Positions 1 to 64,000 of a stretch of 64,000 nt of DNA are shown here, piece by piece; positions within the stretch are counted from its first letter, which is position 1, and each line of letters opens with the position of its first letter. The position numbers and the translations under genes were made by a program. Source of the DNA: Thalassovita mediterranea (GTDB taxonomy: Bacteria > Pseudomonadota > Alphaproteobacteria > Rhodobacterales > Rhodobacteraceae); NCBI RefSeq assembly GCF_001458435.1, contig NZ_CYSF01000003.1, forward strand, positions 62,001-126,000, read 5' to 3'. The notes beneath the pieces were generated by a model that had not been told where the DNA came from, made no database searches, and saw only the letters and a list, made by a program, of their open reading frames with translations.

Positions 1-491
1 ATACGGGCACAGGCCAGCATAGCATAGGCCGCTTCGGGGATCATCGGCAGGTAGATGACAACACGGTCGCCTTTGCGCACGCCCAGCTCTTCCAGCACAT
101 TGGCCATACGGCAAACGCTGGTGTGCAGCTGTTTATAGGTGATGTGCTGCGCCGCCTCATCAGGATTGTCGGGCTCAAAGATGATCGCGGTCTGATCGCC
201 ACGGGTTTCCAGATGGCGGTCGATGCAGTTGGCCGCAACGTTCAGCGTGCCATCCTCAAACCACTTGATATCCACCTTGCCCGGTTCAAAGCTGGTGTTC
301 TTTACCTGGGTATAAGGTTTCATCCAGTCCAGACGTTTACCGTGTTCCGCCCAGAACCCTTCAGGGTCATTGATCGAGGCGTCATAAAGCGCGGCATACT
401 TTTCTGCATCGATATGCGCGGTTTTGGCGAATTCTTCGGAAACGGGGACGACTGATGGAGTCTGGGTTTCATTTGCGTGGTCAAGCGACAT
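1..491 (-). CDS. acs: Acetyl-CoA synthetase, N-terminal part (runs off window)
   Basis: About 163 N-terminal residues are visible and the gene continues past base 1. The protein begins [10 protein letters not shown] and contains the acyl-CoA synthetase N-terminal region ([19 protein letters not shown], then [19 protein letters not shown]) followed by the start of the AMP-binding fold ([25 protein letters not shown]). This is the classical Acs start, so the enzyme should convert acetate, ATP and CoA to acetyl-CoA in the cytoplasm. A strong ribosome site, AGGGAGGA, lies about 7 bases before the ATG and supports this start. The catalytic AMP-binding motifs lie outside the window. The upstream region is long and AT-rich and holds repeats that could be regulatory. 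Confidence 0.95.
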
Positions 492-1002
492 GCGTACTTC
501 CTCCCTTGCGCTATGGTGTCTCGCGCTTCGGGCCTCCACTCCCAAATCGCAGACAAGTGCGTTGACCGAAAGGATACGCAAAAATGAAAATATTGTAATA
601 ATGGATTATTTTAATTGATGTTTTTTGTAAAATTTTTTCCACACATGTAGAAATTTTGTAAATCCACCCAACCGAAATTCGCAAATTGCCCGAAAAGTAG
701 TCACTTTTCCTGTCAAAGGATTCACGCAGTTTCGGCCACATTAACCACAGACAAATCCTAACTAACCAAGGGCACCACCCATTGTTAGCGCTACATCAAC
801 AGACAATCATTGGATGCAACGCCGTATCCCCCACATAACACGCAGGCCCAAGCACCACAGATTGCGCGCAAAAGGCGATATTTACTACCTAGACCTCTCT
901 TTACGTGCTAACCAGTTTGCACACTCACACACGGGCCCACCCGCCCATGCGTGCCGGCGCTCTTATTTTCAACGCGCTCGACACGCCCCGCAGGAGCATG
1001 AC
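492..1002. promoter_or_regulatory. Long intergenic region between acs and apbE-like gene
   Basis: This 511-base divergent gap has no convincing gene. Its part nearest acs (about 580-670) is markedly AT-rich compared with the rest of the window. It holds a perfect palindrome with a 2-base spacer, AATAATGGATTATT (597-610), and two direct copies of TTTTGTAAA (623-631 and 654-662) spaced 31 bases apart, close to three helical turns. The arrangement looks like a controlled promoter region for acs. The half-site resembles TTTGCAAA, which I recall as the target of ScfR/RamB-type short-chain acyl-CoA regulators; that link is inference. Confidence 0.45.
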
Positions 1003-1911
1003 ATGACCAGCCTGACCCCGCCGGAGCTTGCACCGTTAACGGATATTGATCTGAACTGGACGCACACACCAATGCGCTGGCAAGGCGCCGCGCTGGGTGC
1101 TGAGGTTGCGCTGATCCTGGACGCCCCGCGTTTAGAGGCAGAAGCCGCAGTCCAGCACGCAGAGATGACGCTGGAAAACATAACCATGCAATTCAACCTG
1201 TTTGATGACAGCAGTCAGCTACAGCAGTTGAACCAGACGGGCACACTGAACGCACCATCCGCCATGTTTCTGGACCTATGTTCTATTGCGACCAGACTGC
1301 ATGTGGCCACGAACGGACTGTTTGATCCAACAATCCAACCCCTATGGCGGGCACTGTTCGAAGGCACCCCCGCCCATCTGGCCCGACCGCGCATCGGCTG
1401 GAACCAACTGGACATCAGCGCTGGGGCGATCACATTAGGCCCGGACCAGAACATCAGCTTCAATGGCGTCGCACAGGGGTTTGCCACTGACATTCTGACC
1501 AAAGCGCTGAAAGAGCTGGGGGTCAAACAGGCCGCAATCCAACTGGGCGAACTGGCCATCATCGGCGGACCAGCATCAGTACCGCTGGCACACCCCCTGC
1601 CCGACGGCACCAAGAGCATCGCGATGCATGACGGCGCGCTCAGCCTGTCTATTCCGCGTCGCGTTGCGCTTGGGCGGTATGGACATATCCTGCACCCGCA
1701 CGGCCTGCCAGCCAAAGCGGGCTGGCCCTGGGTCGCGGTCGAAGCCAGCAGCGCCGCAATAGCAGATGGGGCTTCGACGGCTTTTACCTTGATGACCGTA
1801 CGCGAAATTGAACAGGCGCTGGAACACCTGCCGGAAATCAGCCGCGTCCGCATCCTGCGCGAAGATGGTCACATCCACGACCTAAAACCGCGCGCGACCG
1901 CGACGCTCTAG
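1003..1911 (+). CDS. ApbE-like FAD:protein FMN transferase homologue
   Basis: The 302-residue protein has the ApbE fold order: an N-terminal region with MTLENITMQFNLFDDSSQL, a middle FNGVAQGFATDIL, and a C-terminal ADGASTAFTLM that matches the metal and flavin binding end of the family. ApbE proteins transfer FMN from FAD to a threonine or serine of a target flavoprotein, usually outside the cytoplasm. The usual Lys of the GIAKGYA motif is Gln here, so activity is not certain. No lipoprotein signal is seen. The ATG at 1003 follows AGGAG by 6 bases; longer upstream starts lack such a site and encode an unfamily-like extension. No RnfG, NqrC or other flavinylation target is adjacent, although a membrane flavoprotein lies at 11.4 kb. 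Confidence 0.7.
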   Translation: MTSLTPPELAPLTDIDLNWTHTPMRWQGAALGAEVALILDAPRLEAEAAVQHAEMTLENITMQFNLFDDSSQLQQLNQTGTLNAPSAMFLDLCSIATRLHVATNGLFDPTIQPLWRALFEGTPAHLARPRIGWNQLDISAGAITLGPDQNISFNGVAQGFATDILTKALKELGVKQAAIQLGELAIIGGPASVPLAHPLPDGTKSIAMHDGALSLSIPRRVALGRYGHILHPHGLPAKAGWPWVAVEASSAAIADGASTAFTLMTVREIEQALEHLPEISRVRILREDGHIHDLKPRATATL

Positions 1912-1942
1912 CACTATTGCGCCACGCCTGAGCGCGACCAGA

Positions 1943-2317
1943 TCACCCGAACCAGAGGGTCCCTGCAATCGGGGATCGGCTACAGGCCGCCACCAGCGTC
2001 ATCTCACGCTGAACAGGCACCTCCGACGATCTGAATTGCACATCACGATATTGCGGCGCAAATTCGACCGTGACGCGGTTGCGTTCACGGGTGCGCAATT
2101 TTGCCCGCCCGCCAGCAAAGGATGCGTATTTCCCACTGTTCAAATCGCGCACCACGAACACGTAGTCGCGAAAATCACATCTATTGTCCAAAGTGATTTC
2201 GGCCACGATCACATCGCGGCTGGGCCACATCAGATCACCTAGCTCATACCAGAACTGATAGGCACTCAGGGATGTCACCCCAGCGGTGATCAAAGCCCCG
2301 ACAATTTTTGCAGACAT
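1943..2317 (-). CDS. Hypothetical protein with N-terminal membrane anchor
   Basis: This is a 124-residue protein I do not recognise. Residues about 3-20 (AKIVGALITAGVTSLSAY) form one hydrophobic segment that may be a signal anchor. The rest is a soluble, mostly beta-looking domain rich in charged residues, with two Cys (in NRCDFRD and VAACSRS) that could pair if the domain is periplasmic. It is convergent with the ApbE-like gene, with 31 bases between the stops, and is separated from the permease gene upstream in position by about 190 bases. Codon use looks like its neighbours. Function unknown. Confidence 0.6.
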   Translation of the reverse strand: MSAKIVGALITAGVTSLSAYQFWYELGDLMWPSRDVIVAEITLDNRCDFRDYVFVVRDLNSGKYASFAGGRAKLRTRERNRVTVEFAPQYRDVQFRSSEVPVQREMTLVAACSRSPIAGTLWFG

Positions 2318-2477
2318 TTTCCAGACTCCATCCGGATCAGATAATTATACCGCCCCGGTATCCCCCCGCGGCTTGGTCCCATATCCTTTAACGACCGCAA
2401 CCACGGCGGTCTGAGTGGAAATATCGGAAAAGTCAGGAAAAATTCTGCAGCGCGGAAAAATCACGCTCGGGGTGCGC

Positions 2478-2501
2478 GTCGGGGCACCAATGCGCCCCGA
2501 C
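2478..2501 (-). terminator. Stem-loop after NCS1 permease
   Basis: A perfect 8-base-pair stem GTCGGGGC/GCCCCGAC with an 8-base loop lies 10 bases after the permease stop. There is no clear T-run, so it may be a weak terminator or an mRNA-end protector. Confidence 0.5.
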
Positions 2502-2510
2502 ACTATAATC

Positions 2511-3980
2511 TTAGCGCGCCATCACGCGTGACAGCAGCAAATAGGCCGCACCGGCCACAAACAGGCCCACGAACCAGGCATAGGTGTAGATGGTGGCAAA
2601 GAAATCCGATGTGCCATCAGACAGACCAACACCGACCAGGAAACCCGGAAGATTCGGCAGAATACCGATGATCAGGGCAAACACACCGGCCCAGTTGGTG
2701 CCGTTTTTGCCAGAATAGATACCGTCCGACTTGAACAGATCCGCCACTTTTAGCTTGGTTTTGCGCAGCAGGTAGTAATCCGCCAGCATGATCCCCGCGA
2801 TCGGGCCCAACAGCGCCGAATAGGCCAGAAGCCAGCCAACAATGTGGTTGACCAGAACCCATGGGAACATCACCAGACCGATGCCTGCGGTGATGTAGCC
2901 ACCACGTTTCAGGTTGATCTTGCTGGGGGCGAGGTTGGCAAAACCGTGCGCAGGCGCGACCACATTGGCCGCAAGGTTGGTAGTCAGGGTCGCCACGATC
3001 AGCGCAAACAGTGCGATCAGGATCGACGCGCCGCCCATACGTTCTGCCAGTTGGATCGGATCCCAGATCGCTTCGCCATAGATCACCACAGTGGCCGAGG
3101 TCACGGCAGACGCGATAAAGGCAAACAGCGCCATGGGGATCGGCAGACCGACCAGCTGACCGATGAACTGGTCCTTCTGGCTGCGCGCATGGCGGGTGAA
3201 ATCAGGGATGTTCAGCGCCAGCGTGGCCCAGAACCCGATCATGCCCGTCAGGCTGGGCCAGAACACCTGCCAGAACTCACCTTCGCGCGGCTGACCGGCA
3301 TCAAAGGCACTGGGCGTGGACAGCATTTCACCAAAGCCGCCAGCATTTACATAGGCCCAGTAGAGCAGCGCCAGCCCCATCGCCAACAGGAAGGGCGCGG
3401 CGTAGGTTTCCAGCCAGCGGATCGCCTCGGTCCCGTTTTTGATGAAATAGACATGCAGCGCCCAGAAGGCGACGAAACAGGCGAACTCGCCCCCCGAAAT
3501 GCCAAGGATCGGCAGCGGATCAGACGCCAGCGCGCCGCCCATCAGCGTGTTCAGGATCACAAAGATCGCAGACCCGCCCACCCATGTCTGAATGCCGAAC
3601 CAGCCGCAGGCCACAATACCGCGCGCAACCGCTGGGATCTTGGCCCCCGCAGGCCCGAAGGAAGAGCGCAGCAGAACCGGAAACGGGATGCCATATTTGG
3701 TGCCCGCATGACCGACCAAGACCATCGGGATCAGCACAATGGCGTTTGCCAACAAAATGGTGGTGACCGCTTGATCCCAGCTCATGCCGGAATCAATCAA
3801 GTAAGAGGCCAGCAGGTAAGTCGGAATACAAACCACCATGCCCACCCACAGGGCGGCAATCGATACCCAGCCCCAGGTGCGCTCTGCTGCGGTGGTGGGC
3901 AGCTGGTCTTCGTTATACAGTGTCGGGTCCAGCCCCGCGAGGTCCGGCCGTGCGCCGGGCTGCGTTGTTGCGTCAGTCAC
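2511..3980 (-). CDS. NCS1-family permease (nucleobase/hydantoin type)
   Basis: The 489-residue protein has about 12 hydrophobic segments and NCS1 landmarks: ERTWGWVSIAALWVGM near residue 33, the KYGIPFPVLLRSSFG loop, and CGWFGIQTWVGG, the region that lines the substrate site in the Mhp1 and CodB group. It should import a nucleobase, allantoin or hydantoin-like compound with a cation; the substrate cannot be set from sequence. Translation starts at GTG, with GAGGGA about 7 bases upstream. It is a single-gene unit with its own promoter (3998-4026) in whose spacer a palindrome sits, so it is probably regulated. No catabolic enzyme for pyrimidines or purines is next to it. Confidence 0.88.
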   Translation of the reverse strand: MTDATTQPGARPDLAGLDPTLYNEDQLPTTAAERTWGWVSIAALWVGMVVCIPTYLLASYLIDSGMSWDQAVTTILLANAIVLIPMVLVGHAGTKYGIPFPVLLRSSFGPAGAKIPAVARGIVACGWFGIQTWVGGSAIFVILNTLMGGALASDPLPILGISGGEFACFVAFWALHVYFIKNGTEAIRWLETYAAPFLLAMGLALLYWAYVNAGGFGEMLSTPSAFDAGQPREGEFWQVFWPSLTGMIGFWATLALNIPDFTRHARSQKDQFIGQLVGLPIPMALFAFIASAVTSATVVIYGEAIWDPIQLAERMGGASILIALFALIVATLTTNLAANVVAPAHGFANLAPSKINLKRGGYITAGIGLVMFPWVLVNHIVGWLLAYSALLGPIAGIMLADYYLLRKTKLKVADLFKSDGIYSGKNGTNWAGVFALIIGILPNLPGFLVGVGLSDGTSDFFATIYTYAWFVGLFVAGAAYLLLSRVMAR

Positions 3981-3997
3981 TTAATGTCCCTCATATT

Positions 3998-4026
3998 ATT
4001 ATATGTCAGACACTTGCACGACGCAA
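3998..4026 (-). promoter_or_regulatory. Promoter of NCS1 permease with embedded palindrome
   Basis: Read on the minus strand this is TTGCGT, a 17-base spacer, then a perfect TATAAT. The palindrome TGTCTGACA (4004-4012) occupies the spacer directly against the -10 box, a typical place for a repressor. The leader to the GTG start would be only about 10-15 bases. The same 9-base palindrome occurs twice at the start of the GntR gene near 30.6 kb. Confidence 0.6.
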
Positions 4027-4180
4027 TTGATGCAAATTTCGCCACTTACTACTCAGCGCAGCGCGACAGCGGCGTGTAAACACCGGACGGATCGGGGCAG
4101 CGATGGCAGGAATGGACAGGCACCAGATCAGGGCGCGCAGTATCATCAAAACTGCGCTTTATACCGGAACGATTGCAGCG

Positions 4181-5101
4181 TCACGCGGAAAACACCTGCG
4201 CCAGTTCGTCATGATCACCCTGCGTCGCGATCCACTGGCAAAAGCTGCGCAGAGCGGTGCGCATCTTATCGTCGCGCCGCAGGCACAGGTAATACCCCGT
4301 CCCTAAATCACAGGCCCCGCCCGGCCAGCGTTCCAGCGCCCCGTCCCGTTCCAGCCCACTGGTGATAGACCGCCAGCCCAGCATCAAACCGCGCCCGTCC
4401 AGTGCCGCCTGCACAGCCTGCACATAGTTATCAAACACCTGCCCGCGCCCTGCCGCGCGACCCAGATCGCGGTGGCGGAAATACTCATCCCAACTGGCCC
4501 AATGATGCGCCTCAGGTCGGCGCACATGGATCAGGGGAACCGCCGCCAAATGGCGCCCCTCGCGCAGGGCATCCGCGATCAGATCAGGGGCACCCACAGG
4601 ACAGATCTCTTCCGCGAACAGCTGATGGGACGCGCTGTCACGCCAATTGCCTGCCCCATAGCGCAGCGCCAGATCAATACCGCTGGTCAGCGCGGGCAGA
4701 TCCGACGGCGGGGCCTGCACGTTCACGGTAATTTCTGGGTGCAGCGCATAAAACTGCGGCAGTCGCGGCATCAACCAATAGGTCGCCATGCCCAGCGTAC
4801 AGGACAGGGTGATCTGCATTTCATCCGCCATCTGCGCCGCCCGTAATTCCGCCACAGCCGCCGCAATCTGACCAAGGCCCGCATCCACCGCCCAGGCCAA
4901 CTGCTGCCCCGCCTCTGTCAGGCGGGCCGGTTTGCGGCTGCGATCAAACAGGGTGACGCCAATATCCGCCTCCAACGTCTTGAGCGCCTGCGTCACCGCA
5001 GGGCGCGTCACGTTCAGCCGCGCGGCCGCCTCCTGCATGGAGCCAAGGCGCGCAACCTCAGCAAAAGTAGCCAACAGGCGCAACGGCGGCAGATCATTCA
5101 T
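4181..5101 (-). CDS. LysR-family transcriptional regulator (GcvA-like)
   Basis: At 306 residues the protein has normal LysR length. The N-terminal winged helix-turn-helix is clear (residues about 8-66: SMQEAAARLNVTRPAVTQAL, then LFDRSRKPARLTEAG), followed by a substrate-binding domain with the ITLSCTLGMATYWLMPRLPQF segment typical of GcvA-type members. It is divergent from the oxygenase-aldolase pair starting at 5222, the usual arrangement for a LysR regulator and its target. The 120-base gap holds two AAGTTAA repeats next to the regulator start. The permease behind it is on the same strand but about 200 bases away with its own promoter. Confidence 0.9.
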   Translation of the reverse strand: MNDLPPLRLLATFAEVARLGSMQEAAARLNVTRPAVTQALKTLEADIGVTLFDRSRKPARLTEAGQQLAWAVDAGLGQIAAAVAELRAAQMADEMQITLSCTLGMATYWLMPRLPQFYALHPEITVNVQAPPSDLPALTSGIDLALRYGAGNWRDSASHQLFAEEICPVGAPDLIADALREGRHLAAVPLIHVRRPEAHHWASWDEYFRHRDLGRAAGRGQVFDNYVQAVQAALDGRGLMLGWRSITSGLERDGALERWPGGACDLGTGYYLCLRRDDKMRTALRSFCQWIATQGDHDELAQVFSA

Positions 5102-5111
5102 GGCACAGCCT

Positions 5112-5129
5112 AAGTTAATTTCAAGTTAA
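5112..5129. promoter_or_regulatory. Candidate LysR operator, tandem AAGTTAA
   Basis: AAGTTAA occurs at 5112-5118 and 5123-5129, a spacing of 11 bases or one helical turn, ending in the palindrome GTTAAC. It lies 11-28 bases upstream of the LysR start in the divergent gap, where autoregulation and control of the oxygenase gene could combine. Confidence 0.4.
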
Positions 5130-5221
5130 CATCATCAAAATGCAATCGGCCTTTTTTCGCACCAGTTGTCAACCAATACTGATCCTAAAGAGACACCCGC
5201 GAACAATAAGGCACGTGCGAT

Positions 5222-6382
5222 ATGAACATCCCCGCCCCTGTAAGACATCCTGAAACACCCGCCGCCGCAACGGTGCGACTGGCCGACAAGGGCCTGTATC
5301 TGCCACTGCCAGATCAGGGCGAGGCCTATTTCAACTATCACTGGCTGCGTGACAATTGCCCCAGCTCCTTTGATGCAGGCACGCGCGAACGCAGCTTTGA
5401 CATCTTCCATCTGGACGCGGCGCCCCGCGCTGCGCAGGCTGTGATCGACGCTGATACGCTGGTCATCGACTGGCAGGGCGAAGATCACCAGTCCCGCTTT
5501 CCACTGACACTTCTGGCCAGCTACACCACGGGTCGCCCACGCAAGGATCCCGCCGACAAACGCCGCCGCGCCTGGTACAGCAATCACTACGCCGATGTTG
5601 CCCGTTTTTCCCAACCTGATCTGATGGCACAGGACCAAAAGGTCGCCGCATGGATTGAGGCGCTGTTGATCGAAGGCGTGGCCATTATCACCGACATGCC
5701 CGACACAGACGCCGGACTGACAGAGCTGGCCGAACGGATCGGCACGGTCCGCCCGACGTTCTTTGGCAGCTATTTTGACGTCAAAACCCACATCAATCCC
5801 ACCAACACCGCCTTTACCGCTGCCGCGCTGGAACTGCACACAGACACCCCCGCCGAAGAACACGCGCCCGGCATTCAGTTTCTGCATTGTCGCGCCAATT
5901 CCGTTGAAGGGGGCCGCAACCTGTTTGGCGACGGTGTGGCAGTTGCCAATGACTTCCGCGCCCGTGATCCCGAAGGCTTCCGCCTGCTGAGTGAGACAGA
6001 GATCCCGTTTTATTGCGAACATGACACCTACGACATGCGGTCGCGTCAGCGGGTGATCGAACTGGACGAACATGGCGAGGTGTCGGGCCTGACCATCAGC
6101 CAGCACATGCTGGACATGATCGACCTGCCGCAGGAATTTCTGGATGACTACTACCCCGCCTTCTGCCGTTTTGGCCGGATGCTGCAAGAAGAGAAATACG
6201 TCATGCGCTTTACCTTGCACGCAGGCGAATGCATCGTGTTTGACAACCACCGTATCGTGCATGGGCGCGCGGCTTACACCGCCTCTAGCGGGGATCGTTA
6301 CCTGCGCGGCTGCTACACGGATCGCGCTGAAATGCGGTCCACCTATCGTGCGCTGACAACCGAAGGACGGTTCAAATCATGA
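5222..6382 (+). CDS. Gamma-butyrobetaine hydroxylase-like 2-oxoglutarate/Fe(II) dioxygenase
   Basis: The 386-residue protein has the two-domain layout of the gamma-butyrobetaine/trimethyllysine dioxygenase family. Residues about 18-100 form the GBBH-like N-terminal domain (FNYHWLRDNCPSSFD, RERSFDIFHLD). Residues about 140-380 form the TauD-type barrel. The iron triad is visible as H206-x-D208 (ELHTDTP) and H347 (RIVHGR), with R362 placed to bind 2-oxoglutarate. The N-terminal zinc Cys cluster of human BBOX1 (CPCSDC) is reduced to one Cys (C46), so zinc binding there is probably lost. Reaction: hydroxylation of a trimethylammonium-type or other substrate in the cytoplasm; true substrate unknown. 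Its TGA overlaps the aldolase ATG. Confidence 0.85.
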   Translation: MNIPAPVRHPETPAAATVRLADKGLYLPLPDQGEAYFNYHWLRDNCPSSFDAGTRERSFDIFHLDAAPRAAQAVIDADTLVIDWQGEDHQSRFPLTLLASYTTGRPRKDPADKRRRAWYSNHYADVARFSQPDLMAQDQKVAAWIEALLIEGVAIITDMPDTDAGLTELAERIGTVRPTFFGSYFDVKTHINPTNTAFTAAALELHTDTPAEEHAPGIQFLHCRANSVEGGRNLFGDGVAVANDFRARDPEGFRLLSETEIPFYCEHDTYDMRSRQRVIELDEHGEVSGLTISQHMLDMIDLPQEFLDDYYPAFCRFGRMLQEEKYVMRFTLHAGECIVFDNHRIVHGRAAYTASSGDRYLRGCYTDRAEMRSTYRALTTEGRFKS

Positions 6383-7137
6383 AGGATGCTGCCATGACTG
6401 CCCCCACCCCGATTGATGAACACAGCCTGCGTCAGGATCTGGCGGCCGCGTTTCGCCTGTGCCACAAGTTTGGCTGGTCCGAAAGCGTCTCCAACCATTT
6501 CAGCGCTGCGGTCAGTGCAGACGGGCGCAAGATCCTGCTCAACCCACGTTGGCAGCACTTTGCCACGCTGAAAGCCAGCGATCTGTTGCTGCTGGATGTG
6601 GATGATCCAGAGGTGATGCAGGGCCCCGACGCGCCCGACCCATCGGCTTGGGCGGTGCATGGAACACTGCACCGCGAATTGCCCGAGGCGCGGGTGATCC
6701 TACATTGCCATTCCCCATACGCCACCGCACTGGCCTGCCTGAAGGATCCGACGCTGCTGCCGCTGGATAACAATACCGCACGGTTTTACGGCAAAACCGG
6801 CTATGATCTGGAATTCGGCGGTATTTCCGACACCGCCGAAGAGGGCGCGCATCTGGCCCATGCGATGAAGGGCAACGTTGCCTTGGTGATGGGCAACCAC
6901 GGCGTATCCATTGCGGGCGACACCGTGGCGCGCGCGTTTGAGGATCTGTATTTCTTTGAAAAGGCAGCACAGACGCAGATCATGGCCCTGTCCACCGGCC
7001 AACCGCTGGCGGTTTTATCAGATGCAGTGGCGCAGAACACCGCCGATGGCTGGGCCGGATATGAAGGCGCGGCGGATCGTCATTTCGATTATCTGAAATC
7101 CACCCTCGATGCCGAAGATCCCAGCTGGCGCGACTGA
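6379..7137 (+). CDS. Class II aldolase/adducin family protein
   Basis: The 252-residue protein carries the zinc-binding His set of class II aldolases: H109-C-H111 (ILHCHSPYAT) and H174 (MGNHGVSIAG). The catalytic Glu of FucA-type enzymes (in the motif SSEW) corresponds here to Ala90 in PSAW, as in adducin-like members, so classical sugar-phosphate cleavage is doubtful. It overlaps the oxygenase stop by ATGA and is surely co-transcribed, so the two probably act on one pathway: hydroxylation followed by carbon-carbon cleavage or dehydration would be a natural pairing, but this is inference. A second start at 6394 has AAGGA 7 bases upstream and is equally plausible. Confidence 0.85.
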   Translation: MKDAAMTAPTPIDEHSLRQDLAAAFRLCHKFGWSESVSNHFSAAVSADGRKILLNPRWQHFATLKASDLLLLDVDDPEVMQGPDAPDPSAWAVHGTLHRELPEARVILHCHSPYATALACLKDPTLLPLDNNTARFYGKTGYDLEFGGISDTAEEGAHLAHAMKGNVALVMGNHGVSIAGDTVARAFEDLYFFEKAAQTQIMALSTGQPLAVLSDAVAQNTADGWAGYEGAADRHFDYLKSTLDAEDPSWRD

Positions 7138-7159
7138 AGCAGCCGCGCACCAAACGACA

Positions 7160-7194
7160 CTGTATCGGCCCCTGTCTTCAGCTGGCCGATACAG
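7160..7194. terminator. Stem-loop between convergent genes
   Basis: A perfect 11-base-pair inverted repeat, CTGTATCGGCC (7160-7170) and GGCCGATACAG (7184-7194), with a 13-base loop. It lies between the aldolase stop and the membrane protein and overlaps the last codons of the latter. There is no T-run on either side. Confidence 0.6.
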
Positions 7195-7480
7195 CCAATC
7201 CCAGACTACCCAGAACCCCAATCAGCAATGACCAGCGCCCCAACTTGCCACGCAGACTTTTCACTGCATCAGCAGGCGCCAAAACCAAGGCCCCCAGCAG
7301 CAGGCTGATACCGACCCCGAAGGCAAAGAACACCTTGCCCATCAGGATTTTGTAGGCCCAGATCGACCCGTCATCACCACTGGCTCCCCAAGTCATCGCA
7401 CCTGCAAGCGCCAGAACCATTGCCGCCAGCCCCCACCAGAGAAGCCGACGCGAACCTGAATTTTTCGTTCCGTTTGCCAT
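7178..7480 (-). CDS. Small membrane protein of unknown function
   Basis: The 100-residue protein starts MANGTKNSGSRRLLWWG. It has three hydrophobic segments: residues about 12-31, 44-67 and 83-100. No family is recognised. The ATG at 7480 is chosen because GGGAGG lies 7 bases upstream; a longer reading to 7594 would add a Cys- and Arg-rich stretch with no ribosome site. It lies 241 bases downstream of the DUF5666 gene on the same strand, and that gap holds no gene. Confidence 0.65.
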   Translation of the reverse strand: MANGTKNSGSRRLLWWGLAAMVLALAGAMTWGASGDDGSIWAYKILMGKVFFAFGVGISLLLGALVLAPADAVKSLRGKLGRWSLLIGVLGSLGLAVSAS

Positions 7481-7721
7481 CCAAAAACCTCCCGCACACA
7501 AAACCAGATGGGCCAAGCCCCACACCGCCAACCCGTTGCACCGATCACCAAACCGCATAGGCCGCAACGGACAGTTGGCGTTGTTTCTCCTCACCTAAGA
7601 TGATTTTGGCTGAAAACCACCCAGCGCCAAAGGCGCGAAAGGTGATCCAAGACGCCAATTTGTCGGCACCCCCAAACCTATTGGTAGGATCAACGTGAAT
7701 GGATCGACCCGACGCCGGAAA

Positions 7722-8756
7722 TCAACAGCCGTTAAACAGGGCTGTCAGCTCCTCTGGCGCGCCCGCCAGACCGATCAACGCCCCTGCCTGCCCACATCGA
7801 AAAACCGGATCACTGGTCGAAATCATCTCGGGGCGTGTGGTGTAGGCGATCAACCCGCTACCCAGAACTGTGTAGCGCCCATCCGGTGCGGGGATTGAAT
7901 AATATCCCTCCACGTGCTGCACGCCAACGTCGCCATCAAACAGCCCAGACTCTAGAGTCTGTGCTGACAGACCGCCCGCCACAGGTGTGCCCAGCACACG
8001 TACACGCATACCCGGCACCAGATGTTCAGGGATCAGGCCACGGATCAGGGTTTGACCGATGCGGAAACCACCATCGCTGTTAAGCCCGTCGAAACTGCCG
8101 CTGATCTGCGCCGTGCGGTCCTGTGCTGTCACCACGTCAACACGCGACGCCACAACCTGATCCCCCTGCCACAGGCCGCTCACCGCGACCCACTGGCCCA
8201 CTTCGGGCGCTGTGACGCCTGCGGGCAGTCGCACCTTGGTGCCCAGCACAGTCATCGTTTCTGCCTGTCGCTGATCGACCGGACCAACCAACGGTGCCAC
8301 ATGGCGCAGATCCACAGCGCGCCAGTCATAACCGTCTGCACCGTCACCGCTGCGACGCACCACAACAGCCACGGTATGACCCGGCTGCAAATCACCCGCC
8401 TGTGTCAGCACTGCTGAACCACGCACCGCCAGTTCGTCGTCAATCCCGATATGGTGGCCGTTGACATAGATGCTGCCCAGCGCGGTGATGGTGCCGTAAA
8501 TACCCGCCTCAAGCTTCACCAGATCATAGGCGGTGACGCCCGTGCCAATGATGCCACCTTCGCGGTCCTGATTGTTCTGCGGTTGCCCGCCAGAAGGACC
8601 AGTGGCCTGCGCACAGGCCTCACTGGCGCAGCCCAGCACCGCGCTTAACCCCAGAGCCGCTGCCACTGCTGCTGTCAGCACTGTGCTGCGGCTCAGTTTC
8701 AGCCCAGAAATCAGATCAGCGCCGCCTTCGCAAAAGCGGGCAAATCGGGTCATCAT
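7722..8756 (-). CDS. DUF5666 domain protein, exported
   Basis: The 344-residue protein has a signal sequence after a long n-region (hydrophobic core about residues 22-42, ending GCASEACAQA). Repeated beta modules of the DUF5666 type follow: GIYGTITALGSIYVNGHHIG, TAQISGSFDGLN, and several near 25-residue segments with G-x-V pattern. It overlaps DUF6502 by ATGA (8753-8756), so the two are translationally coupled and likely act together. The mature protein should sit in the periplasm or on the outer surface. Function of the family is unknown to me. Confidence 0.8.
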   Translation of the reverse strand: MMTRFARFCEGGADLISGLKLSRSTVLTAAVAAALGLSAVLGCASEACAQATGPSGGQPQNNQDREGGIIGTGVTAYDLVKLEAGIYGTITALGSIYVNGHHIGIDDELAVRGSAVLTQAGDLQPGHTVAVVVRRSGDGADGYDWRAVDLRHVAPLVGPVDQRQAETMTVLGTKVRLPAGVTAPEVGQWVAVSGLWQGDQVVASRVDVVTAQDRTAQISGSFDGLNSDGGFRIGQTLIRGLIPEHLVPGMRVRVLGTPVAGGLSAQTLESGLFDGDVGVQHVEGYYSIPAPDGRYTVLGSGLIAYTTRPEMISTSDPVFRCGQAGALIGLAGAPEELTALFNGC

Positions 8757-9613
8757 TCGGTATCCTCCGGGGTACTCGGGGTCTTATCTGCCAACGGGGC
8801 CGGCAGAATATAGGCGCCAAGGACAAAGCGACGTTTGGGGTCTGCATCGCTTTGTGTGGCCTCGTCCGCCTCTTGTAATTTACGCGCCTCGGCGTTGATC
8901 TCTTCCAACAACTCTTGGGCCTTGGCGGCTGACATCTTGCGCAGATGTTCAACCGACGCCTCTGAGAGGTGCGAATAGCGCACCGCGCGATCAAAATGGC
9001 GCCTACCCTCGGGCGGGGCCAAAAGGTTGTCGGTCGCTGCCGCCAGATGTGCGCTCAACGTCGCCTCATAGGCGGCAACCTGTTCAGCGCCACCGCCGGC
9101 AGGCAACAACGTGTGTGCCTTCAGGCAGTAGACACCTTCCGCCTCTTCGGCCACAGCCCCCTGTTCGATGAGCGCCTGCAAAACTGTACCGGGTGCCATA
9201 TCAATGCGGGCCTGTCGCACCAGATCGTCAAATCCGGGGCCTGCGTCATCAGCGGCACGGGTCAAACGGCGAGGACAGCATTTGTTATCCAGATAGTCCG
9301 GCGCGGTGGCCCAATAGCTGATCACCATCGCCGCAGCGGACACAGTGCGCTTGACCTCACATTGGGCGCTGTCATCCCGCAGACGCTTTACGTCCTTGCG
9401 ATGCAATCCGGTCATCAAGCTGATTTTGCTATCACTGATCCGGCCATTGCCCCCCTCCGCCGCCAGTTGATCTAGCGCCGCCTGCAGCATCGCACGCTTC
9501 AACGCCTCTGCCGCAGATCCATAGGTCACCCCACGTGCCATCATCGCCCGCGACAAAGGTGCAAGCAGCGCGGCAAGCGCCTTTTCAAAGGGATCCTGTG
9601 GGGTGTCGCTCAT
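8753..9613 (-). CDS. DUF6502 family protein
   Basis: The 286-residue soluble protein opens with a helix-turn-helix-like part (ALLAPLSRAMMARGVTYGSA, then ISDSKISLMTGLHRKDVKRL), resembling a regulator that reads KISLMTGLHRKDV as recognition helix. A Cys pair (NKCCPRRL) sits near residue 108. This is the DUF6502 pattern, which I recall as commonly paired with DUF5666 proteins. With no signal peptide it should be cytoplasmic, and it may regulate its own operon; that role is inferred. The promoter must lie in the 148-base divergent gap to the adenylation gene. Confidence 0.75.
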   Translation of the reverse strand: MSDTPQDPFEKALAALLAPLSRAMMARGVTYGSAAEALKRAMLQAALDQLAAEGGNGRISDSKISLMTGLHRKDVKRLRDDSAQCEVKRTVSAAAMVISYWATAPDYLDNKCCPRRLTRAADDAGPGFDDLVRQARIDMAPGTVLQALIEQGAVAEEAEGVYCLKAHTLLPAGGGAEQVAAYEATLSAHLAAATDNLLAPPEGRRHFDRAVRYSHLSEASVEHLRKMSAAKAQELLEEINAEARKLQEADEATQSDADPKRRFVLGAYILPAPLADKTPSTPEDTE

Positions 9614-9761
9614 ATCTTCCTGTTCCGGGACTCAGGCGTCTTTATCAAATGCGCAAGGTTTTGACATCCAACGTCTTCGTGAGCCTTTGTTGATGAGACG
9701 TGACTTTAAATGGGAAATTTTCCCATTACAAGCTGGCCGCATCGTCAACTCGGAGGATGAC

Positions 9762-11396
9762 ATGCAGGATATTGCAGCAATTTCCCTAAAAGGCATCAAA
9801 CCCCATTCCCTTTCAGGTACCACGAAAGAAGACCCGCTCGCCGCGCTCAGCGATGCGGACCGTGATCGTTTCCTTGCCTTTGGCTGGGGGCCGATAGAGG
9901 CACCGCGCTTCCCCACCATTTCCGACGCCATCCTGCACCAGATGCGCACGCAACCCGACGCCATTGCCGCAACTTGTGGCGGCGAGGACATCACCTATGG
10001 CACATTGGATGCGGCGTCTAACCGGCTGGCCAATGTGATGCGTGGTTATGGCGTGGCGCGGGGCGATGTTGTCTGCCTCTACCTACGGCGCTCTCTGGAA
10101 ATGCTGGTAGGCATTGTTGCCACGATGAAGCTAGGGGCCGCCTATGCGCCCCAACACGTCGGCGTCGCCCCGACAGAGGCGCTGCGCCATGTCGCAGGCA
10201 TCACAGAGGCCAAGGTGATCCTGACCCTGTCAGAGCTGGCAAGCGATGTTCCCGTCACGGCAGAGCAAACCCTGATCAGCATTGACCCGGTGATGTATGA
10301 CCCCGCGCTGGATGACAGCCTGCCCGATCAGGCAACCTATGCCGCCACCCCCGAGGATCGCGCCATCCTGCTGTTTACCTCTGGTACCACTGGCGTACCC
10401 AATGGCGTGCAGGTCACACACAAGAACCTTGCCAATATCCTGCTGACCGCGCCCGGTGATATGGGCATGCGTCCAGGGCGGAAGGTCGGGCAGATCCTAT
10501 CCATCGCCTTTGACATGGCCGCTTGGGAAACCCTTGGCGCATTGGCCAATGGCGCCACGCTGGTCATTCGCGGCAAGAGCATTCAGGACACCGCCGAACA
10601 GGTGGATGTGCTGATCTCTACCCCGTCGATCCTCAACTCGCTGGATGCCAGTCGCTGCCAACAAGTCAAGGTCGCCGCCGTCGCGGGGGAACCCTGCCCG
10701 CGTCCGCTGGCCGATCTGTGGTCGTCCTTCTGCACCTTCCACAATTCCTGTGGTCCAACAGAAACCACCATCATCAACACCGCAGAACCGCACCACCCCG
10801 ATAAGGCGGTTCTGTCGATTGGGCGCCCTACCCCCAACAACACGGTCTATATCCTGGACGAAGACCTGACCCCCCTGCCCATCGGTGCCAAAGGCGTAAT
10901 GTGGGCCGGTGGTGACTGTGTCACTATGGGCTATCTGGCCAATCCCGATCTGACCGCAGATCGCTACCGCCCCGATCCCTTCCGCCCCGGTCATATGATG
11001 TTCAACACCCGCGATCTGGGGCGCTGGACCGATACCGGCGAATTGGAACATTTTGGGCGCGTTGATGATCTGGTGAAAATCCGTGGTTTTCGGGTGGAAC
11101 TGGACGGCGTCTCTACTGCGCTTGAGCAATCCGATTGCTGCGCGCAGGCGGTGACGCTGAAATATGACAACCGCACGCTGGTCAGCTTTATCTCGCCCGC
11201 GACAGCCTGCCCCAAGAAAGCCGCCGCCGAGGTTGAGGCCCGCCTGCCCTACTATTGCAGCCCTGCCGCCGTTGTGCCGCTAGAGGCGCTACCGCGCACC
11301 CCGCGCGGCAAACTGGACAAGCGACTGCTGCTGCAGATGGCCGATCAGCACCTTGCAAACACACATACACCCAACATTACGGACGCAGCACAATGA
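9762..11396 (+). CDS. Stand-alone amino-acid-type adenylation enzyme (AMP-binding)
   Basis: The 544-residue protein carries all adenylation core motifs: LFTSGTTGVPNGV (A3, residues 204-216), FDMAAWE (A4, 250-256), NSCGPTETT (A5, 328-336), FGRVDDLVKIRGFRVEL (A8) and PRTPRGKLDK (A10, catalytic K517). D251 of the A4 motif matches the Asp that grips the alpha-amino group in NRPS adenylation domains such as PheA, so an amino acid is the likely substrate. No carrier or condensation domain follows. The start at 9762 has GGAGGA 4 bases upstream; an in-frame extension to 9603 runs through the promoter gap and is rejected. The stop overlaps the next ATG, so it is coupled to the membrane flavoprotein. 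Confidence 0.85.
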   Translation: MQDIAAISLKGIKPHSLSGTTKEDPLAALSDADRDRFLAFGWGPIEAPRFPTISDAILHQMRTQPDAIAATCGGEDITYGTLDAASNRLANVMRGYGVARGDVVCLYLRRSLEMLVGIVATMKLGAAYAPQHVGVAPTEALRHVAGITEAKVILTLSELASDVPVTAEQTLISIDPVMYDPALDDSLPDQATYAATPEDRAILLFTSGTTGVPNGVQVTHKNLANILLTAPGDMGMRPGRKVGQILSIAFDMAAWETLGALANGATLVIRGKSIQDTAEQVDVLISTPSILNSLDASRCQQVKVAAVAGEPCPRPLADLWSSFCTFHNSCGPTETTIINTAEPHHPDKAVLSIGRPTPNNTVYILDEDLTPLPIGAKGVMWAGGDCVTMGYLANPDLTADRYRPDPFRPGHMMFNTRDLGRWTDTGELEHFGRVDDLVKIRGFRVELDGVSTALEQSDCCAQAVTLKYDNRTLVSFISPATACPKKAAAEVEARLPYYCSPAAVVPLEALPRTPRGKLDKRLLLQMADQHLANTHTPNITDAAQ

Positions 11397-12706
11397 CCAG
11401 CGAAACCCGATCCTTTGAAACGGACGCCCCCAAGTGGCGCCGTATCACCCGCCACCCCGCACTGATGGAATACCGCCGTCTGGCCACACTGGTGGCGATT
11501 GCGAACCTCACCGTCTTTGTCCTTGGCCTGCAATCGGGCCGCTGGGGCGGCTTTGGCGCCTTTCACCTACAGGCCATCGCGGACATGGCGCTGATCAACC
11601 TGTCGCTGGGCATTTTGATCCGCCAGCAGCGGGTGGTGAACGCGCTGTTCTGGCTGGCCACCCGCCTGCCGACCTCTGCCCCCCTTTGGATGCGCTGGGG
11701 CGCTGGCAAAGTGTTCCACTTTGGCGGGCTGCATTCGGGCGGCACGGTGGCAGGCACCATCTGGTTTGGCTTTCTGTTGTTTGCGATGGGCGCCAACCGT
11801 CTGTCCGGTGCCGCGCTGCCCTCTGATCTGACGCTGGGGCTGTCTGGCGCGATGGTGCTGCTGATGAGCATGATGGTGATTTCCGCCATCGGCCCAATCC
11901 GGGCCAAGTTTCACAACACCTTTGAAAAGATCCACCGTTTTGTGGGCTGGACGGTGTTGGGCCTGTTCTGGGCACAGACCGTGTCGATCACCCGCGATAT
12001 GGGCGCTGATCTGACGGCGACGCCTGCGTTCTGGATGCTGTGCCTGATCACCCTGTCCATCGCATCGCCTTGGCTGACGCTGAAAAAGGTGGATGTGGAG
12101 ATTGTGAAGCCATCCAACCACGCGGTTCTGGCCCGGTTCAATTATGGCGACACGCCCTTTGCCGGATCATCCAACGCGATCAGCCTGACACCTTTTGGGG
12201 AATACCATTCCTTTGCCAATATCCCCGCCCCAGGTGAGCCCGGCTACCGTCTGGCCATTTCGCGCGCTGGCGACTGGACGGGGCGTTTCATCGACAATCC
12301 CCCCAGCAAGGTCTGGGTCAAGGGCATCACCACCAGTGGCGTCGCCCGCATCGAGGTGCTGTTCAAAAAGGTGGTCTATATCGGCACCGGATCCGGCATT
12401 GGCCCGATCCTGCCCCACCTGTTGAAAGGTGAAGTGCCCAACAAGCTGGTCTGGTCCACACGATCGCCGCGCGAAACCTATGGCGATGCGCTGGTGGATG
12501 AGATTGAGGGATCGACCGAAAATCCGGTGATCTGGGACACCGTGACCCAAGGCAAACCCGACCTCAGCACATTGGCCTTGCAGGCCGTACGTGAAAGCGG
12601 GGCCGAGGCGGTGATCGTGATTTCCAACCAGAAGCTCACCCGCAAGGTGGTGCATGACATGGAAGCCTTGGGCATCCCAGCCTATGGCGCGATCTGGGAC
12701 AGCTGA
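11393..12706 (+). CDS. Membrane flavoprotein related to ferric reductases (TmpA-like)
   Basis: The 437-residue protein has about six membrane segments (roughly 29-47, 61-77, 119-134, 146-165, 184-199, 210-229) followed by a cytoplasmic reductase domain. The latter has a degenerate flavin region (YHSFANIPAPGEPGYRLAIS, 271-290) and a clear NAD(P)-binding loop GTGSGIGPIL (331-340). Two His pairs at membrane edges (H109/H114 and H174/H181) could hold heme. The layout resembles ferric reductase/NADPH oxidase proteins and, from memory, the fungal TmpA family, some of which are linked to adenylation domains. It is coupled by ATGA overlap to the adenylation gene, which suggests that the two gene products share a substrate or complex. 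Confidence 0.75.
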   Translation: MTSETRSFETDAPKWRRITRHPALMEYRRLATLVAIANLTVFVLGLQSGRWGGFGAFHLQAIADMALINLSLGILIRQQRVVNALFWLATRLPTSAPLWMRWGAGKVFHFGGLHSGGTVAGTIWFGFLLFAMGANRLSGAALPSDLTLGLSGAMVLLMSMMVISAIGPIRAKFHNTFEKIHRFVGWTVLGLFWAQTVSITRDMGADLTATPAFWMLCLITLSIASPWLTLKKVDVEIVKPSNHAVLARFNYGDTPFAGSSNAISLTPFGEYHSFANIPAPGEPGYRLAISRAGDWTGRFIDNPPSKVWVKGITTSGVARIEVLFKKVVYIGTGSGIGPILPHLLKGEVPNKLVWSTRSPRETYGDALVDEIEGSTENPVIWDTVTQGKPDLSTLALQAVRESGAEAVIVISNQKLTRKVVHDMEALGIPAYGAIWDS

Positions 12707-12716
12707 GGGGGCGATC

Positions 12717-13517
12717 ATGACCTATGAAACCATAGAAACCGAAGTGCGCGGCCGCGTTGGTCTGATCCGGTTTAACCGCCCGGACCAGTTGAACGCACTG
12801 AACACCACCGTGATGCAAGAGGTGCTGGCCGCCGCCAGCGCCTATGCCAAAGACCCCGCCATCGGCTGTCTGATCCTGACGGGTGCAGGCCGTGCCTTTG
12901 CCGCCGGGGCGGATATTGCAGAATTATCGGTGCAGACCTACGCCAGCATGACAGAGGCCGAGTATTTTGCAGACTGGGACCGCTTTGCCGCCCTGCCGAT
13001 CCCCAAGGTCGCCGCGATCAACGGCTTTGCCCTTGGCGGTGGCTGCGAGGTGGCGATGATGTGTGATGTGCTGATCGCATCGGACAAGGCCAAATTCGGC
13101 CAGCCCGAGGTCAAGATCGGCTGTATCCCCGGTATCGGCGGCACCCAGCGTCTGACCCGTCTGGTGGGGCGTGCGATGGCGATGGACCTGATCCTGACGG
13201 GCCGGATGATCGACGCGGCAGAGGCCAAAGATATCGGCCTGATCAGCCGCGTTCTGCCCGCAGAGGCGTTGATGGACACCGCATGGGACACGGCCCAAAG
13301 CATCGCCAGCTACGCAGGTGACATTGTCGAGATGGGGCGCAAATGTGTGAATGCGGCGGATCAAACCACGCTGGACACGGGCGTGCGGATGGAACGGCAA
13401 ATGTACCATGCCCTATATGGCCTGCCTGCGCAGGTGGAGGGCATGACGGCCTTTCTGGAAAAACGCCCGCCAGTGTTTCATGCCCCAGCGGAGCCCAAGC
13501 CAGCCGAGACTGCATAA
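12717..13517 (+). CDS. Enoyl-CoA hydratase/isomerase (crotonase family)
   Basis: The 266-residue protein is a canonical crotonase. The oxyanion-hole segment AFAAGADIAEL (60-70) and the ALGGGCEVAMMCD helix carry catalytic Glu111; FGQPEVKIGCIPGIGGTQRL carries the second Glu131. Both glutamates of hydratases are present, so hydration of 2-enoyl-CoA to 3-hydroxyacyl-CoA is expected. It starts 10 bases after the flavoprotein stop with GAGGGGG as ribosome site, and is the last gene of the three-gene operon. The C-terminal tail (about 255-266) is Pro/Ala-rich. The start at 12717 is preferred over 12654, which lies inside the upstream gene. Confidence 0.92.
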   Translation: MTYETIETEVRGRVGLIRFNRPDQLNALNTTVMQEVLAAASAYAKDPAIGCLILTGAGRAFAAGADIAELSVQTYASMTEAEYFADWDRFAALPIPKVAAINGFALGGGCEVAMMCDVLIASDKAKFGQPEVKIGCIPGIGGTQRLTRLVGRAMAMDLILTGRMIDAAEAKDIGLISRVLPAEALMDTAWDTAQSIASYAGDIVEMGRKCVNAADQTTLDTGVRMERQMYHALYGLPAQVEGMTAFLEKRPPVFHAPAEPKPAETA

Positions 13518-13521
13518 TGTT

Positions 13522-13566
13522 GCGCCCGCCCCATTGCTGTTGCCAGAGGGTCCAAGGGGCGGGCGC
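13522..13566 (+). terminator. Stem-loop after the enoyl-CoA hydratase gene
   Basis: A perfect 11-base-pair stem, GCGCCCGCCCC (13522-13532) and GGGGCGGGCGC (13556-13566), with a 23-base loop, 5 bases after the stop. A second stem, GGCGGGG/CCCCGCC (13603-13626), follows and lies close to the SDR stop. Neither has a strong T-run. Together they separate two convergent operons. Confidence 0.55.
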
Positions 13567-13637
13567 GCACCGGGTCGCATGTGGCAACCCAGATTTTATT
13601 CAGGCGGGGTCGGTCATGGCCCCGCCCGTTTCACGCC

Positions 13638-14369
13638 TTAGGCAGGCTGACGGGTGGCGGCGATCACAACGTCGCGGATGTTCACATTCTGTGGTTGGGT
13701 ATACATAAACAGCGCAGTGCGGGCGATGTCATCGGCGACGAGTACACCACCCATGTCCTCTTTCCACGCTTCATAGCCGTCGATGATCTCTTGATCCGTG
13801 GTGTGGCCCAGCAGCTCGGTCTCTACCGCACCAGGGCAGATGGTCATGACGCGCACCCCGTCGCCCGATACTTCCTCGCGCAGGTTTTCACTGATCGAAG
13901 ACACGGCAAACTTGGTGCCCACATAGGCCGCGTGGTTGGGGAAGCTCTTCTTACCCGCGATGGAGCTGACGTTCAGGATGGTGCCTGCGCCGCGTGCTTT
14001 CATGCCGCCCAGAACCACTTGGGTCGCGTTCAGCAGCGCCAGCACGTTCACATCAAACATGTTCTGCCATTCGGTCGGATCCTGCGTGTCCAGCTGACCC
14101 AGCTGCATCAGGCCTGCGTTATTGATCAACAGATCGACGGGACCATATGCGGCCTCTGCCTCAGTCACAGCGGCACGCAAGGCGGCGATGTCGGTCACGT
14201 CAACAGAGCGGCACATGGCGTTTTCAAGGCCCAGCGCCTCAATCCGGTCCAGACGGCGGGCGATCAGCAGCAGCGCGTGGCCTGCATCAGCAAAGTGTTG
14301 CGCCATCGCGGCACCAATACCGGAAGATGCGCCGGTGATCACAACAAGCGGTTTCAAAGAAGCAGTCAT
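13638..14369 (-). CDS. Short-chain dehydrogenase/reductase (YdfG-like)
   Basis: The 243-residue protein is a classical SDR. It shows the nucleotide loop TGASSGIG (12-19), NNAG near residue 85, the catalytic Ser in NVSSIAG, and YVGTK with Tyr and Lys of the active site. R38-R39 after the second beta strand (IARRLDR) suggest NADP preference. The length and the PGAVETELLGHTTD region resemble the YdfG group of serine/3-hydroxy acid dehydrogenases. It is divergent from an AraC regulator whose N-terminal domain type often sits next to an SDR gene, so the regulator probably controls it. Confidence 0.9.
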   Translation of the reverse strand: MTASLKPLVVITGASSGIGAAMAQHFADAGHALLLIARRLDRIEALGLENAMCRSVDVTDIAALRAAVTEAEAAYGPVDLLINNAGLMQLGQLDTQDPTEWQNMFDVNVLALLNATQVVLGGMKARGAGTILNVSSIAGKKSFPNHAAYVGTKFAVSSISENLREEVSGDGVRVMTICPGAVETELLGHTTDQEIIDGYEAWKEDMGGVLVADDIARTALFMYTQPQNVNIRDVVIAATRQPA

Positions 14370-14528
14370 AAGGATGTCCTTTCAATTTCGTTGTGATCTA
14401 TGTGGCGCGCCGCGCGCGATCAGGGAATGACGGAACCTCTCAGAGAGTTGCCAATTCCTGTCAAACGCGCCCTTGCGATTGCTCAACCGCGCCCCTAGGT
14501 AAGCTCCTTCAAGATAGGACAGGATCTG

Positions 14529-15410
14529 ATGCTGGAACGGCTACAGGAAATCTACGGTTTCGAACCGGGTGCGGGCTATGTGGAAACCCACTTGCCGCAG
14601 GTGCGGTTTTTCTGGTCGACCGAAGCTGTGCCGCGCGCGCCGTTGATCTACAACGCCGGTCTGGTGCTGATCCTACAGGGCCACAAAACCGGCTATTTGG
14701 GCGATCGCACCTTTGCCTATGATCCCGACCACTATCTGGTGCTGTCGGTGCCTATGCCGTTTGACTGTGAAACCGACGCTTCACCCGAAGATCCGCTGTT
14801 GGGGCTGTTCATCGACATTTCGCGCGAAACCCTGCACGAATTGAACAAGGCGATGGGCGCGCCGCGTTCCGAACCGGCCAAGGCAACATCGCTGGGCGTT
14901 ACCCCTGCCCCGATGCAGGCCAATATGCGCGACGCAATTGATCGGTTGATGGCCGCACTCTGTGATCCGCAGGACGCCGCCATTCTGGGCCCTGGCATTT
15001 TGCGCGAAATTCTCTATCACGCGCTGCGCGGTCCACATGGGGCCGCTCTGCGCGCAATCGGTCAGGTCGACAGTCACTTTGATCGCGTGGCGCGGTCCAT
15101 CGTTTACATCCGCGAAAACTATCCCGAAACGATCAGCATCGACGATATGGCGCGCACCGCGGGTATGAGCGCACCAGTGTTTCACCGTGCGTTCAAATCG
15201 GTGACAGGCGCATCACCACACCAATATCTGACCGCCACCCGTCTGAACCGCGCCAAGGGCATGATCACCGCAGACGCCCTACCTGTTGCAGAAGCAGCGC
15301 GGCGCGTTGGGTATGAAAGCGCGGCCCATTTCAGCCGCGCCTTCCGCAAACATTTCGGGGTCAGCCCCCGTGATGCCCGCGACGCAGGCTATATGCCGAT
15401 TGATATCTGA
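14529..15410 (+). CDS. AraC-family transcriptional regulator
   Basis: The 293-residue protein has an N-terminal effector domain of the AraC_N type (LPQVRFFWSTEAVPRAPLIY, LVLILQGHKTGYLGDRTFAY) and a C-terminal double helix-turn-helix from about residue 190 (ISIDDMARTAGMSAPVFHRA, then AEAARRVGYESAAHFSRAFR). It is divergent from the SDR gene across a 159-base gap, and its likely target is that gene. A site AGGA lies 4-7 bases before the ATG. Its TGA directly abuts the convergent stop of the ABC ATPase (TGATCA), leaving no room for a terminator between them. Confidence 0.92.
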   Translation: MLERLQEIYGFEPGAGYVETHLPQVRFFWSTEAVPRAPLIYNAGLVLILQGHKTGYLGDRTFAYDPDHYLVLSVPMPFDCETDASPEDPLLGLFIDISRETLHELNKAMGAPRSEPAKATSLGVTPAPMQANMRDAIDRLMAALCDPQDAAILGPGILREILYHALRGPHGAALRAIGQVDSHFDRVARSIVYIRENYPETISIDDMARTAGMSAPVFHRAFKSVTGASPHQYLTATRLNRAKGMITADALPVAEAARRVGYESAAHFSRAFRKHFGVSPRDARDAGYMPIDI

Positions 15411-16199
15411 TCAGGCCGCAGAGGCAGCAGCAGGCAGGCGCGCATCAACATAGAGCGCACCGCGCCGTGTGTGTTCCAGATCTGTGTCGACACGGTAGGT
15501 TTCACCAATTTCAGGCAGCGCCAGAATGTCCGCAGGTGTTCCGTCCGCAAGCACCTCACCTGCCCGCAGCAAGACCAAGCGGTCACAGAATTTCGCTGCC
15601 AGATTAAGGTCATGCAACGCCGCCATGATAACCGGCTGACGGCGCTGCATTTCGCTGCGCACGGATGTCAGGATCGACAGTTGGTGATGCAGATCCAGCG
15701 CACTGGTCGGTTCATCCAGCAAGATCACCTCGGGCGCGCGCACGATGGTCTGCGCCACCGCCACCATCTGCGCCTGCCCGCCGCTCAGATCCGCAATGCC
15801 GCGATCTGCCAGATGGGACAGACCCAGCGCCGATAGCGTATCGGCAACGCGGTCCAGATTGTCCCCCTGCACCCGCCAGCCGGTGGTCTGTTTCAGCGCC
15901 AGCAGCACAGTTTCAAACACAGTGAGCAATGCGTTGCAGCCATAGGCCTGCGGCATATAGGCAATGCGGCGCACGCGATCACGGCGCGGCAGGTGTGTGA
16001 TGTCATCGCCGCCTAGGGTGATCCGCCCCGCTGTGGGTGTGACCAACCCTGCCAGTGATTTGAACAGCGTCGACTTACCGGCCGCATTGGGCCCGATCAG
16101 CCCAACAAAGCTACCAGCGGTCATCGCGGGGATCGACACGTCCTTCAGAATGCGGGTGCGGCCATAGCCGGCTTGCAGGGTCTCAACACTTAAGGTCAT
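15411..16199 (-). CDS. Iron-siderophore-type ABC transporter, ATP-binding protein
   Basis: The 262-residue ATPase has Walker A GPNAAGKST (about 34-42), the Q-loop in AYMPQ, the ABC signature LSGGQAQ, Walker B VILLDEP and the switch His in AALHDLN. It resembles FecE/FepC-type ATPases. It powers uptake through the permease encoded just upstream, whose TGA overlaps this ATG. It is the last gene of the binding protein-permease-ATPase operon. The C-terminal tail is Ala-rich. Longer in-frame starts would read into the permease gene and are rejected. Confidence 0.93.
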   Translation of the reverse strand: MTLSVETLQAGYGRTRILKDVSIPAMTAGSFVGLIGPNAAGKSTLFKSLAGLVTPTAGRITLGGDDITHLPRRDRVRRIAYMPQAYGCNALLTVFETVLLALKQTTGWRVQGDNLDRVADTLSALGLSHLADRGIADLSGGQAQMVAVAQTIVRAPEVILLDEPTSALDLHHQLSILTSVRSEMQRRQPVIMAALHDLNLAAKFCDRLVLLRAGEVLADGTPADILALPEIGETYRVDTDLEHTRRGALYVDARLPAAASAA

Positions 16200-17257
16200 G
16201 ACAGCTTCTCCCGACGGGTGCTGAGGATGATGGAAATAAAGACAGGCACCCCAATCAGCGAGGTGATGATGCCGATGGGATAGATGATCCCCGGCGTGAT
16301 AGATTTGGAAATCAGCGAGGTCAGCGACAACACCAGCGCCCCGACCAGCGCCGACAGCGGCACGAAGTAACGTTGATCTTCGCCCACCAACAGCCGCGCG
16401 ATATGCGGCCCCACGAGGCCAACGAAGCCGACAGTGCCCACAAAGGACACCGCTGTTGCCGCCAAGAGCGATATGCAAATCAGCATCTCCACCCGCAGGC
16501 GGGCCACATCCACGCCCATGCTTTCTGCTGTCGCCTCGCCCATGCGCAGCGCGGTCATTGGCCACGTCCGGTACAGGCTGAACGGAATAGCCACCGCCAA
16601 CAACAAGGTTGCCAGCCCGATTTTCTCCCAACTGGCGCGGCTGAGCGATCCCATCATCCAGAACACGATGCGGGCGATCTGATCTTCTGACGCCATATAT
16701 TGCATCAGGGCCAAAAGCGCCGAGAAGGTGAAGAAAATCGCGATACCAAACAGGATCATCGTTTCTGACCCCACGCCTTTCAACCGCGTGGCAAACAGGA
16801 TGATGCCGCAGGTGGCAAGAGCAAAGACAAAGGCGTTTGTTGTGACCAACAGCGGCCCAACTGCCGGAATCACCGATACCCCCAGCACAATCGCCAGTGA
16901 CGCGCCGAAACTGGCCGCCGCCGACACCCCCAACGTAAAGGGTTCAGCCAGCGGGTTGTTCAAAATCGTCTGCATCTGTGCACCAGCAACGGCCAGCAAC
17001 GCACCGACCAGAACCGCCGTCACCGCCACCGGCAGGCGGTAGTCCCAAACGATCACCTTGAGCCGCACGCCGTGCGACAGGGGATCGGCCAATACCTCGG
17101 CCACGGTGGACAAGGGGTAATGCCCCGGCCCCGTCGCCACATCCAGAAAGAAGCTCAACGCTAGCAAACCCGCCACCGCTGCGATCATGCCATAGCGGCG
17201 CGCAACCTGTGACGCATAGGCCTGCCGCATCTGATCTGCGGTCAGTTCAACACTCAT
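16196..17257 (-). CDS. Iron-siderophore-type ABC transporter, permease (FecCD family)
   Basis: The 353-residue permease has about nine to ten hydrophobic segments and FecCD/BtuC landmarks: VWDYRLPVAVTAVLVGALLA, GAQMQTILNNPLAEPFTLG, and the coupling region FVGLVGPHIARLLVGED. One polypeptide should form a homodimer channel in the inner membrane. The ATG at 17257 fits the family N-terminus; a longer reading to 17356 would cross the stem-loop at 17280-17307. It follows the binding-protein gene by 64 bases and overlaps the ATPase gene by 4. Confidence 0.93.
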   Translation of the reverse strand: MSVELTADQMRQAYASQVARRYGMIAAVAGLLALSFFLDVATGPGHYPLSTVAEVLADPLSHGVRLKVIVWDYRLPVAVTAVLVGALLAVAGAQMQTILNNPLAEPFTLGVSAAASFGASLAIVLGVSVIPAVGPLLVTTNAFVFALATCGIILFATRLKGVGSETMILFGIAIFFTFSALLALMQYMASEDQIARIVFWMMGSLSRASWEKIGLATLLLAVAIPFSLYRTWPMTALRMGEATAESMGVDVARLRVEMLICISLLAATAVSFVGTVGFVGLVGPHIARLLVGEDQRYFVPLSALVGALVLSLTSLISKSITPGIIYPIGIITSLIGVPVFISIILSTRREKLS

Positions 17258-17279
17258 GTCATATGTCCCGAAAAAGAAT

Positions 17280-17307
17280 GCCCCGCCCGTCAACGCGCGG
17301 GCGGGGC
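17280..17307 (-). terminator. Intra-operon terminator/attenuator after the binding-protein gene
   Basis: A perfect 10-base-pair GC-rich stem, GCCCCGCCCG/CGGGCGGGGC, with an 8-base loop and, on the minus strand, ATTCTTTTT directly after it. It sits between the binding-protein gene and the permease gene. This is a good intrinsic terminator that would leave the binding protein in excess over the membrane components, a common design in ABC importers. Confidence 0.8.
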
Positions 17308-17321
17308 AGATGGCAGCGTGA

Positions 17322-18476
17322 TCAGCTGCCCGCGTCCAGCGTACCCCAGAAGACACCGGAGTAGTCGATCGGCAGGAACTGATCGTGCAGCGCCTTCATT
17401 GTTGCCTCTGGGTCTACGTCGGCAAACAACTCAGGGTGCAGCCACTTGGCAAAAGCCTGCATCGCCACGAAATGATACGGGCTGTTGTAGAACTGGTGAT
17501 AAACCGAATGGAACCGGCCGTTTTTCACCGCCGACAACTCGCCCCAGCCTTCGCGCGCGGCAAGGCCAGCCAGACGGGACTGAACGGTTGCCTCATCCGC
17601 CTCATAGCCGAACAGGACTGCGATGGTGTCTGGGTTGGCTTCGGACCAGTTGGCACCAGTGCCAATGATCACCTCTGGGTCGTCGGCAAACAGCGCCTCC
17701 AGGCTGACGTTGGTTTTGAAACCAGGGAATTTCAGCGATCCCCAGTTGCGACCACCGGACAGATCCACCAGACGGCCAAGGTTCGCCGCGCCATAGGTCG
17801 AACAGCATTTGTTCGGGTTATAGCCTGCCGCGTTTTCGATAAAGACGATGGGGCGCTCTTCGGCAGGGATTTTGGCAACGCGCGAATAGATCAGCTTGGT
17901 CTGTTGCTGATAGAAATCGGCAAAGGCGTCTGCCTCATCGCGTTTGTCAAAGATACGACCCATCAGCTGGATCGACGGCATGGAGTTGGCGGTGGGATCC
18001 TGACGGAAATCCACAAACACGGTGGCAACACCGGCTTCTGCCAGCTTGTCGATGATACCGCTTTCCTGCGCTTTCAACAGGTTACCGAGGTTCATGAACA
18101 CAACCTCAGTACCCAGTGCAATCACCGCCTCGAGATTCCATTCATCGGAATAGGGGCTGCCGAAGCTGGGCAGATCCTTAATCTCGGGATAGGCCGCCAT
18201 ATATTTGCGGTAGGCATCAGGGTCATATTTGATCATGTCGTCTTTCCAGCCGACGACACGCGTAAAGGGGTTTTCCTGATCCAACAGCGCGATCGAATAG
18301 ATCATGCGGCCTTCGCCGATCACCACTTTGGTTGGGTTCTTTTCAACTTCGACAACGCGGCCTGCGATGTCGGTGACTTTGATGGTCTCTGCAAGGGCGA
18401 TCGTGGCGGACGCAAAGCTAAGCGTCAGTGCTGCGGCAGCGGAGCAAAGACCCCGTGTCAACGATGTGACTTTCAT
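17322..18476 (-). CDS. Iron-siderophore-type ABC transporter, periplasmic binding protein
   Basis: The 384-residue protein starts with a clear signal peptide (residues 1-29, cut likely after IALAE or LAE) and then shows the class III binding-protein fold of FecB/BtuF type: IKVTDIAGRVVEVEKNPTKV, NLEAVIALGTEVVFMNLG, DDPEVIIGTGANW and a long linking helix. It should bind a ferric chelate, heme or corrinoid in the periplasm; the ligand is not set by sequence. An adjacent Cys pair (NKCCSTYG) is unusual for the family. No TonB receptor gene is nearby. It is the first gene of the operon, and a TTTTA-N6-TAAAA palindrome lies about 70-80 bases upstream. Confidence 0.9.
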   Translation of the reverse strand: MKVTSLTRGLCSAAAALTLSFASATIALAETIKVTDIAGRVVEVEKNPTKVVIGEGRMIYSIALLDQENPFTRVVGWKDDMIKYDPDAYRKYMAAYPEIKDLPSFGSPYSDEWNLEAVIALGTEVVFMNLGNLLKAQESGIIDKLAEAGVATVFVDFRQDPTANSMPSIQLMGRIFDKRDEADAFADFYQQQTKLIYSRVAKIPAEERPIVFIENAAGYNPNKCCSTYGAANLGRLVDLSGGRNWGSLKFPGFKTNVSLEALFADDPEVIIGTGANWSEANPDTIAVLFGYEADEATVQSRLAGLAAREGWGELSAVKNGRFHSVYHQFYNSPYHFVAMQAFAKWLHPELFADVDPEATMKALHDQFLPIDYSGVFWGTLDAGS

Positions 18477-18543
18477 GGGTCTCTCCTAAAAATGTGGGTC
18501 ATGCGCAGTGCATGAACACAACGGCAAATGCATCAACCGACAA

Positions 18544-18559
18544 TTTTAGTCAAGTAAAA
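18544..18559. promoter_or_regulatory. Candidate operator/promoter of the ABC importer operon
   Basis: TTTTA-GTCAAG-TAAAA forms an inverted repeat 68-83 bases upstream of the binding-protein start. On the minus strand its centre contains TTGACT, a good -35 hexamer, although the -10 17 bases on is weak. A metal-responsive repressor could act here; this is inference from position and symmetry. Confidence 0.35.
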
Positions 18560-18623
18560 ACCAAAACAACATAACGCGCGGCGACGACACCCTATCCGGT
18601 CATAAGTGTTTGGCTAAAAACAA

Positions 18624-18649
18624 AAAAGCCCGCCACAAGGGCAGGCTTT
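18624..18649 (-). terminator. Terminator of tRNA-Ser
   Basis: The stem AAAGCC-GCC pairs with GGC-GGCTTT across one mismatch and a 5-base loop, followed on the minus strand by a run of six T and more T-rich sequence. It lies 3 bases after the tRNA 3' end. Confidence 0.8.
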
Positions 18650-18651
18650 TA

Positions 18652-18741
18652 TGGCGGACAGGAAGGGATTCGAACCCTCGAGACGGTTCCCCGCCTACAC
18701 ACTTTCCAGGCGTGCGCCTTCGACCACTCGGCCACCTGTCC
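18652..18741 (-). tRNA. tRNA-Ser(GGA)
   Basis: On the minus strand a 90-base class II tRNA can be folded. The acceptor stem GGACAGG/CCTGTCC is followed by discriminator G and an encoded CCA. The D arm contains GCCGAGTGGTCGAAGGC, the anticodon loop is CTGGAAA with anticodon GGA, a long variable arm follows, and the T arm is GGGTTCGAATCCC. Anticodon and long variable arm identify it as serine, reading UCC and UCU. Confidence 0.96.
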
Positions 18742-18953
18742 GAGGCTGGGTCTATAAAAAGCCCCGACGGGCCGCAAGCCCAAAATTGAAGAATATTGCC
18801 TTCGTGTAAATTTTTTCTGCTCACGCGGCATGCACGTTGCGGTGAAGGGGATCGTTTTCGGCGCCGGAACGTCGCAGAATGGTCATGGGTTGTTGTAACC
18901 CAGCGTCACATCGAACATAGTTCGCCACGCACACCGCGCTTGAGGCAGACCGC

Positions 18954-20201
18954 ATGAACCAAAGCCCCCACCGACCACCAGCCCCCCGACACATGCAAAC
19001 CGGCCCAATACGGACCGGCATGGTCAAAACGAGCCAGATGGAACGCGTGCAGACTGGGGCGCTGATTATCATCGCATTGGCGGTGGTGCTGTTTTTGTTG
19101 GTGCAGGCGCGGTTTTTGCTAATTTCACTGGCAACCGCGATTGTGTTGTTTTCGCTGACCAGTGACGCGATCAACTTTATCGCCCGTCAGCGCATCGGGC
19201 CCTTCCGCATCCCGAACACATTGGCGACGATCACTGCGTTGTTGCTGATTTCGGCGGGGATGCTGACCCTGACGTCGATTATCCTAAGCCAGATCAACAC
19301 TGTTTTGACCACCACGCTGAACTATGCGGCCAGCCTGCCGCGCGCGGTGGCGGCAATGTTCGCCTGGCTGGGAGAGGATGTAGAAACATCGGTGTTCAAC
19401 ACCGTCAGCTCGATCAATGTAGGCAGCTACCTCAGCACGGCTGCGGGGGGCGCTGGTAACCTGATGTCGGCAACAGTGCTGGTGATCCTGTTTGTAGGTT
19501 TCCTGTTTGCAGAACGGATTTGGTTTTCCACCAAGTTGGTGGCCTTGGCCGGAAACGAAGAACAGGCTGAACGTGTCAGCCGGATCATCGCAACCATCAT
19601 CCATCGGGTGAACTACTACCTGCTGGTAAAAACCGGCGTCAGTGCCATCACTGGTGTGATGGTCTGGGGCGTTGCGACGTTCTTTCAGCTGGATCTGGCA
19701 GTGGCACTGGGCATCCTGACTTTTGTGCTGAACTACATCCCCAACATCGGGTCAATCGTGGCAACGATATTGGTGGCGCTGGTCGCTTTTGTAGAGATTG
19801 GAGAACCGGGGCCAACGGCGGCAATTTTTGCCACTGTAACCGTGATCCAGTTTATCAACGGATCAGTCATTGACCCGATGCTGATGGGCCGTGCGCTGCG
19901 GCTGTCGTCCTTTGGGATCATCATCAACCTCGCCTTTTGGGGCGCTGTCTGGGGGGTGCCGGGCATGTTCCTGTCGGTCCCGATTATGGTGGCGATGATG
20001 ATCATCTTTTCGCAGATCCCTGAACTGCGGTCGCTGGCAATCCTGCTGTCCCGTGAAGGTCTGCCAGAACAAGAAGAAGCCCCACACGCCGTTGATCCTA
20101 TGTCCGAATCGATCGAAGGCGCTGACAGCACGGATCGCAACGAAAATGAGGCGCAGCCTCAACAACCTGATGCCCCGCAAAAAGAAGACGACGCAGCCTA
20201 A
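18954..20201 (+). CDS. AI-2E family transporter (UPF0118)
   Basis: The 415-residue membrane protein has the layout of the AI-2E/PerM family: two N-terminal helices (about 37-80), one at about 89-108, a soluble loop with amphipathic helices, then four to five C-terminal helices including GILTFVLNYIPNIGSIVATI and GSVIDPMLMGRALRLSSFG, the family signature. The last 45 residues are acidic and Gln-rich and probably cytoplasmic. Members export small molecules or ions; the substrate is unknown. ATG codons at 18954, 18993, 19020 and 19038 are all in frame; the first has GAGG upstream but the true start may be later because the first 28 residues are not family-like. Confidence 0.88.
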   Translation: MNQSPHRPPAPRHMQTGPIRTGMVKTSQMERVQTGALIIIALAVVLFLLVQARFLLISLATAIVLFSLTSDAINFIARQRIGPFRIPNTLATITALLLISAGMLTLTSIILSQINTVLTTTLNYAASLPRAVAAMFAWLGEDVETSVFNTVSSINVGSYLSTAAGGAGNLMSATVLVILFVGFLFAERIWFSTKLVALAGNEEQAERVSRIIATIIHRVNYYLLVKTGVSAITGVMVWGVATFFQLDLAVALGILTFVLNYIPNIGSIVATILVALVAFVEIGEPGPTAAIFATVTVIQFINGSVIDPMLMGRALRLSSFGIIINLAFWGAVWGVPGMFLSVPIMVAMMIIFSQIPELRSLAILLSREGLPEQEEAPHAVDPMSESIEGADSTDRNENEAQPQQPDAPQKEDDAA

Positions 20202-20215
20202 GGGGCCGCGTCGTC
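20187..20215. terminator. Stem-loop between AI-2E and alaX genes
   Basis: An 8-base-pair perfect stem, GACGACGC (20187-20194) and GCGTCGTC (20208-20215), which encloses the AI-2E stop codon. It stands between two convergent genes and may end transcription from both sides, though it lacks a T-run. Confidence 0.5.
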
Positions 20216-20244
20216 CTAATTGATCAACCAGTGACAGAAACCGC

Positions 20245-20976
20245 TCAGTCGTCCAGATGGACATAGACGCGACGGTTCTGCTTGCCTTTCTTTTCAATCT
20301 TGCCCAGGCGCAGACGGCCGATTTCGCTGGTACGCGCCACATGCGTGCCACCGCAGGGCTGTAGATCGACCTGATCTGCCCCAGCACCGATACGCACCAG
20401 ACGCACACGCCCCTGCCCCATCGGCGGCATAACGGACATGGTTTTGACCAGCGACGGATTGGCCGCCAGTTGTTCGTCAGTGATCCAATCCTCTGTGACC
20501 TCAAGGTCGCGATCAATCAGCGCGTTCAGTGCGTCCTCAATCGCATCACGGTCCTGAGGGGCCTCTGGCATGTCAAAGTCCAGCCGCCCCTTGTCCGCGC
20601 CAATGCTGCCACCGCTGACCGGCAGAGGAATGACCACCGACAACAGATGCAAACCGGTATGCACGCGCATGTGGCGGTGACGCCGGTTCCAGTCCAACTG
20701 CTGTTCAACCCGTGTCCCGACGGGGGGCAAGGCACTGGGTTCAGCGGGCACCAAAACGACCGTGCCAGGCTCTTCGCCCTTTACAGCTGTGGCGATCTGC
20801 ATGTCGCCACCAGACCAGCGGATCTGCCCGCTGTCACCCGGCTGTCCGCCACCAGTGGGGTAAAACACCGACGCGTCCAGCACGATACCGCCTTCTGGGG
20901 TCAGGGCAATCACCTGCGCTTCGGCGTCACGGGCGTAGGGGTCATCACGAAACAACGGCTTAGTCTTCTCGTTCAT
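20245..20976 (-). CDS. alaX: Alanyl-tRNA editing protein (AlaX-type)
   Basis: The 243-residue protein is a free-standing homologue of the AlaRS editing domain. The zinc ligands are visible: H106 and H110 (HTGLH), and C208 and H212 (CGGTH). The N-terminal barrel carries FYPTGGGQPGDSG. It should hydrolyse Ser- or Gly-tRNA(Ala) in trans in the cytoplasm. The ATG at 20976 has GAGGAG 7 bases upstream. It starts 17 bases inside the end of the mechanosensitive channel gene, so the two are translationally coupled and it is the last gene of the minus-strand run. Confidence 0.93.
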   Translation of the reverse strand: MNEKTKPLFRDDPYARDAEAQVIALTPEGGIVLDASVFYPTGGGQPGDSGQIRWSGGDMQIATAVKGEEPGTVVLVPAEPSALPPVGTRVEQQLDWNRRHRHMRVHTGLHLLSVVIPLPVSGGSIGADKGRLDFDMPEAPQDRDAIEDALNALIDRDLEVTEDWITDEQLAANPSLVKTMSVMPPMGQGRVRLVRIGAGADQVDLQPCGGTHVARTSEIGRLRLGKIEKKGKQNRRVYVHLDD

Positions 20977-23425
20977 CTTTACGCTCCTCAACTGTCGATG
21001 CGGGTGTGGCGGGTTGCGCCGCAGGGGTGTGCTGCAACGCTTCGGGATTGCGCAGCCAAATGTCACGCTGCGCAAAGGGTATCTCAATCCCTTCTGCGGC
21101 GAAGCGTTCAGCAATGGTGTGGTTCATTTCGCTGCGCACCGACAGCAACCAGTTCACATCACGCAAAATGGCCCGGATCTCAAAATCCAGCGCGTCCGCA
21201 CCAAAGCCCTGAAGCAATACCGAAGGCGCAGGATTGGCGAGCACCATTGGATGCGCCTCTGCGATCTCTTGCAGGATTTTTTCAACCTTGCGCGTGTCGG
21301 TGCCATAGGCAACGCCAACACTGACAATCAAACGCCCCACCGTGTTGCCACGGGTGTAGTTGGTAACCGTCCCGCTCACCAGATCTGCGTTGGGGATGAT
21401 CACGTCGGTGCGGTCAAAAGTTTCGATCCGCGTTGCACGCACCGAAATATCGCGCACATAGCCCATCTGACCGCCCACCTCGATCCAGTCGCCTTCGGAA
21501 ATGGGCCGTTCGACCAGTAGGATAATGCCAGACACAAAATTCGATACGATGGTTTGCAGACCGAAACCGATGCCAACGGACAGCGCACCGGCCACAATCG
21601 CGATGGAGGACAGATCAAGCCCCGCCCCAGTAATCGCCACCAGCGCAGAAATCGTGATCCCCAGATAGCCCACGCCCGATGCAACCGCGGTTTGTCCACC
21701 CTGATCCAACCGGGTTTTAGGCAGCACAGACGTTTTCAGCGCGCCCTGCACCATCCTTGTGACCACGTAACCAATGCCAAAGAGCATTGCAAAGGCGATG
21801 AAATCACGCGGGGAAATACGTGTATCCCCCAGCGCAATGCCGGTCATGAACTGACTCCAAAGCTCTGTCAGGTCAGTGACCCGCATGCCCCAGATCAGCG
21901 CCAGAATAGGCAGCGCCAACACCGCCAGCGCAACACCGACCAAGGCAGGCACCAACGCCTCTGCCGGATCATCGCGGGTGCTGAACAACGCGTAGATCAT
22001 GGTGGCCAGATGTTGCGTCGCAAAGAGCGCAGCCAGCAGGCCAACAGTGTAAACAGCAGGGTAAATCAACGCTTCAGCCGCATTGCGATAACCGATCGCA
22101 GCCAATAGCGGCGCCAGAAACGCAATGATCATCGCACCACGCACCAAAAGCGCGGCAGCACGCAGGCGTAGCGGGGCGGCTTCTTCTTCGTCCACTGCGG
22201 CCAAGCCGGGCGCGATCACCGCACGCATCAGGCGTGCCAAGCGCATCAATGCCAGACTGCTGATCACCATCAGCGGGAAGGCCAACAAAACACCCGCCAC
22301 CTCATCCAGCACACTCAGCGCTTCGAAGGTGGCGCCAATCTGCGCCAGCACCACAGCGGTTGCCAGCCCGCCGCCAACGCGGCGCAATGCAGGGCGTTTG
22401 TCTGGATCGACTTCAAACACTGCTGGTGCGGGGGGATCGGGGAACAGTTTGTCACACAGCCAAACCGATACCAGCAAGATAGCACCCCACAACGGCACTT
22501 GTGCAATCAACGCTTCGCCGCGCAGGCCAAACATGCTCGTTAGCAGCAACGCCTGCACCAACAGCACCAAACCGACCCAAGGCACCAGCACCTTGCCCAA
22601 AGACACCACAAAGGTCAGCACCTCGGTGCTGGCCACAGCGCGGGCACCTGACTCAACGTGCAATCTTTCACGCAAACGCGATACCAGACCGCCCGCCCAG
22701 CCGCGCCCACGCATCAACAACAAGGCGCCAAACAGACTGAGGGGAATGATCACCAGCAGGTTCTGCCGGAACTGAAACAGCCGCAATTCATTGCCGAGGT
22801 TGGCGCGCACCTCTTGCAGCGGGAACACCACTGCGTCCTTGAGCTCGGCCAACCCTTCGGCCCAATCCACTGGGTTTAGCGGGCTGGGTCCAATCGCGAC
22901 CAAAGCGTCCGCCTGACGGTTTCGCAACTCGGTATCAACTTCTGCAATCAACCCCGACGCCCGACTGGCCGCGGTTTCCGCAGCTAGAACTGGGGCACGC
23001 AATTCCGCCAACCGTTCAGTCAGATCCTGACGACGCGCACTGATTTCGGCACTTTCGCTACCGTCATCCGGCGCAGGCCCCAAAACGGCAAGTTGGCTTT
23101 GTAGGTTGTCGATCCGCTGGGCATGGCTGCCCTGTGCGTCCATGAAAACCTCGCGCCAGTCAACCAACTGCGCGCGCAGCCTCTCCAGCGCCCGATCAGA
23201 GGCGCGCCCCGCTTCCAGCGTTAGCTCTGCGCGGCGTGCGGTCGCCTGCCATTCTTGGCTTTCTTCATCGCTGAGGGCCAGCACCCCTGCCCCCTGCGCA
23301 GAAACAGACGGCGCAGAAACAACAAGGAAAATCGACAGGAGAACGCAAAGCAGCCCCCCCGCGATGCGCCCGACCCAAGAGGGACGGGTTGGTGAAACAA
23401 GGCGGGAGGGCTGTGTCATGTCCAT
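20960..23425 (-). CDS. MscS-type mechanosensitive channel with DUF3772 domain
   Basis: The roughly 821-residue protein begins with a signal peptide (cut near SVSAQ, residue 45), then a periplasmic coiled-coil DUF3772 region (about 50-190), then many membrane helices, and ends in the MscS core. The pore helix is recognisable in ALSVGIGFGLQTIVSNFVSG, followed by the beta domain ISEGDWIEVGGQMGYVRDIS. It should release solutes upon membrane tension. The start may be ATG 23425 or 23419; the upstream TTG is less likely. It follows cysK by 24 bases and overlaps alaX by 17. Confidence 0.92.
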   Translation of the reverse strand: MDMTQPSRLVSPTRPSWVGRIAGGLLCVLLSIFLVVSAPSVSAQGAGVLALSDEESQEWQATARRAELTLEAGRASDRALERLRAQLVDWREVFMDAQGSHAQRIDNLQSQLAVLGPAPDDGSESAEISARRQDLTERLAELRAPVLAAETAASRASGLIAEVDTELRNRQADALVAIGPSPLNPVDWAEGLAELKDAVVFPLQEVRANLGNELRLFQFRQNLLVIIPLSLFGALLLMRGRGWAGGLVSRLRERLHVESGARAVASTEVLTFVVSLGKVLVPWVGLVLLVQALLLTSMFGLRGEALIAQVPLWGAILLVSVWLCDKLFPDPPAPAVFEVDPDKRPALRRVGGGLATAVVLAQIGATFEALSVLDEVAGVLLAFPLMVISSLALMRLARLMRAVIAPGLAAVDEEEAAPLRLRAAALLVRGAMIIAFLAPLLAAIGYRNAAEALIYPAVYTVGLLAALFATQHLATMIYALFSTRDDPAEALVPALVGVALAVLALPILALIWGMRVTDLTELWSQFMTGIALGDTRISPRDFIAFAMLFGIGYVVTRMVQGALKTSVLPKTRLDQGGQTAVASGVGYLGITISALVAITGAGLDLSSIAIVAGALSVGIGFGLQTIVSNFVSGIILLVERPISEGDWIEVGGQMGYVRDISVRATRIETFDRTDVIIPNADLVSGTVTNYTRGNTVGRLIVSVGVAYGTDTRKVEKILQEIAEAHPMVLANPAPSVLLQGFGADALDFEIRAILRDVNWLLSVRSEMNHTIAERFAAEGIEIPFAQRDIWLRNPEALQHTPAAQPATPASTVEERKDERED

Positions 23426-23449
23426 CAAGCTATGTCAGCTGCGGATTTT

Positions 23450-24490
23450 TCAAGCTTCCGGGTTTTCAAAAACCGCAGGAGGTGTCGGCAGTTCCTTCGT
23501 CAGCCACTCAGGCTGCGGCAGGCCCTTCTCGGCCAAAAACTCTGGGTTAAACAGTTTCGACTGATAGCGGGTGCCATAATCACACAGGATGGTGACGATG
23601 GTGTGCCCGGGGCCCATATCTTTGGCCATGCGCATCGCACCGGCGATGTTCACCGCAGACGATCCGCCCAGACACAGGCCTTCGTCCTGCAACAGATCAA
23701 AGACCAGCGGCAGCGCCTCTTCGTCGGGGATCTGGTAGTTCATGTCGGGGGTAAACCCGTCAAGGTTGGCAGTGATCCGCCCCTGCCCGATCCCTTCGGT
23801 GATCGAGGTGCCGGTGGAGGCAAATTCGCCATGTGCGTAGTAGCTGTAAAGCGCCGCGCCCATCGGATCGGCCAGTCCGACCTTCACGCCCTTCGGCTGC
23901 AGCGCCATGCCGACACCGGCCAGCGTGCCGCCGGACCCAACGGCACAGATGAAACCGTCAACCTTGCCATCCGTTTGCTCCCAGATCTCAGGGCCAGTGG
24001 TTTCCACGTGGGCCTGACGGTTGGCAACATTGTCAAACTGGTTGGCCCAGATCACACCGTTTTCCTCTGTCTCGGCCAGTGCTTTGGCCAGACGTTCAGA
24101 ATAGCGCACGTAGTTGTTGGGGTTCTTGTAGGGCGCTGCGGGCACCTCAACCAATTGCGCGCCAGCCAGACGGATCATGTCCTTTTTTTCCTGGCTTTGG
24201 GTTTCCGGGATCACGATCACGGTTTTGAACCCCATCGACGCGCCAACCAGCGCCAGACCGATACCGGTGTTGCCGGCAGTGCCTTCAACAATGGTGCCGC
24301 CCGGTTTAAGCTGACCTTTGGCAATCGCGTCCTTGATAATGTACAGCGCGGCGCGATCCTTGACCGATTGACCAGGGTTCAGAAATTCGGCCTTGCCCAG
24401 AATTTCACAGCCGGTTGCCTCACTGGCCGCCTTCAGGCGGATCAGGGGAGTTTTGCCAATGGCGTCAGCCAGATCGCGTGCGATGCGCAT
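23450..24490 (-). CDS. cysK: Cysteine synthase A
   Basis: The 346-residue PLP enzyme has the active Lys44 in NPGQSVKDRAA, the substrate loop EGTAGNTGIGLA, and the phosphate-binding VGSGGTLAGV. It makes cysteine from O-acetylserine and sulfide. At 346 residues it is longer than typical CysK (about 310-320), with an extended C-terminus (EFLAEKGLPQPEWLTKEL). It stands directly after trgA-trgB, the arrangement I recall from the Rhodobacter sphaeroides tellurite-resistance locus, where cysteine supply contributes to resistance. Gaps to trgB (55 bases) and mscS (24 bases) allow one transcript. Confidence 0.93.
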   Translation of the reverse strand: MRIARDLADAIGKTPLIRLKAASEATGCEILGKAEFLNPGQSVKDRAALYIIKDAIAKGQLKPGGTIVEGTAGNTGIGLALVGASMGFKTVIVIPETQSQEKKDMIRLAGAQLVEVPAAPYKNPNNYVRYSERLAKALAETEENGVIWANQFDNVANRQAHVETTGPEIWEQTDGKVDGFICAVGSGGTLAGVGMALQPKGVKVGLADPMGAALYSYYAHGEFASTGTSITEGIGQGRITANLDGFTPDMNYQIPDEEALPLVFDLLQDEGLCLGGSSAVNIAGAMRMAKDMGPGHTIVTILCDYGTRYQSKLFNPEFLAEKGLPQPEWLTKELPTPPAVFENPEA

Positions 24491-24545
24491 AATTGTCGTT
24501 CCTCATCAGGTTTGACGGGAAACTTATGCGTCAATGCCGCGATGC

Positions 24546-25673
24546 TCAAGCACCTGTGCGCATGGTTTCACGATTTCGTGCCAGCCAATGCAGCGCCAGC
24601 GCCAAGGGCACCACCCGAATGTCGCCCCGATCCAGCATCGCCATCACGGTGTCAAAGTCGTAGATGTGACCTTTGATGTCCTCATGTTCCCCGTCCACGC
24701 CCCCCAGACGCGCGGCTTCATCCGGCAGATCCGCGATCCCCAGATAGGTATAGAAAAACTCTGACGAGGTGCCAGGCGATGGATACCCTTCGTGGATGAC
24801 ATGCAGGTGAGATAGTTCCAGCCCGGCCTCTTCGCGCGCTTCGCGATGAGCAGCATCCAGCGGCGTTTCGCCCGGATCGACACGGCCAGCAATAGGCTCC
24901 AACTGCCACGGCCCATGATCGCCGCGCGCCAAGGGCCCCATGCGCACCTGCTCCACCAACAGCACACGGTCGCGCACCGGATCATAGGGCAGAACCAGCG
25001 CTGCATCGCCAGATAGGAAAATCGCGCGCTCGACCTCTTCACTCAGGGAACCGTCAAACCGGCGGAACCGGAGTGCGCGCTCCTCCAACGCGAAGAAGTT
25101 CGCGTAAGGAATTGAAATATCGCGATTTACAACATCTGACGCCTGCATTCCGCTTGGCCCCAGAACCGGATTTTCGGCCTGCGCTGCCACATGAGCAGAG
25201 GCGCGCACATGGATCATGCCATACATCGCGCCCACCTCAGCCGCGGTCTTGTGGCCACGGTGGCGCATCACCTCGACCGCGGCGCGGGTGTTGATATCAC
25301 CCCACTTGGGCGCCCAGTCTTCTAGCTGGAACAGTGGCCCCGGTGTATGGCCCGTTTTCGGCGGCCAAAACATCTGCACGCGCCGCGACACACCGTTTTC
25401 GGTCACCTCGGTCCAGATCAGATCGAAATCGAAAACCTGTTCGTAATAATCAAGACGCGCCACATCCTCGGCGCTAAGCCCGCGCGCCAGCAATCCAACA
25501 GCCGCCTCGCCAGGCGATGCCACCAACAGCGGGAATGCGTGACCATCCGCCCAGTGGATCTGATGATCGGCAAAGGACGCTTCGCTCAACGTAATGTCGG
25601 ACAGATCGTGCCCGATCACGGTTTCCAACAGCGGCAGATGGCGCAGCGTACCAAAGAAAAACAGATCCGACAT
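24546..25673 (-). CDS. trgB: Tellurite-resistance protein TrgB: GGCT-like plus Nudix domains
   Basis: The 375-residue protein has two domains. Residues 1-150 resemble the gamma-glutamylcyclotransferase/AIG2 fold (FFFGTLRHLPLLE, RLDYYEQVFDF). Residues 180-375 form a Nudix hydrolase of ADP-ribose pyrophosphatase type; the Nudix box runs 263-285 with G263, E269, R277, E278, E281, E282 and G284 all in place. It probably hydrolyses ADP-ribose or a related nucleotide. The start at 25673 fits the GGCT fold; an earlier in-frame start at 25715 reads into trgA. Gene order trgA-trgB-cysK matches the known locus. The mechanism of tellurite resistance is not clear. Confidence 0.85.
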   Translation of the reverse strand: MSDLFFFGTLRHLPLLETVIGHDLSDITLSEASFADHQIHWADGHAFPLLVASPGEAAVGLLARGLSAEDVARLDYYEQVFDFDLIWTEVTENGVSRRVQMFWPPKTGHTPGPLFQLEDWAPKWGDINTRAAVEVMRHRGHKTAAEVGAMYGMIHVRASAHVAAQAENPVLGPSGMQASDVVNRDISIPYANFFALEERALRFRRFDGSLSEEVERAIFLSGDAALVLPYDPVRDRVLLVEQVRMGPLARGDHGPWQLEPIAGRVDPGETPLDAAHREAREEAGLELSHLHVIHEGYPSPGTSSEFFYTYLGIADLPDEAARLGGVDGEHEDIKGHIYDFDTVMAMLDRGDIRVVPLALALHWLARNRETMRTGA

Positions 25674-25705
25674 TCGGGCATATCCTATTGAAGAGAGGGT
25701 AAAAC

Positions 25706-26161
25706 CTACCTCCAACGGCTATGAGCCATATCCACGATAAAGGCAATTACAACCGACCCGATAATCAGTGGACCAATCACAGTCGGATGCAACAGCACCA
25801 CACCGAAGTCGGCAATGATGCGAAATACATCCTCGAGCGCTTTGAGCGGATCGGAATAACGCAAACGCTTGGAAAGGCGCAGCATCTCATTTACCGATTG
25901 CGCCAGAATAGCAATTGTCGCCAAAGAAAACGCCGCCGTCAGCCCGCGTGACATCGCAACCATTCGGTTGCCGCTGCTCGCCTGCCCACCTTTGGGCACC
26001 AACATCGACCAGCCGACATAAGCGCCAAGGGCCAAGTTGACGTGATTAAACCAGCCGAACACTGTGCTTTCCGGCATCAATGGGCGCACCAAATCGGAAA
26101 CAAACCACCCCAATGCCCCCATCAGGACGCCACCGATCGCCCGTGCTGTAGTTAAATTCAT
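25706..26161 (-). CDS. trgA: TrgA family membrane protein
   Basis: The 151-residue protein has four hydrophobic segments: about 5-25 (ARAIGGVLMGALGWFVSDLV), 35-52, 75-92 and 120-145. The motif PLMPESTVFGWFNHVNLALG matches my recollection of the TrgA family of Rhodobacterales. It is an inner-membrane protein of unknown chemistry that raises tellurite resistance together with TrgB. It begins the trgA-trgB-cysK run and lies 32 bases before trgB. The gap upstream to the photolyase gene is 204 bases. Confidence 0.8.
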   Translation of the reverse strand: MNLTTARAIGGVLMGALGWFVSDLVRPLMPESTVFGWFNHVNLALGAYVGWSMLVPKGGQASSGNRMVAMSRGLTAAFSLATIAILAQSVNEMLRLSKRLRYSDPLKALEDVFRIIADFGVVLLHPTVIGPLIIGSVVIAFIVDMAHSRWR

Positions 26162-26365
26162 CTGCTCGCCCTTCTTTTTTATATCAGGGCGTTACGCTGC
26201 GATTTTAATGTTGAATTTAACGGCAAAAGCGCATCATTCACGCCATTTCCACGAGATAGATCATCGCTGCCGCACAGCTTGGCCCTGCCCCGAAAGTGGC
26301 AAGAAATACGCCACGGATCAAGCCCATGGCGAAAAAGCCGTGCAGACCAATCGGCGCTTGGCGGA

Positions 26366-27787
26366 TCAGGTGGCGGGATGTTCAGCGGTTTTAAACGCCT
26401 CCAACGCTGCCAAAGCCTGCGCCCGCCCCTCGGGCAAGGACACGATCGGATTGAGCGGGCGGGACGTTTTCCAAGACAGCGGCACCGCCTCTTCAAATCC
26501 ACTGTTGGTTCCCAGCCAATGACGGCAATAGGTGTTTTGACCGTCAAACTTCTGCTGCTGGGTATCGGGGTTGAAAACCCTAAAATAGGGGGCTGCATCC
26601 GGACCACAGCCAGCCACCCATTGCCACCCCATCGCATTTGACGCGGCATCCCAATCCACCAATGTGTCGGCAAACCACTGCTGCCCGAACCGCCAATGCA
26701 TCCGCAGGTGTTTGGTCAGATAGGATGCCACGATCATCCTGACCCGATTGTGCATTCGCCCGGTGGCATACAACTCGCGCATGCCCGCATCGACCAGATC
26801 AACACCCGTGCGCCCCTGTTGCCATGCGATCAAGCGGGGATCATCGGCGCGATCCTCCCACTGGAATCGATCCCATTCGCGGCGCCAACATCCGGTTTGG
26901 ATATGGGGATCGTGAAAGGTCAGATGCCAGGCAAAATCGCGCCATGCCAGTTCTTTCAGGAACTTCTCTGCCTCGCCGTGCGGATAGCGCAGCAACGTCT
27001 GATGCCAGATCTGACGCGCCGAGATTTCCCCATACGCCAGGGGTTCGCTGAGGTTCGATGTCAGCGCCCGCGCCGGGAAGTCGCGCCCTTCACCATATTC
27101 CGGCAGTACAGTGTCCAGAAACTGATCCAGCCGCGCCTGCGCAGCCTCTTCGCCCAGCAACAAGTGCTGCGCGACCACCGCCGCACCACGGCGCATTTCA
27201 GCCCCCAAATCCCATTGCGCCAAATCCTCGGACCGCGGAACATTGCCCACTAAACGCAACTGGGCAGGCGGTGCCAAGGGGGCAGCAATCGCCTGAACAG
27301 ACAGCGCACGCCAGAACGGCGAATAGACCTTAAAATGCCCGCCCGTTTTGGTCGTCGTTTTCCACGGCTCTTGCAAAAGGTTACCAGAAAAACTTTCAAC
27401 ATCAATATCTTGCGATGCAAAGCTTGCCTTCACCTCGGTATCTCGGGCAATGCCGTCTGGATCATAGGCACGGTTCCAGTAGATGGTAGTCGCACCTGTT
27501 TCACCGATGATGTCGCGCAACACGTCCAACGCGGAACCCGAGCGCAAGATCAAGCGATTGCCCAGCTGCCTCAGCCGCGCCGCAAAATGATCAAGTCCCA
27601 GCCCGAACCGCCATTTATGCGCCGCCCCCAAAGCATCGAACAAAGGGTCGCGAATAAACACCACCACCACTGGCCGGCCCGTTGCAGCCGCCGCCGACAG
27701 CGCAGGATTATCCCGCAGCCGCAAGTCACGACGCAACCACACCAAAATCGGGGCCTCATCAGGGGCGATCATGTTAGCTTCAGCCAT
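26366..27787 (-). CDS. phrB: Deoxyribodipyrimidine photolyase (class I, cryptochrome family)
   Basis: The roughly 473-residue protein has an N-terminal antenna domain (ILVWLRRDLRLRDNPALSAA) and a C-terminal FAD domain (KFLKELAWRDFAWHLTFHDP, GRTGVDLVDAGMRELYATG, WDAASNAMGWQWVAGCGPD, PYFRVFNPDTQQQKFD). These are the class I CPD photolyase signatures; it repairs UV-induced pyrimidine dimers with light. The start at 27787 has AAAGG 7 bases upstream and is preferred over 27805, which has no site, although 27772 is also possible. It is on the same strand as the trg run but separated by about 204 bases. Confidence 0.93.
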   Translation of the reverse strand: MAEANMIAPDEAPILVWLRRDLRLRDNPALSAAAATGRPVVVVFIRDPLFDALGAAHKWRFGLGLDHFAARLRQLGNRLILRSGSALDVLRDIIGETGATTIYWNRAYDPDGIARDTEVKASFASQDIDVESFSGNLLQEPWKTTTKTGGHFKVYSPFWRALSVQAIAAPLAPPAQLRLVGNVPRSEDLAQWDLGAEMRRGAAVVAQHLLLGEEAAQARLDQFLDTVLPEYGEGRDFPARALTSNLSEPLAYGEISARQIWHQTLLRYPHGEAEKFLKELAWRDFAWHLTFHDPHIQTGCWRREWDRFQWEDRADDPRLIAWQQGRTGVDLVDAGMRELYATGRMHNRVRMIVASYLTKHLRMHWRFGQQWFADTLVDWDAASNAMGWQWVAGCGPDAAPYFRVFNPDTQQQKFDGQNTYCRHWLGTNSGFEEAVPLSWKTSRPLNPIVSLPEGRAQALAALEAFKTAEHPAT

Positions 27788-27865
27788 CTTGCTGCCTTTT
27801 GTCATTATTTCAGACAGATACGCGCCGGACCAGCGCTTGGATCACTCACCCGATGCAAGCGAGGG

Positions 27866-29131
27866 CTACAGCACCTGATCCAGCGCACGGATCAACTGAC
27901 TGACCTCTTCTGGGCTGGTGTAATGCACAAAGCTCAAACGCAGAACACCTTGATCGGCGTTCACCCCCATGCCCGACAGCGCACGCCCCGCATAGAAGCT
28001 ACCGCCCCCTGCCATAATGCCATGTTCGGACAGTTGCGCCGCCACCGGATGCGCTGCACGCCCCAGATCAAGCGCCAACGTCGGTGCGCGATCGACCGCA
28101 GTCTTTGGACCCAGCAGACGCAGATCATTGCGATTGCCCAGATACTCTAGCAGCGGCTGCAACAGCTGCACCTCATGGGCGCGCATCAAATCATGCACCG
28201 CGCCCGCACGTTCTGTCAGCGAACCAACCATGCCGTGATGGTCAGCCACCGCTTCGATGTAATCAACCATACCGGCGCAGGCCGCGACCTGAGCATGATC
28301 TGGCCCCGCTGGCGTAAACCGTTTGTAAAGAACATCACCGTTAAATTCGTGCCCCTGATTGGGCAACGTCTCGCCCAACGGGCGGCGGATCACCATGATC
28401 CCCTGATGGGGGCCGTAGGTTTTATATGCGGAAAACAGGTAAATATCAGCGCCCAGCGCATCGACATTGGGGATGCCGTGTGGCGCATAGCTCACCCCGT
28501 CCACACAGACGAACGCACCAGCCGCGTGGGCCATGGCCGCGATGTCGGCAACCGGGTTCACCTCTGCCACGACATTGGAACAATGGGGGAAACACACCAG
28601 CCGCACCCGATCATCCAGTAGCTTTGTCAGATCGTTCAAATCCAAATGGCCGGTTGCCGGATCAACACGCCATTCACGCACTTCAATGCCCGTATCCGCC
28701 AGACGGCGCCAGGGCCCGGTGTTGGCCTCATGGTCCTGATTGGTCACAACGATCGCATCACCCGGCTGCATCCACTGGCGAAACGCCTGCGCCAAAACAT
28801 AGGTGTTTTGCGTGGTCGATGGACCAAAGCTGACCTCATCGGTGTCGACCCCCATGACCTGCGCCAGACGTTGACGCGCTTCGTCCATCATGTCGCCTGC
28901 AGTCTGGCTAGCGGGATAAGGTGCGTAAGGCTGCACCTTGTTGGCGCGGTAAAACCGTTCCAACCGGTCAAGCACGGGGGCAGCCGTATAGGACCCACCG
29001 GCGTTTTCAAAAAACGCCTGCCCCTGCAAACTCTTCTCGGCAAAGGCCGGGAATTGAGCCCTGACAAAAGCCAGATCCAGGCTATAGCGTGCATCATCGG
29101 ACGAAGCGGGGGGGATCGGTGTCTGTGTCAT
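27866..29131 (-). CDS. Class V aminotransferase, cysteine desulfurase-like without catalytic Cys
   Basis: The 421-residue PLP enzyme has the class V fold: FFENAGGSYTAAPVLDRL near the N-terminus, VCVDGVSYAPHGIPNVDALG, and the PLP Lys in FSAYKTYGPHQG. In cysteine desulfurases a Cys sits in the C-terminal RxGxHCA loop; the matching stretch here (GGGSFYAGRALSGMG) has none, so it is more likely a selenocysteine-lyase-like, epimerase or kynureninase-type enzyme. The substrate is unknown. It is transcribed alone, 236 bases after acuI and behind the acuI terminator. The gap between 29132 and 29367 contains only that terminator. Confidence 0.85.
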   Translation of the reverse strand: MTQTPIPPASSDDARYSLDLAFVRAQFPAFAEKSLQGQAFFENAGGSYTAAPVLDRLERFYRANKVQPYAPYPASQTAGDMMDEARQRLAQVMGVDTDEVSFGPSTTQNTYVLAQAFRQWMQPGDAIVVTNQDHEANTGPWRRLADTGIEVREWRVDPATGHLDLNDLTKLLDDRVRLVCFPHCSNVVAEVNPVADIAAMAHAAGAFVCVDGVSYAPHGIPNVDALGADIYLFSAYKTYGPHQGIMVIRRPLGETLPNQGHEFNGDVLYKRFTPAGPDHAQVAACAGMVDYIEAVADHHGMVGSLTERAGAVHDLMRAHEVQLLQPLLEYLGNRNDLRLLGPKTAVDRAPTLALDLGRAAHPVAAQLSEHGIMAGGGSFYAGRALSGMGVNADQGVLRLSFVHYTSPEEVSQLIRALDQVL

Positions 29132-29269
29132 ACCACCAGACCTGTTTCAGACCGCGGCGCAGGTCAATACCGCAAAATTCCTAGATGGCTTGTGGCTGGG
29201 GAAAATTGCCCCACGACGACTATGCCATTGCCCCCTTAACGGGCCGCGGTCGTTACGCAGGCGGCAAAT

Positions 29270-29305
29270 AAAAAAAATGCCCGCCGTTTCTAGACGGCGA
29301 GCATT
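29270..29305 (-). terminator. Intrinsic terminator of acuI
   Basis: On the minus strand a stem AATGC-CGCCGT/ACGGCG-GCATT, with one mismatch and a short loop, runs into eight T residues. It lies about 63 bases after the acuI stop. Confidence 0.88.
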
Positions 29306-29367
29306 TAACAATAGGGGCCGAGGACTGCGGACCTACAGGACCGGCACCCAACGGCCGCTCTCAAACC

Positions 29368-30360
29368 TTAGGCGTTCAGGTCTACGACAACGCGCCCCTG
29401 AACCTGACCGGCCAGAATGTCGGCACCCAGTTGCGGCAGATCATCCAACGTAGCCGGACGCACCATAGCCTCCAGCTTGTCCATCGGCAGGTCGGTCACA
29501 ACGCGCTGCCAAGCGCGCTGGCGGTTTTCAAACGGCTGCATGACCGAATCGATACCCAGCAGGTTCACACCGCGCAGCAGGAACGGGATGACAGTTGCGG
29601 GCAAGTTCGCACCACCGGCCAGACCAACAGCGGCAACCGACGCCCCATATTTCATCTGCCCCAGAACACGCGCCAACATGTCACCGCCAACTGCATCAAC
29701 ACAGCCCGCCCAGTTTTCGCTTTCCAACGGGCGTTTTACGGTTTCATTCAGATCCGAACGCGGCACGATCTGGGTTGCGCCCAGCCCCTTCAGGTAGCCT
29801 TCGGTTTCCTCACGACCCGTTACTGCCGCCACTTCATAGCCCTTGTGCGCCAGAATTGCCGTTGCAACAGACCCAACACCACCTGCGGCACCGGTTACCA
29901 GAACCGGACCCTGCCCAGGCGCCAGACCGTGATCTTCCAACGCCATGACCGACAGCATCGCGGTAAAGCCAGCCGTTCCCACCGCCATTGCCTGACGGGT
30001 TGTCAGACCTTCAGGCAGCGGCACCAGCCAGTCAGCTTTCACGCGTGCTTTCTGGCCGTAACCGCCCCAATGCACTTCACCAACGCGCCAACCGGTCAGC
30101 ACGACCTTGTCGCCCGGCGCATAGCGAGGATCATCAGACGCCTCAACAGTGCCAGCGAAATCGATGCCGGGCACATGCGGGTAGTTCCGCACCAGACCGC
30201 CACCGCGCGGCCCCATGCACAGACCATCCTTATAGTTCACGGTGGAGTATTCCACCGCAACAGTCACGTCACCTGCAGGCAGATCATCAAGCGTGAGTTC
30301 CTGCACCTGCGAGTGATTTTTTCCGTCCTCATCCTGAGTAACAACCAAAGCCTTGAACAT
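29368..30360 (-). CDS. acuI: Acrylyl-CoA reductase (NADPH), AcuI/YhdH type
   Basis: The 330-residue medium-chain reductase matches AcuI: MFKALVVTQDEDGK, EYSTVNYKDGL, HVPGIDFAGTVE, TGWRVGEVHWGGYGQKARV and the Rossmann loop VTGAAGGVGSVA. It has no structural or catalytic zinc Cys set. AcuI reduces acryloyl-CoA to propionyl-CoA and protects against toxic acrylate formed from DMSP. In Ruegeria pomeroyi, acuI adjoins the DMSP demethylase gene dmdA and a GntR regulator; here the GntR gene is divergent but dmdA is absent. The 241-base gap holds two palindromes close to the GntR start. Confidence 0.9.
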   Translation of the reverse strand: MFKALVVTQDEDGKNHSQVQELTLDDLPAGDVTVAVEYSTVNYKDGLCMGPRGGGLVRNYPHVPGIDFAGTVEASDDPRYAPGDKVVLTGWRVGEVHWGGYGQKARVKADWLVPLPEGLTTRQAMAVGTAGFTAMLSVMALEDHGLAPGQGPVLVTGAAGGVGSVATAILAHKGYEVAAVTGREETEGYLKGLGATQIVPRSDLNETVKRPLESENWAGCVDAVGGDMLARVLGQMKYGASVAAVGLAGGANLPATVIPFLLRGVNLLGIDSVMQPFENRQRAWQRVVTDLPMDKLEAMVRPATLDDLPQLGADILAGQVQGRVVVDLNA

Positions 30361-30564
30361 CTTCTACCCTTCCGAAGTTAATTCTTTCCTAACGCGCCCG
30401 CGAAAAATCGCCCCAGATCCAGTTTAGCACATCCGGAGAAACCTTCCGCCCTGGCAAGCATTTCTTAACCTTTCGCTGTCACACTGGGATCAGATCAAAA
30501 TTCGACGCCCTAACAGACAGGAGGATGCAGAATGTGAATCTTGCCCTGAGAAACAGCAGCTGAT

Positions 30565-30614
30565 AAATGTCTGACAAATAAAATTCGCCTTGCCAAGTGA
30601 AATGTCAGACAATT
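30565..30614. promoter_or_regulatory. Paired palindromic operator at the GntR gene start
   Basis: Two near-identical 15-base sites, AAATGTCTGACAAAT (30565-30579) and AAATGTCAGACAATT (30600-30614), are spaced 35 bases apart. Each has the 9-base palindrome TGTC-W-GACA, the odd-centred half-site geometry of FadR-type GntR operators. The second overlaps the start codon of the gene, which strongly suggests autorepression, and the pair could also act on acuI. Confidence 0.6.
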
Positions 30615-31330
30615 CAAAAAATCCAAAACAGACCACGAAACGCCCGAACCTGTCTGCAGAAATTGCAGATGCCATTCGGGATGCCATCATTACCGGTCAA
30701 TTGATTGTCGACGAACGCCTGCCATCTGAGTCTGAATTGTCAGCGCAGTTCAACGTTTCGCGCCCCACCGTGCGCGAGGCATTGAAACGCTTGGCCGCAC
30801 AATCGCTGATCCGCACACAGCGCGGCGCCAGTGGTGGGGCATTTGTCAATCGGCTGAGCTATGAACAGGCCTATGATCAGCAGGTGACCACTGCGACCCT
30901 GTTGCTCAGCATGAACGGGGTCGGCTTTGAAACCGCCTGCGACGCCCGGTTTGCGCTTGAACGCGCCTGCGCACCGTTGGCCGCGCGTAATCGCACGCAG
31001 CATCATCTGGACCGGATGCGCAGTGAGTTGGAAAAACAGCGCAACGCTGCCCTGTCGGATGAGGCGTTTTGCACGTCAGATGTCGCCTTTCACCGGGCTT
31101 TTGTAGATAGCGCCTGCAATCAGGTTCTGTCCTACCAACTGGCCGGCGCGATTGAGGCAATGCAGCCGCTGATGAATATGATCACCTACACGCGCCGATC
31201 GCGCGAAAAGATCGTTGATCTGCACGACCGCATCCTGACAGCCCTAGACCAAGGTGACATGGCAGAATGCGACGCGGCTCTGGAGGCGTTGCACAGCTAT
31301 ACCGTCGATTTGGGAAAATCCGGACGCTAA
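30602..31330 (+). CDS. GntR-family regulator, FadR subfamily (FCD domain)
   Basis: The 242-residue protein has an N-terminal winged helix (residues about 15-75: AIRDAIITGQLIVDERLPSE, SRPTVREALKRLAAQSLI) and an all-helical FCD effector domain with the metal-site pattern ACDARFALERACAPL, FHRAF and LHDRIL (Asp and His residues). It should bind a carboxylic-acid ligand. It is divergent from acuI, as in DMSP loci of relatives, and two palindromes sit at its start. The ATG at 30602 has only a weak AGTGA site; an upstream TTG at 30590 is less likely. Confidence 0.9.
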   Translation: MSDNSKNPKQTTKRPNLSAEIADAIRDAIITGQLIVDERLPSESELSAQFNVSRPTVREALKRLAAQSLIRTQRGASGGAFVNRLSYEQAYDQQVTTATLLLSMNGVGFETACDARFALERACAPLAARNRTQHHLDRMRSELEKQRNAALSDEAFCTSDVAFHRAFVDSACNQVLSYQLAGAIEAMQPLMNMITYTRRSREKIVDLHDRILTALDQGDMAECDAALEALHSYTVDLGKSGR

Positions 31331-31439
31331 AAACACTTACGTCGCAGACCCGTTCCACCCCCCAATCTGCAGCAACCAATCAAACCGTCCGATCGCCCCT
31401 TTTCAAACCAAGCCGAAGCCACTACATAGAACCTGTTCC

Positions 31440-31770
31440 CTCGGGGACTATGGACATAAACGCGCTCGTAATAAGCGGATCGGACCCGGGGGCGGTACCC
31501 GGCGACTCCACCAAACATCCTTTATTGGGGGATCATGGGGTCGAAACAGGATCGACGAACGTCTAAAGGGGTTAGCTTTGTCCCGGTGAGATACCACCGT
31601 TATCGGTTCGCTAAGCATAATTGCCAATAACAATCGTGCTCCGATGGCTCTGGCTGCGTAAGCAGTCCGAAAAATCGACCTTTAAGTCCTTACGCCTAGC
31701 AGCCTAAGGCGGGGTCCGCAGGTACCTGGCAACAGAAACCTGCACCTTACCCTCCCCGAACAAACGCTGC
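31440..31770 (+). ncRNA. ssrA: tmRNA, two-piece circularly permuted (alpha type)
   Basis: The acceptor piece comes first and ends CGACTCC-A-CCA (31503-31513), preceded by a T-arm stem CCGGG/CCCGG. After a 23-base spacer the coding piece begins GGGGTCG (31537-31543), which pairs with CGACTCC to give a 7-base-pair acceptor stem with the G3-U70 pair needed for alanine charging. The following AAACAGGATCGACG matches the conserved tmRNA 5' region. The tag frame at 31623-31661 reads ANNNRAPMALAA then TAA, ending in the ALAA-type degron. Outer ends (about 31440 and 31770) are estimates. The RNA rescues stalled ribosomes together with SmpB. Confidence 0.93.
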
Positions 31771-31892
31771 AGATACGCATTCATCGAGTGGCGGGGATCA
31801 CCGACATACAACTGACAACTCTGCGCTATACGCACTGAGGCAAGCCCGCTAGAACGGGCCCAACACACCGCCCGTTACGTCGCAGGTTCCCT

Positions 31893-33137
31893 ATGTCTTC
31901 GCCCTCCACCTCTGAATTGTTCCGCGTCTTTGGCCGCATTGGCCTCCTGTCCTTTGGCGGCCCCGCGGCGCAGATCGCATTGATGCACAAAGAGCTGGTC
32001 GAAGATCGCCCCTGGCTGAGTGAGCGCCAGTTCCTGTCTGCCCTTTCGTTCTGCATGCTCTTACCCGGCCCCGAAGCGATGCAGCTGGCAACCTACGCCG
32101 GCTGGCTGAAGCGTGGCACATTGGGCGGTGTGATTGCGGGCACGTTGTTTGTATTGCCCGGCGCGGCGGTCGTTTTGGCACTGGCGCTGGCCTACGCCCA
32201 ATTTGGATCGCTGCCGCTGGTACAGGCCGCATTCCTTGGCGTGCAGGCAACTGTGGTGGTCATCGTATTGATGGCGCTCAAGAAAATCGCGGATAAGGCG
32301 CTGAACAACACCTTGGCGCGGGTGCTGGCGCTGACGTCCTTCCTCGCTATTTTTGCCCTCAACGCACCGTTTCCACTGGTCGTTCTGGGCGCAGCGGCAA
32401 TCGGCGCGCTATGGCCCGATGCAACGTCATCGGGGGACAGCGCGCCGCCCCGTCATCCGTTCAACTGGCACGCGGTTTTGACCTGCATCGCGCTGTGGGC
32501 ACTGCCATTTGCGGCGCTGATGCTTTGGCCTGCTCCGTTCCTGTGGGATGTTGCACAGTTTTTCAGCACGCTGGCCGTGGTAACATTTGGCGGCGCCTAT
32601 GCGGTGCTGGCCTACATGACACAAGCCGTGGTGCAGGATTTCAACTGGTTGAGCGTGAACCAAATGATGGATGCGCTGGGGCTGGCAGAAACCACCCCCG
32701 GGCCGCTGATCCTTGTCACGCAGTTTGTAGCGATGCTGGCCGGGCAATTGCAGGGCGGTTTGACGACGGCCCTGATGGCGGGCGCGCTCACGCTTTGGGT
32801 GACGTTTGTGCCTTGCTTCCTTTGGATTTTCGCCGCCGCCCCTTATGTGGAACGCATCACCCACGCGCCCAGATTGTCGGGCGCGCTTAGCGCCATCACT
32901 GCTGCCGTCGCGGGCGTGATCGCCAACCTGTCGATCTGGTTTGCCATGCAGCTGCTATTTGCCGAGGTGACGCAAACCCCATTTGCCCCCCTGCCCGTTT
33001 GGTCCAGCCTGTCACCGATTGCTGCGATTTTCATTGCCCTAGCGGCGGTGCTGATGTTGGTTTTAAAACGCTCTATGATGACAACGCTCGCCTTGATGGC
33101 TACGGCTGGGGTCTTCTGGGGGCTGCTTGGTGCCTAA
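31893..33137 (+). CDS. chrA: Chromate transporter (CHR family, two-domain)
   Basis: The 414-residue membrane protein consists of two related halves. Each starts with an FGGP/FGGA motif (SFGGPAAQIALM near 20; TFGGAYAVLAYM near 232) and continues with a PGP motif (LLPGPEAMQLATYAG; ETTPGPLILVTQFVA). This is the long CHR type, which expels chromate or exchanges it with sulfate. It lies between tmRNA and sspB, with 123 and 158 bases on either side. No chrB or other metal gene is adjacent. The start follows a modest AGG site. Confidence 0.92.
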   Translation: MSSPSTSELFRVFGRIGLLSFGGPAAQIALMHKELVEDRPWLSERQFLSALSFCMLLPGPEAMQLATYAGWLKRGTLGGVIAGTLFVLPGAAVVLALALAYAQFGSLPLVQAAFLGVQATVVVIVLMALKKIADKALNNTLARVLALTSFLAIFALNAPFPLVVLGAAAIGALWPDATSSGDSAPPRHPFNWHAVLTCIALWALPFAALMLWPAPFLWDVAQFFSTLAVVTFGGAYAVLAYMTQAVVQDFNWLSVNQMMDALGLAETTPGPLILVTQFVAMLAGQLQGGLTTALMAGALTLWVTFVPCFLWIFAAAPYVERITHAPRLSGALSAITAAVAGVIANLSIWFAMQLLFAEVTQTPFAPLPVWSSLSPIAAIFIALAAVLMLVLKRSMMTTLALMATAGVFWGLLGA

Positions 33138-33295
33138 TCAAGTGGCTGCAAGCTGTGCCCAAGCGGCTTGTGCAAAATTTTCACGACAGCACCGCAAGTG
33201 CCCTTCCGTTTTGTCGTAAATCTACTATGATTTTGCCCAAACAGACCCGCGCCAGCGATTGACTGAACAAATCCGGCGCAAAGAAAGGCAGCCAA

Positions 33296-33787
33296 ATGTC
33301 CAGCAGCATTGACTACGGAAACCTGATGCACCGCGCCATGCGCAGCCTTATTCAGGAGGTCCTGCAGGATGTGGCCGACAATGGGCTGCCCGGCGCGCAC
33401 CACTTCTTTATCACCTTTGACACCACCCACCCCGATGCGGTTCTGGCCCAATGGCTGAAAGATCGCTACCCCGAGGAAATGACCGTGGTGATGCAGCATT
33501 GGTACGACAACCTGCTGGTCGAAGAGGATGGGTTCCACGTCACGCTGAATTTTGGCGATCAGCCGGAACCGCTTTACATCCCGTTTGATGCGCTGCGCAC
33601 CTTTGTTGACCCTTCGGTCGAATTTGGCCTGCGCTTTGAAAGCCCGGAAATGGATGATCTGGATGACGAAGATCTAGAAGATGATCTGGTCGAACAGGAT
33701 GAAACTGCCGCACTGGAAGAGATCCTCGAAGAGACGGACGCCCCCAAAGAGGCAGAGGTTGTAAGCCTCGACAGTTTCCGCAAGTAA
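33296..33787 (+). CDS. sspB: ClpXP adaptor SspB (alpha type)
   Basis: The 163-residue protein has the SspB tag-binding fold at residues 1-110 (MHRAMRSLIQEVLQDVADNG, HHFFITFDTTHPDAVL, VVMQHWYDNLLV, FGDQPEPLYIPFDAL). A very acidic linker (about 115-150) follows, and a C-terminal tail VVSLDSFRK corresponds to the ClpX-docking (XB) motif of alphaproteobacterial SspB. It delivers ssrA-tagged proteins to ClpXP. The tmRNA gene that adds the tag is about 1.5 kb upstream, separated only by chrA. AAAGG lies 8 bases before the ATG. A terminator follows. Confidence 0.92.
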   Translation: MSSSIDYGNLMHRAMRSLIQEVLQDVADNGLPGAHHFFITFDTTHPDAVLAQWLKDRYPEEMTVVMQHWYDNLLVEEDGFHVTLNFGDQPEPLYIPFDALRTFVDPSVEFGLRFESPEMDDLDDEDLEDDLVEQDETAALEEILEETDAPKEAEVVSLDSFRK

Positions 33788-33809
33788 TCATCGCCAACGC
33801 CAAAGCTTG

Positions 33810-33839
33810 AACCGCCCCGTCCTGCAGGGCGGTTTTGCT
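33810..33839 (+). terminator. Intrinsic terminator of sspB
   Basis: The perfect stem AACCGCCC/GGGCGGTT (33810-33834) has a 9-base loop and is followed by TTTGCTTT. It lies 23 bases after the stop. Confidence 0.82.
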
Positions 33840-33985
33840 TTGGCGGCTTAGCTGCCCTTGGGCCACAAATTACTGGCGGGGCTAAGCGAAATAGCGGCGC
33901 CGTTAGCGGTATCCCACGGTATACAGCATTGCACTTTGCTGCCCATACGTTATGAGAGACCTAACGCTTTTATCGGAGGTCCATC

Positions 33986-35380
33986 ATGGCAAACACCCGC
34001 ACCGAAACCGACAGCTTTGGCCCGCTGGAAGTTCCGTCCGACAAGTATTGGGGCGCGCAGACTCAGCGCTCGATCATGAACTTCCCCATCGGTTGGGAAA
34101 AACAGCCCGTCGCCATCGTGCGCGCACTGGGCGTGATCAAGCAAGCCTGCGCCATGCAGAACAAAGCGACCGGCAAAATGGACGCCAAGATCGCTGATGC
34201 TGTGATCCAGGCCGCATCCGAAGTGGTTGAGGGCAAGTTTGACGACAACTTCCCGCTGGTGGTTTGGCAGACCGGGTCCGGCACCCAGTCGAACATGAAC
34301 TCGAACGAGGTGATTGCAAACCGCGCGATTGAAATCCTCGGCGGCGTCATCGGGTCCAAGGATCCGGTACACCCCAACGATCACTGCAACATGGGCCAGT
34401 CGTCGAACGACACCTTCCCGACCGCAATGCACATCGCCGCTGCGATGACTGTGCGCGACGTGCTGCTGCCGGGTCTGAACAAACTGGCCGAAGGGCTGGA
34501 GGCGAAAGCCGAAGAGTTCAAAGACATCATCAAAATCGGCCGCACCCACACCCAGGACGCGACCCCGCTGACCCTGGGCCAGGAATTTGGCGGCTATGCC
34601 CACCAGATCCGTCAGGGCATCGCCCGTGTCGAGGCCGCCCTGCCCGGCATCTATGAACTGGCGCAAGGTGGCACCGCCGTTGGCACCGGCCTGAACACCC
34701 AGAAAGGCTGGGGCGAAGCGGTTGCTGCCAACATGGCCGAAATCACCGGCCTGCCCTTCGTCACCGCACCAAACAAATTCGAAGCGCTGGCCGCCCATGA
34801 CGCCATGGTCTTCATGTCTGGCGCATTGGCCACCGTTGCCGGTGCGATGTACAAAATCGCCAACGACATCCGCTTCCTCGGCTCCGGTCCGCGTTCTGGT
34901 CTGGGCGAGCTGATCCTGCCGGAAAACGAACCGGGTTCGTCGATCATGCCCGGCAAAGTGAACCCGACCCAAGCAGAAGCGATGACACAGGTTGCTGCCC
35001 ACGTGATGGGCAACAACGCCGCAATGACCTTCGCCGGGTCGCAGGGCCACTTCGAGCTGAACGTTTACAACCCGATGATGTCCTACAACCTGCTGCAATC
35101 CATGCAGCTGCTGGGCGACGTTGCAGACAGCTTCACCACCCGTATGCTGAACGGCATCAAGGCGAACGAGCCGCGCATCGACAAGCTGATGAAGGAAAGC
35201 CTGATGCTGGTCACAGCACTGGCCCCCACCATCGGTTATGACAACGCGACCACCGTTGCCAAAACCGCGCACAAGAACGGCACCACCCTGAAGGAAGAGG
35301 CGATTGCCCTCGGCTTCGTGGATGAAGCGACGTTCGACGCAGTTGTGCGCCCCGAACAGATGATCGGTCCCAAAGACTAA
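33986..35380 (+). CDS. fumC: Fumarate hydratase, class II
   Basis: The 464-residue protein is a full-length class II fumarase. It shows [18 protein letters not shown] at the N-terminus, [19 protein letters not shown], the [17 protein letters not shown] loop with the catalytic His, and the family signature [11 protein letters not shown] with the active Ser. It converts fumarate to malate in the citric acid cycle without an iron-sulfur cluster. GGAGG lies 7 bases before the ATG. It has its own terminator and is followed by the DUF4169-RHH pair. Confidence 0.97.
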
Positions 35381-35402
35381 GATCTGGTTAACATGATGCA
35401 GG

Positions 35403-35431
35403 AAAGGCGGCCTTTTGGTCGCCTTTCTTTT
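35403..35431 (+). terminator. Intrinsic terminator of fumC
   Basis: The stem AAAGGCGGCC/GGTCGCCTTT (one G-T pair, loop TTTT) is followed by CTTTTTG. It lies 22 bases after the fumC stop and 29 bases before the next start. Confidence 0.85.
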
Positions 35432-35459
35432 TGTGTGGCCGCCTGTTAGGATTTTGGCC

Positions 35460-35639
35460 ATGACAGTGGTGAACCTCAATAAATTCCGCAAGGCCAAAGC
35501 GCGCGTCGAAAAACGTGCGCAAGCCGATGAAAACGCAGTGAAATTCGGCCGCAGCAAAGCAGAGAAGTCGCTCGATCAGGCGCGGGTCGCAAAGGCCGCG
35601 CGCGATCTCGACGGCAAGCGCCGCGAGGACGATGAATGA
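35460..35639 (+). CDS. DUF4169 family small basic protein
   Basis: This 59-residue, highly charged, helical protein has the DUF4169 pattern: VVNLNKFRKAKARVEKRA at the N-terminus, then ENAVKFGRSKAEKSLDQA and a C-terminal DGKRREDDE. Function is unknown; it has no membrane segment or Cys. Its last codons overlap the next ATG by 4 bases, so it is made together with the ribbon-helix-helix protein. It starts close behind the fumC terminator, and read-through from fumC is possible. Confidence 0.75.
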   Translation: MTVVNLNKFRKAKARVEKRAQADENAVKFGRSKAEKSLDQARVAKAARDLDGKRREDDE

Positions 35640-35863
35640 GCCGCCCTGTCAAACGCTCGCTAACCCTGCGTGGGCATCGCACATCGGTCAGCCTAGAAGA
35701 TGCTTTCTGGCAGGCCTTTCGTGATATCGCGGCCGAACGCGATCAGCCGATCAACGATTTGGCGGCCGAAATTGATGAGGGCCGCGATCTGGACGCAGGG
35801 CTGGCGACGGAGATCCGGCTGTTCGTTCTAGCGCATTATCAGCAAAAGCTGCGCGGCGTTTAG
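35636..35863 (+). CDS. Ribbon-helix-helix domain protein
   Basis: The 75-residue protein fits the RHH_4 type: RSLTLRGHRTSVSLEDAFWQ with the beta strand LTLRGHRTSVSLE, then two helices (AFRDIAAERDQPINDLAAEI and a C-terminal helix ATEIRLFVLAHYQQK). Such proteins may bind DNA as dimers, but antitoxin function is not indicated because no toxin gene follows. It overlaps DUF4169 by ATGA. Confidence 0.75.
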   Translation: MSRPVKRSLTLRGHRTSVSLEDAFWQAFRDIAAERDQPINDLAAEIDEGRDLDAGLATEIRLFVLAHYQQKLRGV

Positions 35864-35945
35864 ATTGCGTTAATCTCTTTGGCCTATCCTCGATCGCATA
35901 ACGAGGAGAGTTCAATGCGACAATCGACAGGTCCGCCCAGCAAAG

Positions 35946-37328
35946 TTAACGCGGTGTGAACCGTAACCAGATCCCGTCGCCGCCGCGCACGGTCAGATGC
36001 GCCACGGGCACTGGCGGCTTTTCGGTCACCACCTCAAACCGATAGGCGCGCACCAGCTGGGATAGGATCAACGGCCCCTCGACCATCGCAAAACCGGCGC
36101 CGGTACACACACGCTGTCCGGCGGAAAACGGCATATAAGCGTCCCGCAGGCAGGACTTGCCATTTTCCGTCTCAAACCGCGTGGGATCAAACTCATCGGG
36201 TCGCTCCCACAGGCGTTCATGACGGTGCAGGTGCCACGGCGACAAAACGATCTGGCTGCCAGCGGGCGCGGTGCGGTCGCGCAGCTGTTCTGGGCAGGTG
36301 TTTTCGCGCACCATCATGGGCACGGGCGGATACAGGCGCAGGGTTTCGCGGAACACATCGCGGCTAACCTGCAACTTTTTCACCACCGAAAACTCTGGCT
36401 GCACAGGGCTGGCCAGCACTGCGGCTTCTTCTGCCACACGATCCTGCCAGTCGGGATAAAGTGCTAGCAAGTACAACGCCCAGGCCAATGCGGACGCGCT
36501 GGTTTCATGCCCAGCAAGGAAGAAGATGGCGACCTGATCGACCATCTCTTCGGTATCGAAGCGGACACCGGTTTCAGGATCGGCGGTGGTCATGATCTTG
36601 GTCGCTAGATCATCGGGCGCATCGCCTGCGCGGATCGCCAGCATCCGCTCGGTCGTCAGTTGGGTGATCAACTGACGGATAACCTGCGCCGTTTGTTTGG
36701 TGCGGCGGCGGTGAAAGCGCGGGAACCAACGCGGCAGCGGCACAAAGGCGCCGAGGTTCAGCACCGGTTGGGTGCGCTGGTGTTCGCGAAACTGATCGAA
36801 CACCTCTGTCGCGACCTGATGTTCGATTGGGATCGAAAACAGGGTGCGGAAAATCACGTCAGCGGCGGCGTGGCTGGTGTGTGCCTCCACCTCCACCGCC
36901 TCGCCTGTTGCCAGCCCCTGCATCCGCGCAACCGCCGCCTGCCCGGCCTGCCACATGGCCGGAAAGGTATCGCGCAGGCGGCCGCCTTCAAATGCGGGAT
37001 CAATGATGCGGCGCTGGCGCTTCCACACCTCGCCGTTGGTCAGGAACACCGAATTGCCCAGCAAGGGCCGCAACCCTTCGCTGATGCGTTCGGATTTGGG
37101 GAAGTCATCAGGGCGCTGTTTCAGCACCAGGTCAACCAGTTCGGGCTGGTTGCACATATAGCTGCGGAAAAACGGCGTGCGAAATTCGGCCATCCATGCG
37201 CGGTAAAGGCGCTGGGGCTGGGCCGACAGGATATCGCGGCGAAATAGGCGCAGGTAACGCAGCAGCGACACTTTGTCAGGGCGCGGCGCGGGCTTCGGCG
37301 GTGGCGGTGACATCGGGCATTGGGTCAT
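35946..37328 (-). CDS. Cytochrome P450
   Basis: The 460-residue protein has the I-helix oxygen-binding motif FLAGHETSAS, the K-helix ExxR (ETLRLYPPVP), and the heme-binding PFSAGQRVCTG with ligand Cys408. There is no N-terminal membrane anchor, so it should be soluble. It resembles long-chain or terpenoid-type bacterial P450s of the CYP4-like clan, but the substrate is unknown and no ferredoxin gene is adjacent. Its ATG overlaps the TGA of the upstream hydrolase by 4 bases, so both are translationally coupled and probably act in one pathway. Confidence 0.93.
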   Translation of the reverse strand: MTQCPMSPPPPKPAPRPDKVSLLRYLRLFRRDILSAQPQRLYRAWMAEFRTPFFRSYMCNQPELVDLVLKQRPDDFPKSERISEGLRPLLGNSVFLTNGEVWKRQRRIIDPAFEGGRLRDTFPAMWQAGQAAVARMQGLATGEAVEVEAHTSHAAADVIFRTLFSIPIEHQVATEVFDQFREHQRTQPVLNLGAFVPLPRWFPRFHRRRTKQTAQVIRQLITQLTTERMLAIRAGDAPDDLATKIMTTADPETGVRFDTEEMVDQVAIFFLAGHETSASALAWALYLLALYPDWQDRVAEEAAVLASPVQPEFSVVKKLQVSRDVFRETLRLYPPVPMMVRENTCPEQLRDRTAPAGSQIVLSPWHLHRHERLWERPDEFDPTRFETENGKSCLRDAYMPFSAGQRVCTGAGFAMVEGPLILSQLVRAYRFEVVTEKPPVPVAHLTVRGGDGIWLRFTPR

Positions 37329-38545
37329 ACCCCAGCCTCCGCCGCCATCGAGGTGAATTTGTTCACCGGCGTCTCCAGCCGCGATTTCGACGCCACACGA
37401 CCGGCAAAGCGCTGATCTAACCGCTCTGGCCCCGCAGTGATGCGGAAATAGTCGTAGTCCCCCGGACGGTCAAAGGCGCAGAGGTATTGGAAATGCAGGC
37501 GGAAAAACCGCCAGCGCAACTCTTTCCAGCGCGCAGGGCTGAGGGTTTGAGTGAAGGCAGCCGAAATCACAATCGGCCAGCGTTTGCCTTCGGGCGCAAC
37601 GCCAGTCACCGCCACCGGATCGCACAGCGCAAAGGCGCAGCCATCGCCCGGTGCGGTCACGTCGAGCCACGAAAGTTCATCGCGTGTGGACAGGAAATGC
37701 AGGTCGCGGCGCAACCGGTCAGCATCGGGCAGGAACGCCACCATGGGCACCACTTGGCCCAAAGACAGAAAGTTCAGCCGCGCGCCAGCCTCTGGCACCT
37801 CGCCAGCGCGGATCAGATCTGCGAGGATCGACACCGCCAGATGGGCACCGGAGCTGTGGCCAACCACCAGCACCTCATCTACATCCTGAGCCAAAGCCTC
37901 TGCAATCAGACCTCGGAATTCGCCTATCCGCGCCTCCAAAGGTGCGGGGTTCGCGCCGCGATAATGAGCTGAATAAGCGTAATCGTGCATCAGGTAGTAG
38001 GCGAAAAACTTGCCATCCTGCGCCTTGAACCAGCGCAGGACAAAGGGCACCACCGCCAATCCGCCCCATGCCGCCAGAGGGTGTAGCAGCGCCAGAACCG
38101 CGCCCGCCCCCCAGGCCAGTGCCAGCGCCAGCGCCAGCTGCACGATCAGAAACACCACTGGATATAGCGCAGCAATCACCGGCCCCTTGCGCAGGCGCAT
38201 CAGTCGCCACAGGGCACCCGTGCTGATATAGGTCCATGCGGTGCGGATCAGTTGTAGGTAGGTCTGAACGATGCCCTGATCCATGCTGCCGCGCACCAGA
38301 TCCGCCCAATACAGGACCTGGACATCCGTTTCCGTATGGTGCCCATCCTGCGTGCTGTCGACATGCCAGCCATAGGGGCCATCCAGACGTTTGGGGCTGA
38401 GCGTCAGATCATAACCGGAAATGGCCGCCTGCGCCGCGCCCTCTTTACGATACAGCTCGCGGTAACGGCGCGGATGGATCGGGTCATAGCCCGGAATGTA
38501 GAAAACCCGACGGGTCCGCACCTGTTGATGTGTCTGATCGGTCAT
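37325..38545 (-). CDS. Alpha/beta hydrolase-like protein with internal membrane segments
   Basis: The 406-residue protein begins RVFYIPGYDPIHPRRYREL, an alpha/beta-hydrolase-like first strand and turn. Two hydrophobic segments follow (about 122-150 and 152-170), then the nucleophile elbow GHSSG with Ser231 (VDEVLVVGHSSGAHLAVSI). A later segment has FLSTRDELSWLDVTAPGDG. It looks like a serine hydrolase or esterase hooked into the membrane. The ATG at 38545 has GAGG 8 bases upstream; an earlier in-frame start at 38593 adds unfamiliar residues. It is coupled to the P450 gene. Function unknown. Confidence 0.75.
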   Translation of the reverse strand: MTDQTHQQVRTRRVFYIPGYDPIHPRRYRELYRKEGAAQAAISGYDLTLSPKRLDGPYGWHVDSTQDGHHTETDVQVLYWADLVRGSMDQGIVQTYLQLIRTAWTYISTGALWRLMRLRKGPVIAALYPVVFLIVQLALALALAWGAGAVLALLHPLAAWGGLAVVPFVLRWFKAQDGKFFAYYLMHDYAYSAHYRGANPAPLEARIGEFRGLIAEALAQDVDEVLVVGHSSGAHLAVSILADLIRAGEVPEAGARLNFLSLGQVVPMVAFLPDADRLRRDLHFLSTRDELSWLDVTAPGDGCAFALCDPVAVTGVAPEGKRWPIVISAAFTQTLSPARWKELRWRFFRLHFQYLCAFDRPGDYDYFRITAGPERLDQRFAGRVASKSRLETPVNKFTSMAAEAGV

Positions 38546-38645
38546 GCGCTGCCTCTTTGCGCGTATCTTAGCGCAGATTTGGCACGTTACCACAACCGAT
38601 CAGTGTTCTTTTGCAATTACTTAGCTAGGTAGCCAGATCGCAGGA

Positions 38646-39407
38646 TCACCCCATCAGTGCCAGCGCAGGGAAGGTTTCCAAGAGCCAGTAAGAGAAGGCC
38701 GAGAAGCCGCCGGTCAGCATCAGCAGGCCAATGGTCCACAGCAAAAGGCCCATTACCTTTTCGATCTGTTCCATGTGGCGCTTCATCCAGCCCATGAAGC
38801 CTGTGAGGCGCGGCAGGAAGGCGGCGACCAGCAGGAACGGCACACCCAAACCCAGCGCATAAAGCGCCAGCAGCATGGTGCCGCGTGCCAGCGATGCTTC
38901 GGACGCGGCCAGCGACAGGATCGCGCCCAGCTGCGGACCAATGCAAGGCGTCCAGCCAAAGGCAAAGGCAAGACCTAGCACATAGGCACCAAAGGCCGAG
39001 CCACCGCGATCGCCCGCGTCCAGACGCGCCTCGCGGTCCAGAAAACCGATGCGGTAGACGCCAACAAAGTGCGCGCCAAAAATCATCACCAGAACACCGG
39101 CGATAGAGTTGAACCAGCCTTGATACTGCAAAAACAGCGTGCCAACGGCGGAGGCGGTGAAGCCAAGGAACAGGAAAATCGTCGACAGCCCCAGCACAAA
39201 GAACAGCGCAGGCATAACTGCGGCGCCGGTTTTGGCGCGTCCCTCGCTTAGGTCAGTGATCGACACGCCCGACATATACGCCAGATACGGCGGCACAATT
39301 GGCAGCACGCAGGGGCTAAGGAATGAGATCAAGCCAGCGAACAGGGCAATCGCCATGGCGGGCAACAAGGCGGCATCAATGATGCTGATATTTTCGAGTC
39401 CAAACAT
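38646..39407 (-). CDS. ccdA: Cytochrome c biogenesis protein CcdA (DsbD-like)
   Basis: The 253-residue membrane protein has six hydrophobic segments and the two redox Cys of the family, C33 in FLSPCVLPIVPPY and C155 in GWTPCIGPQLGA. It passes electrons from cytoplasmic thioredoxin to periplasmic partners for cytochrome c maturation. The ATG at 39407 is chosen because the longer reading adds a non-membrane stretch without family likeness. It follows rne on the same strand but behind the rne terminator. Confidence 0.92.
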   Translation of the reverse strand: MFGLENISIIDAALLPAMAIALFAGLISFLSPCVLPIVPPYLAYMSGVSITDLSEGRAKTGAAVMPALFFVLGLSTIFLFLGFTASAVGTLFLQYQGWFNSIAGVLVMIFGAHFVGVYRIGFLDREARLDAGDRGGSAFGAYVLGLAFAFGWTPCIGPQLGAILSLAASEASLARGTMLLALYALGLGVPFLLVAAFLPRLTGFMGWMKRHMEQIEKVMGLLLWTIGLLMLTGGFSAFSYWLLETFPALALMG

Positions 39408-39507
39408 AACGCCTGCGTAGCGAATCCACGCGCGCCTGTCACCTGACGCAATGTCACAAGCCCGTGCCAAATGGTTACAGCGCCGCGATCCGGCGGAGCA
39501 ACCAAAG

Positions 39508-39546
39508 AAAAACGCCGCCCTCTTCTCAGAGGACGGCGTTTTTTAA
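39508..39546. terminator. Terminator of rne
   Basis: The symmetrical stem AAAACGCCG-CCTCT/AGAGG-CGGCGTTTT has one mismatch and a 4-base loop, with A-run on one side and T-run on the other. It lies just after the rne stop and could end transcription from both directions. Confidence 0.88.
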
Positions 39547-39561
39547 TTATATCAGAAGGCC

Positions 39562-42500
39562 TTAGATCGACCACCAACCGCGGCGCTTGGGCTTGGGCGG
39601 TGCGGCGGGTTCCTCAACCGCGGGGGCCACTGCGACCTCTGCGACAGGTTCCGCAACAGCGGTCTCTGCTACGGGCTCAGGCTCGGCGGCGACCTCGGGC
39701 TCTGCTTCAGCAGGTGCTTCGGCAGCGACAGATTCGACCGCGACAGATTCTGCAGGGGCCTCTTCGGCTGCGGGCGCGTCTTCGACTTTTACGTCTTCCG
39801 CAGTCGCTTCCTCAGCGGGCGCTTCGGCAACAGGCGCGGTGGCTTCTGCCTCAGGGACTTCCGCTGCTGCAGTTTCTTCAGCTACGGCTTCAACAGGGGC
39901 CTCTGCGGGGGCTTCTGCTTCGGCTTCCACAGCCTCGCCTTCTGCACCTGCTTCGGCGGCTTCCGCATCAGCCGTTTCTGCATCAGTAGGCTGATCAGAC
40001 TTCTTGCGGCGGGACCGACGACGGCGGCGTTTCTTCTCCACCGGCTTGTCGTCATCCCCTTCGGCGGCGGGCGCGTCGCCTTCAGCGGCCTCAGACGCCT
40101 CAGCATCGGCACCTGCCTCTGCTCCAGCCACCTCTTGGGCGTCACCTTCGACGGTCTCACCCTCAGGACGATCTGCACCACCCTTGCGGCGACGGCGACG
40201 ACGACGGCGCTTCTTCGGCTTCTGCTCTTCATCCCCCTCGGCCTCGACCGCGGCGACCTCGGCAGCTTCCTGTGCCTCTTCGGCCTCAGCCTCTTCGTCG
40301 ATCTGCTCCATCAGCGAGGCATCGACCGACACCACAGGCGCGGCGGGTTCCGCCACAACGCGCGTTGCGGTTTTGAACTTCTCGATGGTGAAGTCGGGGC
40401 TGACCAGCATCGGGTCGCCTTCGACACGCACGGACAGGCCGTAGCGCGCTTCGATCTGGGCGACGTGTTCACGTTTCTGGTTCATGATGAAGTTGGCGAT
40501 GCCGACAGGGCATTTCACCAGCACTTCACGCGATCGGCCACGGGTGCCCTCTTCTTCGATCTGGCGCAGGATCGACAGCGCAAGGTTGTCGTCCGAACGG
40601 ATCAGGCCGGTGCCGTGGCACGCAGGGCAAGGCTGTGTCGTCGCTTCGATCATGCCGGGGCGCAGACGCTGGCGTGACATTTCCAACAGACCAAAGCCCG
40701 AGATACGGCCGATCTGGATGCGGGCGCGGTCGGACTTCAGCTTATCTTTCAGACGTTTCTCGACCGCGTTGTTGTTGCGGCGTTCGTCCATGTCGATGAA
40801 GTCGATGACGATCAGACCGGCAAGGTCACGCAGACGCAACTGGCGCGCCACCTCTTCGGCGGCCTCCAGGTTGGTTTTCAGCGCGGTTTCCTCGATCGAG
40901 CCCTCTTTGGTGGCGCGGCCCGAGTTCACGTCAACCGCCACCAGCGCTTCGGTCACGCCGATCACGATGTAGCCGCCGGATTTCAGCTGAACGGTCGGGT
41001 TGAACATCCCGCCCAGATAGCTTTCCACCTGATAGCGCGCGAAGAGCGGCAGCTGATCCTGGTAGTTTTTCACGTTCTTGGCGTGGGACGGCATGATCAT
41101 TTTCATGAAGTCCTTGGCGATGCGGTAACCGCGTTCGCCTTCGACCAGAACCTCATCAATCTCGCGGTTATAGAGGTCGCGGATCGAGCGTTTGATCAGA
41201 TCGCCTTCTTCGTAGATTTTGGCCGGGGCAATGGATTGCAGGGTCAGTTCGCGGATCTGTTCCCACATGCGCTGCAGGTATTCGTAGTCGCGCTTGATCT
41301 CTGCTTTGGTGCGTTTGGCACCGGCGGTGCGCACAATGAGGCCCGCGCCCTTAGGCACGTCCATTTCATTGGCGATCTCTTTCAGTTTCTTGCGGTCGGC
41401 GGCGTTGGTGATTTTACGGCTGATGCCGCCGCCACGGGCGGTGTTGGGCATCAGGACGCAATAGCGGCCAGCCAGCGACAGGTAGGTTGTCAGCGCCGCG
41501 CCTTTGTTGCCGCGCTCTTCTTTCACCACCTGAACCAGCAGGATCTGGCGAACTTTGATGACTTCTTGGATCTTGTAGCGACGCGGGCGCGGTTTGCGAC
41601 GCGGGCGAATGTCTGCGCTATCGTCTTCGTCAGCAACGGATTCGATGCTGTCGTCTTTGTCGGTCGCGTCGAGTTTATCGTCGCCGTCTTCGTCCTCATC
41701 ATCGGAGTCGTCCGAGGATTCGTCGCCGTTGTCTTCGCTGGCCTCTTCCGAAGTGTCTTCGGAGGTTTCCTCGGATGCGTCTGCTTCCACAGCGGCATCG
41801 TCGGCCTTCGCCTCTTCGGCTTTTACCTCTTCAGCAGGTGCTTCTTCAGTCGCGGCCTCCTCAGAAGCTGCGTCTTCTGCCGGCGCATCTTCAGTCGGGG
41901 CTTCTTCCGCTACAGTTTCTTCTGCAGCGACCTCTTCAGTCGCAGCTTCAACAGCCGGCGCCTCTTCGGCAACGGCCTCTTCAGCTACCTCAGCAGGCGC
42001 GTCCTCTGCAGCCTCTTCCGCCGGCTCTTCAACCGGGGTTTCGGCAACAGTTTCCATCGGCGACAGGCCTTCGCCTGCCTCAGCCACATCAGCGGCGCCA
42101 ACTTCGGTTGCATCCACAGCGCCCGTATCTACAGCGTCCGAGTCACCTTCTGTCAGGTCGATGGTTTCCATGCCCGCAATCGCGGTGTCACCTTCAGGGG
42201 CTGCCTGATCAACAACCGGCGCAGCCTCTTCAGACGATGCTTCGACCTCTTTGGTCGCTTTCGCGTCCTTGGATTTGGCCGATGCAGCGCGCGACCGCGA
42301 ACGGCGGCGGCGCGGTTTCTTCTCTTCTTCTTCTTCCTCGGCCTTTTGCTGTTCAGCGTAGGCGCGCTCTTCTTCTATCAGCGCTTCGCGGTCGGCGACC
42401 GGGATCTGATAGTAGTCAGGGTGGATTTCAGAAAAGGCGAGGAAGCCATGACGGTTTCCGCCATAGTCCACGAAGGCCGCCTGAAGCGAAGGCTCTACGC

Positions 42501-42645
42501 GGGTAACTTTTGCCAGATAGATGTTGCCAGCAAGCTGACGTTTGTTTTCGGATTCAAAGTCAAATTCCTCAACCTTGTTTCCGTCGACCACCACAACGCG
42601 GGTTTCTTCCGCGTGGGTGGCATCGATAAGCATTTTCTTTGCCAT
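39562..42645 (-). CDS. rne: Ribonuclease E
   Basis: The 1027-residue protein starts MAKKMLIDATHAEETRVVVV. It has an S1 domain (NIYLAKVTRVEPSLQAAFVD) that is interrupted by an insertion of about 250 residues (roughly 95-345), almost all Ala, Glu, Asp, Ser and Thr. The catalytic RNase E/G core follows, with DVNSGRAT and VIDFIDM providing the two metal-binding Asp, and the Zn-link Cys pair CPACHGTG. The C-terminal third is again low-complexity, with Arg-rich patches (KKRRRRRRRRK; KKRRRRRSRRKK) likely for RNA or degradosome binding. The upstream 5' region is 548 bases long. It cuts mRNA and rRNA precursors. Confidence 0.97.
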   Translation of the reverse strand: MAKKMLIDATHAEETRVVVVDGNKVEEFDFESENKRQLAGNIYLAKVTRVEPSLQAAFVDYGGNRHGFLAFSEIHPDYYQIPVADREALIEEERAYAEQQKAEEEEEEKKPRRRRSRSRAASAKSKDAKATKEVEASSEEAAPVVDQAAPEGDTAIAGMETIDLTEGDSDAVDTGAVDATEVGAADVAEAGEGLSPMETVAETPVEEPAEEAAEDAPAEVAEEAVAEEAPAVEAATEEVAAEETVAEEAPTEDAPAEDAASEEAATEEAPAEEVKAEEAKADDAAVEADASEETSEDTSEEASEDNGDESSDDSDDEDEDGDDKLDATDKDDSIESVADEDDSADIRPRRKPRPRRYKIQEVIKVRQILLVQVVKEERGNKGAALTTYLSLAGRYCVLMPNTARGGGISRKITNAADRKKLKEIANEMDVPKGAGLIVRTAGAKRTKAEIKRDYEYLQRMWEQIRELTLQSIAPAKIYEEGDLIKRSIRDLYNREIDEVLVEGERGYRIAKDFMKMIMPSHAKNVKNYQDQLPLFARYQVESYLGGMFNPTVQLKSGGYIVIGVTEALVAVDVNSGRATKEGSIEETALKTNLEAAEEVARQLRLRDLAGLIVIDFIDMDERRNNNAVEKRLKDKLKSDRARIQIGRISGFGLLEMSRQRLRPGMIEATTQPCPACHGTGLIRSDDNLALSILRQIEEEGTRGRSREVLVKCPVGIANFIMNQKREHVAQIEARYGLSVRVEGDPMLVSPDFTIEKFKTATRVVAEPAAPVVSVDASLMEQIDEEAEAEEAQEAAEVAAVEAEGDEEQKPKKRRRRRRRRKGGADRPEGETVEGDAQEVAGAEAGADAEASEAAEGDAPAAEGDDDKPVEKKRRRRRSRRKKSDQPTDAETADAEAAEAGAEGEAVEAEAEAPAEAPVEAVAEETAAAEVPEAEATAPVAEAPAEEATAEDVKVEDAPAAEEAPAESVAVESVAAEAPAEAEPEVAAEPEPVAETAVAEPVAEVAVAPAVEEPAAPPKPKRRGWWSI

Positions 42646-43193
42646 GTTGTCCGTTTGCATCGCGCAAAAACGGCCCGACCCGGGGGCCCGACCTGTTGTG
42701 GCGGATGTCTGTCAGGGGCGAGTGCGGACGCGCGACGGGACAGGCTGCGGGCAGCCGTCTCAGTCAAACTCGTAGGTTTCGCGCGCCTCATCGCGTTTCT
42801 CTCCGGACGCTGCTGGCGGGTTTTAGCCCCTCGCACAGTGCGCCCATTACTAAGGCCTTGGTCGGTTCAAGCCGACCTCAGGCGGTCTAAACAGCCCGTT
42901 CACGCATATCGCGGCGCGGGCTCAATCGGTCTGATCGGAGGGTCGAGGCCAGTCATTTGTGGGCCGTCGGCCAATCTGTCGATCAGCGAAACTCATGCAG
43001 GGGGCGGATTTATCCACAGCACCCGTGGTTCGACCATAGTGCGTGCTGGGGATAAAATACAATGGGGAAAATGCGCATCCCGCCTTTTCGGGAAGGATTT
43101 ACATCCTATTGAAGAGGCTGGGCTGCTTACAAAACAGGCCGCGACAGGTGGCAACAGTTTCCCTAAAGTAAATACACCTATAAGGGGTACTAC
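42646..43193 (-). promoter_or_regulatory. Long leader/promoter region of rne
   Basis: There is no supported gene in these 548 bases. The half nearest rne is GC-rich with small stems (for example GGCCC/GGGCC near 42672-42688). The half next to the HAD gene is A/T-richer (43050-43195). RNase E genes in other bacteria have long leaders used for autoregulation, so this may be such a leader; no specific element is recognised. Confidence 0.4.
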
Positions 43194-43868
43194 CTAAGAC
43201 GATCGCCCGCGTTGCGCACTGAGCTGTGCCAAGCCCACCGCCTCTGGCAGCGTTGCGGCAACCATTTGTCCAAGGTCAGGCAGCGGTTTGCCCGCAGGGC
43301 GCAGATCGGGGACCTGTACCGCGTGACACCCGGCAGCAACAGCGGCGGCAACGCCGCGATCGCTATCTTCAAATGCCGCGGCGCGGGTTGGATCAACGCC
43401 TAGGCGCGAGGCGGCACTCAAATACGGGGTGGGGTCTGGTTTCGGCGTCGCGACCTCATCCCCGCCGATGACAAACGCCACATGCCGCAACAAATCCGCG
43501 CGTTCAAGATGGTGCCGCGCGCGATCCCCTGCGGTAGAGGTGACAACCGCCATCTGCGCGCCCTGCCCCGACAGATCTGACAAAAGATCGGCCACCCCCG
43601 GCTTCACCGGCACGCCATCAGCTAGGGCGTGATCGAAGGCGTCGGTCCAAGCGGCCTCCAGCGCGTCAACACTGATATGGGCTGGCAGAAACCCCGTCAG
43701 CAGCGCCCGCGCATCCGGCGCGGCGGTGCCGATCAGGGTCAAGCCAAAGGGTTCTGTTTCCGCAGGCGGCAGTCCCATGTCGGACAGCACATCAACGAAA
43801 CAGGCGATCGCCAGACGTTCTGTGTCCAGCAGCAACCCGTCCATGTCAAAAAGGTAGGCAGCAGGCAT
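43194..43868 (-). CDS. HAD-superfamily hydrolase (subfamily IA)
   Basis: The 224-residue protein has the HAD motifs: I YLFDMDGLLLDTE (nucleophile Asp and acid Asp), II VVTSTAG, III/IV with K of TPKPDP and FEDSDRG. A helical cap lies between residues about 15 and 85. It resembles phosphoglycolate/beta-phosphoglucomutase-like phosphatases; the substrate is unknown. Its ATG shares a base with the dctD stop (TGATG), so it is coupled to the two-component genes. A GTG at 43871 is an alternative start. Confidence 0.87.
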   Translation of the reverse strand: MPAAYLFDMDGLLLDTERLAIACFVDVLSDMGLPPAETEPFGLTLIGTAAPDARALLTGFLPAHISVDALEAAWTDAFDHALADGVPVKPGVADLLSDLSGQGAQMAVVTSTAGDRARHHLERADLLRHVAFVIGGDEVATPKPDPTPYLSAASRLGVDPTRAAAFEDSDRGVAAAVAAGCHAVQVPDLRPAGKPLPDLGQMVAATLPEAVGLAQLSAQRGRSS

Positions 43869-45202
43869 CACAGGTAATCAGCGCGGGCCAATCCGTATTT
43901 CGCCATCTTCTCGTTCAGGGTCCGGCGTGGCAGGCACAGCTCTTCCATGACCGACGCGATAGAGCCTTTGTGCCGGCGCATGGTGTTGTCGATCAACATG
44001 CGCTCAAACGCCTCAACGTACTCTTTCAGCGGCTTGCCTTCGGTGGTCATCACCGGCTGCATTTCCTCATGATCCGACATCAAGAGCGAAGCAATGGTGC
44101 CGGAGCCACGGCGCGATTGCAGTACCGCGCGTTCGGCCAGATTGATCAACTGGCGTACGTTACCGGGCCACGGCGCCTGCAGCAGCTGCGCGGCCTCTTG
44201 TGCTGACACCTGCGGGGTTTCGCAGCCGTATTCCTCGGCAAACTGTTCGCTCAGACGGGTGAAGAGCGTCAGGATATCCTCGCCCCGCTGGCGCAGTGGC
44301 GGCAGGGTGATCCGCAGGGCCGCAAGGCGGTAGAACAGGTCAGAGCGCAGCGCATCTTCGCAGGTGCGGTCCTGTTCCTGCATGTTGCAGATCGCCACAA
44401 CACGGGTTTCCGCAGGGCTGCCTTGATCGTTGATGAACGAGAGGAGACGCGCCTGCAGGCTATCGCTCAGCGCTTCGACATCTTCCAGAACCAGCGTACC
44501 ACCACGGGCCTCTTCGACGGCGGGCAATTGGCTGTCTTCGGGCAGCATCGGACCAAACAGACGCTTGGCCAGCGCATCTTCATCCCATGCGGCGCAGGAC
44601 AAGAGCACAAACTTCTTACCGGCGCGCGATCCAACCGCGTGCAGCGCATGCGCCACCAGCGTTTTGCCGGTGCCAGTTTCGCCGTCGATCAGCACATGAC
44701 CGTCGGCCTGTCCCAGATCCAGAATATCCTCTTTCAGACGTTCCATCGCGGGGGCGGAGCCGATGAGTTTCTTCATCAACTGGCCACCGTCGGACAGTTC
44801 ACGGCGCAGCGCACGGTTGTCCAGCGTCAGACGGCGGGCATTGGTCGCCTTTTTCGCCAGTTCGGTCATCCGGTCGGGGTTGAACGGTTTTTCAAGGAAA
44901 TCAAACGCGCCAACGCGCATCGCTTCAACTGCCATCGGCACGTCACCGTGACCGGTGATCATGATCACCGGCAACGCGCTGTCAGATCCCATCAGTTTTT
45001 TCAGGAACTGCATGCCGTCCATGCCGGGCATCTTGATGTCGGAAATCACGATACCGGGGTAATCGGGCCCCAGCGCCTTCAGCGCGTCTTCGGCACTGGC
45101 GAAGGTTTCCGTGTCGTAGCCCGACAGCGCCAGCCATTGGCTGATCGACTGACGCATATCCTGTTCATCGTCTACGATGGCGATTTTCATTGCTTTTGCC
45201 AT
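43868..45202 (-). CDS. dctD: C4-dicarboxylate response regulator DctD-like, lacking GAFTGA
   Basis: The 444-residue protein has a receiver domain with Asp55, an AAA+ domain with Walker A GETGTGKT (174-181), and a C-terminal Fis-type helix-turn-helix (GSIASVMEELCLPRRTLNEK). In sigma-54 activators the loop after ELFG contains GAFTGA; here RLFG is followed by PMLPEDSQLPAVEEARGG, so the sigma-54 contact is missing. Walker B reads LVLEDV in place of LFLDEI. Thus it probably does not drive sigma-54 promoters, similar to what is known for Rhodobacter capsulatus NtrC. It is preceded by dctB with a 14-base gap and coupled to the HAD gene. Confidence 0.88.
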   Translation of the reverse strand: MAKAMKIAIVDDEQDMRQSISQWLALSGYDTETFASAEDALKALGPDYPGIVISDIKMPGMDGMQFLKKLMGSDSALPVIMITGHGDVPMAVEAMRVGAFDFLEKPFNPDRMTELAKKATNARRLTLDNRALRRELSDGGQLMKKLIGSAPAMERLKEDILDLGQADGHVLIDGETGTGKTLVAHALHAVGSRAGKKFVLLSCAAWDEDALAKRLFGPMLPEDSQLPAVEEARGGTLVLEDVEALSDSLQARLLSFINDQGSPAETRVVAICNMQEQDRTCEDALRSDLFYRLAALRITLPPLRQRGEDILTLFTRLSEQFAEEYGCETPQVSAQEAAQLLQAPWPGNVRQLINLAERAVLQSRRGSGTIASLLMSDHEEMQPVMTTEGKPLKEYVEAFERMLIDNTMRRHKGSIASVMEELCLPRRTLNEKMAKYGLARADYL

Positions 45203-45216
45203 GATGATCCCGGCCC

Positions 45217-47001
45217 TTATTCAGCCGCCTCAATATCACTTTCACCTGTTAAGATAGGCAGCTGCATCTCAAATACAGCCCCCCCACCCTCAGCATTGCG
45301 TGCTAAGAGGCGTCCCCCTAGGTCGTTCACGATCCCCGAGGAAATGGCAAGCCCCAGACCAACGCCATCACCAGGACGCTTGGTGGTGTAGAAAGGTTCG
45401 AACAGTGCATCCAGATCCTCGATCCCTTGCCCGTTGTCGCGCACGGTGAGGGTGACGGTTTCACCGGCAGCAAGGATCAGGTCCACCTGCGGTTCATCTA
45501 CCGACTGCGTCGCGTCCAATGCGTTGCGCAACAGGTTGATCATCACCTGTTCTACGCGCACGCGATCGCCCATCACATGCACAGGCTCATCCGGTGTCAC
45601 GCGGCTGATCTGTACCTTGCGGTTTTTCAGTTGTGGCTCCATCATCGACAGGGCCGAGGCCAGCGCATCGCCCATATTCACAGGGGTAAAGTGGTCGCCA
45701 CCTTTGCGCGCGTAGGATTTCAGCTGGCGGGTAATTTGCCCCATGCGATCAATCAGATCGTCGATCCGCTGAAACGACGATAGCGCCTCTTCGGGGCGGT
45801 TTCGGTTCAGCAGCAACCGCGCGCCCGCCAGATAGGTCCGCATCGCGGCCAGTGGCTGGTTCAACTCGTGACTGACGGCTGCAGACATCTCACCCAATGC
45901 CGCCAGTTTCGACGATTGCGCCAGCGTTTGTTCGGCCACGGCGAGGGTCTGTTGCACCCGTTCACGCTCGGCGATTTCCCGCTGCAGACGTGTATTCAAT
46001 GCGCGAAGCTCTGCCGATTCCCGCTGGAACAGCATCATACGTCCCGCGGTTTTGCGGCTGAGGGCGTAGAACGCTAACGCCAACAGCATGGCGAATCCCA
46101 TAATTTCCAGCGCCAGAACACCGTTTACCTTGTCACGTACGCTTTCGTATGTGGTGAAGCTGGCGATGTGCCAACCACGGAAGGGAATGCGACTTTCCAT
46201 GCGCATCACTGCCTGCCCCTGCACATAAGCATCAGCCGGCAGTGCGGTCCAATCGGCGGTGGCCTGAATGGCGCGCTGGATGGCAGACTGTGCCGGCGCC
46301 TTGGTCAATGCCTCTGCCTCTGTCTTGCCGCGCCAGCGGGGTTCGGTCGCCAGAATGATCGCACCAGTGCTGTCGGTGACCAAAACTGCGTCAGAAATAC
46401 CCGCCCAAGCGCGTTCAAACTTGTGCAGGTCCACCTCAACCATGATCACCCCAAGGAGCTGCCCCAGATCCTCAATCCGGCGCGAATAGACGAAGCTGTA
46501 TCCACCAGTTTCATTTTCCAGAACGGTAAACAGCGTCTCACTCGCCCTTGCGGCGTTGACAAAATAGGGGTCAGAGCGGTGCTGGCTGCCCAGACGGCTG
46601 CGATCCGTTGCAGCAACGGCACGGCCATCGGAATCCAGCAGCATCAGCGAGGCGGCGCCAATCTCCTCAACGAAGGAAATCAATCGTTGTGACGATGTTG
46701 AATAGTCTGACGAATTCAGCGCCCCGATCAGGGCCGGATCGCGCGACAACAGCTGCGGCACGATCGCGTTACGCCGCAACTCTGACAATAGGTTGCCAGA
46801 ATAAAGCGCAAGACGCAGCTCCGCGCGGTTGCGGGTGTTTTCGGTAAAGCGGTCGGTCAGCAAAACATTGGTGACAACAACCGTGATCACCGCCAGCACA
46901 AACAGCAGCGCCAGCGCAATCCGCACACGCCAAGAGGTCAGCGGCGCGCGTTGCAGGGAACTGGTATTTGAGTCGGAGGGAGAATTGGGCAGCTCAGACA
47001 T
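45217..47001 (-). CDS. dctB: C4-dicarboxylate sensor histidine kinase DctB-like
   Basis: The 594-residue protein has one membrane helix at about 24-48, a periplasmic double-PAS sensor (about 50-285, with DSDGRAVAATDRSRLG and GYSFVYSRRI), a second helix at about 293-313, a coiled coil, and a kinase core. The phosphorylated His378 lies in AAVSHELNQPL; the ATP lid shows NLLRNALDA, DNGQGI and GVGLGLAIS. It senses C4-dicarboxylates and phosphorylates DctD. The start at 47001 lies only 15 bases behind a stable hairpin (47016-47035). No dctPQM transporter is within the window. Confidence 0.9.
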   Translation of the reverse strand: MSELPNSPSDSNTSSLQRAPLTSWRVRIALALLFVLAVITVVVTNVLLTDRFTENTRNRAELRLALYSGNLLSELRRNAIVPQLLSRDPALIGALNSSDYSTSSQRLISFVEEIGAASLMLLDSDGRAVAATDRSRLGSQHRSDPYFVNAARASETLFTVLENETGGYSFVYSRRIEDLGQLLGVIMVEVDLHKFERAWAGISDAVLVTDSTGAIILATEPRWRGKTEAEALTKAPAQSAIQRAIQATADWTALPADAYVQGQAVMRMESRIPFRGWHIASFTTYESVRDKVNGVLALEIMGFAMLLALAFYALSRKTAGRMMLFQRESAELRALNTRLQREIAERERVQQTLAVAEQTLAQSSKLAALGEMSAAVSHELNQPLAAMRTYLAGARLLLNRNRPEEALSSFQRIDDLIDRMGQITRQLKSYARKGGDHFTPVNMGDALASALSMMEPQLKNRKVQISRVTPDEPVHVMGDRVRVEQVMINLLRNALDATQSVDEPQVDLILAAGETVTLTVRDNGQGIEDLDALFEPFYTTKRPGDGVGLGLAISSGIVNDLGGRLLARNAEGGGAVFEMQLPILTGESDIEAAE

Positions 47002-47015
47002 ATGCCCAAGGTAAA

Positions 47016-47035
47016 GCAGCCCCCGTAGGGGCTGC
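47016..47035 (-). terminator. Hairpin between purQ and dctB
   Basis: The perfect stem GCAGCCCC/GGGGCTGC has a 4-base loop; on the minus strand TTTA follows. It lies 12 bases after the purQ stop and 14 bases before the dctB start, so it may end the pur transcript or limit access to the dctB ribosome site. Confidence 0.65.
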
Positions 47036-47047
47036 AAGAGCGCATCG

Positions 47048-47716
47048 TTACGCGCTGACCAGTTGGTCCATCAGGCTGCGGAACATTGCCGATCCGTCAG
47101 CGCCACCATGGCGGGGATCTACCGCACGTTCAGGGTGCGGCATCATGCCAAGAACGCGGCGGTTGTCCGACAGGATGCCCGCGATATCACCATCCGACCC
47201 GTTGGGGTTGTCGGTGTAGGTAAAGGCCACACGATCCTCACCCTGCAGACGGGCCAGCAGATCGGCGTCAGCGTTGTAGTTGCCATCATGGTGCGCCACG
47301 GGAATGGTCACCTCTTGGCCCGCGCTGTAGCCAGCGGTGAAGGCGCTGTCAGCAGTCGCGACGTTCAGGCCCACCTGTTTACAGATGAATTTCAGCCCTG
47401 CGTTGCGCATCAGCGCACCCGGCAGCAGGCCGGTTTCGGTCAGGATCTGGAACCCGTTACAGATGCCCAGTGCATACCCACCACGTTCGGCGTGTTTCAC
47501 CACAGACCGGCAGATGGGCGAGTTGGCAGCGATTGCGCCGCAGCGCAGGTAGTCGCCAAAGGAAAACCCGCCGGGGATGCCGACAATGTCGATCCCTTCG
47601 GGCAGGTCGGTGTCCTTGTGCCAGACCATGGTGACATCGGCGCCTGCGCGCTCAAATGCCACGGCCAGATCGCGGTCACAGTTGGAACCGGGGAAGACGA
47701 TGACAGCAGCTTTCAT
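47048..47716 (-). CDS. purQ: Phosphoribosylformylglycinamidine synthase, glutaminase subunit
   Basis: The 222-residue class I glutamine amidotransferase has the nucleophile Cys86 in LGICNGFQ and the PHPER motif with His and Glu of the triad. It supplies ammonia to PurL for purine synthesis in the three-subunit type together with PurS. It lies 32 bases after purS. PurL is not in the window. Confidence 0.96.
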
Positions 47717-47748
47717 GTGCTCTCTCCTCTTGAGTGGGTGGTCGCGGC

Positions 47749-47979
47749 TTAGGCCAGCTCGATCGTGTAGCTTTCAATCACGGTGTTGGCGAGCAACTTC
47801 TCGCACATCTCTTTGACGGTCTCTTCCGAGGTGCCATCGGCCAGATCCAGTTCGATCACTTTGCCCTGACGGACGCCTTCGACGCCCTCAAAGCCCAGCG
47901 CGCCCAGCGCGTGGCGCACGGCCTCACCCTGGGGGTCCAGAACACCGTTTTTCAGCATGACGTGTACGCGAGCTTTCAT
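47749..47979 (-). CDS. purS: Phosphoribosylformylglycinamidine synthase subunit PurS
   Basis: The 76-residue protein starts [20 protein letters not shown] and includes [14 protein letters not shown] and the end VIESYTIEL, typical of PurS. It forms a bridging dimer between PurQ and PurL. The ATG at 47979 is the family start. It lies between purC and purQ; a hairpin separates it from purC. Confidence 0.95.
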
Positions 47980-48016
47980 GTGCGTCTCTCCGGTCTCAGT
48001 CGTTATCTTGATATGC

Positions 48017-48041
48017 AAAACGCCCGGCATGACACCGGGCG
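48017..48041 (-). terminator. Hairpin between purC and purS
   Basis: The stem CGCCCGG/CCGGGCG (48021-48041) with a 7-base loop is followed on the minus strand by TTTTGC. It lies 6 bases after the purC stop and may partly terminate before purS. Confidence 0.6.
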
Positions 48042-48047
48042 CAGGAA

Positions 48048-48809
48048 TTAGTTGATCAGGGTCGGCTTGGACACAGGCGGCTGGCCCTTGGGCATGACGC
48101 CCAGCCGGGTCGCAACCTCTGTGTACGCGTCGGTCAGACTGCCGAGGTCGCGGCGGAACACGTCTTTGTCCAGCTTTTCGCCGGTTTCAATGTCCCACAG
48201 ACGGCAGCTGTCGGGGCTGATTTCATCCGCCACAACCAGACGCTGGAAATCCCCTTCGAACACGCGGCCAATCTCAATCTTGAAGTCGATCAGCTTGATG
48301 CCGACGCCATACATGACGCCCGACAGGAAGTCGTTCACGCGCAGCGCAATGCTCAGGATATCGTCCATGTCCTGCTGGCTGGCCCAGCCAAAGGCGGCGA
48401 TATATTCTTCGGGCACCAGCGGGTCGCCCAGCGCGTCGTCTTTGTAGCTGTATTCGACAATCGGACGCGGCAGTTGCGTGCCCTCTTCGATACCCATGCG
48501 TTTGGCCATCGACCCGGCAGCGTAGTTGCGCACGATCACTTCCAGCGGGATGATCTCGCACGAGCGCACCAGCTGTTCACGCATGTTCAAACGCTTGAGG
48601 AAGTGGGTGGGAACGCCAACATTAGCCAGACCCAGCATGAAGTATTCCGAAAGCATGTTGTTCAGAACACCTTTGCCTTCGATCACGTCCTTCTTTTCGG
48701 CGTTGAACGCGGTGGCGTCATCCTTGAAGTATTGCACGATGGTGCCCGGTTCGGGACCTTCATACAGGGTTTTCGCTTTGCCTTCGTAGATTTTCTTGCG
48801 CCGTGCCAT
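48048..48809 (-). CDS. purC: SAICAR synthase
   Basis: The 253-residue protein is full length: [20 protein letters not shown] with the nucleotide loop, [15 protein letters not shown], and [11 protein letters not shown]. It makes SAICAR from CAIR and aspartate with ATP. The ATG at 48809 has GGAGTGG 5 bases upstream. It is the first gene of the purC-purS-purQ run. The 163-base gap upstream to terB contains no gene. Confidence 0.97.
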
Positions 48810-48972
48810 GACCACTCCGTCAGTGATCCGGGGCCGAGTCCCCGGGGTTGGCGCCCTCTTAGGGCAAGAACGCCTTTGTCGCAAGCGTGGTGAGCACATG
48901 TTGTCACAGGAATGTAACGTACCGGCAGCCCCGCCACGCTGCTGTGCAGCAAATTTGCCGCCTTAGATGGCG

Positions 48973-49473
48973 TCAGGACGCATCCTGTGCCCGTTGCAGC
49001 ATGCCCACAACGTCGACAATCTGCGCAAAGGTGTCATCGGGCAGAACGAAACGTTCCGCGATTTCAGCCAATGCCTGTTTTTCGCGGTGCGCCAAATGAC
49101 CATCAACCATCGCGACCCGCATGGCAAAACAGACAGCGGTTTCGCGCAACGGCATTTCCAGTTCTGCGGCGGCATGATCAATCACGGCCTCGGCGCCTTT
49201 GGTTTTCAATTCCTCCAACAGGCTGTCGATCAGCGCCTCGACACTGCCTTCGGGAAGGCGGGCGTAAATTGGACTGAAGGCACACAGATTTTGCAGCATC
49301 GCCTGTTCCGCCTCGGCAATACGACCATCGGCCGCCATCGTCAGCACCGCAGGCGCCAGCGTCGCCCGCGCATGAGCAGGCAAATCCGCCAGATCCAGCG
49401 AAGCAACCGCAGTGCTGGCATTTACCGCCTGTGCGGTATCGTTCTGGCCCAGAAGGCGGGTAAAGAATGTCAT
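48973..49473 (-). CDS. TerB-family tellurite resistance-like protein
   Basis: The 166-residue helical protein shows the TerB pattern of two metal-binding acidic helices: TMAADGRIAEAEQAML and RVAMVDGHLAHREKQAL (DGxxxxxE type). There is no signal peptide or membrane helix. TerB proteins are linked to stress and metalloid responses but their role is unclear. The ATG at 49473 follows CAGGA by 7 bases. It is divergent from the DUF1476 gene with a 199-base gap. Confidence 0.82.
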   Translation of the reverse strand: MTFFTRLLGQNDTAQAVNASTAVASLDLADLPAHARATLAPAVLTMAADGRIAEAEQAMLQNLCAFSPIYARLPEGSVEALIDSLLEELKTKGAEAVIDHAAAELEMPLRETAVCFAMRVAMVDGHLAHREKQALAEIAERFVLPDDTFAQIVDVVGMLQRAQDAS

Positions 49474-49672
49474 AGCTTGTCCTGTTTGCTGCGCAGTGTC
49501 CGTTTCACAGTAAACGCACGAAACACATGTTGTTTTAGCCACAGGCAGGGATGGGTTTAGACTTGCTTTGATCTGCGGATGTGGTTTGATCTGTGTCATG
49601 TCGCAGCAATGCCCCTAATGGCACAAAGCAAATGCGCCGTTATTCTAACAGGACTAAAAAAGGGACAAGGCA

Positions 49673-49990
49673 ATGAGCACCTTTGACGAACGCGAAGCAG
49701 CATTTGAAGCAAAATTCGCCCATGACGAAGAAACCAAGTTTAAGGCAGAAGCCCGCGCCAACAAAGCACTGGGTCTGTGGGCCGCTGAGCTGCAGGGCCT
49801 GTCGGGCGATGCAGCCGAAGAATATGCGCTGACCGTGATCAAAGCTGACTTCGAAGAAGCAGGCCACGAAGACGTGGTACGCAAAGTGGCCGCAGATCTG
49901 GACGGTAAGGCAGACGCCGACGCAATCCGTGCGAAACGCGCCGAACTGCTGAGCGCGGTCAAGGCTGACATGACCAAAGCTGCCGACTAA
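49673..49990 (+). CDS. F1Fo-ATPase inhibitor subunit zeta (DUF1476)
   Basis: The 105-residue helical protein starts MSTFDEREAAFEAKFAHDEE, the DUF1476 signature, followed by KFKAEARANKALGLWAAELQ. In Paracoccus and relatives this subunit blocks reverse rotation of F1Fo-ATPase via its N-terminal helix. It is encoded apart from the atp operon, as usual. It is a single gene followed by a very strong terminator. Confidence 0.92.
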   Translation: MSTFDEREAAFEAKFAHDEETKFKAEARANKALGLWAAELQGLSGDAAEEYALTVIKADFEEAGHEDVVRKVAADLDGKADADAIRAKRAELLSAVKADMTKAAD

Positions 49991-50058
49991 GACAGCGGCC
50001 AAACGGGTCTATGCCGCGCCGGCGCCACACGCCAGCGGCATAACCGCCAGAAATAGAC

Positions 50059-50090
50059 AAACGCGGCGGTCCTCGCCGCGTTTTTGCGTT
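50059..50090 (+). terminator. Intrinsic terminator of the DUF1476 gene
   Basis: The perfect 10-base-pair stem AAACGCGGCG/CGCCGCGTTT has a 5-base loop and is followed by TTGCGTTTTT. A second stem ATGCCGC/GCGGCAT precedes it at about 50010-50040. Confidence 0.9.
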
Positions 50091-50210
50091 TTTGCAGGTA
50101 CCTGCCCCCTTGGCCTTTGCGTCTTTGCCCTATAGCGTTCGGCGAATCCTGCCCTGCACTGCGTCGGACAGGTTCCCTTATGATCCTGATCACAGCATTG
50201 GACTGATCTC

Positions 50211-51227
50211 ATGACCAACGCCCTCTCCCGCATTCTCGAAACCCGCGACTGGCTCTTGGCCGATGGCGCCACAGGCACCAACCTGTTCAACATGGGGCTT
50301 CAGTCCGGCGACGCGCCTGAACTGTGGAACGAACAGCATCCCGACCGGATCAAGAAACTGTATCAGATGGCGGTGGATGCGGGCAGTGATCTGTTCCTGA
50401 CCAACAGCTTTGGCGGCAACGCATCCCGTTTGAAACTGCATGACGCTGGCGACCGCGCCCGCGAACTGTCCCGTATGGCGGCCGAAATTGGCCGCGAGGT
50501 GGCAGATGCCTGTGATCGCGATGTCATTGTCGCGGGCTCCGTTGGTCCGACGGGTGAGATTTTTGAACCCATGGGCCCGCTGACCCATGCAGCCGCGGTC
50601 GAGATGTTCCATGAACAGGCCGAAGGTCTGAAAGAAGGCGGCGCGGACGTGCTGTGGCTGGAAACCATTTCGGCCCCCGAAGAATACATCGCCGCCGCCG
50701 AAGCCTTTGCGCTGGCCGATATGCCCTGGTGCGGCACCATGAGCTTTGACACTGCAGGGCGTACCATGATGGGCGTGACCTCGGCCCAGATGACCGAAAT
50801 GGTCGAAAAGCTGCCGAACCCGCCGCTGGCCTTTGGCGCCAACTGTGGTGTGGGGGCCGCTGATCTGATGCGCACCGTGCTGGGCTTTGCCGCCCAAGGC
50901 TCCGAACGTCCGCTGATTGCCAAAGGCAACGCTGGCATCCCGAAATACGTTGATGGTCACATCCACTATGACGGCACGCCGGAACTGATGGCGGAATACG
51001 CCGTTCTGGCCCGTGACGCTGGTGCCACCATCATCGGTGGTTGCTGTGGCACCATGCCAGAACATCTGGCAGCCATGCGCAAGGCGCTGGAAACCCGTGA
51101 GCGCGGCCCGCGCCCGACACTGGATCAAGTGGCAGAGGCGCTTGGTGGTTTCTCCTCCGCGTCGGACGGCACCGGCGAAGACGCAGATGCGCCCAAGCGT
51201 GAACGCCGCGGCCGTCGCCGCAGCTAA
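50211..51227 (+). CDS. bmt: Betaine-homocysteine S-methyltransferase
   Basis: The 338-residue protein has the homocysteine methyltransferase barrel: LLADGATGTNLFNMG, GSVGPTG, and the zinc Cys set C212 (FGANCGVG) and C278-C279 (IIGGCCGT). It should move a methyl group from betaine or a related donor to homocysteine. Together with mtbC and DUF1638 about 2 kb downstream it forms the B12-linked one-carbon set of Rhodobacterales, but here an inverted two-component pair stands between. The C-terminal tail is Arg-rich (KRERRGRRR). The 220-base leader contains no riboswitch I recognise. Confidence 0.9.
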   Translation: MTNALSRILETRDWLLADGATGTNLFNMGLQSGDAPELWNEQHPDRIKKLYQMAVDAGSDLFLTNSFGGNASRLKLHDAGDRARELSRMAAEIGREVADACDRDVIVAGSVGPTGEIFEPMGPLTHAAAVEMFHEQAEGLKEGGADVLWLETISAPEEYIAAAEAFALADMPWCGTMSFDTAGRTMMGVTSAQMTEMVEKLPNPPLAFGANCGVGAADLMRTVLGFAAQGSERPLIAKGNAGIPKYVDGHIHYDGTPELMAEYAVLARDAGATIIGGCCGTMPEHLAAMRKALETRERGPRPTLDQVAEALGGFSSASDGTGEDADAPKRERRGRRRS

Positions 51228-51247
51228 TCACCGCTGCAAAGAAACGC

Positions 51248-51278
51248 GCCGTCCAGCCTATTTCACTGGCTGGGCGGC
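51248..51278. terminator. Stem-loop between bmt and the response regulator
   Basis: GCCGTCCAGCC and GGCTGGGCGGC pair with one G-T pair around a 9-base loop. It lies between convergent genes and includes the response regulator stop. Confidence 0.55.
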
Positions 51279-51638
51279 CAACACATCCGCGACGCTGCGC
51301 AACAGTTCCATCGCGCCGATCGGTTTTGACAAAATCTGTTGCGCCCCCAGCAATTTCGCCACCTCCAGATAATTCGCCGCCGAGGTACGTGCCCCGCCAG
51401 AAATAGCAATAACGGGCGGCGCATCCGCATGTTTGCGCAACTCACGGATCACCTCGACCCCATCGCAGTTGGGCATAATGATGTCAGTCAGCACCAGATC
51501 GACATCGGTGCTGCGCAACAGGGCCAACCCCTGTCGCCCGTCAACAGCAGTTGTCACGTTATGCCCATCCGCGTTGAGAATAATTTCAAAGGTATCGCGG
51601 ACAGCGGGGTCGTCTTCGATCAATAGAATGTGTGCCAT
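51258..51638 (-). CDS. Single-domain response regulator
   Basis: The 126-residue protein is a receiver domain alone: HILLIEDDPAVRDTF, phosphorylated Asp52 in LVLTDIIMPNCDG, and Lys in ILSKPIG. With no output domain it must pass the phosphate on or act by protein contact. It follows the histidine kinase gene by 54 bases on the same strand and is probably its partner. The ATG at 51638 is the family-like start; a GTG at 51653 is possible. Confidence 0.9.
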   Translation of the reverse strand: MAHILLIEDDPAVRDTFEIILNADGHNVTTAVDGRQGLALLRSTDVDLVLTDIIMPNCDGVEVIRELRKHADAPPVIAISGGARTSAANYLEVAKLLGAQQILSKPIGAMELLRSVADVLAAQPVK

Positions 51639-51692
51639 TTGGGGTCTGCTCACGGTTAAATGTAGTTTGCTGGCGACGCAGCGAGAAAAGCT

Positions 51693-52703
51693 TTATTCAT
51701 TAACGGCATTGACTGCCTTGTCCTGCTGATAACGCCGCGCGACCAAATAGGATGCGGGCACCCAGACCTCGAACTGAGACCCCTGCCCCAGTTTTGAGGT
51801 GACACCGATACGTCCGCCAGCGTTGCGCAGCAATTCTTGCACCTGCCATAGGCCAAGGCCGGTGCCTTCGCCCACAGGTTTGGAGGTGTAGTAAGGTTCG
51901 AAAATCCGTTCCAGTGCATCGGCTGGGATGCCTGCGCCAGTGTCAGACAGCCGTATCGTCAATCCTGACAATCCCGCTGCCTGGCCGGGCATCACATCCA
52001 TCCCGATAACCCCCTGCCCACCATCCAGAGACGCCAAGGCGTTGGAAAACAGGTTCATCATCACGCCTTCCAAGTCGTCCCAGGGCAACAAAGGTGTTGG
52101 CAAGTTATCCGCTACATTGGCCCGAAAACTCACATCACTTGGACAGCCAAGCTGCAGCATATCGACCAGATCCACCATGTTTTGCGCGATGTCAGTGGTG
52201 CCGCCCTGCGCACTGTCACGGCGCGAAATGCGTAATACTGTATCCAATGAACCACGCGCACGCAGCGCCGCATCGCGGATCATTTCCAACTGTCGCAGGT
52301 GCGGATCGTCCGAACCGGATTGCATTACAACCAATTCAGACAGACCGATCACCGGCTGCAATTGGTTGTTCACCTGATGCGCCATTCCCGCCGCCAATGT
52401 GCCAAGGCCGTCCATTTTGCGCGCATGGGACAGCTGACGCTCGACCTCTAGCAGGCGCTTGGTCTGCAGCTGCGCCTCGCGCATGCGGCGCAGCGTAAAC
52501 CATGTAAGTGGGATAGGCAGAAAGAGGACGATCAGTATCAATTCGTCCATGTCCCAATCTTCGTGGGCACGAGAGTAGTCATAAAACCATTCGAACAGAT
52601 CCAGTTCCGACGTTAGCAACCAGATCGCAAGCAGGAATATCAGCATCAGCCAAAAATCGCGCCACTGTTCAGGCATCTTTGTTATCGACGTGATGAACTG
52701 CAT
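51693..52703 (-). CDS. Membrane histidine kinase with two N-terminal helices
   Basis: The 336-residue kinase has membrane helices at about 15-31 and 53-70 with a short acidic loop between them (SELDLFEWFYDYSRAHEDWD), a coiled coil, and an HATPase core (NLFSNALASL, SDTGAGIP, GTGLGLWQV). The phospho-acceptor is H109 in AAGMAHQVNNQL; the usual Glu after His is Gln110, which may lower phosphatase or kinase activity. It has no separate sensor domain. It lies divergently to mtbC and may control that module. Confidence 0.88.
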   Translation of the reverse strand: MQFITSITKMPEQWRDFWLMLIFLLAIWLLTSELDLFEWFYDYSRAHEDWDMDELILIVLFLPIPLTWFTLRRMREAQLQTKRLLEVERQLSHARKMDGLGTLAAGMAHQVNNQLQPVIGLSELVVMQSGSDDPHLRQLEMIRDAALRARGSLDTVLRISRRDSAQGGTTDIAQNMVDLVDMLQLGCPSDVSFRANVADNLPTPLLPWDDLEGVMMNLFSNALASLDGGQGVIGMDVMPGQAAGLSGLTIRLSDTGAGIPADALERIFEPYYTSKPVGEGTGLGLWQVQELLRNAGGRIGVTSKLGQGSQFEVWVPASYLVARRYQQDKAVNAVNE

Positions 52704-53138
52704 TTGACTTGCCCCCGGTTGTCAACGCTGCGATCGACCATACTGCGTTTGGTTGCGCGTGTGCAATTATTTCCCTCACAGATGGATTGGACTAGCACAT
52801 CCAGACACCGCCAAAACATGAGGCAGGTCAAACAGTGTTTGTTTCATAAGGGTTACGCAGGGAAATGTAGGATATACGCCAGACAGCGGCACAATCCCGT
52901 AGCCCAACTAAATCCCATCCACGCCGCCAGAAAATCAGCTGACCTTCGCTTTACAGTCGATATTTTTAACCTTACGTCGCAACTGCACATCGCCAAGTCG
53001 CAAATTGCCCAGACCAAACTGCGACAAAAAAGCGAAGTAGATACAGCAACACCGCCCGCAGTTTATTCGGGCTCCCACTCATTTCCAGCCAGCTTGCTTT
53101 TGCAAATGCGTGGCCAGACCAAGTCAAGGAAGCACACC
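52704..53138 (+). promoter_or_regulatory. Long upstream region of mtbC with GTCGCAA repeats
   Basis: No gene is supported in these 435 bases. Two direct GTCGCAA repeats occur at 52976-52982 and 52997-53003 (21 bases apart, two helical turns), and an inverted TGCGAC at 53020-53025. The three half-sites on one DNA face look like an operator 114-163 bases before mtbC. A long untranslated leader is also possible. The ATG of mtbC at 53139 is the family start, so this is not coding. Confidence 0.45.
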
Positions 53139-53837
53139 ATGTCGGACGAAGACGATATCATCCTGTCGGAACTCGATGATGAGGAACTTGTTCAACAGAT
53201 GTTCGACGACCTCTACGACGGCCTCAAAGAAGAGATCGAAGAAGGGGTAAACATCCTGCTGGAACGCGGCTGGCAGCCCTACGACATCCTGACCAAAGCA
53301 CTGGTTGGCGGCATGACCATTGTTGGCGCCGACTTCCGTGACGGCATCCTGTTCGTGCCTGAGGTACTGCTGGCGGCAAACGCGATGAAGGGCGGCATGG
53401 CCATCCTGAAGCCGCTGCTGGCTGAAACCGGTGCACCGCGCATGGGTTCGATGGTCATCGGCACCGTGAAAGGTGACATCCACGACATCGGCAAAAACCT
53501 GGTTTCCATGATGATGGAAGGCGCAGGTTTCGAAGTGGTCGACATCGGCATCAACAACCCTGTCGAAAACTACCTGGAAGCTCTGGAAGAGCACAAGCCC
53601 GACATCCTGGGCATGTCCGCTCTGCTGACCACCACCATGCCGTACATGAAGGTTGTGATCGACACCATGGTCGAGAACGGCATCCGTGACGACTACACCG
53701 TACTGGTTGGTGGCGCACCGCTGAACGAAGAGTTCGGCAAAGCGATCGGCGCAGACGGTTACTGCCGTGACGCGGCTGTTGCCGTGGAAATGGCCAAGGA
53801 ATTCGTTGCGCGCAAGCACAACCAAGCAAACGCCTAA
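53139..53837 (+). CDS. mtbC: Corrinoid (B12-binding) protein, MtbC-like
   Basis: The 232-residue protein has an N-terminal helical cap (residues about 12-95) and a C-terminal cobalamin-binding domain with the base-off motif D113-I-H115-D-I-G118 (GTVKGDIHDIGKNL). It carries a methyl group on cobalt between a methyltransferase and an acceptor protein. It has 50-60 percent acidic residues in the first 35 positions. AAGGA lies 8 bases before the ATG. DUF1638 follows 16 bases later. Its donor methyltransferase is not in the window; bmt is near. Confidence 0.9.
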   Translation: MSDEDDIILSELDDEELVQQMFDDLYDGLKEEIEEGVNILLERGWQPYDILTKALVGGMTIVGADFRDGILFVPEVLLAANAMKGGMAILKPLLAETGAPRMGSMVIGTVKGDIHDIGKNLVSMMMEGAGFEVVDIGINNPVENYLEALEEHKPDILGMSALLTTTMPYMKVVIDTMVENGIRDDYTVLVGGAPLNEEFGKAIGADGYCRDAAVAVEMAKEFVARKHNQANA

Positions 53838-53853
53838 GAACTGCGTCTAACCT

Positions 53854-54492
53854 ATGACGCAGTTTGATGACAGCACCCTGACCTCTCAAACCCTTCCACC
53901 CCTTCAGGGCGAGGGACGGGTGCTGATCATCGCATGTGGCGCTTTGGCGCGGGAAATCCTCGCGCTGAAGGAAATGAACGGCTGGGATCATCTGGATCTG
54001 ACCTGTCTGCCCGCCATTCTACACAATCACCCAGAAAAAATTGCCGACGCTGCACGGGATGCGATTGCCAAGCATCGCGACGCCTATGGCCAGATCTTCA
54101 TGGCCTATGCCGACTGCGGCACTGGTGGCGCGTTGGAGGCTGTGTGCCGCGCTGAAGGCGTAGAGATGATTGCAGGCCCACATTGCTACAGCTTCTTTGC
54201 CGGGAACGAGGCGTTTGAGGCTGCGGGCGAGGTGACCAGTTTCTTCCTCACCGATTTTCTGGCGCGGCAGTTCGAAACCTTTGTGGTGAAACCGCTGGGG
54301 CTGGACCGCCACCCTGATCTGGCGTCGATGTATTTCGGCAATTATGAAAAGCTGATCTATCTGGCCCAGACCGACGATCCTGCCCTGACCGCCAAGGCCG
54401 AAGAGGCGGCGGAAACCCTAGGGCTGGCGTTTGAACGCCGGATGACCGGTTACGGCGATCTGGCCACCGCACTCGCCGCGTTGAAGGCGTAA
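53854..54492 (+). CDS. DUF1638 family protein
   Basis: The 212-residue soluble protein starts its DUF1638 domain at about residue 22 (RVLIIACGALAREILALKEM). It shows CLPAILHNHPEKI, FMAYADCGTGG and GPHCYSFFAG, a Cys- and His-rich pattern that suggests a metal or cofactor site. It lies 16 bases after mtbC, its usual neighbour in methylamine and betaine one-carbon clusters, so it probably assists the corrinoid protein or its methyltransferase. The biochemical role is not known to me. A small GGCCCG/CGGGCC stem follows at 54497-54511. Confidence 0.85.
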   Translation: MTQFDDSTLTSQTLPPLQGEGRVLIIACGALAREILALKEMNGWDHLDLTCLPAILHNHPEKIADAARDAIAKHRDAYGQIFMAYADCGTGGALEAVCRAEGVEMIAGPHCYSFFAGNEAFEAAGEVTSFFLTDFLARQFETFVVKPLGLDRHPDLASMYFGNYEKLIYLAQTDDPALTAKAEEAAETLGLAFERRMTGYGDLATALAALKA

Positions 54493-54530
54493 GCGCGGCC
54501 CGTTACGGGCCACGCATCTAGATCAACGCC

Positions 54531-55160
54531 TTACGCAACTTCCTCCGCCGCGATGTGCAGCATCGCCTCTGTCTCAAACGCGGCCAATGCGTCACCGTCC
54601 AGTTCTGCGCCCACACGGGCAACCCAGTCTTTGATCACAGCGCTATCGGGCATCAAATGCGGCGCCCATTGGAAGGGCGACGCCAGCAGAATATCCGCCA
54701 CGCTCAACCCCTGCCCCAAAAGATACGGTGCCGTATGGAGCGCGCGTTCCAATTCCGCCGCCACCTCTGCCATGCCACGGAACGTTTCTGCCAGCGCGGG
54801 GTGGTCAAGACCGGAAAAGGCCGCAACCAGCACTGGTTCCAGAACGCCACCGGAATAGGCCATCCAGCTAAGGTAGGCGCCACGGGTCGCCTCGCCCATT
54901 TTGGGGCTGAAGGGCTGGCCGAACAGCTCATCCAGATAGATCATGATCGCCGCACTTTCGCGGATACCGACGCCCTCATCGGTGACCAGATAGGGAACCT
55001 TACCCTCAGGATGGGGGTTGCGCGGATCGCGACGCCCAGCACCATCATGGCGGGGCACATCGACGATCACCACCTCTACCGCGTCCAGTTTGCCCATCAG
55101 CATCAGCTGGGCAATCACACGCGACGAACGGCTGTTGGGGGAATGATAAAGGGTTGGCAT
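54531..55160 (-). CDS. Glutathione S-transferase family protein
   Basis: The 209-residue protein has an N-terminal thioredoxin-like domain (TLYHSPNSRSSRVIAQLMLM, GKVPYLVTDEGVGIRESAAI with the glutathione-binding ESxAI turn) and an all-helical C-terminal domain (YLLGQGLSVADILLASP). The catalytic residue is probably Ser in NSRSSR. It is divergent from the WYL-domain regulator across 92 bases, which may control it. Substrate unknown. Confidence 0.9.
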   Translation of the reverse strand: MPTLYHSPNSRSSRVIAQLMLMGKLDAVEVVIVDVPRHDGAGRRDPRNPHPEGKVPYLVTDEGVGIRESAAIMIYLDELFGQPFSPKMGEATRGAYLSWMAYSGGVLEPVLVAAFSGLDHPALAETFRGMAEVAAELERALHTAPYLLGQGLSVADILLASPFQWAPHLMPDSAVIKDWVARVGAELDGDALAAFETEAMLHIAAEEVA

Positions 55161-55252
55161 GTTTGTACTTTCTGTCTGGGATTGAAGATACCCCCTCTAT
55201 CGCGCTACCCTCTTGCCAAATTCTGTCAGTAGCGTTGCCGCACCCTACCCCC

Positions 55253-55990
55253 ATGTCCAAAAGCGATCGCCTGTTTCGTCTGTTGCACCTGATCCGCGGC
55301 CTCCGTCCGCCGGTGACCGCCGCCCGTCTGGCCAGCGCGATGGAGGTGTCAGAGCGCACGATCTACCGCGACATCGACAGCCTGCGCGCGGCTGGCGCAC
55401 GGATCGAGGGCGAGGCAGGCGTTGGTTTCACGATGGTCGAGGATCCGGCGCTACCACCACAAACCTTTACCCAGATCGAGATTGAGGCGCTGACATTGGG
55501 TCTGTCTGACGTAACCCAACGGGGTGATAGCGATCTGGCGCAGGCGGCTCAGGACGCGCTGGTCAAGATCCTGGCCACCCTGCCCGAACGGCAACAACGA
55601 CAGGCGGCCCATGCGGCCAATCTGGTGCATCGGTTTAACACGCCGCCAACACCAACCATCGACATGACACTGCTGAGAGAGGCCATGTGGGCCGAAGAGG
55701 CGCTGGATATCGGCTACCGCGATCTGAAAAACGCCCGCACCACGCGGCGGATATACCCACTGGCGCTATCCTATCATGATCGCAACGTGATGCTGCTGGC
55801 GTGGTGCTGTAAACGTCAGGATTTCCGCAGCTTTCACGTCACCCGCGTCACCGACTACAAAAAAACCGGCGAAAGCTTTCGCCCACGCCGGGTGACGCTG
55901 TTGCGCGAATTTGTAGCGCAGCTACAGGAACGTGACCGCGCCTGTGCCGGTGCCGGTGCGGCGGCGAACCAGAACGCGCCAACCTCTTAG
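55253..55990 (+). CDS. YafY-type transcriptional regulator (HTH plus WYL domain)
   Basis: The 245-residue protein has an N-terminal helix-turn-helix of HTH_11 type (LFRLLHLIRG, TAARLASAMEVSERTIYRDI) and a WYL-type domain from about 135 (YRDLKNARTTRRIYPLALSY, LLAWCCKRQDFRSFHVTRVT). It is divergent from GST, the likely target. The last 4 bases overlap the convergent sufE stop. The ATG at 55253 is the family start; the longer reading would cover the promoter gap. Confidence 0.9.
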   Translation: MSKSDRLFRLLHLIRGLRPPVTAARLASAMEVSERTIYRDIDSLRAAGARIEGEAGVGFTMVEDPALPPQTFTQIEIEALTLGLSDVTQRGDSDLAQAAQDALVKILATLPERQQRQAAHAANLVHRFNTPPTPTIDMTLLREAMWAEEALDIGYRDLKNARTTRRIYPLALSYHDRNVMLLAWCCKRQDFRSFHVTRVTDYKKTGESFRPRRVTLLREFVAQLQERDRACAGAGAAANQNAPTS

Positions 55991-56394
55991 GCAGCGGCGG
56001 CCACGCTGCGGATGCGTTCGATCATCGCCCGTACACCGTTCGAACGCTGCGCCGACAGGTGTTCGTTCAGACCCAAACGGCCCAGTTCAGCGTGGGCATC
56101 CACCTGCCCCACCTCTGCCAAAGTCAGATCGTTGTAAAGCGCGCGCAGCACCGCGATCAGGCCGCGCACGATCATCGCGTCGCTGTCCCCGTCAAAGCGG
56201 AACACGCCACCATCGATACTGGGATGCAGCCAAACCTGCGACGCACAGCCGTCCACCTTGGTCGCGGGCACCTGCAGGGCTTCGTCCAGCCCCTCCATCG
56301 CCTTGCCCAGTTCGATCACATGGCGGTAGCGATCTTCCCAATCGTCCAGAAATTCAAAGTCTTCGACAATTTCCTCAAATGCGGCGGCTGCCAT
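55987..56394 (-). CDS. sufE: SufE family cysteine desulfurase sulfur acceptor
   Basis: The 135-residue protein has the SufE fold with the sulfur-accepting Cys50 in VDGCASQVW and the helix FEEIVEDFEFLDDWEDRYRH. It takes persulfide from SufS and passes it to SufB for iron-sulfur cluster assembly. It is encoded apart from a suf operon. Its stop overlaps the WYL gene by 4 bases, tail to tail. Confidence 0.93.
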   Translation of the reverse strand: MAAAAFEEIVEDFEFLDDWEDRYRHVIELGKAMEGLDEALQVPATKVDGCASQVWLHPSIDGGVFRFDGDSDAMIVRGLIAVLRALYNDLTLAEVGQVDAHAELGRLGLNEHLSAQRSNGVRAMIERIRSVAAAA

Positions 56395-56589
56395 CGCACT
56401 CTCCTGCTTCGGGCTTTCGTGTTACCCGACTGAGTTAGGCTGCACACCGCCAAAGGTCCAGCGGAAACCAGCGCAAATACCAGTGCAAATCAATGGCTGT
56501 GACGCCAAAGCGTGCAAGCCACTTTTCAAGTGCGCCGCAATAGGATAACCCAGAAAGAAAGCGATCACAGGCAGCCACTGGTAGACCAC

Positions 56590-57102
56590 ATGTATAAATC
56601 TCTTTCGGTTCTTCTGATTTCTTCTGTGGTGCTGGCAGGATGTGGGCAGTCGCGTCTGAACCCGCTGAACTGGTTCGGCAGCGCCACCACAGTCGAAGCG
56701 CCTGACCCCGCCCGCCCAGAGGTCAACCCGCTGATCCCCGAACGTAGCCGTATCACGGCCCGTGACACCACCTACAAGGGCCTGTTGGTCGCGGACATCA
56801 AATCGATGAAGGTAGAGCGTATCCCTGGTGGGGCTGTTGTGCGTGTGACCGGCGTTGCCGCGGCGCAGGGTAGCCATGATGTTCGCCTGGAAGCGCTGAA
56901 CGATGGTGCGCCCATTGATGGCGTTCTGGTCTATGAACTGCGCGCCGTCACCGAAGAGCAGCGCACCCGCACACCGGGCAAGGTTGGCAATGAACGCACC
57001 CGCCTGATCACCGCCGCCAGTTTTGTCAGCGATCAGGCACTGGCGCGTGTGCGCAGCATCGAGGTGCGCGGTCAGAACAACGCATTGGCCAGCCGCCGCT
57101 GA
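56590..57102 (+). CDS. Predicted outer-membrane lipoprotein
   Basis: The 170-residue protein has a lipoprotein signal (MYKSLSVLLISSVVLAGC, lipobox LAGC with Cys18), then a Pro-rich linker and a small domain with GGAVVRVTGVAAAQGSHDVR. The residue after Cys is Gly, which does not signal inner-membrane retention. No family is recognised. It is a single gene between a 195-base upstream gap without features and a strong bidirectional terminator shared with rnd. Confidence 0.75.
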   Translation: MYKSLSVLLISSVVLAGCGQSRLNPLNWFGSATTVEAPDPARPEVNPLIPERSRITARDTTYKGLLVADIKSMKVERIPGGAVVRVTGVAAAQGSHDVRLEALNDGAPIDGVLVYELRAVTEEQRTRTPGKVGNERTRLITAASFVSDQALARVRSIEVRGQNNALASRR

Positions 57103-57129
57103 CCTGCCACCGACAATCCGCGCAATAAA

Positions 57130-57151
57130 AAAGGGGCCGCATGGCCCCTTT
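57130..57151. terminator. Bidirectional terminator between lipoprotein gene and rnd
   Basis: The perfect stem AAAGGGGCC/GGCCCCTTT has a 4-base loop, with an A-run upstream (57126-57132) that gives T on the minus strand. It serves the convergent rnd gene well and the lipoprotein gene less well. Confidence 0.85.
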
Positions 57152-57174
57152 CGTGTTTCTGATTTGTGGCTCAA

Positions 57175-58332
57175 TCAGAGGTTAATCAACTTGATCGATT
57201 TGCCCTTGGCGGCCAGTGCCACTTCACCGTTGCATAGGCGCAGGGCGTCGCTGCCGAACACCTCTTTGCGCCACCCCTGCAGGGCAGGCACGTCACGCAC
57301 GCCAGCGGCGATAGCGTCGAGATCCGATGCGGGTGCAATCAGGCGCGATGCAACGCCCGCGTCTTCGGTCTTGGCCTTCAACAGGACGCGCAGCAGGTCG
57401 GCCAGCGCAGGGTTCACCTGCAGCTTGTCACGGCTGGTGTCGGGTTTCGGCAATTGATCGGCGGGGCAGTTCACGCCCGCCTTAACGGCGGCCAGAATAC
57501 CTTCGGCAATGTCACCTTTGCGGGCCTCACGCAGCAACAGGCGCGAACGCCCCAGATCCTGCATGTTCCCAGGTTTAGTCGAAGCCAGTTCGACCAGCGC
57601 GTCATCCTTGAACACGCGCGAACGTGGGATGTTGCGCTGCTGCGCGTAGCCTTCGCGGAACTTGGCCAATTCACGCACAACGGCCAGAAACTTGCCGCTG
57701 GTGGTGCGGGTTTTGACCCGTTTCCACGCATCTTCAGGCTGGATGATATAGGTGTCGGGGTTGGTCAGAATGCGCAGCTCTTCACGCACCCAAGCGTCAC
57801 GGCCAGTCTTTTCCAACTCAGCCGACAGGTATTCGTAGATCATCCGCAGGTGCGTCACATCTGCCAGCGCATACTTCTTTTGCGCATCGGTCAGCGGGCG
57901 ACGCGACCAGTCGGTGAAACGTGATGTCTTATCAAGGCTTTGCTTGGCGATTTTGCGCACCAGCGTTTCATAGCCCACCTGTTCGCCAAAGCCGCAGACC
58001 ATCGCCGCAACCTGCGTGTCAAACAGCGGTTCAGGAAACACGCCCGCCTCAACAAAGAAGATCTCAAGATCCTGACGCGCAGCGTGGAACACTTTGACCA
58101 CATTGGTGTCTTTGAACAGCTCCAAGAGCGGCGCAACCGAAATGCCATCGGCCAGCGGATCCACCAGCACAGCGTTGTCATCAGTTGTGCCGGGCATGGC
58201 CAGCTGCACGAGGCACAGTTTGGAATAATAGGTGCGTTCGCGCAGGAATTCGGTGTCGACCGTCACATACGGGTGTTTGCGGGCCTCTTCGCAATATGTG
58301 GCCAGCTCTGCGGTCGTGGTAATCGTTTTCAT
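57175..58332 (-). CDS. rnd: Ribonuclease D
   Basis: The 385-residue protein has the DEDD exonuclease core: D26 and E28 (VTVDTEFL), D88 (HAARQDLEIF), Y154 and D158 (YALADVTHL). One or two HRDC-like domains follow (from about 205). It trims tRNA 3' ends. The ATG at 58332 fits the family; an upstream extension is not conserved-looking. It is followed by a terminator and preceded by a 124-base gap to purN. Confidence 0.95.
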   Translation of the reverse strand: MKTITTTAELATYCEEARKHPYVTVDTEFLRERTYYSKLCLVQLAMPGTTDDNAVLVDPLADGISVAPLLELFKDTNVVKVFHAARQDLEIFFVEAGVFPEPLFDTQVAAMVCGFGEQVGYETLVRKIAKQSLDKTSRFTDWSRRPLTDAQKKYALADVTHLRMIYEYLSAELEKTGRDAWVREELRILTNPDTYIIQPEDAWKRVKTRTTSGKFLAVVRELAKFREGYAQQRNIPRSRVFKDDALVELASTKPGNMQDLGRSRLLLREARKGDIAEGILAAVKAGVNCPADQLPKPDTSRDKLQVNPALADLLRVLLKAKTEDAGVASRLIAPASDLDAIAAGVRDVPALQGWRKEVFGSDALRLCNGEVALAAKGKSIKLINL

Positions 58333-58415
58333 AGAGTGCTTTCGCCTCATTCTGGTGGGTGCGGGCTCATCCCGCAGGAAATGCTTGGGCCTGTTGGCCA
58401 AGCTGCGGCAGCCTT

Positions 58416-58444
58416 ACGCCATTCGGTCGCGAATGGAAAGGCGT
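58416..58444 (-). terminator. Hairpin after purN
   Basis: ACGCCATTCG (58416-58425) pairs with CGAATGG (58430-58436) plus GGCGT (58440-58444) across an AAA bulge. It lies 12 bases after the purN stop and has no T-run, so termination is uncertain. Confidence 0.45.
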
Positions 58445-58456
58445 GCGGTGTAAGGG

Positions 58457-59050
58457 TCAATCAAGGGTCAGCAGCGTCTGATCTCCGCTGACAAAGCGGC
58501 GCAATACGGCAGGGTATAGTTTGTGTTCCTGCACAAGCACCCGTGCGGCCAGCGTATCGGCAGTATCGCCTGCCTGCACCGGAACCCGCGCCTGTCCCAG
58601 GATCGGGCCATCGTCCAATTCCGGCGTCACCAGATGCACGGTGCAGCCAGCGACGTCGTCGCCCGCATCCAGCGCGCGTTGGTGGGTGTGCAGCCCCTTG
58701 TATTTGGGCAGCAGCGACGGGTGGATGTTCAGCATCCGTCCTTCCCAATTGCGCACAAACCCTTCGGTCAGCACCCGCATGAAGCCCGCCAGACAGATGA
58801 TATCTGGCTGCGCCTCTTCCAACTGGCGCTGCAGCTCTGCCTCAAACGCGGCACGGTCACCTTTGTAGGGGCGGTGATCAACGGCGAAGGTGGGCACGCC
58901 CATCGCAGCCGCCTTTTTCAAACCGCCTGCCTCGGGATCGTTGGACCCAACAAGGACGGCGCGTGCAGGGTGATCGCCCTGCATGCTTTCGACCAGTTTC
59001 ACCATATTCGAGCCGCCGCCCGAAATCAGCAGCGCGACCCGTTTGCTCAC
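58457..59050 (-). CDS. purN: Phosphoribosylglycinamide formyltransferase
   Basis: The 197-residue protein has the PurN core: [35 protein letters not shown] with the catalytic Asn and His, and ELDDGPIL with the catalytic Asp. It transfers a formyl group from 10-formyl-THF to GAR. Its ATG overlaps the purM stop by 4 bases. Confidence 0.96.
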
Positions 59051-60096
59051 AGCAGCGACCCCTCATAGGCAACGCCCGGCGTGGTGGTGATCGCGCCCAG
59101 TTTGGTGACGGTTTCGCCAGCGGCTTCCAGCACTTTGGTCAGCGCCTCTGCCTCTGCCTCATCCACAACAAGGATCATGCCGATGCCGCAGTTGAAGGTT
59201 TTGAGGATTTCTGCCTCTTCCATGCCGCCGGTTGCGGCCAGCCATTTGAACACAGGCGGCAGATCCCACGCGCCCAGATCAATGGTCGCACCCAGATCAT
59301 CAGGCAGAACGCGCGGCAGGTTTTCAGTCAGACCACCGCCAGTGATGTGGGCCAGCGCATGCACGCCGCCTGCGCGGATCGCGTCCAGCACCTGTTTCAC
59401 ATACAGACGGGTCGGCGCCAGCAGCGCGGCGCCCAGCGTTTGGCTGTCATCCCACGGGCAGGTCGCGTCCCAGCCAAGGCCAGACACTTCGACCAGTTTG
59501 CGCACCAGCGAATAGCCGTTGGAGTGGACGCCATTGGACCCCAGGCCCAGCAGAACATCGCCCGCTTTCACATCAACAGGCAGATCCGCACCGCGTTCCA
59601 TTGCACCAACAGCAAAACCGGCAAGGTCAAAGTCACCTTCGCTATACATGCCGGGCATTTCGGCGGTTTCCCCACCAATCAGCGCACAGCCGGATTGTTC
59701 GCAGCCAGCAGCGATGCCATTGATGATGCGGGTCGCGCTGTCCAGTTCCAGTTTGCCCGTGGCAAAGTAGTCGAGGAACAACAAGGGCTCTGCGCCCTGA
59801 CAGACCAGATCATTGACGCACATGGCCACCAGATCGATGCCAATGGTGTCGACGTTGCCAGTGTCAATCGCGATACGCAGCTTGGTGCCCACACCGTCGG
59901 TGGCGGCAACCAGAATGGGGTCTTTGTAGCCTGCGTCCTTCAGGTCAAACAGCGCACCGAAGCCCCCCAGACCTGCCATCACACCGGAGCGCGCGGTGCG
60001 TTTGGCAGCCGGTTTGATCCGATCGACCAGTGCGTTGCCTGCATCAATATCCACACCTGCGTCTGCGTAGGTCAGACCGTTCTTGCCCTGGCTCAT
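59047..60096 (-). CDS. purM: Phosphoribosylformylglycinamidine cyclo-ligase
   Basis: The 349-residue protein shows the PurM fold: [49 protein letters not shown] and [14 protein letters not shown]. It closes the imidazole ring to AIR with ATP. It is the first gene of purM-purN, the second purine locus in this window. The 307-base gap to the chemoreceptor gene lies upstream. Confidence 0.97.
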
Positions 60097-60403
60097 CGTG
60101 AGATCCCCTGTGTACCACCGGTAATTTGGCGCCTGCGATAGACCAACGGGCGGCCCATGTCTACGCTTTAAGGCTAATGTACCTTGGCAGAAGGGCGGAA
60201 AAACAAATTCCAGCCCCGCAGGCGGCGGTTTTCCTACCCTGCTATCGCCAACATCCCCCTAACGGATGCCTAGGCCATATCTCAAAGGAATAGGTGCCGC
60301 GAAAAACCAAACGGCATACCGCCTGAGCGCTAATATCTTCGATAAGCATGCCGTTATCACTTACAGCGCGTCTTTCGCCAAAGTAACCAGTTCAGAAAGA
60401 TAA
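60097..60403. promoter_or_regulatory. Divergent intergenic region purM / chemoreceptor
   Basis: No gene is seen. One inverted repeat, AACGGCAT (60310-60317) and ATGCCGTT (60348-60355), lies 49-94 bases before the chemoreceptor start and could be a leader hairpin or an operator. No purine riboswitch or clear PurR-type box is recognised. Confidence 0.4.
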
Positions 60404-62125
60404 ATGATGTCCACAGTAGACCCCACCGTGACCGACACCAGCGAACTGTCCAAACAGACAGCTTATGCTGCTTATGAACACCTCAGCAGCCCGATTATGG
60501 TCTGCGACAACCAACTGGTCATCCGTTATGCGAATTCCGTCGCGTTCGAAATGTTCAAGCGGTTGGAACTCGATATTCAGAGCGACCTTCCCGATTTTGT
60601 AGCCGATGACATCGTCGGCAAAAAAGTCGATGTGTTCCACAAGAACCCTGCTTATCAGCACAAAATCATCGCTGCGATGAGCGATACCCATCTGGGCAAG
60701 TTCAAAATCGGCAGCACCCATCTGGCGTTCCATGCCTCCCCCAACCTCAAAGAGGACGGGACGCTGGATGCCGTTGTTGTGGAATGGCAGGACCGCACCG
60801 CCGAACGTCAGGTGCGCGAAGATCTGAACAACTTCCTGGCCGAAGTGAAGGCCATGGGCGATGCCCATGAACAGGGAAACACACGCGTCTTTATTGATGC
60901 CGCCAGCTACCCCGACAGCCTGAGCGAAGTGTCCGAAGCAGTGAACAAAATGGTCAAGGGCCACATGTACATCCAGCAATGTATGGCAGGCGCCGCCGAA
61001 GCCTTTGCTGCGGGTGATTTTGACTTCCAGATCGAACAGTTCCCGGGCGACAAAGCAGCGGTGAACGAAGGCATCGACCACGTGCGTGACAGTTTCCGCA
61101 CTATCACCAACGAAATCCGCAAAGCATCCGAAGCAATTGTAGCTGGCGATCTGGCTGTCGAAATTCATACCGACGGCCTGCGCGGTGAATTCCTGTCGGT
61201 TATGGAAACCTTCGATCACGCCTTTGGCGCGCTAAGCAACATCCTGGGCGAATTGAACACCCAAATTCAGGAGGTGTCGAAATCATCGGAAATGGTATCG
61301 ACCTCTTCGGGCACCCTATCGACCAGCGCAGAACGGGCCAGCCAAGCGATTGACGAAATTTCGTCGTCCTTTGACGAAACCGAAAGCATGGTGCGCGCCA
61401 CCTCTGACGCGGCGACCCGCGCCCATGAGGTTGCAAACTCCGCAAGCCAGACAGCGACCGAAGGCAGTGAAACGATGGCCAGCCTTCTCAGCGCGATGGA
61501 TGGCATCGATTCCAAGGCGCGTTCGATTGCTTCGATCAACAAAGTGATCGACGAAATTGCGTTCCAAACCAACCTCTTGGCTCTCAATGCTGCAGTAGAA
61601 GCAGCGCGCGCGGGTCAATATGGTCGTGGCTTTGCCGTGGTCGCCCAAGAGGTGCGCAACCTTGCCGGTCGCTCTGCCAAGGCAGCTCAGGAAACGACGT
61701 CGCTGATCGAAGATTCGAGCCAAGCCATCCAAGAAGGCGTCAAAATCGCCAACGAGATGGACACCTCGTTCCAGTCGCTGTCGGATGCGTTTGATGACGT
61801 AAAGTCGCTGGTCGGTGAAATCAACGTCGCCACCCGCGAACAGCAATCTGCGGTCAGCCATATTTCCAACTCTGTTGCAGAAATCGCTGGCACGGCTGCG
61901 ACGACTGACTCGGAATCGTCGTCGCTGGCATCTGGGGCGGAACAACTGTCCTCTTCGACTAACCTGATGCGGGCGCAACTGGGCCGGTTCAAGTTGCGCA
62001 GCAACAATGCAGCGATGGCCGAAGCGATGGCAGATTTCGATCTGTCACAGCTGAGCCCCGAAATGGCTGCACAGGTGCAAAAGATGCTCGAAGATGAAAA
62101 TCTGACGAAATACGCTGCTGAATAA
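60404..62125 (+). CDS. Soluble methyl-accepting chemotaxis protein with PAS domain
   Basis: The 573-residue protein has a PAS sensor at about 22-135 ([20 protein letters not shown]), a linker with two HAMP-like segments (about 190-290), and a signalling domain whose hairpin tip is [20 protein letters not shown] and [20 protein letters not shown]. No membrane helix is present, so it forms cytoplasmic arrays with CheA and CheW. PAS domains often sense redox state or oxygen through a bound cofactor; the ligand is not evident. The C-terminus lacks the NWETF-like CheR tether. Two ATG codons (60404, 60407) stand in tandem. Confidence 0.93.
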
Positions 62126-62144
62126 GCAGTGTCTCAAAAAATAG

Positions 62145-62175
62145 AAAACGCGGTCCTCATTTGGGGCCGCGTTTT
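62145..62175 (+). terminator. Intrinsic terminator of the chemoreceptor gene
   Basis: The stem AAAACGCGGTCC/GGGCCGCGTTTT, with a 7-base loop and one G-T pair, is followed by TC. It lies about 20 bases after the stop. Confidence 0.85.
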
Positions 62176-62211
62176 TCGTTGGTAATGGGGCCTACCCCCG
62201 ATGGTCGCGCC

Positions 62212-63045
62212 CTACTCTGCCGCGATTGGTTGCGCGACCGTCTGGTCGCTGAACGGCAGGCGCCAGTCGTCTCCCAAGTCTTTCAACAGTGGGAAAGTCT
62301 TATAAAGGCGCGGCATGTCCTCTTCGCTGACAGAGGTCTTGGGCCGACGGCCCAGACTGTCATTGCTGTTATGAACAGCGCGCAGATAATGCGGCTCCAG
62401 CGTGTGGATCACCCGAACAGGACGGCGTTCCAGAACCTTGTGATGGGCCACACGGAACGGGCTACGACGGCTGTCTGTCGGTGCCACCACGGTTAGCCCC
62501 TGATTGTTCGCAGGCACATTGCGCGGGATCAGTTTCAGATCGCCGTTCTGAAATTCAGCGGTTACACCACGAGGCCATGATAAGAACACATAGTTCGGTT
62601 GGTCCGCCTTACGCAGGGTCAACGCAGCCTGTGCTTCGCCGCGCAAATCCGCGGTAAAATCAACCCCGACAGCATCATCATCATCCAACACGACTTGCGC
62701 ACTGTAGGTATATCGGTTGAAGGTTTTCTTGCGATAGGCCTCAAACGCGCCGGCAGCGCTTTCGGGATCGCGGAAAATCACATGCGCCCGTGCGCCCAAC
62801 ATATCGTCGCAGATGTCCTTCAGCCGGTCCTGATACTGCTGCGGCATAAGCGTCGATGACAGGATGATGACGTTGAAATCAGGGTCCGTTTGATCCCGCA
62901 ACGATGCCAAAGAAACCTTGCGCAGAAAATACTCGCGTTCATCCAAACGCTTTGGGTCAAACAATTTTCCTGGATCGCGGCTGGCATCACTTTGCCAACC
63001 AGATTGCCCAAAAAACGAATACCGCATCATATAAAGCAAATGCAT
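62212..63045 (-). CDS. Putative rhamnosyltransferase-like glycosyltransferase
   Basis: The 277-residue protein starts MHLLYMMRYSFFGQSGW. It has a GT-A-like metal motif in VVLDDDDAVG and conserved-looking segments YFLRKVSLASLRDQTDPDFN and VFLSWPRGVTAEF, matching my memory of the putative rhamnosyl transferase family common in roseobacters. It should act on surface polysaccharide in the cytoplasm, but no other glycan gene is near. The ATG at 63045 has GAGGGAAG 8 bases upstream. Confidence 0.78.
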   Translation of the reverse strand: MHLLYMMRYSFFGQSGWQSDASRDPGKLFDPKRLDEREYFLRKVSLASLRDQTDPDFNVIILSSTLMPQQYQDRLKDICDDMLGARAHVIFRDPESAAGAFEAYRKKTFNRYTYSAQVVLDDDDAVGVDFTADLRGEAQAALTLRKADQPNYVFLSWPRGVTAEFQNGDLKLIPRNVPANNQGLTVVAPTDSRRSPFRVAHHKVLERRPVRVIHTLEPHYLRAVHNSNDSLGRRPKTSVSEEDMPRLYKTFPLLKDLGDDWRLPFSDQTVAQPIAAE

Positions 63046-63191
63046 TGACGATCTTCCCTCATAAAAATGCGACCCCAAAATTGGATCGCAGTAGTAGCGC
63101 CACATACTTTCGTCGGCAATTAACTTACTTTTGATACTAAATTGAGGCAAGAAAAAGGAAGCCGCAGCGTCTGAGCGGCCAGCGGACAAAG

Positions 63192-63220
63192 AAAAGGCCG
63201 GGGAAATCCCCGGCCTTTTT
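63192..63220. terminator. Bidirectional terminator after the formate dehydrogenase gene
   Basis: A perfect 12-base-pair stem, AAAAGGCCGGGG/CCCCGGCCTTTT, with loop AAAT and T or A runs on both sides. It lies 26 bases after the dehydrogenase stop on the minus strand. Confidence 0.92.
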
Positions 63221-63245
63221 GTCATTCACCAAAACTGCGGCTGCG

Positions 63246-64000
63246 TTATTCAGCGGCGATCTTTTGCACCGCTTCGACCCGCACAGCGGAGAATTTGAAC
63301 TCCGGGATCTTGCCGTAGGGGTCCAGCGCGGGGTTGGTCAGGATGTTTGCCGCTGCCTCAACATAGGCGAAGGGCACGAACACCATATCCTCTGCCACCG
63401 CGCGGTCGGCACGGGCCATGATCTCGATCGAGCCACGGCGCGTGCTGAGGCGCACCATATCCCCCGGCTGCACGCCAAGGCGGCGCAGGGTTTTGGGGTG
63501 CAGCGAACAGTTCGCTTCGGGTTCGACCGCGTCCAGAACCTTGGACCGGCGGGTCATCGACCCGGTGTGCCAGTGTTCCAGCTGACGACCGGTGGTCATG
63601 ATCATCGGGTAATCCGCATCCGGCGCCTCATCCGGTGCGATGACAGCCGCGGGGGTAAAGCGCGCGCGCCCACCTGCACGGGGGAAGCCATCACCGAATA
63701 CCACAGCCTGACCCGGATCTTCGGGGCTGAGCGACGGGTAGGTCACGGTTTCGGTTTTCAGACGCTCCCAGGTGATGTTGTTCAGCGACTTCATCACCTT
63801 CTTCATCTCGCCAAACACCTGCGACACGTCGGTGTAGCCCCAATCGAGGCCCAGACGCTGCGCCAGTTCAACGGTGATCGCCCAATCCTCGCGCGCTTCA
63901 CCCGGCGGGGTGACGGCAGGACGAACGCGCTGAACCTGACGGTTGGTGTTCGACACCGTGCCGTTCTTCTCATAGAGCGCCGAGGCAGGCAGGATCACAT
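63246..64000 (-). CDS. fdhA: Formate dehydrogenase alpha subunit, C-terminal part
   Basis: About 251 C-terminal residues are seen and the gene continues past base 64000. They include the end of the molybdenum catalytic domain (ILPASALYEKNGTVSNTNRQ, EAREDWAITVELAQRLGLDW) and the molybdopterin-dinucleotide-binding domain (IMTTGRQLEHWHTGSMTRRS, ANCSLHPKTLRRLGVQPGD). This is typical of NAD-dependent formate dehydrogenase alpha, which oxidises formate to CO2. The catalytic Cys/Sec is outside the window. Confidence 0.88.
   Translation of the reverse strand, partial: VILPASALYEKNGTVSNTNRQVQRVRPAVTPPGEAREDWAITVELAQRLGLDWGYTDVSQVFGEMKKVMKSLNNITWERLKTETVTYPSLSPEDPGQAVVFGDGFPRAGGRARFTPAAVIAPDEAPDADYPMIMTTGRQLEHWHTGSMTRRSKVLDAVEPEANCSLHPKTLRRLGVQPGDMVRLSTRRGSIEIMARADRAVAEDMVFVPFAYVEAAANILTNPALDPYGKIPEFKFSAVRVEAVQKIAAE

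Follow-up and report, generated by a model that had tools for sequence, protein, structure and literature searches.

A co-inherited adenylation, membrane flavoprotein and enoyl-CoA hydratase cassette in Thalassovita mediterranea and its likeness to the fungal TmpB/TmpL system

What an adenylation (A) protein, a membrane flavoprotein and an enoyl-CoA hydratase (ECH) might make together is the question raised by three tightly packed genes of Thalassovita mediterranea. These lie in the window, the whole stretch of 64,000 nucleotides that was analysed (contig NZ_CYSF01000003.1, positions 62,001 to 126,000). The A and flavoprotein genes overlap by 4 bases, and 10 bases separate the flavoprotein gene from that of the ECH; the coordinates, overlap and gap given in an earlier, sequence-only reading of the locus all hold (Table 1). 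The interpretation preferred here, with a probability of roughly 0.5, is that the cassette corresponds, in bacteria and usually in unfused form, to the fungal TmpB/TmpL (NPS12) protein and its ECH neighbour, and is a self-contained three-enzyme route to a small amino-acid-derived product.

Table 1. Features of the cassette locus, in positions of the window
Feature	Position	Strand	Remarks
DUF5666-domain protein gene	7722..8756	-	Pfam; 4-base overlap with the DUF6502 gene
DUF6502 protein gene, candidate regulator, divergent from the cassette	8753..9613	-	Pfam
Palindrome AATGGGAAATTTTCCCATT, candidate operator	9709..9727		34 bases before the A start codon
Stand-alone NRPS-type adenylation (A) gene, 544 aa	9762..11396	+	PF00501 match
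Six-helix membrane flavoprotein gene, 437 aa	11393..12706	+	NADPH-oxidase fold model; GTGSGIGP loop
Enoyl-CoA hydratase (ECH, crotonase) gene, 266 aa	12717..13517	+	PF00378 match; cassette clade

The gene order is conserved well beyond this genome. Neighbours were counted for 80 relatives of the membrane flavoprotein, the best of 423, drawn from five phyla. An A gene is directly upstream of the flavoprotein gene in all 80 loci and an ECH gene directly downstream in 71. No ECH adjoins the cassette at the other nine of the 80 (the sequence of locus L060 ends 162 bases past the flavoprotein gene), so the cassette may not need the ECH or may draw on one encoded elsewhere. Both neighbours are present in 41 of 41 loci of a second set, at least three of which repeat loci of the first. 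The A protein and the flavoprotein are partners, fused in some lineages. They are joined in frame in 23 of the 41 loci of the second set. By group, all 20 hits from an Aquimarina genus have both parts in a single frame, as have 3 of 20 loci of the Micromonosporaceae, a family that carries the cassette and to which Salinispora belongs.

The distances among the cassette proteins are correlated (0.94, 0.89 and 0.91), and 1000 permutations gave no value that reached these. In a tree, the 36 cassette ECHs group as a single clade with an SH-aLRT of 99 and are separated from 19 paralogs; the groups of the A tree are similar to those of the ECH tree when judged by eye. It is clear that the three genes are one co-inherited cassette. 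The short gaps are all that speaks for unrelated neighbours that look like an operon by chance; this explanation is almost certainly wrong, being ruled out by the conserved order, the fusions, the single ECH clade and the correlated distances. Co-occurrence in other genomes had been named as a test by the sequence-only reading, and the trio is indeed found together. Its distribution is patchy: of 398 genomes sampled from the phylum, 3 have the cassette, this genome included.

Apart from a two-component set, no conserved fourth gene was found across phyla. This set is the sole extra neighbour cluster, besides the A, membrane protein and ECH genes, in at least 9 of the 24 divergent loci counted. 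By eye from the sequence, 9 of 23 other loci have a histidine kinase and/or response regulator near the cassette: L079, L082, L088, L091, L092, L093, L095, L096 and L102, with L081 left out. Ten neighbours confined to single groups were scanned and dropped, since they did not recur across phyla. Genes that resemble an iron ABC transporter by eye are present about 2 kb downstream of the cassette, within the window.

The alphaproteobacterial copies have a common cassette-specific palindrome. No other site in the 3.43 Mb genome matches it with up to 2 mismatches, and its core recurs at the corresponding position in 33 further cassette loci of alphaproteobacteria. Among the loci examined, DUF6502-type and DUF5666-type neighbours are found only in those of the alphaproteobacteria, Pfam having been run on the window copies and the others grouped with them by BLAST. 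The model of the DUF6502 protein is weak (pTM 0.51) and has one PDB match at E<1e-3, the DNA-binding HetR, with a TM-score of 0.26. As a regulator of the cassette the DUF6502 protein is a candidate, and the evidence is suggestive only.

The A protein passes the Pfam cut-off for PF00501 (218.1 bits). This is its sole Pfam match, and no carrier (T) domain was hit. Its best NCBIfam match is the amino-acid adenylation domain TIGR01733, at 304.1 bits just below the curated 317.4, whereas among the 25 matches listed the highest-scoring fatty-acyl-CoA ligase model reaches 139 bits. The best solved relatives are A domains of NRPS, with 229.3 bits for 1amu. D251, the Asp for the alpha-amino group, and the catalytic Lys K517 are invariant in all 42 aligned A rows; M252 and W255 are also invariant in the alignment. 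The substrate-pocket columns hardly vary, pointing to a single class of substrate. These columns were placed by motif against what are presumed to be the PheA code positions, 278 and 299 being the least sure, and for this reason no single amino acid is named as the substrate. The A protein would activate a hydrophobic or aromatic alpha-amino acid as the adenylate, probably a hydrophobic one.

The claim that every core motif is kept holds for D251 and fails at the P-loop (A3 motif), where Asn214 replaces the Lys in 42 of 42 A rows; adenylation could therefore be altered or weak. The Lys is kept in all seven other AMP-binding proteins read in the genome, which has 22 PF00501 matches, and in a tree the A protein forms its own clade apart from these seven.

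The third protein matches PF00378 at 226 bits. Glu111 and Glu131, taken here to be the catalytic-Glu positions of crotonase, are invariant in 36 of 36 cassette ECHs. Under a strict filter 60 of 71 ECHs are intact, at least some of the failures arising only from alignment running past a stop codon. An ECH with these residues in place would also suit an acyl-CoA or aryl-CoA ligase as its neighbour, the trio then being a small catabolic route that ends in ordinary beta-oxidation chemistry. The A protein is of the same superfamily as such ligases, has no carrier protein and narrowly misses the curated A-domain cut-off. This explanation is nevertheless quite unlikely given the profile scores, the solved relatives, the invariant alpha-amino Asp and the patchy distribution of the cassette. 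A plain fatty-acid or aryl-CoA ligase, the case that the earlier reading had set against its own, is disfavoured by the first two of these, the A protein scoring as an NRPS-type A domain.

Searches of Pfam and NCBIfam at E<=0.001 gave no family for the membrane flavoprotein, Ferric_reduct (PF01794) included. Its model (pLDDT 88.2, pTM 0.83) has six long helices followed by an FAD/NAD(P)-type domain, and this predicted structure has the NADPH-oxidase fold, matching SpNOX with a Z of 23.9 (364 residues, 14% identity) and NOX2 with a Z of 23.4 over 402 residues. A mixed alignment of a fused protein with separate A and membrane protein rows was poor, an A row showing 28% identity, and was kept out of structure modelling. 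With the NAD(P) loop GTGSGIGP present and His109, His114, His174 and His181 invariant in 49 of 49 flavoproteins, the six-helix membrane protein with an NAD(P) loop and four His described earlier is confirmed.

The spacing of these His residues is unusual. In the NADPH oxidase and ferric reductase superfamily the His pairs of TM3 and TM5 are usually about 13-14 residues apart, and a heme-His spacing of about 13-14 is seen in L151-L155; the pairs of the cassette flavoprotein are 5 and 7 residues apart. The comparison uses what are presumed to be the heme His numbers of NOX2. None of the 49 flavoproteins has a second TM3 His at 119-130 or a His at TM5 position 194, 13 residues after His181. Position 195 is Gln in 40, His in 7 and another residue in 2; the seven His195 are near a possible site of the second heme ligand. 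Since TM3 has no His at 119-130 and position 195 is mostly Gln, a two-heme path across the membrane is, as judged from sequence, unsupported in most copies. The flavoprotein also has a profile match to bacterial FAD_binding_8 proteins. When it was compared by hhalign with ten proteins found through FAD_binding_8, of which two resemble soluble reductases, His181 fell on the first TM5 heme His and TM3 was poorly aligned.

With such a fold, the flavoprotein might act as a genuine NADPH oxidase or as an enzyme of redox homeostasis, producing or controlling reactive oxygen, with the A protein as a sensor or regulator and not a biosynthetic enzyme. Fungal tmpL mutants, in the accessible text of PMC2766074, have disturbed levels of reactive oxygen and are hypersensitive to oxidative stress, which fits this explanation. 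It is rather unlikely, however, given the missing TM3 and TM5 His residues, and the conserved amino-acid-binding and catalytic residues of the A protein and the dedicated ECH point instead to metabolism. A metal (ferric) reductase for siderophore or metal uptake, and with a chelator built in part by the A protein, would share the NADPH-oxidase/ferric-reductase-type fold and would suit the iron transporter-like genes downstream. This is very unlikely: the flavoprotein has no Ferric_reduct match, an A-domain fusion and a dedicated hydratase are unexpected for a metal reductase, and the only extra cluster at the threshold of 9 of the 24 divergent loci is the two-component one, although smaller clusters may hold iron genes.

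Under the preferred reading, as a counterpart of TmpB/TmpL, the A protein would make the adenylate of its amino acid. As it has no carrier protein, the acyl group would pass to CoA or straight to the membrane flavoprotein. Electrons would run from NAD(P)H to FAD and then, by way of at most one bis-His heme in most copies, to an acceptor accessible from the inner half of the bilayer; in this way the flavoprotein would oxidise or reduce the activated substrate. The ECH would then add or remove water at the alpha,beta-position of a CoA ester, a step proposed because of the ECH only. The chemistry may be at the membrane, and the product would most likely be a signal or specialised metabolite; the substrate, the reaction order and the product are as we infer them. 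A broader proposal, which is unlikely, is of a trans-kingdom pathway that is free of carrier proteins, in which the A protein feeds an amino acid to an NADPH-oxidase-fold enzyme lacking the two-heme path, the redox chemistry is on an organic substrate in the inner membrane half, a crotonase follows, and the result is a diffusible signal of fungi and bacteria. If true, an NADPH-oxidase-fold protein without the usual second heme would be tied to amino-acid activation, a new use of the fold.

The tmpL/tmpB system of fungi has effects on sporulation, redox balance and virulence, and the literature found, in its accessible text, gives no substrate or product for it. Neither the bacterial trio nor the TmpB/TmpL product is reported among the matches listed in a literature search, and the accessible parts of PMC4198257 and PMC5561558 have nothing on an A-flavoprotein-ECH system. 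The bacterial operon is compact and shares these parts, hydratase included, which makes it a simple place in which to find the tmpL/tmpB chemistry. It suggests that the hydratase belongs to the pathway and is not a bystander, and bacteria may offer a way to study an unsolved pathway of fungi.

It is useful to compare the cassette with known systems. The flavoprotein shares six helices, an FAD/NADPH domain and a whole-length fold match with the NADPH oxidases (SpNOX, NOX2) and ferric reductases, and differs in its His spacing and in lacking a second TM3 His at 119-130 and a Ferric_reduct match. The A protein is like PheA of gramicidin S synthetase in its overall match to 1amu, its alpha-amino Asp and its catalytic Lys, whereas it is stand-alone, has Asn for the P-loop Lys and forms its own clade. 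The bacterial A domains of Hahella and Salinispora placed in the NPS12 clade are likewise stand-alone, the accessible part of that report (PMC2823734) making no mention of flavoprotein or hydratase partners.

The fungal TmpA of Aspergillus nidulans conidiation is a membrane flavoprotein without an A domain, like the A-less bacterial relatives found on Pantoea and cyanobacterial plasmids. It differs in that tmpA adjoins afeA, a coumarate-ligase-like gene (PMC4804170, accessible text), whereas no frame with an A-type P-loop is present within 2.5 kb on the same strand at four A-less bacterial loci.

The closest likeness, drawn from published descriptions, is to TmpB/TmpL/NPS12 (A. nidulans tmpB, tmpL of Alternaria brassicicola and A. 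fumigatus, and Cochliobolus NPS12). In the accessible text of PMC2766074 and PMC4804170, TmpL/TmpB is a single chain that runs from an A domain through six TM helices to an FAD/NAD(P) domain, the same carrier-less order as in the cassette. This fits the link between TmpA-type proteins and adenylation that the sequence-only reading had drawn, as do the fused versions in an Aquimarina genus and some Micromonosporaceae. The GSGIGP NAD(P) motif of TmpL (PMC2766074) is common to both, the window flavoprotein having TGSGIGP. An ECH/isomerase gene adjoins tmpB (PMC4804170) as an ECH gene adjoins the bacterial flavoprotein gene, so the earlier statement that no common pathway has this set needs amending; that interpretation is partly supported, in the co-occurrence of the trio, the NRPS-type A protein and the Tmp link. 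The TmpL paper places the family in filamentous fungi only (PMC2766074, accessible text). In the window and at the majority of the bacterial loci examined the A and membrane proteins are two genes in an operon with the ECH, and because these genes are separate the cassette is filed as a counterpart of TmpL and not as TmpL itself.

The sequence-only reading had described a three-gene unit in which genes for a stand-alone amino-acid adenylating enzyme (the A protein), a membrane flavoprotein and an enoyl-CoA hydratase (ECH) are packed together. This unit is borne out and its coordinates hold. A scan of the genomes of 84,980 species identified 423 relatives of the flavoprotein, and the best 80 of these were analysed. 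At these best 80 loci the A gene is immediately 5' of the flavoprotein gene in every case, and ECH is immediately 3' in 71. The relatives mark the window's genome as alphaproteobacterial; the closest named one at this locus, from Thalassobius sp. Cn5-15, has a flavoprotein 92% identical to that of the window. Among the 69 loci whose A gene is both separate and full-length, the A and flavoprotein genes most often overlap by 1 base (36 loci) or by 4 bases (21 loci), and the gap from the flavoprotein gene to 60 strictly intact ECHs has a median of 2 bases. Within the 80, no ECH was found next to the cassette at loci L024, L032, L034, L052, L054, L055, L060, L074 and L081, the absence in L060 being edge-limited as its contig stops 162 bases on. 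Another set was made up of 41 loci of the Bacteroidota and Micromonosporaceae, at least three of which duplicate loci of the first set; all 41 have A 5' and ECH 3'.

Features of the cassette region, in window positions
Feature	Positions	Strand	Remark
DUF5666 gene	7722-8756		partner of the DUF6502 gene; divergent from the cassette
DUF6502 gene	8753-9613		divergent from the cassette
Perfect palindrome AATGGGAAATTTTCCCATT	9709-9727		between the DUF6502 and A genes
A protein gene	9762-11396	+	
Membrane flavoprotein gene	11393-12706	+	
Enoyl-CoA hydratase gene	12717-13517	+	

The cassette loci come from five phyla: Pseudomonadota, Actinomycetota, Bacteroidota, and the Chloroflexota and Cyanobacteriota, whose loci are all metagenome-assembled. 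The cassette is real, and it is either old or widely transferred. Literature searches turned up no account of this bacterial trio. Pfam and NCBIfam searches with the flavoprotein returned no family at E≤0.001, and this absence may be the reason that the trio is easily overlooked.

The ECH belongs to the cassette. When 15 other genomes were searched with the window ECH, the cassette copy came out on top in 14; in Pseudomonas atagonensis a paralog outscores it slightly. A tree of 36 cassette ECHs and 19 paralogs, made by a quick search and with some long paralog branches flagged, groups all 36 in a single clade (SH-aLRT 99). The nearest paralogs in the window's own genome have 48% and 46% identity to the window ECH. 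Pairwise distances are correlated across 57 rows (A-flavoprotein 0.94, A-ECH 0.89, flavoprotein-ECH 0.91), with none of 1000 permutations as high, and across 21 divergent loci (0.82, 0.77 and 0.75, respectively). The clade and these correlations fit vertical descent and block transfer of the cassette alike. At the Cochlodiniinecator locus (L055) the flavoprotein gene is followed by an N-terminally truncated aldehyde dehydrogenase frame and a gene of the fatty-acid-hydroxylase family.

Counting the genome at the centre of each comparison, the flavoprotein is present in 10 of 295 genomes of the window's own family, one of the ten being a 45-residue remnant with a stop, and in 3 of 398 of its phylum. 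It is found in 2 of 247 genomes of the phylum and 20 of 66 of the genus of an Aquimarina genome; in the family of a Micromonospora genome the count is 26 of 200. The cassette is a patchy accessory trait, which would fit a specialised metabolite or signal. The remnant (L018, genome G280), matching only the last 45 residues and with an internal stop, is apparently a decayed copy. In Halomonas sp. SpR8 (L081) the flavoprotein is 70% identical to that of the window and the A gene is split into two frames; this cassette probably arrived by transfer and is likely to be decaying. In a Chloroflexales metagenome-assembled locus (L100), part of the flavoprotein is matched a second time 5' of the cassette, where the contig ends, as though the cassette had been duplicated.

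Some flavoprotein relatives lack an A gene. Three on cyanobacterial plasmids (L020, L021 and L022; about 29% identity) each precede a protein of about 415 aa, HlyD-like in L020, the one copy scanned, and have a His 14 residues past the position of His181 in TM5. Another, on a Pantoea piersonii plasmid (L019), has 45% identity, with neither an A nor a hydratase gene annotated within the 13 kb shown.

Among alphaproteobacterial loci with sufficient upstream sequence, 47 of 50 have a divergent DUF6502-group gene adjoining the A gene, and in 40 of 49 a DUF5666-group gene lies behind it; these groups were defined by BLAST, with Pfam applied to the window copies. No paper naming DUF6502 was found in the literature searched. 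Shuffled versions of the window would not be expected to contain the palindrome, and no second site with up to 2 mismatches was found in the 3.43 Mb genome. Its core, TGGGAA-N2to4-TTCCCA, occurs in 33 of the 80 loci, each of them one of the 47 that carry a DUF6502-group gene, and 8 more of the 47 have a palindrome with one half-site mismatch. It is in none of the 22 loci of L079-L102 having 300 bases upstream. Within 1.22 Mb of locus DNA the core occurs 34 times, 33 of them no more than 450 bases before the A gene; the last touches the A start as we assigned it in L076. The palindrome is a candidate operator for the DUF6502 protein. Genes near the cassette in 9 of 23 other loci encode a histidine kinase and/or a response regulator.

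The best solved relatives of the A protein are NRPS A domains, and it falls narrowly below the curated A-domain cut-off. Over 42 rows, with columns as we placed them, its substrate pocket is near-constant: D251, M252, W255, A308, I337 and K517 are in all rows and A306 in 40, and variation is seen at 286 (34 Ala, 7 Ser, 1 Gly), 329 (28 Ser, 10 Ala, 2 Gly, 2 Cys) and 338 (28 Ile, 14 Val). Small pocket residues together with one Trp point to a substrate amino acid that is bulky and hydrophobic. The P-loop has Asn where Lys is found in all seven other AMP-binding proteins read, from 22 PF00501 matches in the host genome.

The structure model of the flavoprotein (pLDDT 88.2, pTM 0.83) resembles NADPH oxidases along its full length at 13-14% identity, with Z 23.9 across 364 residues for SpNOX and 23.4 across 402 for NOX2. 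Profile matches to NOX2 and DUOX1 are marginal (E about 7e-4). Four His are invariant in 49 flavoproteins, His109 and His114 in TM3 and His174 and His181 in TM5; Trp124 and Trp193 do not vary either. In alignments with the oxidases, His181 falls on their first TM5 heme His. No row has a His at 119-130 in TM3 or at 194, 13 residues past His181, and position 195 holds Gln in 40 rows, His in 7 and another residue in 2. This pattern suggests that most copies would hold one heme at most. Any mechanism for the three enzymes together goes beyond what is shown here and is inferred.

The flavoprotein forms the C-terminal part of an in-frame fusion with the A domain in all 20 flavoprotein-bearing genomes of the genus of the Aquimarina genome and in 3 of 20 Micromonosporaceae loci examined, being separate in the other 17. 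Since both groups have unfused relatives too, fusion probably took place at least twice. The order in these fusions, A then membrane part, is identical to that of the fungal proteins. TmpL has an A domain, six transmembrane helices and a FAD/NAD(P) domain with experimentally shown flavin binding, and its authors confine its orthologs to filamentous fungi (PMC2766074). In A. nidulans, tmpB is reported to have an ECH/isomerase gene as its neighbour (PMC4804170). Bushley and Turgeon found that the clade of NPS12, another fungal fused protein, takes in A domains of Hahella and Salinispora that stand alone in these bacteria (PMC2823734). Judged from these published descriptions, the fungal system shares its three parts with the bacterial operon, and the layout of the cassette matches that of the fungal system.
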